64,000 bases of DNA from positions 3,354,976 to 3,418,975 of the forward strand of contig OX387187.1 of assembly GCA_947561395.2 (NCBI GenBank), given 5' to 3'. The notes under the pieces are model-generated. The model was not told the origin of the DNA and did not search any database. It was given only the letters and a program-made list of their open reading frames with translations. The number at the start of each line of letters is the position of its first letter. Within the stretch, counting starts at the first letter, position 1. This document shows positions 1-64,000 of the stretch, in pieces. This stretch comes from Buxus sempervirens (lineage: Eukaryota; Streptophyta; Magnoliopsida; Buxales; Buxaceae). Position numbers and translations under genes: made by a program.

Positions 1-539
1 TAAAAAGAATATTAGCAAAAGCAATTAAAGAGGATTTATTTGGATGGTATTTCTTTAACATTTTGCCAGCATAACTCACCTTCCACCGTTCGAATGGAAT
101 CTCCCCCTCACCACGGGGAGTCCAGTACCATGCATAGAAGTGACAAATGGTGAGAAACAAGTGATAACTGATAAGTAATATATTATTCAATAGTAAGAGA
201 ACTAAAAAAATTTTTGTGTATTAATATTTATCAAAAAAAGAAAGGAAGAAAGTAACATATGTGTTTACCTTGCTCTTACCTTCAAATATGGTGATGTTGG
301 GGTCCTCCAGATGATGGAGACAACAACTTTGGAGCCTCCTTCAATTTAAAAAAAAAATACTCCTTCCTTGTCTTCAAGAGATCAAAAGAGGAGAAGGGAG
401 GTGAAGAGGGAAGTTTTAAGGGTAAAATGGGAACAAGTAGAGGGTTGGGTGGTTAGGGATGGCTTTAGATGGTTTTGGGATGAGGGGGACCAATGAAGAA
501 GAAGGGGGGACCAACCTTGAGCAATGGGGGCTGGGAACC

Positions 540-549
540 CCTTTTATAG
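540..549 (-). promoter_or_regulatory. TATA box of LTR T1
   Basis: The minus strand reads CTATAAAAGG. It lies downstream of the palindromic block at 570-710 and about 260 bp upstream of the splice donor at 280/279, the same layout as in T4 and T6. Confidence 0.6.
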
Positions 550-664
550 AAAAAAATTTCCGAAACCGCACTTGGCCCGAACCGCACTTGAAGTGCAGTC
601 GAGCCGCCCATGTGCACAAATCTTCGCAAATCTGCCAGCTGTCACCGAAGATAAGATTTCATCT

Positions 665-705
665 GCATTTTAAGTGCGGTCTAGGCCAAACCGCACTTAA
701 AATGC
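665..705. repeat. Perfect 16-bp inverted repeat upstream of the T1 TATA box
   Basis: Arm 665-680 (GCATTTTAAGTGCGGT) and arm 690-705 are exact reverse complements with a 9-nt spacer. Related shorter copies of the ACCGCACTT word lie at about 567-600. This matches the promoter-proximal palindrome blocks of T4, T5 and T6, but with an unrelated word. Confidence 0.85.
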
Positions 706-1418
706 GGTCACGCACGTTTTTAAAATGTGTGATTTGAATCCAGTTATTAAACTTGGTTTATAAACAAGATTTTGTCCGATTTTTTCGGATTTTTGAATAT
801 TTTAATATAAAAAAATCAAGATTTTTTTATAAAAATATTATTTAATTCTCGATATTTATTTGTTTCAACTTTTTCTGCTCTTTGGCCACACGGGAAATTT
901 TCCTGAAACTTTGACCGGATATAACTTTTCCGTCTGATGTTCGATTTTAGCAAACTTAGTGGCGTTGGAATCAAGTCGATATTCCATATCCATTGAGCTA
1001 AAGTTTGGAGACAAATTCAGGCTTTTTAAACAGAAGTGCAAAACTGCTCCCGGGAATGCAGTTTTGCTCATATCTTGCTTTCCGGGACTCCGATTCCAGC
1101 AAACTCAATTGCATTGGAATCGTGATGGGATCCTCTATCTAATGGGATCAAGTTGGGCAGCTGAATTGGGTTCAAACAGAAAGTCAATTTTTGCTCCCCA
1201 CAAGTTTTACCAACTCATAACTTCCTTATCTGGACTCCGATTTGCGCAAACTCAGTTGCGTTGGAGTCGTGTCGGAATTCTCTTTTCAATAAGAAGAAGT
1301 TTGATGGTCAATTCTCATTGGATCAAAAAGTCATTTTTTTTACCCTTCCGGGTTTGACTTTTCAATTTGAATTCTTATTTTCTGCATTTTTTGGGGTGCA
1401 AAAATCAGGTGCTAACAA

Positions 1419-2408
1419 GGTTATTATTGGATGATGATGGAGACAAACTGCTACACCCATGTCCGAAAGTGCCATTTGTATCAGATCTATGCAGATAACA
1501 TCTATGTGCCGCCAAACACATTGCATTCCATGACTTCACTGTGGCCGTTTTCTATATGGTGAATTGACATGATAGGCCAGATTCATCCAAAAGCTTCAAC
1601 TGGACATCGATTCATCTTGGTCGCGATTGACTACTTCACCAAATGTGTAGAAGCCATGTCCTTCAGAGATGTGAAGAAGTCTCATGTCTTAAGGTTCATC
1701 AAAAACAACATCGTGTGTCGTTACGGCATGCTTGAAGCTATTATCACACACAATGCAATGAACTTGAGTAATAAAGACATGGACAAGATGTGTGAGGACC
1801 TGAAGATCAGACATCTGAACTCCATGGCATATCGGCCTAAGATGAATGGAGCAGTAGAGGCCGCCAACAAGAATCTACAGAAAATACTAGAGAAAATGGC
1901 AATTACTTACAAAGATTGCCATGAAAAGTTGCCATACGCACTGCACGCGTATCAGACATCGATCAGAACCTCGACCGGGGCAACTCCCTTCTCTCTGGTG
2001 TATGGAATGGAAGCAGTTCTTCCCGTGGAAATACAGATCCCTTCACTTCGAATCCTAAAGGAAGCCAAGATTGATGACATTGAATGGGAGTAGTCTAGAT
2101 TTGACCAACTTCAGTTATTGGATGAGAAAAGAATCAAAGCATTGTGTCATGGCTAGCTCTATCAACAGAGAGTGGCCCGGGCCTACAATAAAAAAGTAAA
2201 GCCACGACACTTCAAGGTGGGTGACCTTGTGCTAAAAAGAATCTTTCCTCACCAAGAAGACAACAAAGGAAAGTTCAAGCCAAACTACGAAGAGCCATTT
2301 GTAGTTCACAAGGTTCTGTCCAAAGGGGCATTAATTCTACAAGAGATGGATGGAGCCATTTTTCCTGAGCCGATAAATGCAGACGCAGTTAAATTGTACT
2401 ATGCTTAG
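1419..2408 (+). pseudogene. Broken Ty3/gypsy (Tat) integrase, C-terminal part of pol
   Basis: One frame encodes the end of the zinc-binding region (YYW..., CHLYQIYADN), the integrase core and the C-terminal domain ending PEPINADAVKLYYA. It is closely similar to residues 867-1195 of the T5 pol at 27716-31303. Damage is clear. There are in-frame stops at 1560, 2091 and 2154. The second cysteine of the CxxC zinc motif is a tyrosine. The second catalytic aspartate is a histidine (THNA where T5 has SDNA). The first Asp (IDMIG) and the Glu (GAVEAANK) remain. The 5' part of pol is cut off by LTR T1. It is the internal region of the element whose 3' LTR is T2. Confidence 0.9.
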
Positions 2409-4488
2409 GATCATTCTGATCGGGAAATGAAGAGAGGCAATTTTTGAGCCTCAATAAAATTCTTTCAACCCAATAAATGTGTCCTACATGATAAACTGGG
2501 CATTTTGAAAAAAAAAAACAAAAATTGGGAAAATGAGTACCCAACAAAAACAAAGAAAAATGAAAAATCAGGATGTAGGCCCCAAAATCAATAAAAGGTA
2601 GAAACACTGTTTGAAAAAAACAGCCTTTTGAGTCATTTGTCTTTTTTTCATAACCCAGAACCCAACCTACATTTCATCCTATCTTTAAGACCTCTCGGAT
2701 CCCAAGAAGAATGATCTTGGCAGAAATCCAGTTTGCATTGGTTGGCGATGACAAAATCAATGGCTTTTAGAAAGTTTGGACATAGTGAAAACCCGAAAAA
2801 GGGCACTGTGTGCAAAAATGACCAATCTTGGCCAAAGAAAAAGAAAGAAAGAAAGAACGAAAAAAAAGAAGAGAGAAGAAAGGGCATCAAAATGGTCAAG
2901 TTTGGATTGAGCAGAGCAGGAAACAGAATGAGCCGGAAGCAAAACAGAGCAGTGAATCAAGAAAATCTGAAAGATACCAAGGATGAACAAAGTGAAGTTG
3001 AAGGGCTCAAGCCAGCAGACTTCGTTTGAGGCAAAGCATCACCGGCCTGTGATGACAATGTTACTAAAAATGCCAAGCACACTTAGTCCCATCTGATCCT
3101 AGGGACAAATCCTCTCGGAGTTGCTAACACTCTCACACACTAACACATCTGCTTTTCTTCTGCTTAGTTCAGCTTAACTGTTTTTGAAATAACTCCAACT
3201 TGTGCTGCTAACCTAAGTCCACCAGGTTCATGACTTGGATAAGAGGCCCCCCATTTCTGTAGCAGGCAATGATCAAAAGAAGAAATTGAAAATTTTTGAT
3301 AATACTCCCTAGCGAGTCACAACTGAAGGTTTTTCTTTTGTTTCCTTTTAGGAACAATCTGGCAAGAGAAGAAGAAAGAGGAAAAGGAGACTCATTTCAA
3401 CAAATCCCCAACGAAGTTCCTTCCAGGAATGAAGCACCTCTCACACCAGATGCGTCCATGGTTGGTGAAAAGAAAGCAAGAACCTCCAAGGAAAGAAGGG
3501 CATTTCCTATCCAAACCCCAGTGGAGCTTCATTACCTAAAGAATAGTACCTAAGGTGAGAAGGACATCAGGTAGTGGAAGATGCACCAAAGCAATGCCCA
3601 ACAGGAGAAGGATGGCATCACCTTTTCACTTGGATGAAGAAAGTCGATAGAAGGGTAAAAGGCTACTCCACTCGCTCCCTAGCGGCGTTATCTATAACCA
3701 GGAGGAGCCTTATCCTAAGAAGAACAAGAGAATGAAGAGCACTCTACTACAAATCCTCAGCAAGGATCCCACAATTCAAAAAGTCCTACCATAAAAGCCT
3801 CACCAAAGGACGAAGGAAAAGCTCTTCAAAAATTTCCAAGAGGAGTTATCTTTAACTAAAAAGAGTCTCACTCCAAGCAAAACAGCCTGAAGGAAAAGAA
3901 ACAAAAGAAGATCTCAAGACATGAAAAAGCAGAAAGAATGAAAGTCTGAGGGCAGAGATCATCCTTTTGTAATTTTGGTACCCCTTTTTGTAATTTTTGT
4001 TACCACTTTTGTAAACAGAATAGGTTTGGTGAAGAGCTCCTTGGAATGCCTGGCAGTAGTGAAAGTCCCTTTGAAGCCTCATCATTAAATCCAAAAAATA
4101 AATAAAATAAAAAAGGAAAAAAAATTCAAGTCAAAGGGTAATGAAAATGAAAATGAAAAAAAAAACCTTAAAAGCTTTAATGGAACAAACGAAGAAACAA
4201 AGAACAGTGTTGAGCGCCCCTACATTGACACCCAAAAAGGTAGGCGCGTATAAGTCCAAGCCTCATCCTTTTTAAACTAAAAGACAGGGAATGCATTTGT
4301 AAGCCGAATGGCACGTAAACTCCCAAAACCCTGAAGTACGCCAGAAGAATGCAAACTTTGCGTTAGGCGCTTCCCAAAAAAAATAGTCAAAGGACTTAGC
4401 TTATCGACAATGTCACAGAATGCAAAAATCATGGTTCTTTTATTTCTTTTCCATTCATCAGCAAGGTGACTCCGCAAAGAAAGGTAGC
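2409..4488 (+). other. 3' noncoding segment of the T2 element, ending in the polypurine tract
   Basis: This is about 2.1 kb between the integrase stop and the T2 LTR. I see no convincing reading frame on either strand, and no antisense ORF of the kind in the matching segment of T5. It has many A-rich and GA-rich runs. The last bases, GCAAAGAAAGGTAGC at about 4474-4488, are the likely polypurine tract. They align with GCAAAGAGGGGCAGT next to the T5 3' LTR. Confidence 0.6.
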
Positions 4489-6292
4489 TGTAAGCACCCA
4501 ATTTTGCTAAAGGAAGAATTGGTCATTAATTTTCACATCGTTTGGAAGAGAATTTTGACACGATTCCAACGTCACTAATTGTATGTGAATCGGGGTCCAA
4601 ATAAAAAAGATATGGCTAAAATTGTTTCAAGTTTTTTATATATAAACTTTTGTAATTCGATTTGCCACATGGCAAAACTAGAGTTCACAAAAGAAAAAGG
4701 TTTTAAAAAGTAGATAAGACAAAAAGAAAAAAAAAAGATAATGAAATAAAAAATAATATATATATATATATAAACCTTTAAAGGATTGTGTCACCGAGAA
4801 GGAGGCTCCTTCATTAATGAAGATGGGAGATAAAGAGAGACCCCACGTGGGTCTCTCTTCACCTTTATTTATGAAGATGGGAGATAAAGAGAGGGACCAG
4901 TGTGGGTCCCTCTCTTTTTTCTTTCTCCCCTTTCACTCTTGTTGGCACAAGTGCTCCCTCTTGGTGGCTCTCCCTCTTCCTCTTGGTGGAAAAGGTCAGC
5001 CCTTTCACTCTTGCTGGTACACTCTCTCCCTCTTGGGGCTCTCCCTCTTCCTCTGGGTGGAAAAGGACGGTGGGGAGTGGTTTGGTAGGAGAGACATCAA
5101 GTCACTCCATCACCTGTCTAAATGGGGAGGATGTATACAAGAAGGGAGGCAGGTCATCTCTAAGAAGGGGAAGAAAAAAAAAATAGAGAGTACGTAGTCT
5201 GAGAATTTTGAGAGGGATCATCAGCAACCAAAAAAAAAGAGCAGTATCAAGGCTCCCAGGCTTCCAACGAGCTAAGCATCAACTCCTGTGGATCCTCTTT
5301 GGTGGGTTCAGCAACCTGCAGAGACCATCTTTTGATCTAGAATCAGGTGAGTAAATTAAAGTCCTGTATCTTCTTTCCTCACCAATCATATTGTTCACTT
5401 AAAAAGAATGAATCTACTTGAATTCAAAGTATGTTTTGGTTTGAGGAAACTGCCTGAACGTGGAATTGGAATGTGGGATTTCTTCTTTTGAATTATTTTG
5501 TGCATGGTAGTGAGCAGAAAATGTGGGGTTTGGCTTTGTTATAAGTGAGCTTATCTTTTTAGAAAAGGATAAGGATAGGTTTTGCCTTCATGAACAAAAG
5601 AGAGGAGAAGTGAAATAAACATTTGTTTTGATCTCTTTTGGTTTGGTTTTGTTTTCATTCAAGTTTCTTGAACTTGCTATGCTCACTGCTCACACATCAT
5701 GAGTAGTGAGCACCCACGTTTGGTACAATTTCAGCCAAGGTGAGTCAACATCCACATTCATATGCTTGCTTTTTAGGATTCAATTCCTCAAATTCTTTTA
5801 TTTTATTTATTAACTCATGAATTAGTTCATATTGTTTACACTAGTACTTACTCTATAATGTCACATGCCAGCTTACTAGGTCCCCCTTTTTTTTTTGTTC
5901 TAACCCTCTTATGTTTAAATAATCCATGAATTCGTTTATGTGATTTATGTCCCCATGCATATTTCAAGTTCTTCTTGTTTTATGTGTTTTTATCATTTTA
6001 GTTAGGTTTGCCTCTCTTTTATTGTTTCGTGTTTGCTCTAGGATGATCTTATTTACTATTTTGCATTTAAAATTTTCCTGGTTAGGATTATCAAGTCATT
6101 TAAAATAAACAAAAAAAGAAGGGGGGGTGTCTACAGACTTTCCAAGTTCACAACCAGGTTTCTTACCTGAATCTCTGATAGCAGACCAAGCCAATTAGGC
6201 CAGGTGTCTACCTGCACTCCTTCAGGTAGTGGCAACTCCATACCCCTGACACTCACATTTCGAGACTCGTCGTGTACGCATCCACGTGCGCA
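4489..6292 (+). mobile_element. T2: Tat-type 3' LTR
   Basis: It starts TGTAAGCACC right after the polypurine tract and ends GTGCGCA at 6292. Near its end it carries the family words GGGGTGTCTACAG (about 6126) and GTAGTGGCAACTCC (about 6222). An AT run ending TATATAAACC at about 4762-4778 could be the TATA box. Two long palindromes follow at 4833-4916. Two copies of a CT-rich unit (about 4928-4995 and 5000-5068) come next. A near-perfect splice donor (TCAG then GTGAGTAA) is at 5346/5347. The 5' LTR of this element is not in the window. Confidence 0.75.
4833..4916 (+). repeat. Two tandem long palindromes with different but compensated stems
   Basis: Palindrome 1 at 4833-4859 has 11-bp arms (AAGAGAGACCC / GGGTCTCTCTT) and a 5-nt spacer. 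Palindrome 2 at 4887-4916 has 12-bp arms (AAGAGAGGGACC / GGTCCCTCTCTT) and a 6-nt spacer. They sit in tandem units that share the word ATGAAGATGGGAGATA. The stems differ, yet both are perfectly paired. Confidence 0.85.
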
Positions 6293-7746
6293 TACCTACT
6301 ATGAAAATAATCATCAAAGAGCTTTTTATGCTCATCGGACTTGAACCTCCTATCTACCTCAACTCTAGGTCTCTTGGAAGGATTGCTACTAGATGTTCTA
6401 ACCATCTAAGAGTGGAATAGAAAAGGGGAAAAACAATAGAAAACAGAAAAAGAAAGAAATAGGTAATTAGAAAGAAAAACAAGAAATAAAGAATAAGAAT
6501 ATGAAATTCAAATTCTAAAAATGAAAGGGCTGAATTATATATTAAAGCATGGGTAGACATATTAGAAAAACCTCTGAAAAGCAGAGAAATCAAAAGCTAA
6601 AATAGAAAATTTAAGAACAGAAATTTATTTCTCAACACAGGCTTGGTGCCCGACATGACGTTCGAGCATTTGCCTGAGCGACCAAAGTCGAAATTTTCCA
6701 AATTTAGGGATTTTGCCAAAAATGATCAAAATGTGAAAACCATTCAATGAATCCACTCAAAATCACTAATAGAACATGCCAAGAAGTAAAAGAAACTAAT
6801 TCAAGTAGAAATACTTCAGTATTGAAGTCAAAACAAAAATTTTAAGATGAAAACCCTAGAACTTGAGATAAACGAAAACCCTATGTAGATCATGACTAGT
6901 AAGCAATAAATCCACAAATACTCACCTTTAAATCGTGGTTGGAAGGTAGTCTTGAGCTCTAAAAATTTGGACGAAGCACGGGCGCGAGTGAGAGCTTGAG
7001 TGTAGGGTTGGTTTTTGGAAATAAAGAAAGTAAAATAAAAAGGAAGAATCGGGTTTTAAAAAGGGCACAGAGAACAGTCTCTCGAGCGCCCATGAGCGCT
7101 ATCCCAAGCATCCAGCTATTTTTTAAAAACAAATTGAAAAATGAAAATAAAAATATAATAAAATATTAGATGTTATGAAAATTTGAAATTCTTAAATTTT
7201 TCTGTGTTATGCCATGACTGAATTTAAAATAAAATAGGCAGTTTATTGAATGGGCTAAATAAAGTCAAATGAAATAAAATAATTGATCATATTATATGAA
7301 TACTTGAGGATGCATGGATAGTTTATAATATACTTGAATTATTGGTTAATGCTTGTTGAGCTGGTTGTAGTAGGACATGCTTGAGTGTTGTGAAGCAGTG
7401 CGCAATGTGGAACAATTATTGAGTGTGAAACCCTATGCAACATGGGATATGTAAAGTATATATATAATGTGTAAGTATGTAGTGTGGATATGATATTTTG
7501 GTACCAGTTAAAGCTAGAAGAAAATTTATAATTCTCTCCTCAAGCTTTCGTATAAGCGGACACGTTTATATGTAGAGATTGATGGAAGAAAGGGTTGTGG
7601 ATTTCTTCTAAAGTATTTTCGAATAAGAGATATTTTGAAAGAATGAAAGACAAGAAATTCTTTTCTTTGGAATTGTGTGTTGAATTTGCATGAGACATGG
7701 TTGTTTTAAATTTCGAGGACGAAATTTTTTTGTTAGGTGCGTAGAT
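6293..7746. other. Decayed retrotransposon remnants, AT-rich
   Basis: No coding frame is supported. The minus strand carries a strong splice donor (TAAAG then GTGAGTATT) at 6926/6925, as in the LTR leaders elsewhere, so about 6293-7150 is probably a reverse-oriented LTR piece. The right end (about 7700-7746) contains AATTTCGAGGACGAAATTT followed by a T/G-rich run. That word is typical of the 3' end of chromovirus (Tekay/Del-like) pol, just before the 3' LTR. It suggests that K1 is the 3' LTR of an element whose body has eroded. Confidence 0.45.
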
Positions 7747-9480
7747 TGTAAAACCCTGGAATTTCCTAATTTAATATAAATAAATAATTAATAAGTAAAC
7801 TAGAGAGATTTGGAAGTATAAATAAATTTAAAAAGGAAAAATAGGAATTAAGTATAGGAATCTAATTTATATCATAAGTGAGAATTTGTCGAATTAATAT
7901 TTGGGATTAAAATTTCAAATTAAAATAAGAATAATAGAATTTGGAGAATTATGGAGAAATTAAATGATTAAGTGTGGAAATTAAAGAAAGGGCATTTTGT
8001 TCATTCTTAATTAGTCAAATCCATGAAAAGAATAAAATAATTAATTACTAAGTTAAGAATCTTAATTAGACCAAATATGAGTTTAGATGGATTTAAATAA
8101 TAAACTTAAGGTTTAAAAGAAGGAAAAAGGGCCTAATTGTAATTATGCTTATTTAGGACCTTAATTTTAGTAATATGTGAGATCATAAAGTGATTAGCTA
8201 ATATTTAAAATAAGGATCATAAATAGCACGAAAATTAATTAGATTAGAAGTTTCTTACGAGTTAGATTTAAGGGAAAATAATTAAAAGGAGAGATAAGAT
8301 ATGAAAGGTTTCCAAATAGAATTGGGAATCCTAGTTGGAAAGTCTCCTAAACCTATTAAGACTTCTAATTAGGTGAGCCTATAAAAGGAAGGCATTAGGG
8401 AAGGTTTGGGGTTTTCATTAAGTCAATCATGAGGAGAAAAGAAGAGAGAAAATTCATGCATAGGGCTGAAGAAAAATGTGTTTTATGAAGGAGTGTTGCA
8501 GAATTCCGACTAGCAGTAATGGAATTAAGATCAAGAGAGATCCAACTGTTGGATTGGCCTCAAATTTGGAAGTTATGTTCCTGATCTGTAGGGCTTCAAT
8601 CGGAATGGTGGAGATTTGATTTGGAGAAGTCTAGAGTGGTGCGATAAATCCCAGAAATTCGGTGGACATTCAGGTTTCTTGGAAGAAAGGTTCTATATGT
8701 TAAAGCAAGTAGCAACCACTTTGAAAAACTGGAGAAATTGCATGATTTTCGTATGGTTTAGATCTTTTATCATGGTTTGTTTTGATTCAGATCTTGGTTT
8801 GGAAAGTTGAGAGTTTTATAAGATGGTTTTGCTTTCATACACTTTTACAGAAATCAAGAAAAGTGATGATCATAAGAGAATTAATTTAGTAGGAAACTTT
8901 AGATCAACGTATAATTACTGAAAATAGGTTAGGGTTGTCGTAGAAGTAGTTTAGAATTAAGATATGAAGATTAGAAACAATTAAAACTATAAAAAGTATT
9001 TTGTATTTTGGAAATAAAAAAACCCAGAAAATATAGTGAAATTTGGCCGAGCGCCCAACAGGTCGCTTGAGCACAATCGCAGATGCCTTGCCTGTGTATT
9101 TAAAAAACATAATAACAGAACCTTGAAACTCAATGCCCGGGAGGACGCTCGTGTGCAATCTCGAGCGTCTAAGCAAAATTTCACCCAGAATAGGGCGCTT
9201 AATAGGCCGCTCGAGCGCAATGTCGAGAGACCACTGTCAAATTTTTTTGAACTTTGGATTTTGTGCCCAAATCTATTTTTAATGATTTTTCTTGGAATTA
9301 TAAAGTTGTAACACTTGTAATTGGTTTAATTTGAGATGTAAGAAGTGGCGGTATCAAATTTGGATAAAACAATAGTAATTTCGAACGATGAATGTAAAGA
9401 GGGATTTTATAGAGATTTTTGGAGGAATATGTGGACTTAACCTATTTAGATCAGGTTTTGGGTAACTTTACCTATTCCTA
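7747..9480 (+). mobile_element. K1: chromovirus-type LTR, left part
   Basis: It starts TGTAAAACCC like K4 and K7. A TATA box (CTATAAAAGG) lies at about 8380. The segment runs to the LINE insertion site; the LTR continues at 15491. No ORF in it is convincing. The preceding sequence looks like the end of a chromovirus pol. Confidence 0.65.
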
Positions 9481-9497
9481 AACTTCACCATAGACCT
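9481..9497. repeat. LINE target-site duplication, left copy
   Basis: AACTTCACCATAGACCT is repeated exactly at 15491-15507 on the other side of the LINE. Its last T may belong to the poly(A) tail, so the TSD is 16-17 bp. Confidence 0.95.
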
Positions 9498-9747
9498 TTT
9501 TTTTTTGGGAAAAAACCCACTAAGGCATGAAAAACCTTAGTGGCACTCCATCGGTGGGAGGAGGGTTGAGGCAGACCCCGACTTGTATATTAAAATCAAA
9601 AAGATAAGTACATCTTCACGGGGGGACATAAAACCTTACCCCTATCAAAACCAAAAATAAGAGAAGCTAAAATCAAACCCTGGAAACTTACATCTAATCT
9701 GGGGGGGACATAATACCTGACCCCAGACCAAAACCACAATACCATCA

Positions 9748-12700
9748 TTAATATCCAATAGAAAATAAACCTGTTCTATCATGGAACAAACAATTTTTAA
9801 CTGAATCGGATAAATCAGAATGATTCTCATGCACATGATTAGTAAAATGGTTGCAGCTCTCATTAGCCAATCTATCTGCAACTGAATTTGCTTCCCTGTA
9901 GATATGATGCACATCCCGACTGAAAACTTGAAGTCTTTCTTTTATTTCTCTCCATCCAAGAAGAAGCTTCCAAGGGATGGAAGCAAAACCTGCAATAATA
10001 TCCACAATAACCTTAGAATCTAACTAAATATGAAGATCTTGGATACCATACCTGTCTGCCAAACGAAGACCATCCTGTAGCGCAAAAAATTCTGCCATAA
10101 TATTTGAATGATGACCGTAGTAAGCAGAGAAGGCAACAATAAAATGGCCGGAATCATTCCGAATTACACCACCTCCTCCACTCATCCCAGGATTTCCTTT
10201 AGCAGCTCCATCGACATTCAAAATATAATAGTGATTCCAACTTCTTTTCCATCTAACAAATTTTGGAATGGGAGTACGAATAATAGGAGAGAAAATGTTC
10301 AACTACTGTAAAGTTGCAGCACTATCTGCCCCACAAGCTTTAGCAAGTTTTGTGTGGTAGGACACCTCTTGCATCCAACGCTACACCTTTGCAATAATCT
10401 GATTAGCAGACATATTCTCTCCCTCATACCTGCTTCTACACCTAGCTGTCCAGATTTCCCAGCATATAAAGAGAGGAATAGCTTTAAAGAGAATACTCAG
10501 CTGATCATTAGAATTTGAATGAGAAAACCAAAATGAAATTCTTGTCATCAGATCATGAAGAGGATGGAATTGACAAAGGAATAGAACAGCAAAATATTCC
10601 CATACCGATTTTGCTATATCTCCAAAGGAAAATAGGTGGTTCACAGATTCCCTTTTTTTAAGCAAACAGCAGTTGCATTGAGAACATAAATTAATTCCAC
10701 TTCCTTGAATACGATCATCAGTAGCCACTGCTCCCTTCAGAAGCTTCCAAGTAAAAACGCTTATTTTAGAAGATATAAAACTAATCTATAGATCCTTTCC
10801 CCATAAATAGGGAATACCTCTTCCTCTGATTAGGTTCCAAGCAGAAGCAGTAGAGAAAATTCCTGAAGATGATGGCATCCATAACGGTTTATCCTTTAAA
10901 ATAGTAGGCCTGAATTTAATGTCAACAACCTAATCAACCATATTATGAGGAAGAATTTGAGAGAGTAACTGTATATTCCATGAACCATTCCCATTGATGA
11001 AATCCACCACTAACAAATCAGTGTTTGGTATTGTATCCACTTGAACATAATCAGAAATTTTCCCAAGGCGAGACCACTGATCAAAGAGAAAATTAACTTT
11101 TCCTTCTTCCAAGGACCAAGCCGTGTTTGCAACAACAATGTCTTTAATTCTTAAGATGGCTTTCCAAATTTTTGAACTTCCACTTTTATCATGAATGTTA
11201 TGATAGTTCCGAGAAGGAAAATATTTGGAACACATGTATTGTGACCATAAGCTTTCCCCATGAAAGACCCTCCATCCCATTTTAATTTGGAGACTAACCA
11301 TAACATCAATAACAGATTTAATTTCCAATCCTCCCTCTGCCTTTGGTTTGGCAATTTTGTCCCAGCTCAACCAATGTTTTTTCAAGCCATGTTCAGAGCT
11401 TTCAGCCCAAAAAAAATTAGCAAAGATTGTTTCAATTCTTCTAAGAACTGCTTTGGGGAACAGAATAGCAGACAAGGAGTGAATTGGAATACGAGAAAGC
11501 ACGCTTTGAATGAGAATAATTTTACCTCCATGAGATAATAATTTAACTTTCCACCCACTGATACGCCTTTGGATCTTCTCAAGTAACTCAGAAAACAAAG
11601 ACAAATTGGCTCTTCCATGAAAGAGCGAGACACCCAGATATTTAATTGGAAGAGAAGATTTTCTGAATCCAGAGATAGCAAGAAGCATGTCGAGTCTTGA
11701 AGCTGACATTTTTGAAGAAGCAATTAAACCACTTTTCTCAACATTGATACGCTGCCCCGACGAGTTTTCATATGATCTGAGAAAATTCAGCAAGTTAACC
11801 ATGGAGCTTTTTCTACCATTAGTAAATATAAGCACATCATCAGCAAAAAATAAATGAGAAACTCTAACAGAATTCCTTCCTGTATGATAATGACCCAATG
11901 AACCCTCTTGAAGCAATAACTTGAGACCTCTGCTCAGAACCTCTTCAGCAATAATGAATAACAGCGGGGATAGAGGATCCCCTTGACGAAGGCCTCTAGA
12001 GGATTTGAAAAACCCACAAGGAGTACCATTTAAAAGAACACTAAACCAGAAATTTTCTAGACATCTTTGAATGAGATTACACCAAAAATCAGAAAATCCA
12101 AATCTCTTGCAAACCTCCATAATAAAGTCCCACTCCATTCTATCAAAAGCCTTAGCCATATCTATCTTGAGCATAACATTACTTCCCATACATTTTTGTT
12201 AATATCTTGGCAAAGTTCATGAGCCAAAGAAAAATTATCAGAATGTTTCGGCCTTTAACAAAAGCACATTGCTTATTGCTAATAATATCAGGAAGAATAG
12301 ATGAAAGCCTTGTAGCTAAGATCTTGGAAATGATCTTATAAGAAAAATTACAAAGGCTTATGGGGCAAAAATCAGAGAAAGATCTGGGCTTATCAACTTT
12401 GGGAATTAAAGCAATATGAGAAGCAGTAAAAGAAACAAGCAGAGGGCTACCGTTAAAAAATTCAAGCACAGCAGCAAACAAATCTGAAGCAATAGTATTC
12501 CAACAACTTTGAAAAAACCAGCCTGTGAATCCATCAAGACCAGGAGCACTATCCGGATTAAGGTCAAAAACAGCAATTTTTACTTCTTCAAGTGTAGGTA
12601 AAGAAGAGAGGGCTTCATTGGAATTTATATCCAGGATACTGGGAATCACATTCAAGCTTTCATTGAAAGAGTGATGAGCTGAAGAAAAGCAATTAGAGAA

Positions 12701-13894
12701 GAAAGATATAGCCTCATCCTGAACATTCATATTATCTGAAATCCATTCAGTACACTGTAACTTCTGTTTTTGCTTTCTAACTTGCAAGGAAGCATGAAAG
12801 AATTTGGTATTTTTATCCCCTTCTTGAAGCCATTTCACTCTTGACTGCTGCCTATACAAAGTTTCTTGATTAGAAATGCTTGTTATGAGATCTTTTTTGC
12901 ATTGGTGAAGTTGATCACAAATTTGCTGATTCCAATGGATGGAGAGATGTTTTTCCAGATCTGACACAATAGAAGAAAGCTAATCAATACGTCTATGAAC
13001 ATCACCAAAGACTTCCCAATTCCAATTACGAAGAACAAATCTCAACTGTTTCAGCTTCCTTGAAAAAACAATCAATGGAGGGGCGACAATGGGGACATTC
13101 CATGAATTCTTAACCACATCCAGGAACAATTGGTGAGATATCCACATTTTCTGAAATTTAAAAGATGAGGGAGAAGAACTTCTCAAGATTGGATTGAAAG
13201 AAATACAAATAGGAGTGTGATCCGAACACACTCTGGGAAGATGAGAAATCTGAAGAGAAGAAGCCATACTTAACCCCATATGATTAATTAAAAATCTGTC
13301 CAATCTAGCCCAAATCCTTCTCTGACCAACCTGCTCATTGCACCAGGTAAATTTTTCTCCAACAAAACCAAGGTCTTTCAAACCAGCTCTATGAATAAAG
13401 TCCTGAAACTCAAACATAGATCAATTATCAGGATTTCTACCTCAAATTTTCTCTTCAATTGAAAGGATGGCATTGAAATCCCCTCCTATTAACCAAGGTA
13501 TAGAAACAGAATTTGAGAACAGCAGTAAGTCCTCCCAAAGGTTTCTTCTATCTTGGACAGCACACTTAGCATAAACAAGAGTGATCAGAAAAGGAGTAAA
13601 ATCAGAAGAATTGCTTGAGGAAACCAAAGTTGTAACATACTGAGCATTGAGAGATATAAACTCCAAACTTATTAAATCAAACCAAAAAATTCAGATTTTG
13701 CTTTCAACTTCAGAATTATACTTGAAATTCTTCAGCTTAGTTATATTTGCTACTCTTTGACACTTTGCAATGTTAGTCATGGGCTCCAAGATTGCAAGCA
13801 GCTGAATCCTATTAGAAAAAATATGGTGCTTCAGCATGTTGAGGGAATCCAAATTTGCTACTCCTCTGATATTCCAACACATTGTCGAAATCAT
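9748..13894 (-). pseudogene. LINE ORF2: endonuclease, reverse transcriptase, zf-RVT, RNase H (broken)
   Basis: Domain order on the minus strand is as follows. An APE-type endonuclease runs from 13894 (CWNIRG, GGDFNAIL, ARLDRFLIN, SDHTPI). The reverse transcriptase follows, with AFDRMEWDF, SRGLRQGDPLSPLLF and the catalytic FADDVLIF. A zf-RVT-like cysteine-rich segment lies near 10690 (GSGINLCSQCNCC). An RNase H runs from about 10240 to 9800 (LNVDGAAKGNPG, AEFFALQDGLR, SVADRLANE), as in the plant L1 branch that acquired RNase H. There are in-frame stops near 13691, 13442, 13420, 12980, 10930, about 10785, 10381, about 10305 and 10024, and one frameshift near 12185. The start ATG overlaps the ORF1 stop in an ATGA. 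Confidence 0.92.
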
Positions 13895-15390
13895 AATAAA
13901 CTTGCAGAAATTTTTTTGGAAGGGCCTTTTTGCTTAGACCTTGTATTGATATTTGACACTCCCTTAATACTTTTCTTCTTAACTTTCTGAGGTGTGATCT
14001 CCAAGACATCCTGCTCCTTATATTCACTGTTAATCATTTTTTCCATCTTTTCCATGGTGTGCTCAATTCGTTTGGTTAGGATTTTCTGGTCCTGACATAA
14101 GGATTCTTTGGCCATGCTCAGAGAAGAGTACCCCTTAGACAATGAATGGTCCTCCCCTAAAGAAAGAACTTGAATAACAGAATCTGATCCCACTTCTTTC
14201 CATTTCTCTTTGTGATGAAATCCCTGTAAATCTGAACACAGAGTCAAATCTTGGAAAGAGAACGATTTAGGAAATGAAGGAGACTTCTTTCTGTTCTGAA
14301 TAAAGCTTAAATCTTTTGGAGAAAGATCCATACACTGCTGATCTTTATTTTCCTTCGGTGGAGAATCCCTTATTTCCAATCTTTCTTCATCACAATTGAT
14401 AGAGGTGCCCAAAATAGAAACAGTGGTTGATATTTTATGTGATTTTTCCGGCAACTTCTCAGATTCACGTCTATTCTGCAGACTTTGGGAAGAATCCAAT
14501 GCTTCACCTTGATCCAAACCGTTCATTGATGAAGAAGGAAGGAGATCGAATGTGTTCTCAAGAGAAGGGAAACTCTCAAAACGACCAACACTAACATACT
14601 TTTGATTTATAACCTCTGAACTTTTTTTCTTCAAAGACAATCTACAAGATAAAACGTCATGTCCTCGATGATAACATCGTGTGCAATACAAAGGAACTCT
14701 TTCATATTGGATTTTCTACCATCCGCCATAATCTGAACCCATCTTAAGCCATATTTTTTCTGGTCGAGATTTCAATATATCCATCAAAACACAAACACGA
14801 GCAAGACTCAGTCGTGTCAAATTTTTTGTTGGAGCATCAGTACATAATGGCTTACCAACAACACCTGCAATAGAGAACAAGAAAGACTCCGGAAACAGAT
14901 TTATTGGAAGATTTGGAAGAGAAATCCATATCGGAGCCAAGGAGGATTCCTTTGAAGGATCAAAACGAAAAATCCACTGAAACAGACGAAAATGAAAGCC
15001 TTTGATAATAAGAGTTTCCCTTGTCCAAATTTTGATAAAGTCCTTCTCGTCTTTAAACCGAAGCAGTAGATGACGACCATCCAAAACACCTACGTGAAAA
15101 CTCCTTGAACACCCCATGCTTTGAGAATAGTATCACGAACCAGATCCACCGAAGGTCTCCCATATATGAACTTTGCAATCAAAGCAAAGTTGAAGGGGGC
15201 TGATTGATTTATTTATCTCTACATCAGAGAATTCTATCGCTGGACATCCATGGAAAGTTGAAGCAGACTTTCTAGGAACATTAACATCTTCTACTATGAG
15301 AGCTTTGGGTAATGAAGAAACAATTGAAGCAAACGATCGAGGGCGATCAGGAGGAATAGAAGAAGATTCGCCTGGTAGTAACTCAGCCAT
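13891..15390 (-). pseudogene. LINE ORF1: DUF4283-like domain plus CCHC zinc knuckle (broken)
   Basis: The start is ATG at 15390 (MAELLPGESSS). A DUF4283-type RNA-binding region follows (GVLDGRHLLLRFK ... WISLPNLPINLF). A CCHC knuckle lies at about 14685-14640 (CTRCYHRGHDVLSC, pattern C-x2-C-x4-H-x4-C). A long basic, serine-rich tail follows. The reading frame shifts between about 15180 and 15117, and an in-frame TAG lies at 14716 just before the knuckle. The TGA stop at 13891 overlaps the ORF2 ATG. In plant L1 elements ORF1 is the nucleic-acid-binding protein of the ribonucleoprotein particle. Confidence 0.88.
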
Positions 15391-15490
15391 GAATCAAAGA
15401 AGCCCTAATCTCCAGAAGCTAAACCTAATCGCCAAAGCGCTCCTATTTTTAGTCAAGTTAGAAATTAAGTATCAGTTGTATTTGAAAATT

Positions 15491-16045
15491 AACTTCACCA
15501 TAGACCTAAATTTACCTATGGAAGGATTAAATATTAATTTTAATAAGTTTTGATACCTTAGGTTCTTAAAAAAAGAAATTTGGACATTGTTGCGTAAATT
15601 ATTGAAAATAATAACCAATTAGGAAATGAATTTAAGTAAGACTTAATATACTGATTTAGTAAGTTATCTAACACTTAAATATGAGTAATTTAAGAGTGTT
15701 CACATTAATAAATTACTGTTTAGGCAATTAATCAAGAAATTTGGCATATTTTGGTAAAGATGACGGTTATTAAGGTTTAGATGTTTTTTCTATTTATTTT
15801 CAGATTTGAGCTATTTCTTACTTTCAATATTTTATTTGTAGATATTTGCATATAGTTTTATCGATAAGAGGGCAGAATCATTGTTTTCCTCCGTGTATCT
15901 CGGAGTGGTGGAATTCCTCTCTCATGTATCTTGGGATGAGATGTTTATGGTAGAATGAGAATTTAATTTATTGTTAAGCATATCTTGCTTTTGAGACAAG
16001 TTATTATTGAATATTTTTGGTTGTGAGTTGTGTCTAGTGGGCAAT
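15491..16045 (+). mobile_element. K1: chromovirus-type LTR, right part
   Basis: This is the continuation of K1 after the LINE, beginning with the second TSD copy (15491-15507). It holds the two TGTATCT-loop hairpins at 15889-15936. Its end is unclear, because a new LTR start (K2) follows directly at 16046. Confidence 0.55.
15889..15936 (+). repeat. Two mini-hairpins with constant loop TGTATCT
   Basis: Hairpin 1 (15889-15905) has arms CTCCG / CGGAG. Hairpin 2 (15920-15936) has arms TCTCA / TGGGA (one G-U). Both enclose TGTATCT. With the LINE removed they lie about 1.5 kb downstream of the K1 TATA box, the same place as the hairpin arrays of K4, K7 and K8. Confidence 0.65.
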
Positions 16046-17419
16046 GTAAGACCCCGAATTTTCCTAAATATAAAAGTAAATTAATAATTAATAATATTGA
16101 GGGTTTTAATCGATGGAAATAATTTATTGATGTAGGTGAGATCGTAATTAGTTGAGATCTAGAGTTGGGCGCAAATCCGACCGTCTGATTGTGGGATATC
16201 GTGGTAAGACCGATATTTTAATGGGCTTTTTGCATCCATGCCCCTACATTATAAAATATTTGCATTCATATCCTCTTGTTTTTAGTAATTGTATTTATAC
16301 CCGTCAATTTAGCATAGTTGTTGCAATTATATCCCTAACGTCAAATTCTGTTAACTTTTGTTAGATTCCGTTAACTTTTGTCATTTATTTTTAGTAAGTG
16401 ACTAATATAACCTTCTATAAGATTTTTTTAAAAATAACCTTCTATAAGATTTTTTTAAAAATAACCTTCTATAAGATTTTTTTTAAAAAAATGTTAGATA
16501 GCCTAATGATTATGTGCTTGGATAAATTTAAATGAATAATTATCAATTAAATAAATTAATATCAATAACTTAAGGTATAGATGAAATAAATATAATCAAA
16601 TAAGAACATAAATAAAAATATAAAATAATATATTACGATAAATGTGAAATATTTTTATTTATAGAAGGTTATTTTAGTAATTTAGTAAAAATAAACAATA
16701 AAGGTTAACAGACTTTAATATCAGGGTATAACTGTAACGATTATGTTAAATAGAGGGTCATAAATATAAATACTAAAAAAATAGAGGATATAAATGCAAA
16801 TTTCTCATAATGCAAGGATATGGGTGCAAAAAGCCCTATTTTAATTTAGATGTATTGTGATTGGGCGAGTGTGTGAAGTCTGATGTATGTGAGATGTGTG
16901 GGAATGAGGGTATATAAATAAGCTAAATACGTAATAGCATACGAGTTGAATACCTAAAGCCGTATTGTGTTCGTATTCAACAGCCGCAAAGAGCATGACC
17001 AAGAGCGGCTAGGGACCAAAGAAGAAGAGAAGGAGAAGAAGAAGAGAAATAGAGAGAAGGAGAGAGTTGCCTGGTTCTATTTCATCCCAAAGGAGTGATT
17101 CATGTTAGTGTTTGTTGCTATTCATAGAGAAGGAGAGGAAACAATCGAATAGAGGTAGGTGGCATCGATTTTACGTTTGTTTTGTGTTCTTGAGATTAAT
17201 CAATTCGTGTTGCATGTTTTAATGTTGTATTTATATGTATTTAGCATGATAGTTATCTTATACGTATGTTAGTACCGAATAGAACATGAAAATCGAGTTT
17301 TTTACACACTGTATGGCCGATTTTGAGAGACCACCGACCCCTTTGTGCTCAGCGATCCTTAGCGCTCCTAGGCCAAGAACGCTAACTAACGAGAGGTTGG
17401 CGCTGATTTTTGAACTGCC
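16046..17419 (+). mobile_element. K2: chromovirus-type LTR, truncated at its right end
   Basis: It starts TGTAAGACCCCGAATTTTCC. The TATA box is TATATAAATA at 16911-16920. A splice donor (GAG then GTAGGT) is at 17154/17155, 243 bp downstream. A MITE is inserted at 16224-16836. At about 17420 the sequence changes abruptly to reverse-oriented Tat LTR text (T3). No TSD is visible there, so this is a truncation or rearrangement junction. Confidence 0.65.
16224..16836. mobile_element. Mutator-like MITE (non-autonomous, long TIRs)
   Basis: The ends are GGGCTTTTTGCATCCATG and its inverted counterpart CATATGGGTGCAAAAAGCCC-like text. The terminal inverted repeats are about 130 bp and roughly 80% alike by eye. 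The flanks carry an exact 9-bp TSD, TATTTTAAT (16215-16223 and 16837-16845). A 9-bp TSD with long TIRs fits Mutator-like elements. There is no transposase. A 27-bp unit (AACCTTCTATAAGATTTTTT...) is repeated three times at about 16420-16500. Confidence 0.9.
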
Positions 17420-17704
17420 GCTGACCTAGACCACCTCGGTCTAAGCCTGCGAGGCCCTTTGGGCTCGGGTTAGTTCAATTGATTTTACTTTGGGGTTCAA
17501 ATTGAATTTAAGTGATTTTTATGCAAAGGTGGGCCGGTTTGGTTTGTGGGCCCATTGGGTGGGCCGCACATGGTAGCCAGGTGATTTATTGGATTTGTCT
17601 TGCTTAAGTTCCCAAAATGGGCTAGGCCTTGGGCTTGGGGCCCTTTTACCTGGGCTTGGGCTTGAAAGACCAAGACTTCTTGGGTTAGGGTTTTGAAACC
17701 CTAA
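17420..17704 (-). mobile_element. T3: Tat-type LTR, left fragment
   Basis: This is the reverse complement of Tat LTR sequence near 19990-20250, including the AAGCCCAAGACTTCTTGGGTT-like and GGCCCAAGCCCAGG words. It is cut at 17420 by the junction with K2 and interrupted at 17705 by solo LTR T4. It resumes at 20706. The boundary at 17420 is accurate to about 10 bp. Confidence 0.8.
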
Positions 17705-20700
17705 TGTAAGCACCTTATTTTTGCACCCCTGGAAGTGCTGAAGATGAAAACCCTAGCGAAAAAGTCAAATCCTGAGGGATGAAAATTTGACCTTTTGATC
17801 AAGTGATAATTGGCCACCCTACTTTATCTAAGTGGATAGGGAATCCCGACACGAGACCAACGCAACTGAGTTTGCTAGAATCGGAGTCCGGATGACGGTT
17901 CTGCGGGCCAGTCAAACTTGAGGGAAAGCCGAGAGTTGACTTTTCCTCGAATTCCGTGCCAAATGCCTTGATTTATCCTAATGGATAGAGAATCTCGACA
18001 CGGTTCCAGCGCAACTGGGTTTGCAGGAATCGGAGTCCAGATGAAGGTTCTAAGGGCAGTCAAACTTAAGGGAAGGCCAAAAGTTGACTTTTCCTCGGAA
18101 TCCGTGCCAAGTGTTTAGCCCCATGCATTAAATAGAGGGCTCGGATACGAGTTCAACGCAATTGAGTTTGCTCGAATCGGAGTTCAGATGAGTGAAATAT
18201 GATCTGTCAAAGCTTCCGAGCAGCAAAGCCAGAAACTGCACACGTGGCGCAGGAACTGCGCACGTGGCGACCAACGCAGCAAATATCTCAGGGACTAAAT
18301 CTTAAATATAAAAATTTCGTACGGGCGATTCGTAGATATCCGAAAGGGTCAAATCGGTCGAATTGGTCAAGTTGAAGGGCAAATCCGTAATTTTTCGACT
18401 TGTATCCGGTCAAATATACCGGATACACTAGCTTCCCTTCATGGCCGGACTTGAAGACCGGATACAAGAAGATTTTCGCGCGAGATCCGCGCCGATCGCC
18501 CGACAAATTCGCGGCGGCATTTAATTTTCAAATGATTATGTTTTGTATCCGGACTTGAAGACCGGATACAAAGGGGCCTCAGTGTATCCGGACTTGAAGA
18601 CCGGATATGAATAAGCCTCAATGTATCCGGCCTGAGTTGCCGGATACATTAATGTGTGTATAAATAGCAAACCAGCAGCTCATATCCGGGGTTGGCTTTT
18701 TTTGGCTGCCTCCACCCCTTCTCCTCCACCCTTCCTAGTACGAAACCAGCCTCTTTCACCCCTCTTAGCCTCCATGCCAACCAAAGACCACCTAGAACCT
18801 ATCTAACCCCTTTCCTCCCTCTTCTTCTCCATTTTCCTCACAACCAAGAAGGAGTTGCTGTTGGTGGAAGGAAAAGGTGCTACTCCAGTAGCTTTTTGAG
18901 CTTCAAGAGGATCTCTACACACTACAAGAAGGGATTCTGACCCTCAGGTATAGCTTCCTGTTAAGTTTCTTTACATATATATAAAAATGGAGGTTTTCTA
19001 AGCATATCTATGAGCATGATTTTTTCCCCTGCCGTAAGCCTATTCTGGGGACCTTGTGGCATGGGTTTGCCCCTCATTCCACCACATGAAGGCCACCAAA
19101 AGTAGGAGGCCCAGGTCTGGTTTCATGAGAGCATGTGGGTCTTGTCCTTACATGCCCTTTGTTAAATTCATAGGTTGCTGTTATGAGCTTGATTTGATGA
19201 TTTGTGGGGGGAGCATGTTCCCCCAGCATGAAGTCTAATGTATCCCCCATTTTAACCCCCCATTCTCATCCTTTCCTTGCTGTGGATTTTGTTGTTTTGT
19301 TGTTTATGTAGCCTATGATTCTCTGCTGTATTTTATCCAAGGGGAAGGAGAGTGGGAGCCTCATCCATCTCCCTTGGTATTGATTTCAAATCTCCCCAAA
19401 AAAAAGTGACCGAGAGGAGGTCTTCCTCTCACCTGGACCACTGTGGGCTCACCCAGGAGCCCACACAACCCCTGGAACATCCCAAGAAGCATGAAAACCC
19501 AACCCCAATGCGAAAAATCCAAAAAAATAGCTTCTGTAGGTTGATCCGGCAACTCAGGCCGGATCAACAGAAGCCCACGTGTAGCCGGCTATAGATACCG
19601 GATACACAGAACCCTGTGTGTAATCGGCATCTCAGGTCGGCTACACTGCCAGAATTCTTTTTTTGCTATTTTGTGATTTTGTGCAATATTTTGAATTGTT
19701 TGATCAAATTCGGGCAAACCAGTAGGGTTTCCAGGTCACCCGGAAACCCAAAATGGGCCATGGACCGACCCGGTCCAAATTAATTCCGGTGGGCCTTCCA
19801 ACGGGGCCCACCAAGCTCGACCAACCCACTTGTGCCTAAATAAGATAAATGAGAGATTTCAGTGGGCCAGACCATTTGAGGCCCACCCAAGCCCTATTTG
19901 GACCATGCATGCTTAAAGTAGATTGTGGTTTGGCCGAGACCACGGGCAGGGCCTGTCGGGCCCACTAAGCCCATTAAACCAAGGTTAGGGTGTCAAAACC
20001 CTAATTCAAGAAGTCTTGGGCTTTCAGGCCCAAGCCCAGGTAAAGGGCCCCAAGCCCAATGCTTGGCCCGTTTTGGCAAAGGTTAATCAAAGATAACTCA
20101 AATCACTTGGCAAACAATTAGGCGGCCCACTCAAGGGCCCATAAACAGTCCCGGCTCACTTATGTATAAAACTCACTTAAATAAATCAAACTGGAATTTA
20201 AATAAAATCAATTTACTCAAACCAAAGCCCAAAGGGCCTCTCAGGTTTAGACTGGGGCCCACCAAGGGACATGTGGGCTCAACCAAGCCCACCAAGGAAT
20301 CCGCGGGCCTTCCAACGGGGCCCGCCCAATCAGACTCACACCACTTTAAGCTAAGAAGGATAAAACCAAGTAAAGGGACCCACACCACTTTGGCGGTCCC
20401 GCCAGACTTAATCAAATCTCATGCTGGGATAGGAATCGGGTGAGTGAGAGACCAGAATTGACTCAAACCAGGGAGACTTATGGGACCCGTCATTTGACGG
20501 GGGGGACTGGGGTGTCTACGGACTTCCACAGACCGCAACCGAGAACATACTTAGAATCTCAAGCCGCAGACCAAGCCTTAGTAGAAGAACTTAGGCACCC
20601 AGGTGTCTGCCTACACCCCATCAGGCAGTGGCAACTCCAAACAAACCCCGAGGCCCGCATCGTTTTGCGAGCGCCTCGCAGTGCGACCGAAATCGGGTGC

Positions 20701-20705
20701 GCGCA
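17705..20705 (+). mobile_element. T4: solo Tat-type LTR, 3.0 kb, inside T3
   Basis: It starts TGTAAGCACC and ends TGCGCGCA. The flanks carry an exact 5-bp TSD, CCTAA (17700-17704 and 20706-20710). Reading order: U3 with G-box words (CACACGTGGC and CGCACGTGGC, 18238-18275), four clear palindromes at 18401-18650, TATA box TATAAATAG at 18659, splice donor (CTCAG then GTATAG) at 18947/18948. Further CCGGATAC-type palindromes lie at about 19540-19640, then long runs rich in GGGCCCACC. The GGGGTGTCTACGG word is at about 20509. It has no internal region, so it is a solo LTR left by recombination. Confidence 0.92.
18401..18650. promoter_or_regulatory. Block of GTATCCGG palindromes just upstream of the T4 TATA box
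   Basis: Palindrome arms and spacers: 18401-18427, 10-bp arms TGTATCCGGT / ACCGGATACA, 7-nt spacer. 18542-18572, 11-bp arms TTTGTATCCGG / CCGGATACAAA, 9-nt spacer. 18585-18607, 7-bp arms. 18620-18650, 11-bp arms AATGTATCCGG / CCGGATACATT, 9-nt spacer. A partial unit lies at about 18440-18470. The last one ends 8 bp before TATAAATAG at 18659. Confidence 0.88.
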
Positions 20706-22763
20706 CCTAACCTTGCTTGGTTTTGGTGGGCTTAGTAGGCCCGAGAGGCCCTGCCCTTGGTCTCGGCCAAACCACAATTTTACACTACACATGCATGCCC
20801 CAAGCTGGGTTTTGGTGGGCCTCCAGTGGGTTTGGCCCACTCAATTCTTTTAATTATCTTATTTAAGCATAATTGGATGGTTTGGGCTGGGTGGGCCCTG
20901 TTGGAAGGCCCACTGGAAATCAAGTTAGATCGGGTGGTCTGAGTCCCATGTTGGGTTTTCGGGTGACCCAGAAACCCTATTGGTTCATTTGGTTCGGTTT
21001 GAAGAGGTCACCCACATCCAGTAAAATCACAGAATATGCAGAAATCACAAAAATATACAAAGATCACATACTCTGGGTCCAAGGGGAGGGACCTGGGGCC
21101 CCTGTGGGCGGAGCGGCGAACAACGGGGTCGGGGGTGTACGGTAAAGGGCATTTTCGGGTTTTCAAAAAAAAGAAGCAAATCGGCATTAAAAAGGGGTGC
21201 GCTGACCTCAGGCGCTTGGCGCGAGGTCAGCGCGAGCCCAGCAAACCGAAAACAGTGGAAAAAGCACCCGCAAACGTGCTCGGTGCGAGCTCAGCTCGAG
21301 CTCGACGCTTGCTCCGCGTGAGCTCCGCACAAGCTCAGCGCATACCCTTGGCGAAATGCGACTCTCTGTTTTTTGCTCAAATTCCATTACTGACTAGTTT
21401 TTAAGCTCAGTAACAGCTTTCTGGTGATCCTCAGACTCCCAGAAGACGTCCAAACTCACTTTGAAATCAATCTAAGTACTCTATAATCCAAACCAAAATC
21501 TCTTCGAAAACACCCAAATCCGGAAATCAGAACGACTGTAACTCACGACAAAGGGGAAATGGGGGTTTATATCGGAGTACATGAGAGGAGATGACCATGT
21601 GAACAGGCTCCCACCTTCAAATAAAAAAAGCAATACCAGCAAACAACTTGGTAAAAGAAAACGCCCTAGCATGCTTGAAATGGGCTTATTCTCATTTATA
21701 TTGAACGAAAGTTGCAGGGGACATTACCTTGGGTTAACGAACCCTAGCGGGACGTGGTGAACCTCCTTGAGCACGAACGACTGTCGAGCAGCACCTCTCC
21801 GCACCAACGGTGAGTCTTTCTCCTTTGGGTTTGACGAGGAAGAAGAAGAAGAGAGCAACCGAGGGTCGATAGGGCTTCAAGTGATGTGGGATGGTTGCTT
21901 GTGGAGGCAAAGGGAGGTATACGGAGGGGGGTTTCAAACCAGGCAGAGTGGAGAACAAGGGTTCTCTGTGGGGAGAGCCAACACCAGAAAAAAGCCGAAC
22001 CAGCACACCCGAATAGCCGAACCAGAAAGAAGCCAACCCTTTTTCAAGAGGGTTGCCATGACTTTTATAGAAGAAGAAATGGGTATCCGCTGGGTTTGGT
22101 GCTGAGCTGGCGCTGGGTAGCTGTCGCTCAGCGCGAGCGACACAATGATTAGAAAATTTAATTTGCTGTGAATTTGTTTAAAAAATCCAGAATTTACAGA
22201 TTTAGTCCCTGGAGATTTTCGATTTAATCCGATACTCTTGGATTTTTACAGATTTAATCCCTGGGATATTTTGAATGTTTTGATATTTACGGATTTGATC
22301 CCCGAGATATTTTCCTGCGCAAGTTGCCACGTGTGCAGCTTTTGCCACGTGTGCAGTTTGCAAGTTTTGCTGCTCAGAAACTTTGACAGCCCATATTTTC
22401 TCCATCCGGACTCCGATTCTGGCAAACTCAGTTGCGTTAGAACCGTATCGGAGTCCTCTATCCACTGGGATGGGGGTAAGCACCTGGTTCGGGGTTTAGC
22501 AGAAAGTCAACTTTCAGCTCCCCTCAAGTTTGATCAGCTCATATCTTCTTCATCCGGACCCCGATCTGAGCAAACTCAATTGCATTAGAATCGTGTCGGG
22601 ATTTCCTAATCATTAGGAAGAAGTATGGTGATCAAGTCGTACCTGATCAAAAAGTCAACTTTTGTCCCCTCAGGGTTTGACTTTTTGTCTTTTAGCACAT
22701 TTTATGTTTTCTTTTTTCCTTTTTCTTTTTCTTTTTGATTTGATCAAAATTTGGGTGCTTACA
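20706..22763 (-). mobile_element. T3: Tat-type LTR, right part
   Basis: The reverse-oriented LTR resumes directly after T4 with the second CCTAA and ends at 22763 with GGTGCTTACA, the inverted LTR start. The minus-strand TATA box (CTATAAAAG) is at 22062-22070. A donor-like site (CCAAG then GTAATG) is at 21728/21727. Two tandem G-box words (GCCACGTGTGC) lie at about 22325-22352. The downstream transcribed part has a dense run of GCGCTGACCTC / GAGGTCAGCGC-like inverted words at 21200-21360. Right of 22763 the sequence becomes K3. Confidence 0.8.
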
Positions 22764-23140
22764 CAAAGTGTCTGTGTAGGACTCATGGATTAGTGTGTCT
22801 ATAAATCGAGATAACCACCCTCAACCAAAATGCCATCGGATGACTCGCAGGTAGAAGCCTGATCATGATCATCACCCTGAGTGGAGCACCCAGTCATGGG
22901 TTGGCAAGAAACAACCCAGTCAACTATGACCAATCATCCATAAAGCCATACACATGCGTACACACACACGCATACTCACACACACACACAAAGATCTCAC
23001 CGATCCCACATGGCAGAACGGGTTGCCGTAGCTCACTATCCCACAAGAAAGCCTCACCAATCCGACACGGTGGAACGCGAATGTGGCTCGGGGTTTTAAT
23101 TCGACAAGCCATCACTAATACACTGACTAGGTTGACTATG
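22764..23140 (-). mobile_element. K3: chromovirus-type LTR, left fragment
   Basis: Noncoding sequence lies between T3 and T5. Its text resembles 45640-46030 inside K6. It continues at 39301 and again at 42956 once T5 and Cassandra are removed. A (CA)n microsatellite lies at about 22960-22990. Three copies of a TGTSGGAT word (minus strand) occur at about 22990-23080, at the place where hairpin arrays occur in the other K LTRs. Confidence 0.5.
22960..22990. repeat. (CA)n microsatellite
   Basis: CACACACACG...CACACACACACA, inside K3. No further meaning is inferred. Confidence 0.85.
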
Positions 23141-25339
23141 TGTAAGACATGGGAAAAATCACCGGTGTGATCATCCCTCCGTCAACACACGGGGCTCGAA
23201 ATAAAACGGGAGAGTCGCCACCATTCATGATTTTGGGGTGAGAATGGACACCAAAATATTTAAAAATCATCAAAAAGTGCAAAAATGCCAATTCTAGGGT
23301 AAAAATAACCCTACTTAAAAATTAAATCCAGAGATGGGTAAGGGGATTAGATTATGAACGGGGGAAGGTGTTAGGCACCCCCATTCATGAAGATCTAAAT
23401 GGATTTTAGATCCTCTCTTATGTCAATATCATTTCTGGAATATCTCAAAAGATGGAAATCAAAGCACAAGTTGCTCAAAACCAAGTTGAATCAAATCCGG
23501 GAAGTTTGGTAAAAAGTATGCCATTTGCCTTAAAATCATTCAAATCCAATATTAAATTGAACCAAACCAAGTCCATTTGAAAGATTAGAGAAAATAAGAG
23601 TCTCATGCAAAATTTCAATCCATTCCGATAAAAATCCTAGGAGTTATACTCCTTTGAAGTTGCTGCTGGGGATTTTTAAAAGTGATAAGTGGGCAAATTT
23701 GGAAAATTGCATAGAAAAATCCACTCCATAAAAATCCACGAAATTTGGTGTGATTGAAGTCTGTATGGCCATATTTCAAAAGAAACTAGCCTCATACAAA
23801 AATCCCTTCGGATGTGCCTTGGGTGATATCCCGAATAGGCCCCGAAGATCACAGATTCACCCAGAAAAATGCCATTGAGCAGTTCTGAGTAAATCGGCTA
23901 CCAATAATTCAAATGGAATCCAAAAATTATGAAACTAACTGGATTTGAAAATAGACTCATAAAAGAGTACTTAGAAACAAAAATCACTTGAATCGGACTT
24001 AAAACGAACACATGACGATCCGTCGAAGTGACAAGTTCTGTATTTAAACCTGAACTGTCCACTCAACTTCGACAGAGAGGTGTCAAAAATCCGTTTGATG
24101 GAAATTTCTGAAATTTGGTGGACATAAACTAGACAGCCTCACCTTTCCCATGGTTCTAGAATCGCCCCAAAATTCATCCGGATGATGAAGTTATGGGCGT
24201 CCGAAGTAGGGGTACAGGTGCTGTCAAGCTAAGCCATTCTTGAAGAAAAAACCAAATCCGAAAATTGATACCAATATGTGATTCGTGCAAGATGAACACA
24301 AATACTTTAAAAATCATCCAAAAGGCATTCCAGAATTGATTGAGGCCATTTATTTGAGATTTATCACAATAAATGCAATAAACCCCAAATATGAGCCTAT
24401 CCCGCCAAAATAGTGATATGTATGTGCAAGTGTAAAAAAACCAAACAATATCAATAGCATGCATACATATTCATCCAAATAGGGTTCTAAGACAGCCTAG
24501 GGTTCCGTTCCATTATCGTTTCCCTCTGTTCTCTCTCCCCGTTAAACACGGTTCTTCAAGATAATCAAGGGTACTTTGAATATGGAACGGTTCACAATCA
24601 ATCAAAAAGGCCTTATGCTACATGGGTTCTAGCACTAGGGTCAATCCCCAGTCTCGTTTCTCCTAGATCCGCCTTCACGTTTTACGGCTAGGGGAGTCTT
24701 GAGATACTTTGAGCCGGGGAAGGATTTCCACACATACAAACAAGGCTTTACACTACAGAAAGGTAGAAGAAGAGATCTAGATCTAGGAATGTAAAGACAG
24801 AAAATAAAAAGAAAAGTTGAGGCTTACTTGAGTTCTGGAGGCGATTCCGCAGCGGTTTTCTTATTCTCTTGGAGTTCTTCTTTGCGAGAATTCAAAACAA
24901 GAGTTGAGTGCCATTTGCTTAAGGAGGAGTCTTCTATTTATAGGCAAAGGTTAGGGTTAGGGTTGGTGAGAATGGTAGACACAACATAATGTCTATAGCC
25001 CACCAACCTTAACCCTAAGGCTATTTCCGTGATTTCCACTCATTTAATGAGGGATATGATGGTAAAAGTGAAAAGCTCTCGGAAAACCCTAATTTTGAGC
25101 AAACTTAATGTATCCGGTATGTCAGACCGGATACACAAGGGCCTTAAGGTATCCGGTACATGGTATCGGATACACTAAGGCTCACCTGTATCCGGTATGA
25201 GTAACCGGATACAGGAAGGAGTACTTGTATCCGGCCTGAGTATCCGGATACAGGTAAAAGTTTATTTTCTTCAATTTCTGTGCTGGCTTTCAAGGAGAAT
25301 GATTTTTGATGATTGTTTGTGCAATTTGGGGTGTCTACA
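23141..25339 (-). mobile_element. T5 3' LTR (2199 bp)
   Basis: On the minus strand it begins TGTAGACACCCC (25339) and ends CATGTCTTACA (23141). Compared with the 5' LTR it lacks 102 bp near 23388 between two CAT trinucleotides, suggesting a microhomology deletion. Four palindromes lie at 25109-25252. The TATA box lies near 24940 and the donor (CTCAA then GTAAG) is at 24827/24826. Confidence 0.95.
25109..25252. promoter_or_regulatory. Four GTATCCGG palindromes in U3 of the T5 3' LTR
   Basis: 25109-25135, 10-bp arms, spacer ATGTCAG. 25149-25173, 11-bp arms with one mismatch, spacer ATG. 25185-25215, 12-bp perfect arms CCTGTATCCGGT / ACCGGATACAGG, spacer ATGAGTA. 25226-25252, 9-bp arms, spacer CCTGAGTAT. 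Spacing between units is about 35-40 bp. Confidence 0.9.
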
Positions 25340-25355
25340 ACTGCCCCTCTTTGCG
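25340..25355 (-). other. Polypurine tract of T5
   Basis: The minus strand reads GCAAAGAGGGGCAGT directly before the 3' LTR. This is the expected plus-strand DNA primer site. Confidence 0.8.
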
Positions 25356-25844
25356 GGAGCTGCGAAGTAGTGAGCTACAAAGAGTAGACAAGCCCAAATT
25401 GCATTTCCTTGAGCATGATTTGCTCGGTTCAATTCAATTTCTGTAGAAAACAATTTCGGGTGGAAATTTGCCAAAAAGCCCTAACTTTAAGGGGGGCATC
25501 TCTCCAATAATTCTTAAATTCCACTGAGCTCTCGTGGCTATGAAGTGGATTTTAAGCCCAAAAATAGGATTTTTTTGAAAAACTGATTTTTTTTTATCAA
25601 ACCAAGTTGAAAATTGAGTGGATATCATCCTTTTGACCAGGCACATTTCCCAAGGTTGTCCTAAATTCCACAGAGTTCTCGTGGCTGTGAGGTGGATTTC
25701 AAGACAAAAATAGGATTTTTGTGAGAAAATAGAAGTTGTAGCACAATTTTGCGCTTTCCTCTTTTTTTCTTTTTCTCTTTTCTTTTTTTTTTTCTTTTTC
25801 TCTTTTTTTCCTTTTTTTTTCTCTTTTTTTTTTTCTACAATGTG

Positions 25845-25869
25845 CTGACATATCTCTCTTCCTTTGCAG
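25845..25869 (+). promoter_or_regulatory. Candidate 3' splice site of the antisense ORF
   Basis: A long pyrimidine tract (about 25755-25836) is followed by CTGAC (25845-25849, a consensus plant branch point). 20 nt later comes TTTGCAG ending at 25869. The open frame has no ATG near its left end, so the exon beginning at 25870 is probably joined to an upstream exon. Confidence 0.6.
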
Positions 25870-26748
25870 CTTTGGCTACTTGATCATTTGAGCCAGATTG
25901 AAGAGATCAATCGACACTTCTTCCCGAGTCTAAAAGTCCCCCTCTTGATGAGCAACAGGGGGTGCCCCGATATTCCAGGGGGCAAACAGGGCTGGTTCAC
26001 TTTCTTGGGCTCACTTCAGGAGGACCAGGTGAGATGGCCTGGCACTTATCAGCCCAATGCAGCGACAGTGATTAGCTTCCGTGACCGCAACTTTCTGATC
26101 CTAGCGGGCCTGAAGCATGCAGTGCTGTATCTTTCTCTGCGGGTCCTTCGTCAGTTCCGTGCGACCCAGGGGATTATCATCCCATGTGGATATGAGGATC
26201 GTCTTGGGCCCCTTTCTATGAAGCTGAATGCATGGTTGATGAAGGAGTGGTCCTATGTCCGCTTCATGCATGGTCCAGTCTTCTCAGAAGCCCATGTGAA
26301 GGATTATCTCTTCTGGATTAAGGAACAGATACAGACTCAGGCCCCGGTACCCGAAGATCCTCCTGTAGTCTTGGCTCCCACCTATGAGGACATTCTAGAG
26401 TCTGAGCGGGCTTCTCATAAGCGGCTTCAGCAGATATGGGTACGGGAGGCCCAGGAGCTCAGGATACAGGGCACTTATCTTGAGAGGCAGCTTGAGGAGC
26501 AGATCTCACGCCGTATTGCCGTGGAAGAGAAGCTGGAGGAGCAGAGGCAGGCCCGTTGCCTCGAGGTCCGTATGATCCGGCAGAAGTACCAGGCTACTTT
26601 GGCCAGCCTTAGGAGTATGAGGATCAAGCAGGCCCTTTCAGATGAGGTCATTTCCTTCCTGAGTGATCCCGCTGCAGAGGGGGCTTCAGGAGTCATTGCA
26701 GCTCAGGCAGCTCGGATTTGGGAGCTTGTGGAGCGGCTAGGAGATTAG
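25870..26748 (+). CDS. Antisense extra ORF of the Tat element (terminal exon)
   Basis: This 292-residue frame runs opposite to gag and pol, between the end of pol and the 3' LTR. Extra ORFs, often antisense, are known at this place in Tat-lineage elements such as Grande and Retand; their function is not established. The first half (LWLLDHL, NRGCPDIPGG, FRDRNFLILAGL, EWSYVRFMHGPVF) resembles plant proteins that I recall being annotated DUF7745, but I could not search. Residues about 175-260 are a charged coiled coil (ERASHKRLQQIW ... RRIAVEEKLEEQRQ). There is no start ATG, and the frame opens at a strong 3' splice site, so an upstream exon is likely missing from this call. A poly(A) signal AATAAA lies at 26833. 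The GC content is higher than in its surroundings. Confidence 0.7.
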   Translation, partial: LWLLDHLSQIEEINRHFFPSLKVPLLMSNRGCPDIPGGKQGWFTFLGSLQEDQVRWPGTYQPNAATVISFRDRNFLILAGLKHAVLYLSLRVLRQFRATQGIIIPCGYEDRLGPLSMKLNAWLMKEWSYVRFMHGPVFSEAHVKDYLFWIKEQIQTQAPVPEDPPVVLAPTYEDILESERASHKRLQQIWVREAQELRIQGTYLERQLEEQISRRIAVEEKLEEQRQARCLEVRMIRQKYQATLASLRSMRIKQALSDEVISFLSDPAAEGASGVIAAQAARIWELVERLGD

Positions 26749-27715
26749 AGATTAGCTTTATTTCCTGCACATTTTTCATACCTTTGTACAAAATTGAACT
26801 CCAATAGTGGAAATACAAAGGATTTAATTCAAAATAAAGTTTTTATATTATTGGCCTCAGAATGCTCAGATGCTTGTAAAAACAAAGGTTTTATGAAAAG
26901 TATTTGATTTCTCATCACTGGCCAAAGTATAATTTTTCCTTTTAATATTTTTTTGTATTTTTTTTTTGAAATTTGGTCCATGCACTTAATCACCTATAAT
27001 TAAAGGAATTAGAACCAGGTTAAATAATGAAAAGGGTAGTCCAAAAAATAATGAGGGATCATAACCGTCCATCTTAGGACCTCTAGAGTCATCCCCAAAT
27101 GCCAAAACTGCCCCATTCTGCTCATGCCATCTTTGTTTAAAGCTCAGATCCCCATGATCAACTCAACCTCTGATTTTTCTTCATTTTTCTTATTTTTTTC
27201 TTTTTGCCTTTTTGCCAATATGGCCCCTAGCGCCAGTTACGGTTTTCACTAGGGCCGGCCTCTGAATTCCGTCATCACCCATCTTACTCTGATATTTGAA
27301 TGAACAAGCTAAGATCACCGAGGGCTTAAAAATAGGACGAAATAAAGGCTAGGCTCAGTTTATGAAAGAAAGGGTATTGAAGGCCCAAAATTTTTTAAGT
27401 GTGGAGATAGGTCAACCGGACTTACAGTCATGATAAATTTACCCATTTTTCCCCAAATTGCATTTTTTGCATCTTTTTTCACACTTGGCTTTCATTTGCC
27501 ATTTCCATTGCTTTTCCTCTCTTTTTCTTTTTCTTCCCTTACTTTGCCCCAATTGGCTTTGCCCCAATTTGTTTTGCCCCAATTTAATTTAAGACTGTAA
27601 ATCCGGTTTGGGTTTATCAAAGAAACGAACCGGCTCAACTTGGCTAGACTAGGGATTAAAATTTTTGAAGGAAATAAAGAAAAATGGCCTTGGATCATTT
27701 CCTAGAAATATTCAC
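26749..27715. other. Untranslated segment between the antisense ORF and pol
   Basis: The two reading frames converge here. AATAAA at 26833-26838 could end the antisense transcript. The rest is T-rich noncoding sequence, with three copies of GCCCCAATT(T/G)G-like text near 27546-27582. I see no gene. Confidence 0.6.
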
Positions 27716-30700
27716 TCAAGGAAAATACCTTTTTACCGCATCAGAGTTAATGGGCTCAGGAAAATCTGACCCATCCATTTCTGTTAAGATGAGTGCTCCA
27801 CCTGATAGGACTTTCTTGACGACATATGGGCCTTCCCAATTGGGCTTGAACTTACCACGAGGGTCTTCCAAAAATGGTAGAATTTTCTTTAGCACTAAGT
27901 TTCCTTCTTGGAAAGTTCTGGGCCTCACTTTCTTATTGTAAGCCCGAGCCATTCTCTTCTGGTACAACTGTCCATGGCAAAGCGCTTTCAACCGCTTTTC
28001 TTCTATCAGGTTAAGTTGATCATGTCTCGACTGGACCCATTCGGCTTCTTCTAGTTCTGCTTCCATGAGCACTCGGAGTGATGGGATCTCCACTTCCACG
28101 GGCAAGACTACTTCCATCCCATAGACTAGGGAGTACGGGGTTGCCCCAGTTGAAGTCCGGATCGAAGTTCTGTAGGCATGTAGAGCAAATGGCAGCATTT
28201 CATGCCAATCCTTGTAGCTCACTACCATCTTCCGAATGATTTTCTTTATGTTCTTGTTTGCTGCTTCCACTGCCCCATTCATCTTTGGCCTGTACGGAGC
28301 TGACTTATGATAGGTGATCTGAAACTGCTCACACATTTTCTTCATGTCCTTGTTCTTAATATTTGAAGCATTGTCTGATACTATGGCACTTGGCAGTCCA
28401 TAGCGACAAATGATATTGTGCTTCAAAAATTTAATAACATGGTTGCTAGTGATGTTTGCATATGAGGCTGCTTCCACCCACTTAGTGAAGTAATCAATCG
28501 CCACCAGGATAAATCTGTGCCCGTTCGATGCCTTAGGGGAGATCATGCCAATAACATCTATGCCCCACATAGAGAAGGGCCATGGGGATGTCATGTTGTG
28601 TAACTCACCTGGGGGTGCATGCTTATTATCTGCATATATCTGACATTGGTGGCACCTCCTGACATGTATACAGCAATCATGCTCCATGGTCGTCCAGTAG
28701 TATCCCAGCCTCAGGATCTTCTTAGCCAGCATGTGCCCACTCATATGGGGCCCACAGACTCCTCCATGTACAGTCTCAATCAGCCTTTCTGATTCAGCCT
28801 TGGTAACACATCTGAGCAGAATGTCGTTATGTGACCTCTTGTACACATGTCCACCACTTAGCAGAAATTGACCTGCCAACTTCTGTATTGTCCTCTTCTC
28901 AGTAGCAGTGGCATTCTCTGGCAAACTCCGATTGTTCAAGAAATTTTTGATATCTTGAAACCATGGTGTTTCTTCTTCTGGTGCTCCCTCTAGAACGAGA
29001 CAGTAAGCCGGTTCATCTCGGACCTCAATTTCCAGTGATCTGATGTCTACTCCTTCTGATATGCTGACCATTGAAGCCAAGGTTGCTAGGGCGTCTGCAA
29101 ACTGATTCTTGGCCCTTGGCATATAGTTGAAGGAAATTCGAGTGAAATTTGTGCTTATTTCTTCCAAGTACTGGTGATAGGGGATCAATTTGTGATCCTT
29201 TGTTTTCCACTCACCAGTTGTTTGGAAGATGATAAGACTCGAATCCCCGTATACGTCAAGTTCCTCTACTCCATGATCCATGGCTGCTTGTAATCCAATT
29301 ATGCATGCCTCATATTCTGCTATGTTATTGGTGCACTGGAATCTCAGCTGTACTGCAATTGGGATATGTGAACCATCTGGTTTAACCAAGACTGCCCCTA
29401 TTCCGTTCCCATTCATATTGGCAGCCCCATCAAAGAACATCTGCCAAGAACTCTCACTGTCCTCCTCTTCAGTGTACAGAATTGCCTCATCTGGGAAGTT
29501 GGTCTTCAAGGGTTGATATTTTGGCAAAGGATGTGCAGCCAGGTGATCAGCTATGGCTTGACCCTTGATTGCCTTCTGGGTGATGTATGTGAGGTCAAAT
29601 TCGGACAGTAGCAGTTGCCACTTAGCCGTTCTGCCAGTCAGTGCCGGTTTCTCAAATAAATACTTCAGCGAGTCCATCCGGGATATCAATAGTGTGGAGT
29701 GACTAAGGAAATAATGCCTTAGCCTCTGAGTGGCCCACACTAGAGCACAGCAAGTCTTTTCCAATGGTGAGTATTTGGCTTCATATTCCGTGAATTTTTT
29801 ACTCAGATAGTAAATTGCCCTTTCTTTTCTACCAGTCTCATCATGCTGCCCTAAGACACATCCCATCGATGTTTCCAACACTGCCAAGTACAGGATCAGC
29901 GGTCTTCCTGGAGTTGGTGGCACTAGCACAGGTGGGTTCAGCAAATACCTCTTTATTGTGTCAAATGCCTGCTGGCAGTCCTCATTCCAGATTGTCGGGT
30001 TATCCTTCCTCAAAAGCTTGAAAATTGGTTCACAGATAGCAGTGAGCTGTGCTATGAACCGGCTTATGTATTGAATCCTTCCAAGAAAGCCCCTGACCTC
30101 CTTCTCGATTCTGGGTGCTGGCATTTCAATTATGGCCTTGGCTTTAGCCGGGTCAATTTCAATTCCTCTTCGGCTCACTATAAACCCCAGTAATTTCCCT
30201 GATGTAGCCCCAAAGACGCACTTAGCCGGGTTAAGCCGTAGACTGTACTTCCTGAGCCGATCAAACACTTTCTTCAGATTGATCAAGTGGTCCTCCTCTT
30301 TGCATGATTTGGCAATCATATCATCCACGTAGACCTCCATCTCCTTATGGATCATGTCATGGAATAGTGCTGTCATGGCCCGCTGATATGTTGCCCCAGC
30401 GTTCTTGAGCCCAAATGGCATGACTGTATAGTGGAATGTGCCCCAAGGTGTGATAAATGCTGTTTTCTCTTGATCCTCCTTAGCCATCTTGATCTGATTA
30501 TATCCCGAGAAACCATCCATGAAGGAAAACAGGCTATGTACCGCAGTATTATCGACCAGAATGTCGATGTGTGGAAGCGAAAAATCGTCCTTCGGGCTTG
30601 CCCTGTTCAAGTCTCTATAGTCCACGCACATTCGGACTTTCCCGTCCTTCTTGGGTACCGGCACTATGTTTGCGAGCCACTCTGGGTACGTAGAGACTGC

Positions 30701-31303
30701 CAGAAATCCAGCTTGGAACTGCTTGACCACTTCGTCCTTGACCTTTAAGGTCCATTCAGGCTTCAATCTTCTCAGCTTCTGCTTAATTGGCTTAACCCCT
30801 GGCAAAATTGGCAACTTATGCACCACCATGTCTGTGTCCAACCCCGGCATGTCCCGATATGACCAAGCGAACACATCTTTGTAGTCTGCCAAGAACTGTG
30901 ACATTTCATTTTTCTGCACATCAGACAAGCATGACCCGATTTTCACAATTTTTGGGTCCTCTTCGGTCCCAAGGTTTATGGATATGGTCTCCTCAATATT
31001 AGGTTGGACCCCCTTTTCATGACGTTCTAAATGGTATTCAATTTCTTTTGGAACGTCTTCTTCTTCGACCTCGATCTCTTCTTCGATCCCCATAAGGTCA
31101 AAGTCGAGCTCGAAGTCGAAGTCATATTCAACCTGGTCCAATTCGGTCTGATTATATGGTTCATAAGTGGTTTGGACCTTTTTGAAAAGTTTAAATTTTC
31201 TAGAAAAAATAGAAAAATCTTTTTGGGTTTTTTGTGGGCCTTCTAAACATAATTCCCCTGAAGACGAAGGCCCATTAGAACCTTCAGGGAAATGGCAATC
31301 CAC
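27716..31303 (-). CDS. pol: T5 pol: reverse transcriptase, RNase H, second RNase H, integrase
   Basis: An open frame of 1195 codons. Residues about 150-400 are the reverse transcriptase, with FMDGFSGYNQ and catalytic YVDD (325-328). About 430-590 is the first RNase H. About 617-745 is a second, archaeal-type RNase H (FFDGAANMNG, IAEYEAC, YGDSSL), the hallmark of the Tat lineage. About 840-890 is the integrase zinc domain (H846, H853, C884, C887). The integrase core has D916, D977 and E1013 with exact D-x35-E spacing. The C-terminal part ends PEPINSDAVKRYFP. The frame opens with GTG overlapping the gag stop, and no ATG is near. It is therefore probably expressed as a gag-pol fusion by a -1 shift at the A9 run (31312-31320). 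All catalytic residues I checked are present. Confidence 0.95.
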   Translation of the reverse strand: MDCHFPEGSNGPSSSGELCLEGPQKTQKDFSIFSRKFKLFKKVQTTYEPYNQTELDQVEYDFDFELDFDLMGIEEEIEVEEEDVPKEIEYHLERHEKGVQPNIEETISINLGTEEDPKIVKIGSCLSDVQKNEMSQFLADYKDVFAWSYRDMPGLDTDMVVHKLPILPGVKPIKQKLRRLKPEWTLKVKDEVVKQFQAGFLAVSTYPEWLANIVPVPKKDGKVRMCVDYRDLNRASPKDDFSLPHIDILVDNTAVHSLFSFMDGFSGYNQIKMAKEDQEKTAFITPWGTFHYTVMPFGLKNAGATYQRAMTALFHDMIHKEMEVYVDDMIAKSCKEEDHLINLKKVFDRLRKYSLRLNPAKCVFGATSGKLLGFIVSRRGIEIDPAKAKAIIEMPAPRIEKEVRGFLGRIQYISRFIAQLTAICEPIFKLLRKDNPTIWNEDCQQAFDTIKRYLLNPPVLVPPTPGRPLILYLAVLETSMGCVLGQHDETGRKERAIYYLSKKFTEYEAKYSPLEKTCCALVWATQRLRHYFLSHSTLLISRMDSLKYLFEKPALTGRTAKWQLLLSEFDLTYITQKAIKGQAIADHLAAHPLPKYQPLKTNFPDEAILYTEEEDSESSWQMFFDGAANMNGNGIGAVLVKPDGSHIPIAVQLRFQCTNNIAEYEACIIGLQAAMDHGVEELDVYGDSSLIIFQTTGEWKTKDHKLIPYHQYLEEISTNFTRISFNYMPRAKNQFADALATLASMVSISEGVDIRSLEIEVRDEPAYCLVLEGAPEEETPWFQDIKNFLNNRSLPENATATEKRTIQKLAGQFLLSGGHVYKRSHNDILLRCVTKAESERLIETVHGGVCGPHMSGHMLAKKILRLGYYWTTMEHDCCIHVRRCHQCQIYADNKHAPPGELHNMTSPWPFSMWGIDVIGMISPKASNGHRFILVAIDYFTKWVEAASYANITSNHVIKFLKHNIICRYGLPSAIVSDNASNIKNKDMKKMCEQFQITYHKSAPYRPKMNGAVEAANKNIKKIIRKMVVSYKDWHEMLPFALHAYRTSIRTSTGATPYSLVYGMEVVLPVEVEIPSLRVLMEAELEEAEWVQSRHDQLNLIEEKRLKALCHGQLYQKRMARAYNKKVRPRTFQEGNLVLKKILPFLEDPRGKFKPNWEGPYVVKKVLSGGALILTEMDGSDFPEPINSDAVKRYFP

Positions 31304-34300
31304 TATTGGAGTTTTTTTTTGGAAGCCGCGTCAGTTTGCCGAACTAACGCTGCTTCAAAGGTAAGAGGAGTTTCCTCCCAATTGTTTATTACAAAATTTT
31401 GGGGAGCGGGGGAAATAGGGAAAGCTTGCTCCTCAAGCCCAGCATCCGATGCCATCATCACCGGGTGGGTACTGCCCTTTTCTGCTATGGGGCTCAGTCC
31501 AGAAGTGACCTCCTCTGGAATCTTCACTGCGGCCCAGTCAATGAACGGCAGGTCCATGTCACCATCAGTATTTTCGCCTTCAGTCATGGCGAAAAAGGCC
31601 CCAATATCCTCAGAATAGTCCAACTGCTGCTCGGGCTGTGGCCCAGGTCCATCTGCTGCTCCCAGTGTTGGAGATGGGTTATAGGGTTGTAGGGCCGAAA
31701 CAAAAGGTTTTTGAAATGGGTTAATGTTTCGGTATGGAGGCTTGGACTGGTCCATGGGAGGAGAAATTTGAATTATATAGGAGGGTTTTGGAAAGTTCAC
31801 CCTCAGATGCGGGAGTTTTCCTCTGCTTCTGCTCTCCCCTTCTTCATATTTCATTCTTCTCCAGCCTCTGGGCTTGAAGCTCAACCCTACCTTGGGGATC
31901 AGTTTCTTAGCCGTGATTGGCTCCACCATCCCTTGCAAATTGATCCCCAGGCCTTTCCCCAGGTGAAAGTGGTATTTCTCCATCACTTTCTTGACCATTT
32001 TTTCTGCAGTGGTCCCCTTTTCCTTCTTTTTATCACACCCCCCAGGTATGTAATTGACCGCCTCAAATTGAAATGAGTGGAATGCAATCTTGTCGACAGT
32101 TAGGTCCACATTGATCAAGGGTACATCAGGTGACACGATGGGTGGCACCAAGTTTTCAGCTAGGACTGTTATCACCCTTTGCCCTCTTATGTACTTCACT
32201 CTTTGGTGAAGCGTGGATGGTATTGCCCTAGCCGAGTGTATCCACGGTCTTCCTAGGAGTAGATTGAATGCTGCGGGTATATCCATCACTTCAAATGTGA
32301 TGTTGAAGATATTCGGCCCAATTGTGACCGGCAGTTCAATCTCCCCTAGGGAGTGGGTCTTGGAGCTATCAAAAGCCCTAACTATCCGCCCATTTTGTTT
32401 GATCCTTGACTGGTCCAGACCCAGCTTGGTAAAAATGATTAACGGGCAAACGTTTAATGCCGACCCGTTGTCAATTAAAGCTCGTGCAATCATGCAGCCC
32501 TTACAAAGCACAGTGATGTGCAAAGGGTCCACATGATAACACCCACCTGGGCTGATCTCACCCTCTGAGAAACTTATCACATTATGTGACAAGATTTGAC
32601 CAACCATTTTACCAAGCTGGTCTGGATCAATGGTCTGGGATACGTGTGCACTCTGTAGCACCCTTAACAATGCATCCCTGTGCTTTTCAGAATTCAGCAA
32701 AAGGCCCAGTATTGAAATCTGGGCCGGTACCTTGTTCAGCTGGTCCACAAGATTAAATTCACTTTTTTTGATTATTTTTATGAGGTCGGCTGCCTCATTT
32801 TTTGCACCCTGGGGGGTGTCTTCTCCCACTTTGTTTTTTCCTTTTTGTTTTCTTTTTTCATTTTCTTTTTCTATTTTTTCTTTTTCTGCTTCTGTCTCCT
32901 TTTCTTTCTCTTCACCCCCTGCACATCTCCCTGACCTCGTCATGAGGTTCACCTCCTCCTGGTTCTGGTTCCTAACCATTGGAACCGTAGCCGTGATTCC
33001 CTCGCTGTAGTTCCATGGTACAGCGGCCTCAGAATAGGCTAATTTGGGGATGTTAACCACTAATGGCTGGAGTTTGGATCGGGATGTATGGGCCGGTTTA
33101 GGGATAGTCTGGGCTGGCTGAACATTCACAACCAAGGGTTGAAGTTTGGAATTTGTGGGGACAGAAGAAGTGATGGAAGCAGTGGTGGGGTCAAGGTTGA
33201 TGATCAGTGGAGCCTTGGACGGCTTGGATGGGGAATAAGTGGGTGGACTGCAATTGAAGACCAATGTGGGCCTTGCAGTATTCATCTGGGTCATAAGAGA
33301 TGAGACCCGGTTTAAAGAGGAACTTATGTCCTCAGCAGCTGTATTGCTTTTTTGGGAGACCATGTTGATCTCCTCTTCTTCCTCCTCTGGGAAAAATCGG
33401 ACCTGGACTGTAGTCCCCACAGGTGCTATAAGCTGAGATGGGTCAAAGGCCCTTCTCGTGGTGGATATGGCAGAGATGGAGTTGGATGGGCCTGCCCCAT
33501 TGTGGTACGGCAGAGGGTTCTGCCCAATATCATTTCCCGACGGGGCGGGTGCAGCAGTGTTAAAGACCAAAGCCTTCTGGTCCAACAAGTCCTGGACCGC
33601 ATGCTTCAATACCCAACAAGCATCTGTAGAGTGCCCTGGTGCACCCATGTGGAAGTCACAGGTGACTGCCGGAACAAAATTCCTCCCCTTAGTGGCATTC
33701 GGGCTTGGTTCTTTCAAGGTCAAGTATTCCCCTTTCAACAGGGTTGGCAATAGTTGGGACAGCGATATTGGGAGAGGAGTAAAGACTCGGTTCTTCCTTG
33801 CTGCGAACCAAGCCTCCCTCTCCTCCTTGGAAAAAGTCCTCCTTGTGTTAGCTGGCACAGAGGGAGAGAAGTTGACATTCAGCGGGGTCTGGTACGACTG
33901 CTGGGCCTGCTGGGCCTGTTGGGGTGCAGAGATGTTGACGTGAAGTGGCTTCTTGGCTGGAGGAGCCTGGACTAGGTTCACCTCCCCTTCTTTTCGGGCC
34001 CCCGTCTTTTTAAATCCGGCCCCTTTCTTCTGGGCCATGGAGGCAGAGGAATCAGACTGCCCAGTCAGAGTAGAGTAGTCTATCAGCCTTCCTGACCTGA
34101 CCCCTTCCTCGATCCGGTCCGCCACTTGTACCAAGGCAGCAAAATTGGTGGTGATCTGGCCCACCAGATGGTTGTAAAAAGGCTGCCCCAGTGTGCCCAT
34201 AAATGTGGAGATCATCTCCGGCTCTTGCATAGGTGGCCTGACCTGGGAGGCGGCCTCTCTCCATCTCTTGGCGTATTGCCGTACTGGCTCATCTTTGCCC

Positions 34301-35010
34301 TTGGTCATCCTCATCATGTCGTACCAGTCTGGCACAATCTCCGAGTTGAACTTGTACTGGTCCAAGAAAGCATCGGCCAAGTCCTTCCACCTTCTAATCC
34401 TTCCATGGTCCACTGTAGCGAACCACCGAAGGGCTGACCCGGTCAGACTCCTCTGGAAGAGCTGGATCAGTATGCCATCATCCCGGCCAAATTGGCATAG
34501 GGCCCCGCAGTATAGTTTCAAATGGCTTAATGGGCAGCCCGTGCCATCAAATTTGTCGAAGTCTGGGCACCTGAACTTAGCCGGTAGACAGACGTCCGGG
34601 TACATGCACAGGTCTTCGAAGGTGGTGCCTGCATGGCTGCTTCCCCCCTTCACTTCCTTCAGTTCTGCTTGGATCCTCTCTATCCTCAGCAGCATTTTCT
34701 TCTGCATCTCATCCCTAGCCTTTTCTTTTTCTAGTTCTTTCTCAGATTCCGCTATATTTTCCTTGATCAGAATGGGTTCAGGGACTGGTTCAGAAATGGG
34801 CTCAGGCATGGGCTGAGCCGGAGGCGGAATGTAGGCCTGAGGTGGTGGTGCCTGATGGGAAGTAGATGCCTGGTTCTGGGCCTGGGCCTGTTGGGCCTGA
34901 GCCGCCAGTAAATCTCCCAGCATTTTGGCCAGACCGGCCACTTGCTCCTGCAGCTGAGTAAAGTCCTGAGCGGGGACAGTAGCTTGGGCTTGGTTCTCTT
35001 CAGTATTCAT
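31303..35010 (-). CDS. gag-pro: T5 gag-protease polyprotein
   Basis: I place the start at ATG 35010 (MNTEENQAQ). The frame extends 17 codons further up to a GTG, but no ATG lies there. Residue numbers from this ATG: coiled region 80-125. Retrotransposon gag domain about 145-290 (CPDFDKFDGTGCPLSHL ... FLDQYKFN ... YAKRWREAA). An unusual zinc-knuckle-like motif lies at 451-465 (CDFHMGAPGHSTDAC; C-x2-H-x5-H-x4-C rather than CCHC), also present in the T6 gag. A low-complexity K/E-rich stretch lies near 700-730. The aspartic protease has its active-site Asp at 847 (LIDNGSALNV) and a GRPWIHSA flap-side motif. A G-patch-like segment lies at about 1016-1050 (GKGLGINLQGMVEPI). The stop TAG overlaps the first base of pol. 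Confidence 0.93.
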   Translation of the reverse strand: MNTEENQAQATVPAQDFTQLQEQVAGLAKMLGDLLAAQAQQAQAQNQASTSHQAPPPQAYIPPPAQPMPEPISEPVPEPILIKENIAESEKELEKEKARDEMQKKMLLRIERIQAELKEVKGGSSHAGTTFEDLCMYPDVCLPAKFRCPDFDKFDGTGCPLSHLKLYCGALCQFGRDDGILIQLFQRSLTGSALRWFATVDHGRIRRWKDLADAFLDQYKFNSEIVPDWYDMMRMTKGKDEPVRQYAKRWREAASQVRPPMQEPEMISTFMGTLGQPFYNHLVGQITTNFAALVQVADRIEEGVRSGRLIDYSTLTGQSDSSASMAQKKGAGFKKTGARKEGEVNLVQAPPAKKPLHVNISAPQQAQQAQQSYQTPLNVNFSPSVPANTRRTFSKEEREAWFAARKNRVFTPLPISLSQLLPTLLKGEYLTLKEPSPNATKGRNFVPAVTCDFHMGAPGHSTDACWVLKHAVQDLLDQKALVFNTAAPAPSGNDIGQNPLPYHNGAGPSNSISAISTTRRAFDPSQLIAPVGTTVQVRFFPEEEEEEINMVSQKSNTAAEDISSSLNRVSSLMTQMNTARPTLVFNCSPPTYSPSKPSKAPLIINLDPTTASITSSVPTNSKLQPLVVNVQPAQTIPKPAHTSRSKLQPLVVNIPKLAYSEAAVPWNYSEGITATVPMVRNQNQEEVNLMTRSGRCAGGEEKEKETEAEKEKIEKENEKRKQKGKNKVGEDTPQGAKNEAADLIKIIKKSEFNLVDQLNKVPAQISILGLLLNSEKHRDALLRVLQSAHVSQTIDPDQLGKMVGQILSHNVISFSEGEISPGGCYHVDPLHITVLCKGCMIARALIDNGSALNVCPLIIFTKLGLDQSRIKQNGRIVRAFDSSKTHSLGEIELPVTIGPNIFNITFEVMDIPAAFNLLLGRPWIHSARAIPSTLHQRVKYIRGQRVITVLAENLVPPIVSPDVPLINVDLTVDKIAFHSFQFEAVNYIPGGCDKKKEKGTTAEKMVKKVMEKYHFHLGKGLGINLQGMVEPITAKKLIPKVGLSFKPRGWRRMKYEEGESRSRGKLPHLRVNFPKPSYIIQISPPMDQSKPPYRNINPFQKPFVSALQPYNPSPTLGAADGPGPQPEQQLDYSEDIGAFFAMTEGENTDGDMDLPFIDWAAVKIPEEVTSGLSPIAEKGSTHPVMMASDAGLEEQAFPISPAPQNFVINNWEETPLTFEAALVRQTDAASKKKLQ
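31312..31320 (-). promoter_or_regulatory. Candidate -1 ribosomal frameshift site between gag-pro and pol
   Basis: On the minus strand nine A residues sit in the gag frame as AAA AAA AAA, two codons before the gag TAG. A slip back by one base enters the pol frame, which is open through this point. A-AAA-AAA fits the X-XXY-YYZ pattern. A length error in a homopolymer could mimic this. Confidence 0.5.
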
Positions 35011-35045
35011 GGCTCTTGCTTTGGATCTGGTCACGGGAGCAATGG

Positions 35046-35056
35046 CTGCAAATAAA
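35046..35056 (-). promoter_or_regulatory. Candidate 3' splice site before gag
   Basis: The minus strand reads TTTATTTGCAG, ending at 35046, 35 nt before the gag ATG. Joined to the LTR donor at 38787/38786, the gag ATG would be the first ATG of the mRNA, since neither exon piece contains another. The predicted intron is 3.7 kb. Confidence 0.45.
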
Positions 35057-35325
35057 TGCACCTAGGTTGAAAGTAAATGTACCTGAGGAAAAAATGAACA
35101 GAACATGTTAGCTTCCATTTAACTTGAGTCACGCCCCTATACTTGTAAACCAGTAGGTTAGGTGAACACCAATCCAGATTTTTTTGTTTTTTTTTTTTTT
35201 TGATTTTGTATTTTTGGGAACATTTCTTATGTTCTTTTCGGGGTGCCTAAGGATTATCCACAGTGTTTTAGGCATTTTATTCTGAAAATTTGGGCTGAAC
35301 AGCCAATTTGTGCATTTTTTGAACG

Positions 35326-35465
35326 TATCCGGTATAATATACCGGATAAGAATATGCCTTATTGTATCCGGTCACCCTAACCGGATACACGCATATGCCT
35401 TTGTATCCGGAAATACATACCGGATATGAATAGAGTTGTTATTAACCGGCCTGAGTTGCCGGTTA
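35326..35465. repeat. Second GTATCCGG palindrome cluster, in the T5 leader
   Basis: 35326-35348 has 11-bp arms TATCCGGTATA / TATACCGGATA around one A. 35363-35389 has 10-bp arms TGTATCCGGT / ACCGGATACA. 35404-35426 has 7-bp arms. 35443-35465 has arms TAACCGG / CCGGTTA, where both sides have changed together. The cluster lies about 300 bp upstream of gag and about 3.5 kb downstream of TATA. Confidence 0.88.
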
Positions 35466-36221
35466 TTGCCGAAATGGCCCTTTTTGACTCATTTTTTCAC
35501 CCGATTAATTTTTTTTCATTCCCAATTGATGTTCACCTTAATTTGACCTCCAAAACTTGCCCCAAATTGGGCTTGGACACCATACTTGCAAAATTCCCCA
35601 AATTTAGGAAAAGAACATGGCTTTACCTTGCCACCTTGTATTACCTTCATTCAATATGGTATTCACATTATACCTTGGCCTGTAAAACATGCAGACGACC
35701 TTCCCACATTTACACCCAATTCCCCAAATGCAATTGTGTGCTTTTAGCTGAAAACGTGTTTCTCCACTTTCAAGCGTATGGTTTTTGGGTTTTGGCTTAA
35801 TTGGCAACTTAGAACTCAAGTCTAGTGATGCCCGGAATCGAATCACAGATCCCATTGTCATCACATCATTGACCCAAATTCTAAGGTAAATGTTTTCACT
35901 TTCGCTTTCCGAAGTCACGACCTCGGTGCGCCAAGCTACACACATTCATGGTTCAACTTCCTAATAGGTAAAGGGTAGGCTGTGCAAATTGTTTCAAGTG
36001 CTCAAGTGCAATTTTAAAATTGTGGTAACATTCACAACGTCCCAGCCCCTTGCCACTCTTTTTCGTAGCCATGCATTCATTCCAAGCCAAGGCATATATG
36101 ACAAAAAAATAATGAAGCTAAATACAAGCAAGCAAGAACCAAATATGCACCAAAAATACTACATGCCCAAAAAGTGGTATACAAAACATGTTATTTGTAC
36201 AAACAACAACTAAACCATGGA

Positions 36222-36730
36222 AGCATGCTTGAAACTCAAAAGCATTCCCTAAAATCCCAGATTTTCATGTTCTTTTTCATGCTCAAAGTGTACCATTTCT
36301 ACCCGAATTGGAGCCTAAAATTTTAGCACTACTTGACATGGTACAAGAAAGGTTTTGATGATTTAAGCATGCTTGAAAACCCCCAAGTATACACTGAAAT
36401 TTCCAGATTTTTTTGTTCTTCATTTTTTTGTGCTCAAATGACATTGTTTTATGCCCAAATCCAAGCCTAAAAATACAGCACCTAAATGTATTGTACAAGA
36501 GGTGTTTTGTTGAGGAAAACATTCTTGAAAAAGCCCAAATTGGCTACTGGATTTACAGATTTTATGTCCTTCATTTTTGGTGCTCAACATGCTTCATTCA
36601 TACCCAAATCAAAGCCTAAAAATTTAATACCTAACATATGGCACAATAAAGGTTTGAATTGAAGGAAAACATGCTTGGGAACCCCAAAAATATACACTGA
36701 GTTGCTGGATTTTTTTTTTATTTTCATGCT
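36222..36730. repeat. Tandem repeat of about 148 bp in the T5 leader
   Basis: There are about 3.5 diverged copies, anchored by GCATGCTTGAAA-like words at about 36222, 36367, 36519 and 36669. Each unit includes AGATTTT..TTCTT..TGCTCAA and AAGCCTAAAAAT. Tandem repeats in untranslated regions are common in Tat/Ogre elements and can seed satellites. 35466-36221 shows no feature I can name. Confidence 0.8.
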
Positions 36731-36979
36731 CAAAACATGGTACTAAAACCTCCTAAAACAAGGTACACCAAAAAAAACAAGTAGGCATGCCCAACAAGGT
36801 AAGGCCATAAACATAAGCATAATCCAACCATACACACATGCCTTTATCAATGTAAAATTTAAAAGCATCCCAATCAGATTTAGAATACCACATTATGCGC
36901 AAATAAAACAAACAAAATAGCAAGCATTCAAAAGTGATGAAAAAGCATGAATATACACAAAATGGCTTAAATCCACAAG

Positions 36980-36997
36980 TCCCCAGCAGAGTCGCCA
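36980..36997 (-). other. Primer-binding site of T5
   Basis: The minus strand reads TGGCGACTCTGCTGGGGA, 2 nt inside the 5' LTR. The T6 element has TGGCGACTCCACTGGGGA at the same place. This PBS type is usual in Tat/Ogre elements and has been assigned to a tRNA-Arg. Confidence 0.85.
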
Positions 36998-38785
36998 GTT
37001 GTGAGACATGGGAAAAATCACCGGTGTGATCATCCCTCCGTCAACACACGGGGCTCGAAATAAAACGGGAGAGTCGCCACCATTCATGATTTTGGGGTGA
37101 GAATGGACACCAAAATATTTAAAAATCATCAAAAAGTGCAAAAATGCCAATTCTAGGGTAAAAATAACCCTACTTAAAAATTAAATCCAGAGATGGGTAA
37201 GGGGATTAGACTATGAATGGGGGAAGGTGTTAGGCACCCCCATTCATCCACACGAAGTGGTTTCCAAGTGTATGTTCATGCAAAAAAATAGAAAGCTTGC
37301 TAAAATCATAGAAAACCTTGAAAAAGGACTAATGTATGATATTTTCACATGAAGATCTAAATGGATTTTAGATCCTCTCTTATGTCAATATCATTTCTGG
37401 AATATCTCAAAAGATGGAAATCAAAGCACAAGTTGCTCAAAACCAAGTTGAATCAAATCCGGGAAGTTTGGTAAAAAGTATGCCATTTGCCTTAAAATCA
37501 TTCAAATCCAATATTAAATTGAACCAAACCAAGTCCATTTGAAAGATTAGGGAAAATAAGAGTCTCATGCAAAATTTCAATCCATTCCGAAAAATCCTAG
37601 GAGTTATACTCCTTTGAAGTTGCTGCTGGGGATTTTTAAAAGTGATAAGTGGGCAACTTTGGAAAATTGCATAGAAAAATCCACTCCATAAAAATCCACG
37701 AAATTTGGTGTGATTGAAGTCTGTATGGCCATCTTTCAAAAGAAACTAGCCTCATACAAAAATCCCTTCGGATGTGCCTTGGGTGATATCCCGAATAGGC
37801 CCCGAAGATCACAGATTCACCCAGAAAAATGCCATTGAGCAGTTCTGAGTAAATCGGCTACCAATAATTCAAATGGAATCAAAAAATTATGAAACCAACT
37901 GGAGTTGAAAATAGACTCATAAAGGAGTACTCAGAAACAAAAATCACTCGAATCGGACTTAAAACGAACACATGGCGGTCCGTCGAAGTGACAAGTTCTG
38001 TATTTGAACCTGAACTGTCCACTCAACTTCGACAAAGAGGTGTCAAAAATCCGTTTGATGGAAATTTATGAAATTTGGTGGACATAAACTAGACAGCCTC
38101 ACCTTTCCCATGGTTTTAGAATCGTCCCAAAATTCATCCGGATGATGAAGTTATGGGTGTCCGAAGTAGGGATACTGGTGCTGTCAAGCTAAGCCATTCT
38201 TGAAGAAAAAACCAAATCCGAAAATTGATACCAATATGTGATTCGTGCAAGATGAACACAAATACTTTAAAAATCATCCAAAAGGCATTCCAGAATTGAT
38301 TGAGGCCATTTATTTGAGATTTTCACAATAAATGCAATAAACCCCAAATATGAGCCTATCCCGCCAAAATAGTGATATGTATGTGCAAGTGTAAAAAAAC
38401 CAAACAAGATCAATAGCATGCATACATATTCATCCAAATAGGGTTCTAAGACAGCCTAGGGTTCCGTTCCATTATCGTTTCCCTCTGTTCTCTCTCCCCG
38501 TTAAACACGGTTCTTCAAGATAATCAAGGGTACTTTGAATATGGAACGGTTCACAATCAATCAAAAAGGCCTTATGCTACATGGGTTCTAGCACTAGGGT
38601 CAATCCCCAGTCTCGTTTCTCCTAGATCCGCCTTCACGTTTTACGGCTAGGGGAGTCTTGAGATACTTTGAGCCGGGGAAGGATTTCCACACATACAAAC
38701 AAGGCTTTACACTACAGAAAGGTAGAAGAAGAGATCTAGATCTAGGAATGTAAAGACAGAAAATAAAAAGAAAAGTTGAGGCTTA

Positions 38786-38787
38786 CC
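38786..38787 (-). promoter_or_regulatory. 5' splice donor in the T5 5' LTR
   Basis: The minus strand reads CTCAG then GTAAGCC, the perfect plant consensus, 107-111 nt downstream of the TATA box. The short exon between them has no ATG. Confidence 0.6.
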
Positions 38788-38892
38788 TGAGTTCTGGAGG
38801 CGATTCCGCAGCGGTTTTCTTCTTCTCTTGGAGTTCTTCTTTGTGAGAATTCAAAACAAGAGTTGAGTGCCATTTGCTTAAGGAGGAGTCTT

Positions 38893-38901
38893 CTATTTAT
38901 A
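38893..38901 (-). promoter_or_regulatory. TATA box of the T5 5' LTR
   Basis: The minus strand reads TATAAATAG. The palindrome cluster lies 170-320 bp upstream and the donor about 110 bp downstream. Confidence 0.7.
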
Positions 38902-39067
38902 GGCAAAGGTTAGGGTTAGGGTTGGTGAGAATGGTAGACACAACATAATGTCTATAGCCCACCAACCTTAACCCTAAGGCTATTTCCGCGATTTCCACTC
39001 ATTTAATGAGGGATATGATGGTAAAAGTGAAAAGCTCTCGGAAAACCCTAATTTTGAGCAAACTTAA

Positions 39068-39211
39068 TGTATCCGGTATGTCAGACCAGATACACAAGGG
39101 CCTTAAGGTATCCGGTACATGGTACCGGATACACTAAGGCTCACCTGTATCCGGTATGAGTAACCGGATACAGGAAGGAGTACTTGTATCCGGCCTGAGT
39201 ATCCGGATACA
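39068..39211. promoter_or_regulatory. Four GTATCCGG palindromes in U3 of the T5 5' LTR
   Basis: 39068-39094 (one mismatch, CCAG). 39108-39132, perfect 11-bp arms GTATCCGGTAC / GTACCGGATAC around ATG. 39144-39174, perfect 12-bp arms. 39185-39211, 9-bp arms. Same order and spacing as in the 3' LTR. Confidence 0.9.
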
Positions 39212-39300
39212 GGTAAAAGTTTATTTTCTTCAATTTCTGTGCTGGCTTTCAAGGAGATAATGATTTTTGATGATTGTTTGTGCAATTTGGGGTGTCTACA

Positions 39301-39821
39301 CTATGGATCCACAACCATCTCTAAGCCCAGTAGACTTGTATAAACTCATAAATATCCATTCAAAAAGTTTTACTAAAACGAAACTCATAAGACCATCTGC
39401 CCCAAAATACAAACCAAATCCAAGTGAACCTCCTTGTTCACTTCCAAATAAATCCCTAGGACATACTACCTTTCGGGATGCCATAGGCATACAACTTTTC
39501 AAGGTAACAAGAAGCCTCAGCTTCACTCTCCAATCACAAATCTCAAAATGGTTTACAATCTCGTAAATTCACTTTTAAAGAACATCATTTCCTTAAAATA
39601 CTAAATCAAAACCAATCTAAGTAAAAATGTAACCACAAATCCAATTATATTAAATTACAAGATAAACTAAGTAGAAGAAGTCTCTAAACACCTAAAATTA
39701 TTCATACATGGATTAAATTTGATAAGAACACGTTCCGTACTGAAAATCCACTTAAAACATCCAAAATTACATTTTCTGGGAGTTGGGCACTTGGGCGCCC
39801 CCTTTAAATTGTAACCCAGGG
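39301..39821 (-). mobile_element. K3: chromovirus-type LTR, middle fragment
   Basis: Continuation of 22764-23140 across the T5 insertion. It begins with the second CTATG and ends with CAGGG, the TSD of the Cassandra element. No ORF is supported. Confidence 0.6.
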
Positions 39822-39906
39822 TGTAACGCCCCAGACCCAGACCAATACCCAGCAAGATATTGTCTGCTCTAGGCCCATGGGCCCTCACAGATTTGTTCTC
39901 AAGGAT

Positions 39907-39972
39907 AACACGAGAAAACTTCCCAGTGGTCACCCATCCTAGCAGTGCTCTCACCCGAGCATGCTTAACTTT
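39907..39972 (-). pseudogene. 5S rRNA-derived segment in the inverted Cassandra LTR
   Basis: The minus strand matches the 3' two-thirds of plant 5S rRNA from AAGTTAAGC through TAGGATGGGTGACC to the CTCGTGTT end. This includes the internal Pol III promoter region. It is part of the Cassandra LTR, not a 5S gene. Confidence 0.85.
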
Positions 39973-40256
39973 AGGGTTCCAAGGTGATTTAGTCCCGTGT
40001 TGTTCCTTAAAAGGCCTCTTGCTTAGTTGGGGGTCTTAAGACTACTTATAGCATCCCCGAGCGTTGTGGGATCCTAACCATATGCACATCCTCCCTTGTA
40101 GCTTGCCCAGCGAGATTACCCATTCACCTGTTAGCTTGCCTAGGGAGATTACCCATTCACTTAGTTTCTCGTGTTATCCTTGAGAACAAATCCGTGAGGG
40201 CCCGTGGGCCTAGAGCAGACAATATCTTGCTAGGTATGGGTCTGGGACGTTACAAA

Positions 40257-40269
40257 TGGTATCAGAGCC
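40257..40269 (+). other. Cassandra primer-binding site
   Basis: TGGTATCAGAGCC, complementary to the 3' end of initiator tRNA-Met, 2 nt after the U5 end. Confidence 0.9.
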
Positions 40270-40478
40270 TACCCCGACCGGAAAGTGTGGGGGTTCGACC
40301 CAACGCGAGGACACGTTGTCCCATGGAGGGGAGTATGTGACATCCTGGCTGTTTGGGCAGGTGAATGGGTAATCTCCCTGAGCAAGCTAACAGGTGAATG
40401 GGTAATCTCCCTGGGCAAGTTGCTAGGTTAGGATGTGCATATAGTTGGGATCCCACAACACTCGAGGATGCTATAAGT

Positions 40479-42734
40479 TGTAAAACCCCGATATTTTCTA
40501 CGTGGTTTTATTATTTATTTTGAAGAATAAACTTAATAACCTGTGTGTATGTAGGAAATTTTGGTGGGAGAGCATGTACGGAATCATAGGTTTTCAAAAC
40601 TCGTCGAGCGGCAATATTAGTATGGTAAGTATAAATACTTAAGGAAAATAGTCGTAGGGTTCGCAATACCTCTCATACTTTGTATTGAAGGCGATTGCGG
40701 CTATTGATCTAGGTTTTGGGTGAGAAGAAGAACTGTGAGAGTTCTTGCCGATTTGTGTGTTCGTAATCAAGGGTTTCAGAAGAAAAGCAAACTCTTGCAA
40801 ACAGAGGATCAACCGGGTGTCGATTTTGAACAGACGAGCGACTGTTGGTGATCGGCCGTGGTTCAAGTAGTTGTTGTTGCAGGGATTTAAGCGTGCAAGA
40901 GGCGAGTAGCATCATTTTAAAACTGGGTTTTGGATTTGATCCGTGAGGTTAGTCGTGTTGCATATGATTCTGGAAAATATAGTTCGAGCCGTGAGTTTTG
41001 TTTTAGGATTTCTAGAGATAAATTATAATGTGTTTAGAATAATTTCGAAACTGGTTTCAAAGTCTTCTGGGGATAGTAAGAGGCTAGGAAAATTGTTGCA
41101 AACATTAAAAATTCAGTCAGTCATGGAGATTTTGAATTAACAGAGAGTTGAAAATCGTAGGGGGTATCTGCTGGGTTGGCGCCTACCTAGCGCCAATTGG
41201 TTTTAGTCGACGCAAGACCGATTCTCCTTATCACCAAGTTCGCGCCCATCTCGCGCCGAGCGGTTTCGTTAAGCGTAAGACCTAATTTCCTTAACGCCAA
41301 TCTCGCGCCTAGCTCGCACCTAGATTTATTTGAGTTAGCGCGACATGTTTATTTTACTAATGAGCTATCGCCGACCTTGCACCAAGCGCCAGAGGTCAGC
41401 GCAAGCCCCTATACTTTGCCGAAATGTGAAATTTGACCAATCCAGCTAGATTTTTGATACTTTGAGGGTTCAATCACTTAGCTATTGACTTGTTTAGGAC
41501 CTTAGAAATATTATTACCTGTTCAAACACTCTGAGATTATTAAGTGGAATTATTGGGAATCCTTAGGAGTTTCAGAAGTGAATTTTAGGGCTATCGGTAG
41601 GTGATGTTATTGTTCCAAAACACTAGGAGTTCATGAATTATTTCCTTTTTGTTATACACCTGTTTCTTGAATGAGAATTGTTTAATCTGGCTTTTACTTG
41701 ATTTAAAGTTCCGAACTGCATTTGTAAAGTTACTCTTGGTGTGAGTAAATGGGTTTTATTACCAATGGTCTTGTGTTATGAGATTTGAGTAAATACTAAA
41801 AGAACATGAGGTATTGTTCGGGTCTAGAGGGACATGTGTTGAGCTGTGTTGTGTTGTGCATGATGATGAGTATTGTTGATTTAATATGATGTCAGAGTTG
41901 AGTTTATACGTTGATTGCTGTTTTGTTTTAGCTTGTCCTGGATCCATGCTTAAGCTTAGTAATGTAATGGTGTTGTTGGTTGTTGTAATTGCATGGCCTT
42001 GTGTGTTGCCACGACCGGTGTAGAGCAGCCAGAAACCCTGAGTAGGCCTGGTTCTCAATGCCGAAACCCGGGGAGTAGGCCGTCATTTCAGAGTTTCCGA
42101 AACCCTGAGTAGGCCGGAACTGTGTACATGGAGGTGTGGAGTGTCTACTTGGCATGTTAATTTATTAACTTAACAATAGTCATGACACGGACCAATCGAT
42201 GTGTTGTCGATATTGAATTGAAATGTGATTGGAAACAATTATTGGTTATGGATTTAAACTTAGAGATTGTATTGGTTGCTAAATCGTACTGGTTATTTAT
42301 CGATGCATAAATTTGAACTGTTGTTAACTATTTCTGCATGCATATGCTACTCACTTTACTCACTGAGATATTCGTATCTCACTCTTTTGTTTTTGTTTTG
42401 TTTTTCAGATACTGAGGTGAGGCGACTACTGGGGTAGATCCGACTGAGACATATAGGGAGGAAGATTACTATTACATTCCTTAGACCTGTAGGTTATTTT
42501 TGAATTGAACTTTGAATTAATTGAATGTTTTATGTGTAATAAAGTAGTTTGAGGTTGAACCATTTGATCTTAGTTAAGTTGAATATTGAATTCTTAGATA
42601 AAGTTTGATTGTGCACTCTGATATGGTTTAGTTTAGATAATTATCCAGCGATCATATATTCTTTAAGATCCTTACCTAACACTCCGTTAGACGTGTTATA
42701 TCTTTATTGAACAACACGGATTTGGGGCGTTACA
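40479..42734 (+). mobile_element. K4: solo chromovirus-type LTR inside the Cassandra 3' LTR
   Basis: It starts TGTAAAACCCC and ends GGGGCGTTACA, with exact TSD TAAGT (40474-40478 and 42735-42739). TATAAATAC is at 40630. The donor position about 270 bp downstream reads GAG then GCGAGT (40902), so GT has become GC. Three loop-conserved hairpins lie at 42027-42113. Confidence 0.92.
42027..42113 (+). repeat. Three hairpins with loop AAACCCTGAGTAGGC in K4
   Basis: Arms: AGCCAG / CTGGTT (one G-U), AATGCCG / CGTCATT (one mismatch, loop AAACCCGGGGAGTAGGC), AGTTTCCG / CGGAACT (one bulge). They lie about 1.4 kb downstream of the TATA box. Confidence 0.75.
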
Positions 42735-42810
42735 TAAGTAGTCTTAAGACCCCCAACTAAGCAAGAGGCCTTTTAAGGAACAACACGGGACTAAATCCCC
42801 TTGGGACCCT

Positions 42811-42876
42811 AAAGTTAAGCGTGCTCGAGTGAGAGCACTACTAGGATGGGTGACCACTGGGAAGTTTTCTCGTGTT
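42811..42876 (+). pseudogene. 5S rRNA-derived segment in the forward Cassandra LTR
   Basis: AAAGTTAAGCGTGCTC ... TAGGATGGGTGACC ... CTCGTGTT, the typical 5S segment with box A and box C. It is embedded in the LTR. Confidence 0.88.
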
Positions 42877-42955
42877 ATCCTTGAGAACAAATCCGTGAGG
42901 GCGCGTGGGCCCAGAGCGTACAATATCTTGTTGGGTATGGGTCCGGGACGTTACA

Positions 42956-43507
42956 CAGGGGCACTTGGCATGTCACCTGGGTGACCCTGCTGGGTGCCCC
43001 CTTTATTTTCTATATTCACCAGGGCACCTAGCCCATGGCCTGGGCGACCAGGCTGGGCGCCCCCTTTACTTTTTGGTTAGATTGGTCCCCTAAGCGACCA
43101 AGGTGAACGACCTAAAGACCTACGTTCCGTAACTCCATTTTTCCCCAAATCCAACTACAAAACTTGCTCTATTTCATCTCAAACTCTTAACAAACATCAC
43201 TAAACCCTCTTGGATCAAAACCTAACAACATTTATACCATATACATTCCCCAATCCAAATCGATCATATAAACCCCAAAAACAACTTATGAAACCAACAA
43301 ATAGGGATTCTTTGCTTAAATCGAAGTTTTCTTTGCAAACACGAAATAGAAAGGTGCTACTTACTTGGAGGTTCGCAAATCCAAAGCCAAAGCTTTTCCC
43401 TTCTCCACTTTTTCTCCTTCTTCCTCTTTGTGCATCCTTGAGCTCTCCTCCTTCGTCCTCTACGTATTAGGCAAAGTCATGTTTTACCCTTATCCGATTG
43501 TTGGGAT
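42956..43507 (-). mobile_element. K3: chromovirus-type LTR, right fragment
   Basis: It resumes after Cassandra with CAGGG. Two GC-rich copies of a GGGCGACC..GCTGGGYGCCCCCTTTA-like unit lie at 42975-43070. The minus strand has a donor (CTCCAA then GTAAGTAG) at 43365/43364. It is cut at 43507 by K5 with no matching TSD. Confidence 0.5.
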
Positions 43508-44846
43508 GTAATGCCTTGGTTCCAGGTCAAATTTTCCCAGCCCCGAGGTGTTATAATAAGTTACAAAAGCAACTAAAAATCTGAATCCATTTAAGCCTTT
43601 ATTAATTTCATCATCAGAGTTCTATGCAGAAACAAGAAATAATATCCACTAACAACTTATCCTTAACAATTACAATGTTCTTAATATCAAGAAACTAATT
43701 TTACAACTAAACTGACTACCCCTTTACATACTAGCCCAAGTTCGTCGTCCTCGACAAGAATACCTTAAAAATTGGGGAAAACTAGAGTGAGAATAAATCT
43801 CAACAAGTAGGAAGGTGCATGCATGAAATCAGTCCATAATTTTCATAAACATAAGTCATGAGGTGTACGATTAAACCAAAACAACAACTAGAGAAACGAT
43901 AATATAGAAATCACGGCAAACAGCATACCACCTTGTAGCATCACACAATGAAAAACAATCATTACACCAAGAAGTATCCCGTCGAGTATACGGATCGAGG
44001 AAGTAAACCAAATAACAAGTAACCAGCTTCCCACCGAGTACACGGATCGAGGAAGTATCCCACTGAGTACACGGACCGAGGATATAAACAACAATAACCA
44101 GCTTCCCACTGAGTACACGGATCGAGGAAGTATCTCGCCGAGTACACGGACCGAGGATATAAACTTAGTAACCAGCTACCCACCGAGTACACGGACCGAG
44201 GATATAAACTTAGTAACCAACTTCCCACCGAGTACACGGATCGAGAAAGTATCCTGCCTAGTACACGGACCGAGGATATAAACAACAATAACCAGCTTCC
44301 CACCGAGTACACGGATCGAGGAAGTATCCTGCTGAGTATACGGACCGAGGATAAACAAATAACCACATCCGCCCTGCAGAAATAATAAACCAGACACCTG
44401 CCTTGTCACAACTGTGATCCAAAAACCCACACAAGTGGAGTCAAATACATGCTTCAAGATCACGGTTTCAGTGGGCAAAATAATCCAAGTATATGTACAA
44501 TAATTCGGAACTCAAAACATGTCCAGATAGACCAAATACAGGTGTAGGAACTCTTAGAATCAAGTTTGGTTAAGAATAGAATTGTTTGGAACAAAGGTAT
44601 TAAGTTGAAAAGCCTCTTTGGTAAAATCTACCCAAATTTATTATAAAAATTAATTTTAAACATCCGCCAGTGCAAACAATCTCCAAACTCCCTAAACTTG
44701 ATGGTACAAAGGTTAAAAATGGATAACAACAATTCCGTAGTGAAAAACTAGGTTGGAAGACAAATTTTCAAAATCTGACAAACAGGGCGCTCGAGAGGCA
44801 ATAGGGCACTCGAACGGCCTTACACCTCAGTTGTTTCAGGGTTTGT
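43508..44846 (-). mobile_element. K5: chromovirus-type LTR, left part
   Basis: On the plus strand it opens TGTAATGCC, the inverted LTR end. It contains the ten-unit hairpin array at 43972-44353. It is interrupted by K6 and resumes at 47246. The flank on this side (K3) does not match the flank at 48035 (T6), so the original insertion site has been rearranged. Confidence 0.55.
43972..44353 (-). repeat. Ten-unit hairpin array with core CCGTGTACTCGG in K5
   Basis: Ten copies of a unit occur (plus strand GAGTACACGGAYCGAGG). Flanking arms are CTTCC / GGAAG or TATCC / GGATA, and the two types largely alternate. About eight of ten units pair correctly; the first and sixth do not. With K6 removed, the array starts roughly 1.05 kb downstream of the K5 TATA box. 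Confidence 0.8.
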
Positions 44847-47245
44847 TGTAACGCCCCGAACCCAAGTCAATGCAAAACAACATCCGACCCGAACCCGGTT
44901 CGCTACTGTGACAACCCGAATTCAATTCATCAACCAAATCCGAGATGTTACTGGCCCATATCAAATAAACATCAAGAATATACCAGACTAAAGAAGTAAA
45001 TGATCCATTCATTAAATGACAATCAGAGTACGGAACATGTATGTGCGGAAGTATAATCTAATATTTTCAAGAAACTAATATAGTTAACCATCAAAATCAA
45101 TATTAAAGTCTGGTAAAATAAAAGGGTCACTAATCTCTCATCTCTCTAATACATCAAACCAAAATGAATAATAATTTGATCAAAATAACTAAATCTATAT
45201 CAATCCACAACCTCAGACAATATCCGGATAATAGTACTCCTCCAGCGAATAATCAGCTAGCTCTCCCTGGAAATCACTACTATGATCCCCCTCTCGCGTA
45301 TGAGCTGAAAAATGAAATAAAGGTAGGGTGAGATACGAATATCCCAGTAGGTAACACATGCATGTTTAAACAGTTCATATAACTAAAAATAACAGTTCAT
45401 GCACGACTAAGCAATCTCAACTAAACAGGCTCGTATAATCATTTGCATCAATCATGAATACAAAATAGTATAATAAACAGTTCTAAATTTAAGTTTCAGC
45501 AAGTTCTATTATAGGAATCCAATATCAGAAATCAATAGCATAATCCATACGTTAATAGGATGCACTAAACAGTCACATCCAACCAATATACCAATTATAT
45601 ACCTCCAGCATGTATGCAACAGTAACATCATGTGTGTTTGTGATTTTAGTGTCATTGTAGGACTCACAAAAATAGATAAACCTTTTGAGATGACTCTCAA
45701 CCAATCGCTATACCACCGTGCGGCTTAGGAGCAGTGCTACTAATGATACTCAAGTCTCATGCAGTGCAGTTTAGACAAGAGCCGTAGTCACTGACTTATT
45801 GCACACGTACTTATCAGAGTTGGCATGTACCACCAGCATGTAGCACCAGAATCAATACATGGAGATGATCACTTATCCACATGTACAGGGAATCACCAGT
45901 GACTCACCGAGGTGTCCCTCCAGACATAGGACCTTCCTAAACAAATCAACTTGCAAAGGAAGCGCGCTCGCACAAGGGAGAAACTCAACCCAAATGAAAT
46001 ATCCCTTAGCTATCTAGCCACAACTATGGATTCATAACCATCTATGCCCACTAGACTCCAAATATCCCTAAAGTCTAATAATTCTATAAGGGTTGGTGCC
46101 TAGTGGCATATAAAGAGTAAATCTAACATTTCCTTCAATATTCGGGTTAACTGAGTTGAAATTATGATTTGAATTCTCTTTATGTATTTATCTGGTTTAT
46201 AGTGTAATTTAGAGATGTTCTGGTAATCAAATAATAGGTCAAATCTTCCAAATACTAGATTTCACGGTTTCATACAAAGTTTGGCAACTAGTGTCCTAAA
46301 TATCTCCCTAATTTATTTTTCTGTAAAACAGGGAATTTGATAAATTATTTTGGTCTTAAAACATCTTAATTAATGATTAAAATTGACTAAAAATAGTTTG
46401 GAATTGAATCAGGGTTTGAAAATATGAAATTCTACAATTTCTGCACAGAGCGCCTAGGATCGCCCCGGCGGTCTAAGGTAGGCGGTAGTTCATTTTAGGT
46501 CGCCGACGATAAGTCGTCTAGCGGTCTCAGGTGGTCTCAAAATTTGTACTAGCGCCTAAGAGCGTTGAGGATCGCCGAGTACAGTTAAGTTCGCGGTCTC
46601 TCAAAAACGATCAGAAACAGTTTAAAAATGTGTTTTTTCACGTCCAAGATTATTCTAACATACATATAACATTGTTATCTAACTAAATACATGAGTATAT
46701 CATATAAAAACATGCTTTGGAGATTAAACACACGTAAATCCAAAAACGAACGATCAAACAGTGTCACCTACCTCTTACGGTTGTCCCCTCTTCTTCTTTT
46801 CCAAAACAATACTATCACACTCCCTTTTGGTTGCAGAAAACCTTGGAACAGTGAAAGATTCGGCCCTTCTCTCATTCCTTCTTCTTCCTCAGTTGTTCTC
46901 GGTCGTTTCTGTCTTGCAGCTGTCGAATACAAAGAGTATGAGCAAATACAATTAGGTATTCCCCAAACGTATTCTTCTAGGGTATTTAACTTGTATATAT
47001 ACTCTATGATCCCACGCAACCCACGCACAAAACTAAATGTACATCGCCCAATCAGAATACATCTAAATTAGCGTATCAATCATACATCGATATCTCACGA
47101 TTAGACGGTCGGATCTGCGCCCAACTCTGGATCTCCACTAATTATGATATCACCTACAACCATAAATTATTTCTATCAATTATAACTCCCAAGGATATTA
47201 TTTATTAATTTATTATATTATTTAAGGAAAATTCGGGGTTTTACA
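44847..47245 (-). mobile_element. K6: solo chromovirus-type LTR inside K5
   Basis: Plus-strand ends are TGTAACGCCCC and GGGGTTTTACA. The flanks TTTGT (44842-44846) and TTGGT (47246-47250) differ by one base and may be a mutated TSD. The minus-strand TATA box (TATATATAC) is at 46993-47001 and the donor (GAG then GTAGGT) is at 46772/46771, 221 bp downstream. No coding frame is supported. Confidence 0.75.
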
Positions 47246-48034
47246 TTGGTCGCTCGAGCGACTGTTCGGGTGACAGTTAAATCTGGGAAAATTGCTCTCG
47301 GGTTTTGACAAATACACAGGGCGCTTCAGAGACTGTTCGGGCAGCCCGATATGAAATAAATTTCCGAAAAATTACAAAATTCAATAAAAATTCCACAACT
47401 CAATATCCAATGCATCAAATCCATTTTAAATCATTCTAAAACACTTTATAAACATGTTCGAACAATTTAAACAAAATGAAACATCGTTTATAAATCAAAT
47501 CGTATCAAAACCAATCATATAACCACACTTTAACAATTTTTGAGAAAACCCAAACAAACACATAACACTTACCAAAATTCTTGTCTAAACGAACATGTTT
47601 TTTTTCTAAATCATCTCATAATATATCTAAATAATAAAACACGAAAATCATGCAATTCCTCCAGTTTTTTAAGCGTTTGCTACTTGCGTCATTACATGAA
47701 CTAAGTCTGACAAGAAATCTACTCGTCATTACATGACTTGTCGCTTGCGGCTAGTCAATACGAGCGAATTACAAAGAATACATTTAGGTTATTTTAATAG
47801 GTATTTATACTCTTTGATCACATGCATCTCACCTATAACTTCCCAATACACCCTGCCCAATCAGAATACATACCTCGATATCTCATGATCGGATTATCAA
47901 ATCTGCGTCTAATTCTGGATCTCCACCTAATTAGATCATCCCCTACAATAATAAAATATTTCCATCAATTATAACTCTCAATAATATTATTTATTAATTT
48001 AATTTATTATTTAAGGAAAATTCGGGGTTTTACA
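47246..48034 (-). mobile_element. K5: chromovirus-type LTR, right part
   Basis: It ends TTCGGGGTTTTACA at 48034, the inverted LTR start. The minus-strand TATA box (TATAAATAC) is at 47801-47809 and the donor (TTTTG then GTAAGTG) is at 47573/47572, 228 bp downstream. Confidence 0.65.
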
Positions 48035-50678
48035 GTCCGGGTGAAGAAGATATGAGCTACCGAAGTTTCTGAGCAGCAAAACTGGAAGCTGCACACGTGG
48101 CGACAAACACAGCAAAATATCTTAGGGGGCAAACTTTAAATATCCAAAACTTGCCAAATATCTCAGGGACTAAACCAAAATTAGCAAGGGGCAATCTGCA
48201 GATATCTAAAAGTGTCAAATTGGTCAAGTCGAGTGGCAAATCTGTAAATATCGTGTTTGTATCCGGTCATGTATGTTGGATACAAATAATTCTGTGCATA
48301 TCCGACATATATTGCCGAATACAAGAGATTTGCCCGCGAGATTTGTGCAGATTCGTTGACAGATTCGCTCAGAAAATTGAATTTTTGAAATAATTGTGCT
48401 TGTATCCGACATTTTATGTTGGATACAAAGGAAGCTTAGTGTATCTGACATTAAATGCCGGATACAAAGGAAGTGTAGTGTATCCGACATTAAATGCCGA
48501 ATACAAAAAGTTTGCTATAAAAAGGCAATAGAAGCCCTATTTCGGGGTTGGCTTGGTTTTGGCTGTTTTCCACTTCTTCTCCCCCACGAACCTTGCTCCG
48601 AGATCCCTCCTCCAAGCCCTTCCTTGCCTCCATAAGCCCCCAAACACCCCACCTTGAGCTTCCTCTCTCTCTTAACTTCTTCCCCTTCATTTCCATCCAA
48701 GCAAGTGGAGGCTTGCTGCTGTTGGTGGTGCCAAGGGAGGCTCCAGCACCTGTTCTTGCTTCAAGGAGAAGCCCACACACTCAAAAAGGGGTCTAGACCC
48801 CCAAGGTGAGCTCTTTGTTTTACTTTGTTTCACATATATGAGCATGGTGTGATTTGGAGCACATAAAGTTCTATGTGTATTATGTGTATGCTGTTGGGGA
48901 TGGTTGTTTTACTTTCTTCTTCATTCTCTTCACGTTTTCCACACCACCACAAGGATGTAATCCTTCCAAGGTAAGGTGGGTGTTTTGGTCGAACCATAGG
49001 AAGGAGATGAGTGACTTTTAGTTGGCTTTTAAGCACCCTAAAATCACTGTCTCTTGTCCCATATTGCTGATTGTTGTGCTTTTATTCGATAGGGGAGGGT
49101 GTTCCCCTTTAATCTTATCTGATGTACCCCATGAGTAACCCCCCCCCCCCCCCCTTGTTCCCTTCTTTAAGTGCCTTTTTTAGAATAACTGAACAATCTG
49201 CATTGATAGGAGGCTGAAAATAATATGCTATGCACATTGAGTTTGTGCTCTAGTTTTCATTTGCATATGGTCTAGTTGATGTTGCATGCATGCATGGATT
49301 AATCATGGTTTAAGTTATGTGTTTTACCCCTTTTCGGGATCATGTCAACGCCTACTTTTAGCTGCTGTTTTGTGTGTTTTCATCATGATTCTATTTCTGT
49401 TTTAGTCACTATTTTGAGTCATAAAAAAGCCCATTCGGCCTTCTACATATTTCATAGACAGGTTTACTTTTGCATGCATTGAAGATATATCTAGGAGCTC
49501 TGCATGTTCCACTGTTTAATGTAATTCGCATGCATCTAAAACTTGTTTTGTAGCTCTTGATGGTGTAACTCATTACTTAGTTCAGTTTTAGGTTGAAACA
49601 TGCTTAGGGATGCCGTAGTTTGCTTTTTGTTTCATGCAAAGTTGATGATGTGTTTGTTTGGGAAAAAGAAGCCAGAATAGGGACACTTGAGTCCCTGTTT
49701 GTGCAGTGATTAGGGATAGAAAAAAGGGAGGAGGCAAATCCCAGCCCCCATCTTTTTCCTTTGGTTCTCAAAAGCTCTTCAAGAGAAGCCAAGTGGCTCT
49801 CATCTGAACCATTGTGGGCCCACAAAGGGGCCCACCCAAATGTTGGAACACCCTAGAAGACCCAAGAACTCAAGCCCAATGCAAAAATCCGAAAAACCAT
49901 GTTTTTAGGTTGATCCGACAACTCAGGTCGAATCAACAGGGCCTTGTTTGTAGCCGGCCAAAGACGCCGGATACATTTGTCCTTATGTGTAACCGGCATC
50001 TCAGGTCGGCTACACTGCCAGATTGCTTTTTTTGCTATTTTGTGGTCTTGTGTTGTTTTCTTGTCCTGTTTAATCAATCCGGGTGAACCAGAAGGGTTTC
50101 CGGGTCAACCGGAGACCCAAGATGAGCCATGGACCGACCCGGTCCAATTTGATTTCCAGTGGGCCTTCCAACGGGGCCCACCAAGCCCGACAAACTTACT
50201 TTTGCTAAATCAAGATAACCTAACTGAATGAGTGGGCCACACCATTGGAGGCCCACCAAAGCTCAACTGGGGAAGCTTGATGCTTAGATTTAGGCATGGT
50301 TTGGCCAAGACCACAGGTAGGGCCTGTCGGGCCCACTAAGCCCATTGAACCCAAAAAAGATTAGGGCACCCAAGCCCTAACTCAGGAAGTCTTGGGCTTT
50401 CAAGCCCAAGCCCAGGTAAAGGGCCCCAAGCCCAAAGCCTGGCCCGTTTTGGCATGGATTAAGCAAGATACTCAACAAACCTGGCATCCCAAGGGCCTGC
50501 AAGTCAATCCAGACTCACTTTTGCATGGAAATCAAATTTAATCTCCAAACTTGAAATTTAAATAAAATTGATTCATTGAACCAAAGCCCAAAGGGTCTCT
50601 CAGGCTAGACTGAGGCGCACCAGGGGACACGTGGGCTCAACCAAGCCCACCAAGGAATTTGCAGGCCTTCCAACGGGG
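48035..50678 (+). mobile_element. T6: Tat-type 5' LTR, left part (its start is missing)
   Basis: The sequence parallels T4 from about its position 18185 onward. G-box word CACACGTGGC at 48092. Palindromes at about 48255-48505, such as arms TTTGTATCC / GGATACAAA. TATA box TATAAAAAG at 48516. Splice donor (CCAAG then GTGAGC) at 48805/48806, 290 bp downstream, with no ATG in the exon between. A run of 16 C lies at about 49139-49154. More CCGG palindromes lie at 49910-50020, then GGGCCCACC-rich sequence. It is split at 50678 by K7 (TSD CGGGG). Confidence 0.85.
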
Positions 50679-51793
50679 TGTAAAACCCCAGTTTTGAGTA
50701 GAAAAAATAATAATAATAAACAATATAAAATAGTAGATAAAATAAAATATATGCAAAAGTATGAACACATGGATTTATGGACAGGCTTAATCAAAATTTA
50801 TTTATTGCTGGAGATTTGTGGTCATTAGTTGTCAAAGAGAATAACCTAAGTGGCCGGAACATGTAGGGTTTCCAGTGGGCGAGCGCGCATAGGATCAAGG
50901 GTTTAAAGAGTTATCGAGCGGCGTATGTATCGCAAGGTAAATATACCAAAAGGGGAAATTAGGGTTTGGGTTTAAACGAATACTCGTATCGTACTTATGG
51001 AAATATTTTCGTTAGTCTCGTTATCTGGAGAACTGGGTGACTTGGCGATTGCGGCTGTTAATGGCGATTAGGGTTATTCCCGTGAAGAACAAGAATCGGA
51101 AGAAATACTAGGAGGTTATTGGAGTCGGATTTCTACGGGTTATTTCTCTTGCGAGCAGAGGATTCATGCGGCTACCATTTCATCTTCGCGCGCAACCGGA
51201 GTCGTGCTCGGCCGGTTGTGGAACAGACCTAAAGAAACCAGCAAAAGTTGGAGATCTCGAAATAACAGAGACTCGAAATTCGCAGTGGGTATCCGCCCAC
51301 TTGGCGCCCACTTGCGCCCACTTCGGGAAGTAGGCGCTTAGGAAATTCGATCTGGCGCCTAGCTCGCGCCTACCTGGCGCTCAGCTCGCGCCTACTTGAA
51401 ATCGACACGCTTTTCTCGCGCCTATCCCGCGCTCTTCTCGCGCCTTTCTCCCGCTCAGCTCGCGCCTATCCCGTGCTCTTCTCGCGCCTACCTGGCACTC
51501 AGCTCGCGCTCCATTTACTTAAGTCTTTACATGTAAATAAGGTTTTACCCCCCATTTGGAACCAATAAAAATACTTCCAAGGTTTAATTCCCAGCCAATA
51601 AAAAGTCAACTTTCCAGTTCATGCCTAAATCCCGGTTTTTATCAAAAAGCCCGGTTTGGGTTTAATACCCAGATGAGTGATTCAGGAGCCCATAAAATTC
51701 TAGGAGATGTGTTTACCCTTCAATAGACTACAACCAAAATTTGAGCTTGAAACTCCTTGTAGATTTGTCTAGAAAAATTATATACCAAAAGTC

Positions 51794-54585
51794 TGTAAGA
51801 CCCCAGTTTTGAGTAAAAAAAAAAATAATAAATAATAAAATAATAAAATGAAATAATAATAATAGAATAAAAATAAACAAATAATAACAGTAGATAAAAT
51901 AAAAGTATATGCACATATGGATGTATGTACAGGTTAAATCAACTTTATTATTGCTAGAAATTTGTGGTCATTAGGGTTAAAGAAAATGAGGTGGAAATAT
52001 TTATACGTAGGTCATATTCGGACCGGAAATAAATAAAAAATGGGTCAATGGTTAAAATCCGGGAAAACCCTACACTAAGGAGGGGTAGAAAGGGGATTCC
52101 CAGGGTAAATGGTGAATTAGGTTAAACCCTCGCGGTGTATAAATAGGTAACTGATATAAATTTTTGGGGTTTTGGGGGAATGTTGTTGCTCTGAAATTAG
52201 GGCGGCTACTGTGGCGATTAGGGTTTCGCTGGGAAGAGATGAGAACCGCAAGAGTTGCTAGGAGTTTATTGGAGTCGGATTTCTGCGGGTTATCTCTCTC
52301 GCGAGCAGAGGAGTTGTTTGGCTACCATTTCATCTTCGCGCGCACCCGGAAATCGCGATCGGCCGAATGGGGAAGAAGCTGTTGTTCTGGGATTAAGCGC
52401 ATACGGTGAGTAGCACTGTTTTACAACTGGGTTTTGGTGTTTTGTGTTTTCTCGAGTTATTCTGATGCATGGTTTGTATATTAAGTGATGGTATGATGTT
52501 TTCTGGTTTTTCTGGTTTTTCGGAAAGTTACGTGAACAGAGTCTCCGGATTGAAGTTTTAATTGAAAATGAAAGTGTTTAGATTAATTTCAAATGTGGTT
52601 GGGAAGTCTTCTGGGAGTATTAGGAGTGTACTGGAGTAGTTACAGACCTTCACAAACCGGCCAGTCATGTAGATCTCAAAATAACAGAGAAATGAAAACC
52701 CCAGGGGGTATCCGCTCACCTCGCGCTCACCGGCGTTCACCTCGGAGGTAGGCGCCCCGTTAAAAATGACCTACCGCCGATCCCGCGCCCACCTCGCGCT
52801 CATCTCGCGCGAAGTAGAAAACAAGGCGCCCATCTCGCGCGAATCTCGCGCCCACCTCACGCCCATCTCGCGCTCATCTCGCGCTCACCTAGCGTCGGGT
52901 GAGCGGCAGGTCGATTTTGCCCGTTTTCTTCACTGCCGACCGGCGCTCACCTCGCGCCGACCTCGATAGGTGAGCGGCAGACCTATTTTGCTTACCGAAA
53001 TGGAATTTCTGATTTGACCAAGAGTATTTGCACTTCTTAGGGGTTAAACCACTTCACTATTCACTTGGTTAGGAACCTGGGAAACCATTTTGCCTATGAA
53101 ATTAATAGAGGAAAATTTGTGAACCTCTTAAGAGTTTTTAAGTTGGGTTTAGGTTACTTATGAGTATTGTGCCAGACACCAAACTAGTAAGAGTTACCAG
53201 TTACTTTTCCTTGTTCTATACACTGTTTTGATTGAGAAGTTCTTGTATTTCTGGTTTCACTTGTTGGAAACTTTATACGTATTGAAAGGTTTTCTTTGGT
53301 ATGAATGGATTGAGTTTTACTTTCATATGACTTGTGTTACGGAAATGAGAAATTACTGAATGTACTTGAGGTACTGCTTGGTCCAGAGGGACAGGTGATG
53401 AATTGTGATGAGTAATTACATGATGTGGAAATGAATGGTTTGTTTTGATATTGAAATCGAGATTATACGATGTTTACTGTTTTGGTCTAGCTTGTCCTGG
53501 ATCCAGAGTCTAAGCTTAGTAATGTGATGTTATTGTTGGTTGTTGGAATTGCATGGCCTTGTGTGTTGCCACGACCGGTGTAGAGCAGCCAGAAACCCTG
53601 AGTAGGCCTGGTTGTCAATGCAGAAACCCGGGGAGTAGGCCTGCATTGGATGACGAAACCCTGAGTAGGCCGTCATTTCAGAGTATCCGAAACCCTGAGT
53701 AGGCCGGAACTGTGTACATGGAGGTGTGGAGTGTCTACTTGGCATGTTTAATTTATCAACTAAACAATAGTCATGACATTGACCAATGTTGGTATTTGAT
53801 TTTGTTTGACGTGATATGTTTTATTCGCTGGTTTGTTGGTATTTATGGTTCATGGAATATCGTTTACCGATTATTGGGTATTGTACCTCCCGCCGGTGTA
53901 GAGCAGCCAAGAACCCTGAGTGGGCCTGGTTGTCAATGCAGAAACCCGGGGAGTAGGCCTGCATTGGATGACGCAGTCATTTCAATATCCGAAACCCTGA
54001 GTAGGCCGGATATACATTTGGAGGCGTGGGCATGGTTATGAGAAGACTTGGTGTTATGTGACATTGGTATATCTGGAATTATATCTTGAGATACAAAATT
54101 ATGCTTATTTGCTATGTTGTTGCCAATTAATCATTATTTTATCGATATCTTCGGGATTGGAAACGGATTGTTATTGCTTGATTTACCTGATGGTTTTCCG
54201 CACTGATATGAATTGGATTATTGAAGTTTAGTCGGATTATTCGGAATATGCGTATTATCATCATTGTACATGGTTATAATCGTGGCATGTTTTAGAACTG
54301 AAATAAATGTATTTGTGCATGCATGTGCTGCTCACTGGGATATTCGTATCTCATTCCGTATTGTTTTGTTTTGTTTTCAGCTGCTCCTGGAGAGGACGAT
54401 ACTTGCGGGTAGTTACTTGGTCATGTGAGTTTATTTTCGTTTGGGATTATTTTAGCGCACTCTGTTATATAGTTATTGTTGTATTCATGTTTTTCCTTCA
54501 CTCTGATATTGCGATCCTGTGTTTTATAATAACCTCTGGAGACGAGTTACGGGTTTTTCATGTGACTCGGATCCGGGGCGTTACA
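51794..54585 (+). mobile_element. K8: solo chromovirus-type LTR inside K7
   Basis: It starts TGTAAGACCCCAG and ends GGGGCGTTACA, with exact TSD AAGTC (51789-51793 and 54586-54590). TATAAATAGG is at 52138 and the donor (ACG then GTGAGTAG) at 52405/52406, 268 bp downstream. CTCGCGCTCACCTCGCGCC-like words are dense at 52715-52975. Two hairpin arrays lie at 53586-54013. Confidence 0.95.
53586..54013 (+). repeat. Loop-conserved hairpin arrays in K8
   Basis: The loop is AAACCCTGAGTAGGC or AAACCCGGGGAGTAGGC. First array: arms CAGCCAG / CTGGTTG (53586-53614), CAATGCAG / CTGCATTG (53616-53648), ATGACG / CGTCAT (53650-53676), and a weaker fourth at about 53684-53711. Second array: CAGCCA / TGGTTG (about 53904-53932), CAATGCAG / CTGCATTG (53934-53966), ATGAC / GTCAT with the loop lost (53968-53980), and ATATCCG / CGGATAT (53985-54013). 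Confidence 0.88.
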
Positions 54586-55258
54586 AAGTCAACGTTTTTA
54601 ACCATACTTAGAATATTTTGAGGTCCAAAACTTTTTGTCTCAGAATTGATTGCTTTTTCGTATGGTGACCTTATAGGGGATTGTAAGACTATTCCACTCA
54701 TCCAAAATGTGTTTCCAGGGTTTTATGACATTCATTTGATTGATTTGGATTATGAAAGCGAAATTTAGAATCTAGGAGCTGTTTTGTTGGATTATGTTTA
54801 ATCGAAGTTTGATGCTGAAATCATTTCTGTATAATGTGCTTTATTCTGAAAATTCAGTTTTGAAACCATATTGTTTTGCTGAAATACCTCTACACTATTA
54901 TGCTAGTTCACCTTTGAATGCACGGTGCACTTCAGGAATGATTTACTTGAATATTGCTTTATATCGGTGGACGGTTTAGAATCATATCTTATTCTGTTCT
55001 GGTAAATTATTTGAGAATTTCTTTGAGGACTCCATGAGCGAGTAAGCTGGTCCTGAGTGACATATGGTATGCACTTGAACACGTTGATCTATATATATCA
55101 GTTTTACATGATGGACAATACATTGGGTTGATTTGCTAGTTTTATACTTACTACTGGTTTAGCTTGTCCTGGATCCAGAGTCTAAGCTTAGTAATGTAAT
55201 GTTATTTGTTGGTTGTTGGAATTGCATGGCCTTGTGTGTTGCCACGACCGGTGTAGAG

Positions 55259-55690
55259 CAGCCAGAAACCCTGAGTAGGCCTGGTTGTCAATGCAGAAAC
55301 CCTGAGTAGGCCTGCATTGGATGACGAAACCCTGAGTAGGCCGTCATTTCAGAGTTTCCGAAACCCTGAGTAGGCCGGAACTGTGTACATGGAGGTGTGG
55401 AGTGTCTACTTGGCATGTTTAATTTATCAACTAAACAATAGTCATAACATTGACCAATGTTGGTATTTGATTTTGTTTGACGTGATATGTTTTACTCGCT
55501 GGTTTGTTGGTATTTATGGTTCATGGAATATTGTTTACCGATTATTGGGTATTGTACCTCCCGCCGGTGTTAGAGCAGCCAGAAACCCTGAGTAGGCCAG
55601 GTTGTCAATGTAGAAACCCGGGGAGTAGGCCTGCATTGGATGACGCAGTCATTTCAATATCCGAAACCCTGAGTAGGCCGAATATACATT
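55259..55690 (+). repeat. Loop-conserved hairpin arrays in K7
   Basis: First array: CAGCCAG / CTGGTTG (55259-55287), CAATGCAG / CTGCATTG (55289-55319), ATGACG / CGTCAT (55321-55347), AGTTTCCG / CGGAACT (55353-55382). Second array at about 55576-55690, including a loop-less ATGAC-GCA-GTCAT at 55640-55652, as in K8. Confidence 0.85.
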
Positions 55691-56257
55691 TGGAGGCGTG
55701 GGCATGGTTATGAGAAGACTTTGTGTTATATGACATTGGTATATCTAGAATTATATCTTGAGATACGAAATTATGGTTATTCGCTATGTTGTTGTCAGTT
55801 AATCTTTATTTTATCGAATTCTTCGGGATTGGAAACGGATTGTTATTGTTTGATTTACCTGATGGTTTTCCGCACTGATATGAATTGGATTATTGAAGTT
55901 TAGTCGGATTATTCAGAATAGGCGTATTATCATCATTGTACATGGTTATAATCGTGGCATGTTTTAGAACTGAAACAAATGTATTTGTGCATGCATGTGC
56001 TGCTCACTGGGATATTCGTATCTCATTCCGTATTGTTTTGTTTTGTTTCCAGCTGCTCCTGGAGAGGACGATACTTGAGGGTAGTTACTTGGTCATGTGA
56101 GTTTATTTTCGTTTGGGATTATTTTAGCGCACTCTGTTATATAGTTATTGTTGTACTCATGTTTTTCCTTCACTCTGATATTGCGATCCTGTGTTTTATA
56201 ATAACCTCTGGAGACGACTTACGGGTTTTTCATGTGACTCGGATCCGGGGCGTTACA

Positions 56258-56654
56258 CGGGGCCCGCCTAATCCGACTCACATCACTTTAAGCTAAGAAG
56301 ATAAAATCAAGTAAAGGGACCCACACCACTTTGGCAGTCCTGTTAGACTTAACCGAATTGAATGCTGGATTAGGAATCGGGTGAGTGAGAGACCAAAAGT
56401 TGACTCAAACCAGGGAAATCAAGGGACCCGTCACCCGACGGGGTGGACTGGGGTGTCTACGGACTTTCCCAGACTGCAACCGATAACTTGCTTAGAATCT
56501 CAAGCCGCAGACCAAGCCTTAATAGAAAAACAAAAGCACCCAAGTGTCTACCTGCACCCCATCAGGCAGTGGCAACTACAACTTCCCAAATTACCCATTC
56601 GGAGGCACACGCACGAATCGCGTGCGCCCTGCATGCCATTTTCACATGCGCACA
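56258..56654 (+). mobile_element. T6: Tat-type 5' LTR, right part
   Basis: It resumes with CGGGG after K7, carries the GGGGTGTCTACGG word at about 56452, and ends GCGCACA at 56654, three bases before the PBS. Confidence 0.85.
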
Positions 56655-56657
56655 GCT

Positions 56658-56675
56658 TGGCGACTCCACTGGGGA
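56658..56675 (+). other. T6 primer-binding site
   Basis: TGGCGACTCCACTGGGGA, nearly the same as in T5, directly after the LTR end. Confidence 0.85.
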
Positions 56676-58178
56676 GGTCTCAGCCCAATAGAACCCTTGG
56701 TTAGAATGAGTCAACCTAAGAGGGATTTAGTTGATTTTAGGGATTTTTACTACCTTGTTTAGTAAGACGCAGAATACACGTAATTACGTGTTCTGGGGAG
56801 TCCTGTCAAAAGGACATAATAATTGCCTAGGGAAAATGGAATTTAAGCGGTCCTTTGTGACCCTCCACTTACTTGGGGACTCTTCTGGAACCTCATATTG
56901 CGTGCCAATTCTGCACCTTACTATACGAGACGGTAGAAAATCCTTTATCAACGAAATCCAACCAAATCTCACCTGGTTAGACACAACACTCAGCCCAACT
57001 GCACACATGGGCACACCACCACACTGTGGATGGATTTAATTTTCAATTTTGTAATAAACTGCGTGGGGTGACACTCACGAGGGAGACTGCGTGGATGATC
57101 CGACCTTGAATGAATGAATGAATGCAGATATTGCATCTTCTTTTCCAAAACCTAGATCTCTCTAGTAGCCTACCCTTCTGATTCCTATGAACTGACTTTT
57201 GGGATGGTATTAGCACATACGCTCCCGTGGCTTGCTGGGGAAAGCAGGGTAAACCCATCCCCCCAGTTTTCTGGAGTCCATTAGCACCACCGGTTTCTTA
57301 CCGTGGCACGCGAGGATCTAGTACTGGTCCAGACCCTTGTAGGCGTATGTCTCGGGCTGGGTATCCTTCCCCACCTAACGCTTATAAATGAACTGCGTTT
57401 TGGGATTGTGAGGTATTGTGAATGATGAAATAAGAAGAAAAAATCAAATTAAAACCCAAGAGTCCATCAGGGGCAGCGACCGCCGCTTTTTGCATCAAAT
57501 GGAGTAAACCCTAGATCATGGGCTCCTTAGCCCTAATTTAGGAAGTCGACCAAACCTTGATCAGGGGAACCACCCCAGGTCCATGCATCGAGTCCTGCAA
57601 GCCATGGGCCTCAACCCATTTGAGTCCATTGGAAGCTCCCTGTGTCCGGGTCGGCCTTTTGAGCAGATGAAAGCCGGCCAGATCAGACAATCAGAAAGCA
57701 TGCCAGATCATAGCAGGGGCACCAAACCCTAGATTTAGGAATTTGGCCAGTCCGCCTTGAAGCGAATTTGTATCCTTCCTTTTGGCTCCCAACAGCCTTA
57801 GGGATGAATTCTTTGCAGATTTTTCTAAATATCATGTAATTTTGCCCTCGCTGGCAAGTTGTAAATTCTTTTGGTTTGGTATCTGAAGTCAAAAGCAGAT
57901 GAAAGAACAGATGAAAGTCAAAGCTACACCAGGACTTGCTCCAATTCCCTGTGCCTCAATCAGCTTCAGTCTAATCAGAAAAATCATGAAATTAATTGGC
58001 TGTGACCTAGCCCAAAATAACAAGTCAAGAAAAACCAAAAATAAATTTGACCCTTGCTAATGACCATAAGCCAAATTGAAAAATAAAAAAACGATGAAAA
58101 GATAAGAAAGAAGAAATTTAAAATCCAAGTGAAGACCAAATGTGTCAAAATGTCAATGGATAATCTTAAACCTTAGTC

Positions 58179-58579
58179 GAGGCCACTTTGTGCTTCTGCA
58201 TCTCTAGGAAATCATTTCGTGCTTCTCCCAAAATCCGGGACTCCCCCGAAAACCGGGACTTCTTCCCAAAACAGGAACTTCTCCCCAAACCGGGACTCCC
58301 CTGAAAACCGGGACTTCTTCCCAAACCGGGACTACCCCCAAAATCAAGGACTTGTCCCTTCGCCTCTGAATGGCAAAATCTTAGTCGAATCCATTTCGTG
58401 CTTCCGCTACTTTGAAACGACTTCTTGTTTCCCAAAATCCTAATCTGAAGCCATTTCGTGCTTCCACAAATTTGAAACCATTTCTTGTTTCCCCTACTCT
58501 GAAGCCATTTTGCGCTTCCCCAAATCTTAGTAGGAGTCATTTCGTGCTTCTGCTGCTTTGGAAATCATTTCGCGTTTCC
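58179..58579 (+). repeat. Hairpin array with loop CATTTCGT in the T6 leader
   Basis: Nine units have 5-6-bp arms and an 8-nt loop close to CATTTCGT. Perfect units: GAAAC / GTTTC (58414-58431 and 58474-58491), GAAGC / GCTTC (58447-58464 and 58501-58518). G-U or otherwise supported: GAGGC / GCTTC (58179), GGAGT / GCTTC (58533), GGAAAT / GTTTCC (58560). Weaker: 58208 and 58387, each with one mismatch. Confidence 0.82.
58234..58360 (+). repeat. Tandem CCGGGACTTCTTCCC-type units
   Basis: Six or seven short units lie between hairpin units of the CATTTCGT array. Several fold as GGGA / TCCC around CTTCT, CGGG / CCCG around ACTCC, or GGAC / GTCC around TT. Confidence 0.65.
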
Positions 58580-58657
58580 CCAAATTCGGTAGAAATTACT
58601 TACCCTTCAAAAACCAATTCTTGCGGTTCCCAAAATCAAAACAGGGACTCTTCCTTT

Positions 58658-59024
58658 ACCTCCAAAGTGGCGGCTCAAAATCTTCTTCCTTTACCTCTGA
58701 AATGGCGGTTAAAGGGAATCTTACCTCCGAAGTGGCGGTCAACCTCCGAAGTGGCTGTTCAAAATCTTCTTCCTTTACCTCCGAAGTGGTGGTTAAAAGG
58801 AATCTTACCTCTGAAGTGGCGGTTCAAAATCTTCTTCTTCCTTTACCTCCGAAGTGGCGGTTAAAGGGAATCTTACCTCCGAAGTGGCGGTTAAAGGGAA
58901 TCTTACCTCCGAAGTGGCGGTCAACCTCCGAAGTGGCGGTTAAAAACCTTGTTCCCCTATCTCCGAAGTGGGGGTCGAAAAAAGAAGAAGAATCTTTCTT
59001 CCCTTACCTCCGAAGTGGCGGTTA
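58658..59024 (+). repeat. Twelve copies of CCTCCGAAGTGGCGG
   Basis: Units are spaced 17-39 bp apart, mostly with TTAAAGGGAATCTTA or TCAAAATCTTCTTCCTTTA between. Each core is a short imperfect palindrome (ACC-CC / GG-GGT around GAAGT). Open frames across it are translations of the repeat, not genes. Confidence 0.85.
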
Positions 59025-59189
59025 AAAAGGAGAATAAATACAGGAAAATTATCACAGTTAATTTGCACAAACATGCATCATATTTCAGTGTAATATGCAT
59101 TCCCTATACTGACTTGTCTATTTTCACCACAAGGTACCAAGATTACGTATCGCAACCCATACCTCCTACGTTCAAGAAGAAGATTACAG

Positions 59190-60766
59190 ATGGATCCTGC
59201 TGAAGGACTCGAGCAAGCGCCACCTCTCCCACCTCACGGGCAAGAGGACTTGGAAGGCCACCCTGTGATCGCTGGCCTTAATTAGCAGATGGCCAACATG
59301 ACCACCATGATGACTACCATGATGCAGCAAATGGAGAGAATGCAAGTGCCACAGCAGCTTGTACAGCCACCACTGGCGGTACCTCCGCCACAGCAGTCGG
59401 TACCTCCGGTACAACAGCCACAACTAGAGCAGCCACCACCAGTTCTCCCACAGTTGAACCTACAGCCGCCAGAACCACAAATCCCACATCATTTGCCAGT
59501 TCAACCGGAGCAGCCCTTACAAATTCCGGCACCCCTGGCCGTACCACCACGGCAATTAATACCACAAGGAATGGGGCATGAAGAAGAAGAGTGGTACTGA
59601 GCACGGGAAGCAGTAGGTATCTCAGCCCAGATGCGAGCGGATTTACAAACGCTGAAAGAACAAATGCGGAATGTGAACCAAGGTCCTATGCCGAAGGAAG
59701 CCTCATTGGACAGATTAGGATTCTTCCCTAACTACAACTTCCGCCAAAGATCAGGTGCCTAGACTTTGTGAAGTTCAATGGAAGTGGGTGCCCATTGTCT
59801 CACCTCAGGGCATACTACGGGGATATGTGCCAGTACGCGTATGATGAGAGAATCATGATCCAGTTCTTTCAGCGCTCATTGGTAGGCTCAGCTCAGAAAT
59901 GGTTTGCCAATCTAGACAGGAACCAGATCAGGACTTGGGACGACTTGGCTAGCACGTTCCTTGAACACTTCAAGTTCAACACGAAGGTCTTACCCACTCG
60001 GATGGAATTGAAAAAAATGACTAAGAAAAGCACTGAATCCATTCGTGAATATGCAAAAAGATGGCGGGAAATGGCCGGAATGGTACAACCACCCATGTTG
60101 AAAAAAGAGATAGTGACGCTATTCATCTCAACGCTGGGGCAGCTGTACTACACTTTGCTACTGGGGTAGTTTGCTGCGAGTTTTGCAGACTTGGTCATTG
60201 TAGCAGACAGAATAGAGGATGGAGTTAAATCTGGCAGAGTAGCAGGCTTTGCTACAGAGCAGAGAAGGAACCCCGTCGGTGGGAGAGGCATGGAAAGAAG
60301 GAAAGAGGACGAGGCTGTCAACTACGTTCAGCAGAATAGGCCCTTCCACTTTTCGGCACCCGACAGAAGAGAAAATCAGAACAGTGGCCAAGGGGCCCAG
60401 TACGCAGGACGGCCGAGGTGAACCAAACAGGAATTCCAAGCAAGGCTAAACAGAGCATTCCCAGCCCTACCTTATCCATTGTCAGAATTGCTGCCAACCC
60501 TATTGAAGAAAGGGTATTTGCAGAAGAAGCAACCAACTCAGCAGCCGGCCAACAGTTGCTCCTACAATCCCAACAAATACTGCGACTACCACATGGGAGC
60601 TCCTGGGCATCATACCAATCACTGCTAGGAACTGAAGCACGATGTCCAGGACTTGATTGACAACAAGCGAATCTTAGTTGATCCTCCAGTATCGACTCCT
60701 CCTACAGCCATTACCACGAATCCTCTCCCTAACCACAATCAGGCGTCTTCAAGTGGCACCCGCTGA
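59190..60766 (+). pseudogene. T6 gag, broken
   Basis: The start is ATG 59190 (MDPAEGLEQ). A P/Q-rich segment follows (59340-59570), then the retrotransposon gag domain (FVKFNGSGCPLSHL ... FLEHFKFN ... YAKRWREMAGM). Last comes the knuckle-like CDYHMGAPGHHTNHC (C-x2-H-x5-H-x4-C), the same variant as in T5. Damage: stops near 59283, 59598, 60167, 60419 and 60628, and a frameshift near 59740. No protease, reverse transcriptase or integrase follows, so most of the coding region is deleted. Confidence 0.9.
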
Positions 60767-61786
60767 ACAAGTTGGTAAAACTGCAGGGCAGAGAGCAATC
60801 CCGAAATCGAAAATCTTCAAGTCTACCATGACCAGGATAAGTTGAACTTTGCTTTTTGCACTAAGTATCCCTGGTAGGAGTATTTGTTTTGTAAATATTT
60901 TAAATGTTTTTTACTTTCATGCAAGCTTTTGTAAAGAACCTTTTGAAAAACACAAAAAGAAAAGAAAATACCTTTTGAAAAAAATGCAAGTGATGGTCGG
61001 TGATGACGTTGCTCTAAGACCACATCTTTTTGGCAATGACCACGATCATGAAAAGAATGCTAAGTTGCTCAAAGGTGTCTTCAGCTGGGTGTAGTACACT
61101 ATCCCATGAGAACCTTGATTAAGCCAAAGGCAATCATTTCCTGATCCAGACCATAATTTCCCTCCTAACAACCTATCTTTGCAATAGGACAGAGCGATCC
61201 TTGAGAGAAAAGAAAGAAAGAAAGTGAAAGTGCAAGAACCAGCTAAGGGCCGAGGCCAGCTTTAACATCATGTCTCTGAGAAAGGATGAGAGGCCATCTT
61301 TCATGAATCCTGAATTGCAAGAATCGCTAGTCAAAACATTTTGAGCTTAATCGTATTATTCAAATACCCGTGTTGTGTCTAACCACCCCACACTGGGGCA
61401 AAGCTACAAAAGAAAATAAAAAGGATAAATGGAGTCTCGAGTGAATTTGCATGAACATTTCAAGTTGTCACAACTCTTGCAAAAGGATGAAAGGCCATCC
61501 TTACTTTATTTCCCCAGCTTTCAAAGTCATATCTCTAGTTAAACCACTTGAGCCAAAATTTTCTTTCTTCCAACCCACTGAGTCATGAGCCCTAAATCTA
61601 GCGCTGGGTAAAGAAGAGAAGTCATGAATGAGCAGAAACAAAGAAGAGAGAAAGAAAGCAACAACAAAAAAATACACTGGGACTTGCTAATCAAAGCAAA
61701 AAGTTAAGATAATCCAAGAGCAAAGGAAAGAAAAAAGCAAAAGGAAAAGTGATGCAGGGGGATCCAAGACAGATGAGGCTGAGCTG
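60767..61786 (+). other. T6 downstream remnant, noncoding
   Basis: A/GA-rich sequence resembles in style the post-pol 3' segment of Tat elements (compare 2409-4488), but I cannot align it by eye with confidence. It has two AAGGATGARAGGCCATC words (about 61283 and 61484). No gene is seen. Confidence 0.4.
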
Positions 61787-62395
61787 TTAGATTGCACATT
61801 GATGGCGTAGGAATACCATGAGTTGGCAGAGCATCGTAAAGGCAGAAAGTGATGGTGATATCTTTCTAATTGGGGCAGTTTTGAGTGTGTTTTTAGTATT
61901 TTGGCCATAACTTTGGCTACGGTTATCAGAATCGCACATATGACCCCAATTCAGAAAGATATTTTCAGCGTGCACGCCATGGTACATGGACTGAAGTCGA
62001 TGTGCACCTTTCTCGACCTCAAATTCCTATGTTTTCCCCTCCGAATCGCTATTCTTAGTTATTCGTTGCTATTTTTGGTAATACTTCGTTTGTCAATTAG
62101 GAAGTGATTTTAAACTCGATTTGGGTTAGATTTTTCACAGGTTGCTTATTTTATTGCACCTTTCATTTAGGCATGCTTTTGGGGCTTTTGCCGTTTTTAG
62201 TAACTTTCCAGTATAGACGATTTTTGGCTATAAAGTCCGGCTTGTGGACTGATTTTGGTATTACTTGATTAATTGATATTGAATTGAATCTCATAGACGT
62301 TTTTCTCTGTGTTTTGGGCAAGCTGCTTGTGTTCTTCCCTGTTTATCATCTGTTCGAACTAGCCTACAGATTAATCTCTTTCTTGTTTGGCGTCA
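61787..62395 (+). mobile_element. 5' LTR of a chromovirus-like element (left end uncertain)
   Basis: The right end is fixed by GGCGTCA at 62395, two bases before a PBS. The left end is a guess at TGTTAGATTG near 61787, with no TSD found. It is a different family from the K LTRs. Confidence 0.4.
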
Positions 62396-62397
62396 GT

Positions 62398-62409
62398 TGG
62401 TATCAAAGC
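62398..62409 (+). other. Primer-binding site, initiator tRNA-Met type
   Basis: TGGTATCAAAGC, one base off the usual plant TGGTATCAGAGC. Confidence 0.75.
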
Positions 62410-62446
62410 TTCAACATCTTCCTGGGGTGAAATTTCATCAGTTTTA

Positions 62447-63400
62447 ATGGCTGGTGGTCGTCGTCGTCGTGGGCAGTTTCCGAATGAGGAAGCTCAACAC
62501 CATGATCGTAGCGTTCAGGATGTAATGATTGAAGATTTGCAGAGGCAAGTCACAGAGTTAACCCAGCGTCTAGCGGCGCGTGATCTTGAGGATCGTGAGG
62601 TCTCCGATCACGATTCTGATTCCACTTTTGAAAACCCCTATCACAATCGTGCTCCATTCAGGGGGTACCATGGTCGGGAGGAGCGTCGTGGAGATCTCAG
62701 TTTTCAGTTCGATCTGCCAGAGTTTTCTGGTACATTACAGGCCGAGGGATTCATTGATTGGTTAGACGAAGTGGAACGTATTTTTTATTACAAGGAAGTT
62801 TTAGATCGTATGAAAGTGAAACTAGTCACCATCAAACTCAAAGGCAGAGCATCTGCGTGGTGGGAGCAGTTGGATGTTCACGAGACAGGTAGGGCAAGAC
62901 CAAGATCATTGATTGGGAGAAGATGAAGAAGAAAATGAAGGGACACTTCCTTCCCTTCAGCTACACTCAAACCTTATTTCAACGACTTCATACGTTGAGG
63001 CAGGGTGCGAGATCGGTCGATGATTATACGGAGGAGTTCTACCAGTTGATCGCCCGGAACGATTTATCTGAGACGAGGGAGTAGATGGTGGCACGGTATT
63101 TGGGAGGTTTGCATCAAAATCTGCAAGATGTTCTCAGTCTTCATTCCTTGTGGACTGTCTCGAGGCATACCAGTGTGCACTTGCAGTTGAAAAACAACAG
63201 AACAGGAGACCAATGATCAAGAGCGATCAAAACAGTCGACCAGTTCGCCCTCAGGACTCCCGTCCTGCCCAGCAGCCACCGCAGGGTAATTCTAACTCTA
63301 CTATTAGATGTTTTTGTTGTGGTGAACAGGGGCACAAGGCTACTGATTGCAGGAAATCAGCTAATCAAAAGGGCAAAAACTTGTTGATTGAGGAAGACGT
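62447..63400 (+). pseudogene. Chromovirus-type gag, broken and cut by LTR T7
   Basis: The start is ATG 62447 (MAGGRRRRGQ). A coiled segment follows (VQDVMIEDLQRQVTELTQRL), then the gag core (FDLPEFSGTLQAEGFIDWLDEVERIF ... WWEQLDVHETG). After a frameshift near 62895 comes the rest (HFLPFSY ... GARSVDDYTEEFYQL). A TAG lies at 63082 and another frameshift near 63150. A canonical CCHC knuckle lies at about 63309-63350 (CFCCGEQGHKATDC). The frame is interrupted at 63401 by T7. Confidence 0.88.
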
Positions 63401-64000
63401 TGTGCGCGTGTCGGAAATGCAGCACGGGAAAATTCGGAGTCGCCACCGCCTGATGGGGTGTAGGCGGACACCTGGGTGCCTAAGTTTGTCTATTTTGGGC
63501 TTTGGTCTGCGGCTTGAAATTCTAAGTAGGGTCATGGTTGTGGTCTGGGGAAGTCCGTAGACACCCCAGTCCACCCTGTCGGATGACGGGTCCCGTGGGT
63601 TCCCTGGTTTGAGTCAGCTTACTTTGGTTTCTCACCCTATTCCTAATCCGATATGCAATTAGGTTAAGTCTGTCGGGACCTCCTGAGTGATGTGGGTCCC
63701 TTTAATTGATTTTATCTTGCTTAATTTAGGCAATCTGAGTTGGATTGGGTGGGCCCCGTTGGAAGGCCCACGGTGTCCTTGGCGGGCTTGGTTAAGCCCA
63801 TGTACCCTTGGTGGGCCTCTGTCTAGCCCTAGGAGGCCCTTTGGGCTTGGGTTAGTGAGTTGATTTTACCTAATTGTTTAAGTTGGTATTTTAGGTGATT
63901 TTCATGTTATAAGTGAGTCTGCATTGGTTTGCGGGCCCTAAATGGGCCCCATGATGGATGCCAAAAATGTTTTCAACTTATCTTGTTTACGTTTGCCAAA
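63401..64000 (-). mobile_element. T7: Tat-type LTR, partial, cut by the window end
   Basis: On the plus strand it starts TGTGCGCGTG, the inverted LTR end (compare GCGCACA at 56654), directly after GACGT, which may be its TSD. It is the reverse complement of the right parts of T4 and T6, including CCGTAGACACCCC at about 63557 and the GGGCCC-rich words. Confidence 0.85.

Follow-up and report, generated by a model that had tools for sequence, protein, structure and literature searches.

The LTRs of a Ty3/gypsy family in Buxus sempervirens carry four different hairpins in a fixed order, all with one kind of tip, rather than a free array of repeats. Selection on this array very probably acts at the level of RNA. 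We read the array as the crown of a cis-acting RNA domain that would mark the unspliced genomic RNA for export or packaging, a reading built from the sequence to which we assign a probability of about 0.5. Once RNA-level selection is granted, the odds that the marking of genomic RNA is its object are roughly even.

The window, i.e., the whole 64-kb stretch of DNA that was analyzed, contains 15 matches to the word AAACCCTGAGTAGGC when up to 3 mismatches are allowed. The expected number was 1.7, and 15 was reached by 0 of 100 shuffles. Twelve of the 15 are exact, and two lie outside the arrays, at 22664 (minus strand) and 61813, with 3 mismatches each. The 676.5-Mb assembly contains 11,578 exact copies of the word and none of its reversed control. 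The initial annotation described one word that recurs between differing complementary arms in about 18 units, and the arms and loops were found where it had placed them. In all, 17 units carry a loop, of which 3 lie near 42.0 kb, 7 in 53586-54013 and 7 in 55259-55690; two further copies of unit 3 have lost it, one at 53967-53981 (GATGACG-CAG-TCATT) and the corresponding one near 55640. The figure of about 18 is thus borne out. Two other parts of that description had to be amended. The loop, taken to be a fixed 15-nt sequence, does recur, but in several forms, and U2 in the window mostly has AAACCCGGGGAGTAGGC. The stems, taken to vary between the units of an array, do so by position, but within each position the arms are largely constant. 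The span 53586-54013 consists of two sub-arrays, 53586-53711 and 53904-54013. In the 42-kb array the middle unit is chimeric and its arms are mismatched, and an A.A mismatch occupies the inner pair of the U1 near 55580. The features of the window are listed in Table 1.

Table 1. Coordinates of the hairpin arrays and of the LTR features around them in the window.
Feature	Position	Strand	Basis
TATA-like box	52137..52146	+	about 1.45 kb before the array
Putative LTR-leader intron GTGAGT...TTTTCAG enclosing the arrays	52406..54380	+	splice-like sites
Proposed closed domain, ~220 nt: P1 53539-53549/53751-53760, P2 53552-53558/53741-53746, P3 53569-53576/53723-53729, P4 53579-53582/53715-53718, then U1-U4	53539..53760	+	RNAalifold, MFE folds; P1, P2 and P3 register by eye
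Hairpin U1, CAGCCAG/CTGGTTG round AAACCCTGAGTAGGC	53586..53614	+	arms, fold, pair tally
Hairpin U2, CAATGCAG/CTGCATTG round AAACCCGGGGAGTAGGC	53616..53648	+	arms, fold, pair tally
Hairpin U3, GATGACG/CGTCATT	53649..53677	+	98.7% of cells paired in the 46-distinct-row alignment
Hairpin U4, AGT(a)TCCG/CGGAACT, bulge at 53685	53682..53711	+	bulge-column variation
Second sub-array: U1', U2' (53934-53966), loop-less U3' (53967-53981), U4' ATATCCG/CGGATAT (53985-54013)	53904..54013	+	arms, folds
Conserved hairpin GGGATA-UUCG-UAUCUC, shortly upstream of the putative 3' splice site	54337..54352	+	fold; in the second conservation island
LTR 3' end GGGGCGTTACA	54575..54585	+	end motif
Second copy of both sub-arrays, in a partial LTR	55259..55690	+	offset ~1,672 bp
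Third array: U1, chimeric U2/U3, U4	42025..42121	+	word matches and arm inspection

Outside the window, 46 loci were sampled from contig C1, these being the first places among the AAACCCTGAGTAGGC matches listed. The array was found in an LTR of the Ty3/gypsy family at 45 of them; the other locus, L042, is without an array of this type. Together with the three window copies, the 45 loci made a set of 48 arrays, 43 of which have the length of four units. The order of the units was constant: U1 is CAGCCAG/CTGGTTG, U2 is CAATGC(A or C)G/C(T or G)GCATTG, U3 is GATGACG/CGTCATT and U4 is AGT(n)TCCG/CGGAACT, with gaps of at most 1 base between U1, U2 and U3. The standard unit folds into an outer stem, a 4x1 internal loop (AAAC/C) and the tip CCU-GAGU-AGG, which is partly paired itself (CCU/AGG round GAGU). 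Some LTRs have a second sub-array ~320 bp downstream, whose U4 is ATATCCG/CGGATAT, a form also present in L075 and L095. New stems that are still paired were found as well, namely the U1 stems CAGCATCG/CGGTGTTG in L075 and CAGCACTG/CGGTGTTG in L095 and the stem CGTTCCG/TGGAACG in L056. Chimeric units like that of the 42-kb array occur in L081, L094 and L107. In a different LTR family, that of L042 and its relatives, CATTCCG/CGGAAT-type stems within tandem repeats carry the same tip.

The LTRs end in TG..CA and are associated with a primer site, as LTRs of Ty3/gypsy chromoviruses are. A TGGTATCAGAGC-type site, which we take to be tRNA-Met-like, directly follows the LTR in L016-L018, L044 and L047. 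The 3' ends are GGGGCGTTACA, and TGTAACACCCC-type motifs lie upstream in some loci. The LTRs at L047 and L048 are 98.2% identical over 2,538 bp and, judged by this identity and by their spacing, belong to a single element as its LTR pair. L047 is followed by a gag reading frame that includes a zinc knuckle (Retrotrans_gag 4.7e-5, 24.0 bits with a cut-off of 24.1; zf-CCHC 2e-5), and pieces of an integrase precede the L048 LTR (rve 6.6e-5, below its cut-off; SH3_Tf2-1 2.5e-10). A Gag CCHC knuckle and a Ty3-type integrase stand beside the LTR. The three L048 pieces gave no Chromo match at E up to 0.1; the last of them, which terminates at a stop, is chromodomain-like by eye only.

The arrays were originally placed in the RNA leader, about 1.4 kb downstream of a TATA box in each case. 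The box is present upstream of two arrays (52137 and ~40630), but the 55.2-kb array lies in a partial LTR without one. The arrays would still be in the leader, but inside a putative intron of it, the first array starting ~1.1 kb within that intron. Both splice-like ends were found in 36 of 47 loci (GT 33, GC 3; CAG 35, CAA 1), counts that omit the 55-kb window copy and are biased because the locating motifs contain the sites. The segment between these ends, which holds the array, is 1.4-2.3 kb long in the 36 loci, with a median of 1.57 kb. Exact donors of the form AAGCG-N3-16-GTGAGTAGCA number 1,432 genome-wide (reversed control, 3), and intact acceptors 1,738. The sequence before the donor varies by subfamily, with GTGAGTAGC mostly kept. 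The T content is 0.34 in the segment, 0.27 in exon 1 and 0.37 in exon 2, so that exon 2 is no less T-rich than the segment. AATAAA was found in only 4 of 34 second exons, and R and U5 were thus not placed. In a conservation scan of 47 LTRs (2.4-kb aligned part, from ~1.25 kb upstream of the array to 0.95 kb downstream of it, 55-kb window copy omitted), the array formed the highest bins, at 0.85-0.97 compared with ~0.6-0.78 in most upstream bins. A second island of conservation lies at ~54296-54386. The low conservation between the two islands is due in part to the second sub-array, which is absent from most LTRs and present in the reference copy.

A search for spliced LTR copies, limited to AAGCG exon ends (22 of 39 loci with a donor), gave 1 doubtful match that looks like chance, whereas intact donors with this exon type number 1,432 and intact acceptors 1,738. 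So few spliced copies mean either that splicing does not occur or that spliced RNA is not reverse transcribed, and a mark of genomic RNA within the intron would explain the latter. The same structural evidence, together with the position between putative splice sites, would also suit a selected RNA domain that acts otherwise, in the control of splicing or intron retention, in the translation of the leader, in RNA stability, or through binding of its tips by a host factor unrelated to packaging or export. We regard such a role as possible but rather unlikely. The scarcity of spliced copies fits a mark on genomic RNA slightly better, although it equally fits an absence of splicing. Two specific functions of the tip were considered and not favored, the first of them for the standard tip. 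For tip-to-tip dimerization, the homodimer energy of the standard tip was no better than that of shuffled sequences (fraction 0.46); among the nine tip forms the fraction was 0.05 for GGGG, 0.08 for ACACTATGAGTAGTC, 0.10 for AGGG and 0.23-1.00 for the others. A decoy for U1 snRNA, considered for the resemblance of TGAGTAG in the tip to the putative 5' splice site GTGAGTAG, does not agree with the GGGG and GG forms, from which the T is absent.

The initial annotation proposed that genome copies be aligned and submitted to a covariation test. This was done with copies that all come from one genome, and the outcome was a summed stem covariation above all 400 simulations with weak single pairs. 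In an alignment of 46 distinct array rows, 97.5% of the stem cells were paired (95.7% in shuffled alignments), both sides had changed in 24 cells compared with 8.8 (0 of 500 shuffles as high), and structures slid by 1-3 columns were only 13-43% paired. Two of the five measures computed were not significant in the 46-row alignment, i.e., the pairs with two-sided changes (4 compared with 2.1; 42 of 500 shuffles) and the pair types (21 compared with 19.3; 59 of 500), and neither was significant in the alignment that included the flanks (90 and 128 of 500 shuffles). The inner pair of U2 was A-U in 74, C-G in 25, A.G in 1 and C.U in 0 of 100 matches listed of 2,444 genome-wide, and that of U1 was A-U in 96, C-G in 3, A.G in 1 and C.U in 0 of 100 matches listed of 2,641; both tables cover the first 100 matches listed, in C1 order, tallied twice by eye. 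Each U2 stem state was found with each loop form (GGGG and TG), which indicates more than one switch, or recombination.

Pairs were also assessed with a tree null in which substitutions are re-dealt along the tree, a re-implementation in the manner of R-scape and not the R-scape program. In 85 distinct arrays, a set enriched for stem state because the 40 further arrays taken were partly picked by it, the inner pair of U2 had E 0.001 when only the structure was considered and 0.25 when all column pairs were, the inner pair of U1 reached E 0.055, and most of the remaining stem pairs hardly varied. Of the 40 further arrays 37 were kept (L078, L083 and L113 were omitted), the second sub-arrays of two window copies were added, and L075, L085 and L095 were cut by hand coordinates. 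At the level of single units, with the U4 bulge deleted before alignment and three odd tip forms added by hand (a bias towards structure) and with a tree built from the same 29 columns as were tested, the top five of 406 column pairs among 163 distinct units of both families were all stem pairs. The summed score of the seven stem pairs was 414.5, compared with a null mean of 7.5 and a maximum of 165.3 (0 of 400 tree simulations higher), and none of the individual pairs had E<1 (best 1.97). The same five stem pairs were highest in an earlier run with 128 units. A covariance model of units 1-3 of the main family was then compared with a sequence-only model at 21 loci of the other LTR family (L042 and L055-L074), using 58 of 59 covariance and 58 of 65 sequence-only matches, one weak and seven weak matches being omitted, respectively. 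The covariance model scored better in 54 of 58 hits, with a mean gain of 8.6 bits and a median of 6.8, and the reverse was seen in 4 of 58. Loci L075, L078, L085 and L095 were left out of this comparison because they hold units of the kind used for training.

The direction of the changes bears on whether RNA or DNA is the molecule under selection. In the same enriched set, and with tip pairs treated as unpaired, the tree events in stems that led from a Watson-Crick pair to G-U on the sense strand numbered 83 and those to A-C 56. The per-site ratio of C>T over G>A, computed by hand, was 1.50 in stems and 0.86 elsewhere. At the pair adjoining the internal loop the bias was reversed, with 23 A-C and 15 G-U (four units, 85 distinct arrays). 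Fixed G-U pairs persist at column 27 of U1 (42 of 45) and column 88 of U3 (46 of 46). The bulge is the most variable position of U4 (A21, T12, G8 and gap7 in 48 rows; variability 0.56), and the two columns on each side of it are invariant. A DNA process is expected to be strand-symmetric. Taken together, the modest wobble bias, the fixed G-U pairs and the variation of the U4 bulge favor RNA of the sense strand as the selected molecule.

An explanation at the DNA level would be that quasi-palindrome correction or template switching re-matches the arms during replication or reverse transcription, with no selection on RNA. Short inverted repeats favor changes of this kind, and the loop loss in the second sub-array and the chimeric units show that these repeats do recombine. 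This explanation is nonetheless improbable: such a process is strand-symmetric, yet sense-strand G-U modestly outnumbers A-C; it would be expected to repair the fixed G-U pairs, which persist; and it leaves the conserved tips and the variable bulge between fixed neighbors unexplained. Hairpin duplication with template switching, one of two explanations offered initially, is thus by itself the poorer fit to the covariation, the wobble bias and the bulge. The other, selection for an RNA structure with a recognized loop, gains from the covariation across copies and families, the modest wobble bias and the variable bulge, but has to be modified in that the array lies in a putative leader intron and is probably part of one closed domain. 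It is very improbable that the word in the tips acts as a repeated DNA-binding site (an enhancer or silencer) with incidental arms; the unit spacing in the window (~31-34 bp, near three helical turns) would suit such a site, but the arms covary and stay paired across families, which would be unnecessary for a DNA site in the loop, and the array is downstream of the TATA box. Ordinary tandem duplication, with arms that are complementary by chance or inheritance and covariation that reflects shared ancestry only, is scarcely credible in spite of the modest single-pair E-values and of TRF reporting part of the array as 30-33-bp repeats, since the units did not diverge without arm complementarity, as those of an ordinary tandem repeat would, and the structure-summed scores exceeded all tree simulations (0 of 400 for units, and 0 of 100 in the flank-including alignment, where six slid structures were exceeded as well).

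A closing stem probably unites the flanks of the array into one domain. RNAalifold, unprompted, joined the flanks by a stem; its consensus kept U3 as the sole hairpin of the four (U1, U2 and U4 were absent), with a covariation term of -0.3. In minimum free energy (MFE) folds the closing stem encloses all four hairpins both in the first array (246 nt, 53535-53780) and in the second sub-array, and only U1-U3 on shorter or other windows and in the second copy. The folds agree only partly on the register of the closing stem. The P1 and P2 helices and the register of P3 were added by eye and named after inspection; P1 and P2 are suggestive. The outermost P1 pair is A-U in 22, G-C in 22 and G-U in 2 of 46 rows, a split that follows subfamily. 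Covariation of P1 alone was not significant in the flank-including alignment (P1 pairs E 0.08-0.16, outermost pair 0.08), which has 46 of the 48 rows, L017 and L018 being omitted as the same region as L016. The eight top pairs of that alignment are not pairs of the structure and reflect subfamily linkage; the U2 inner pair is ninth. Folding energy could not be used as evidence because the z-scores of the whole domain were ordinary (-0.15, 0.31, -0.86 and -0.05). The reverse strand folded with a slightly better z of -1.04.

Comparison with known systems gave partial likenesses. At the gathering score Rfam had no match in the window, hammerhead included, and over 52000-56300 it gave four matches to unrelated families, with E 0.76-4.3 and all below cut-offs. 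The CTE of simian retroviruses, the RTE of mouse IAP, the MTE of MusD and the RRE of HIV are known RNA export elements, some with repeated recognition loops. The array resembles them as a structured cis-acting RNA, its export role here being proposed from sequence. It differs from these animal elements in its four hairpins with equal tips, its location in a putative LTR intron and its plant Ty3/gypsy host, and shares no Rfam sequence match with them. In psi and DIS, the packaging and dimerization signals of retroviruses, several leader hairpins stand near the splice donor, and unspliced RNA is thereby chosen. The array likewise has multiple leader hairpins near a splice donor, here a putative one; unlike psi/DIS, it repeats a like tip about four times, possibly with two arrays per LTR, the self-pairing of its standard tip is no better than shuffled, and it lies within the LTR, some hundred bases to ~1 kb before the 3' end. 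The hammerhead of retrozymes lies in the LTR. Retrozymes share with the array a structured RNA motif in a plant retroelement and differ from it in the hammerhead, which has no match in the window.

Hammerhead RNAs of retrozymes are described in plant retroelements (PMC4918200). In animal retroviruses, structured cis-acting RNA serves the export of intron-containing full-length RNA (parts of PMC12786077, PMC11379458 and PMC1363727), and plants are said not to use TAP/NXF1 as their export receptor (a passage of PMC12786077). Splicing occurs in the plant LTR elements BARE, EVADE and Ogre, and BARE keeps the RNA for translation apart from that for replication (passages of PMC3735527 and, for the splicing, also PMC12786077). 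The element of the array differs from BARE, which is Copia-type and whose BARE1 intron lies in gag and not in the LTR; the passages cited describe no crown of hairpins (PMC3735527, PMC12786077). According to sections of a 2025 review, plant LTR elements are generally intron-less, with exceptions such as Ogre and EVADE, and the export of LTR-retrotransposon RNA has not been directly studied in plants (PMC12786077). The initial annotation knew of no LTR element of this design, and none was found in the open-access literature searched, with subscription journals mostly outside it. The tip sequence was absent from that literature, and a search of it for introns within LTRs gave nothing related.

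In the mechanism that we infer for a mark on genomic RNA, transcription would pass through the array in the leader of a very abundant Ty3/gypsy element and produce four side-by-side hairpins with like tips (internal loop AAAC/C, standard tip CCU-GAGU-AGG), probably held by the stem that the flanks form (~53539-53760). The stems would be free to change mainly in pairs. The tips may be kept because several equal ones are bound together by one protein, either the Gag of the element or a host RNA-binding protein. If the leader intron is spliced, the domain would be carried solely by the unspliced full-length RNA. Because the domain is apparently intronic, its most likely role would be to single out the genomic RNA for export, or for packaging and reverse transcription. 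More tentatively, the array may be a plant counterpart of the retroviral RRE, CTE and psi, that is, a multivalent element of an LTR intron, with four equal tips (up to eight in some LTRs) on stems that can be exchanged, through which unspliced genomic RNA is exported and packaged. If this is true, the way in which plant elements separate genomic RNA from messenger becomes testable, and the naturally varied stems with their conserved tips would be a ready mutational series for finding the binding protein.

The near-constant tip of the main array, the ordered hairpins with differing but paired stems in the Ty3/gypsy LTR, was also present in a second LTR family (loci L042 and L055-L074), where each unit carries one hairpin, located inside GATTGGTCCGGAGTGACCCATGATAAACAC repeats. 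The short GGTCCTGAGTGACC within these repeats is possibly itself a mini-hairpin with a CTGAGT loop. A mirror design, with near-constant arms (9 bp) and free loops (9 nt), was observed in the TGTATCCGG-N9-CCGGATACA palindromes, which occur 15 times in the window when one substitution is permitted per arm and are in places spaced by exactly 39 bp.

Over two segments, one of 267 nt and one of 300 nt, which take in its arrays, the partial second LTR is 99% and 94% identical, respectively, to the first one. Elsewhere in the window, the sequences at 42780-42955 and around 40254 resemble, as judged by eye, 5S-rRNA-derived LTRs of the Cassandra type. They have ends of the TGTAACGTCCC type, and a primer-like site is located after 40254; a comparison of this 5S-like stretch with Rfam at the gathering score produced no match.

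Location of the repeat features
Feature	Location	Description
Tip-bearing GATTGGTCCGGAGTGACCCATGATAAACAC repeats	L042, 2850-3400	
TGTATCCGG-N9-CCGGATACA palindromes	window 18401-18648, 19580-19606, 25109-25252, 35363-35389, 39068-39211, 48479-48505, 49949-49975	
Nested tandem array	window 44010-44365	units of 45, 75 and 119 bp, based on CCGAGTACACGGAYCGAGG
Partial second LTR	window 54586-56257	~1,672 bp; directly abuts the end of the first LTR

At three of the loci fetched with the tip word, L016-L018 (about 8.88, 8.94 and 9.00 Mb of the sampled contig C1), the same LTR region is found with a spacing of 61.03 kb, and L016 and L017 share 100% identity across 4,974 bp. Either a large segment was duplicated in tandem here not long ago, or the copies are an artefact of the assembly.
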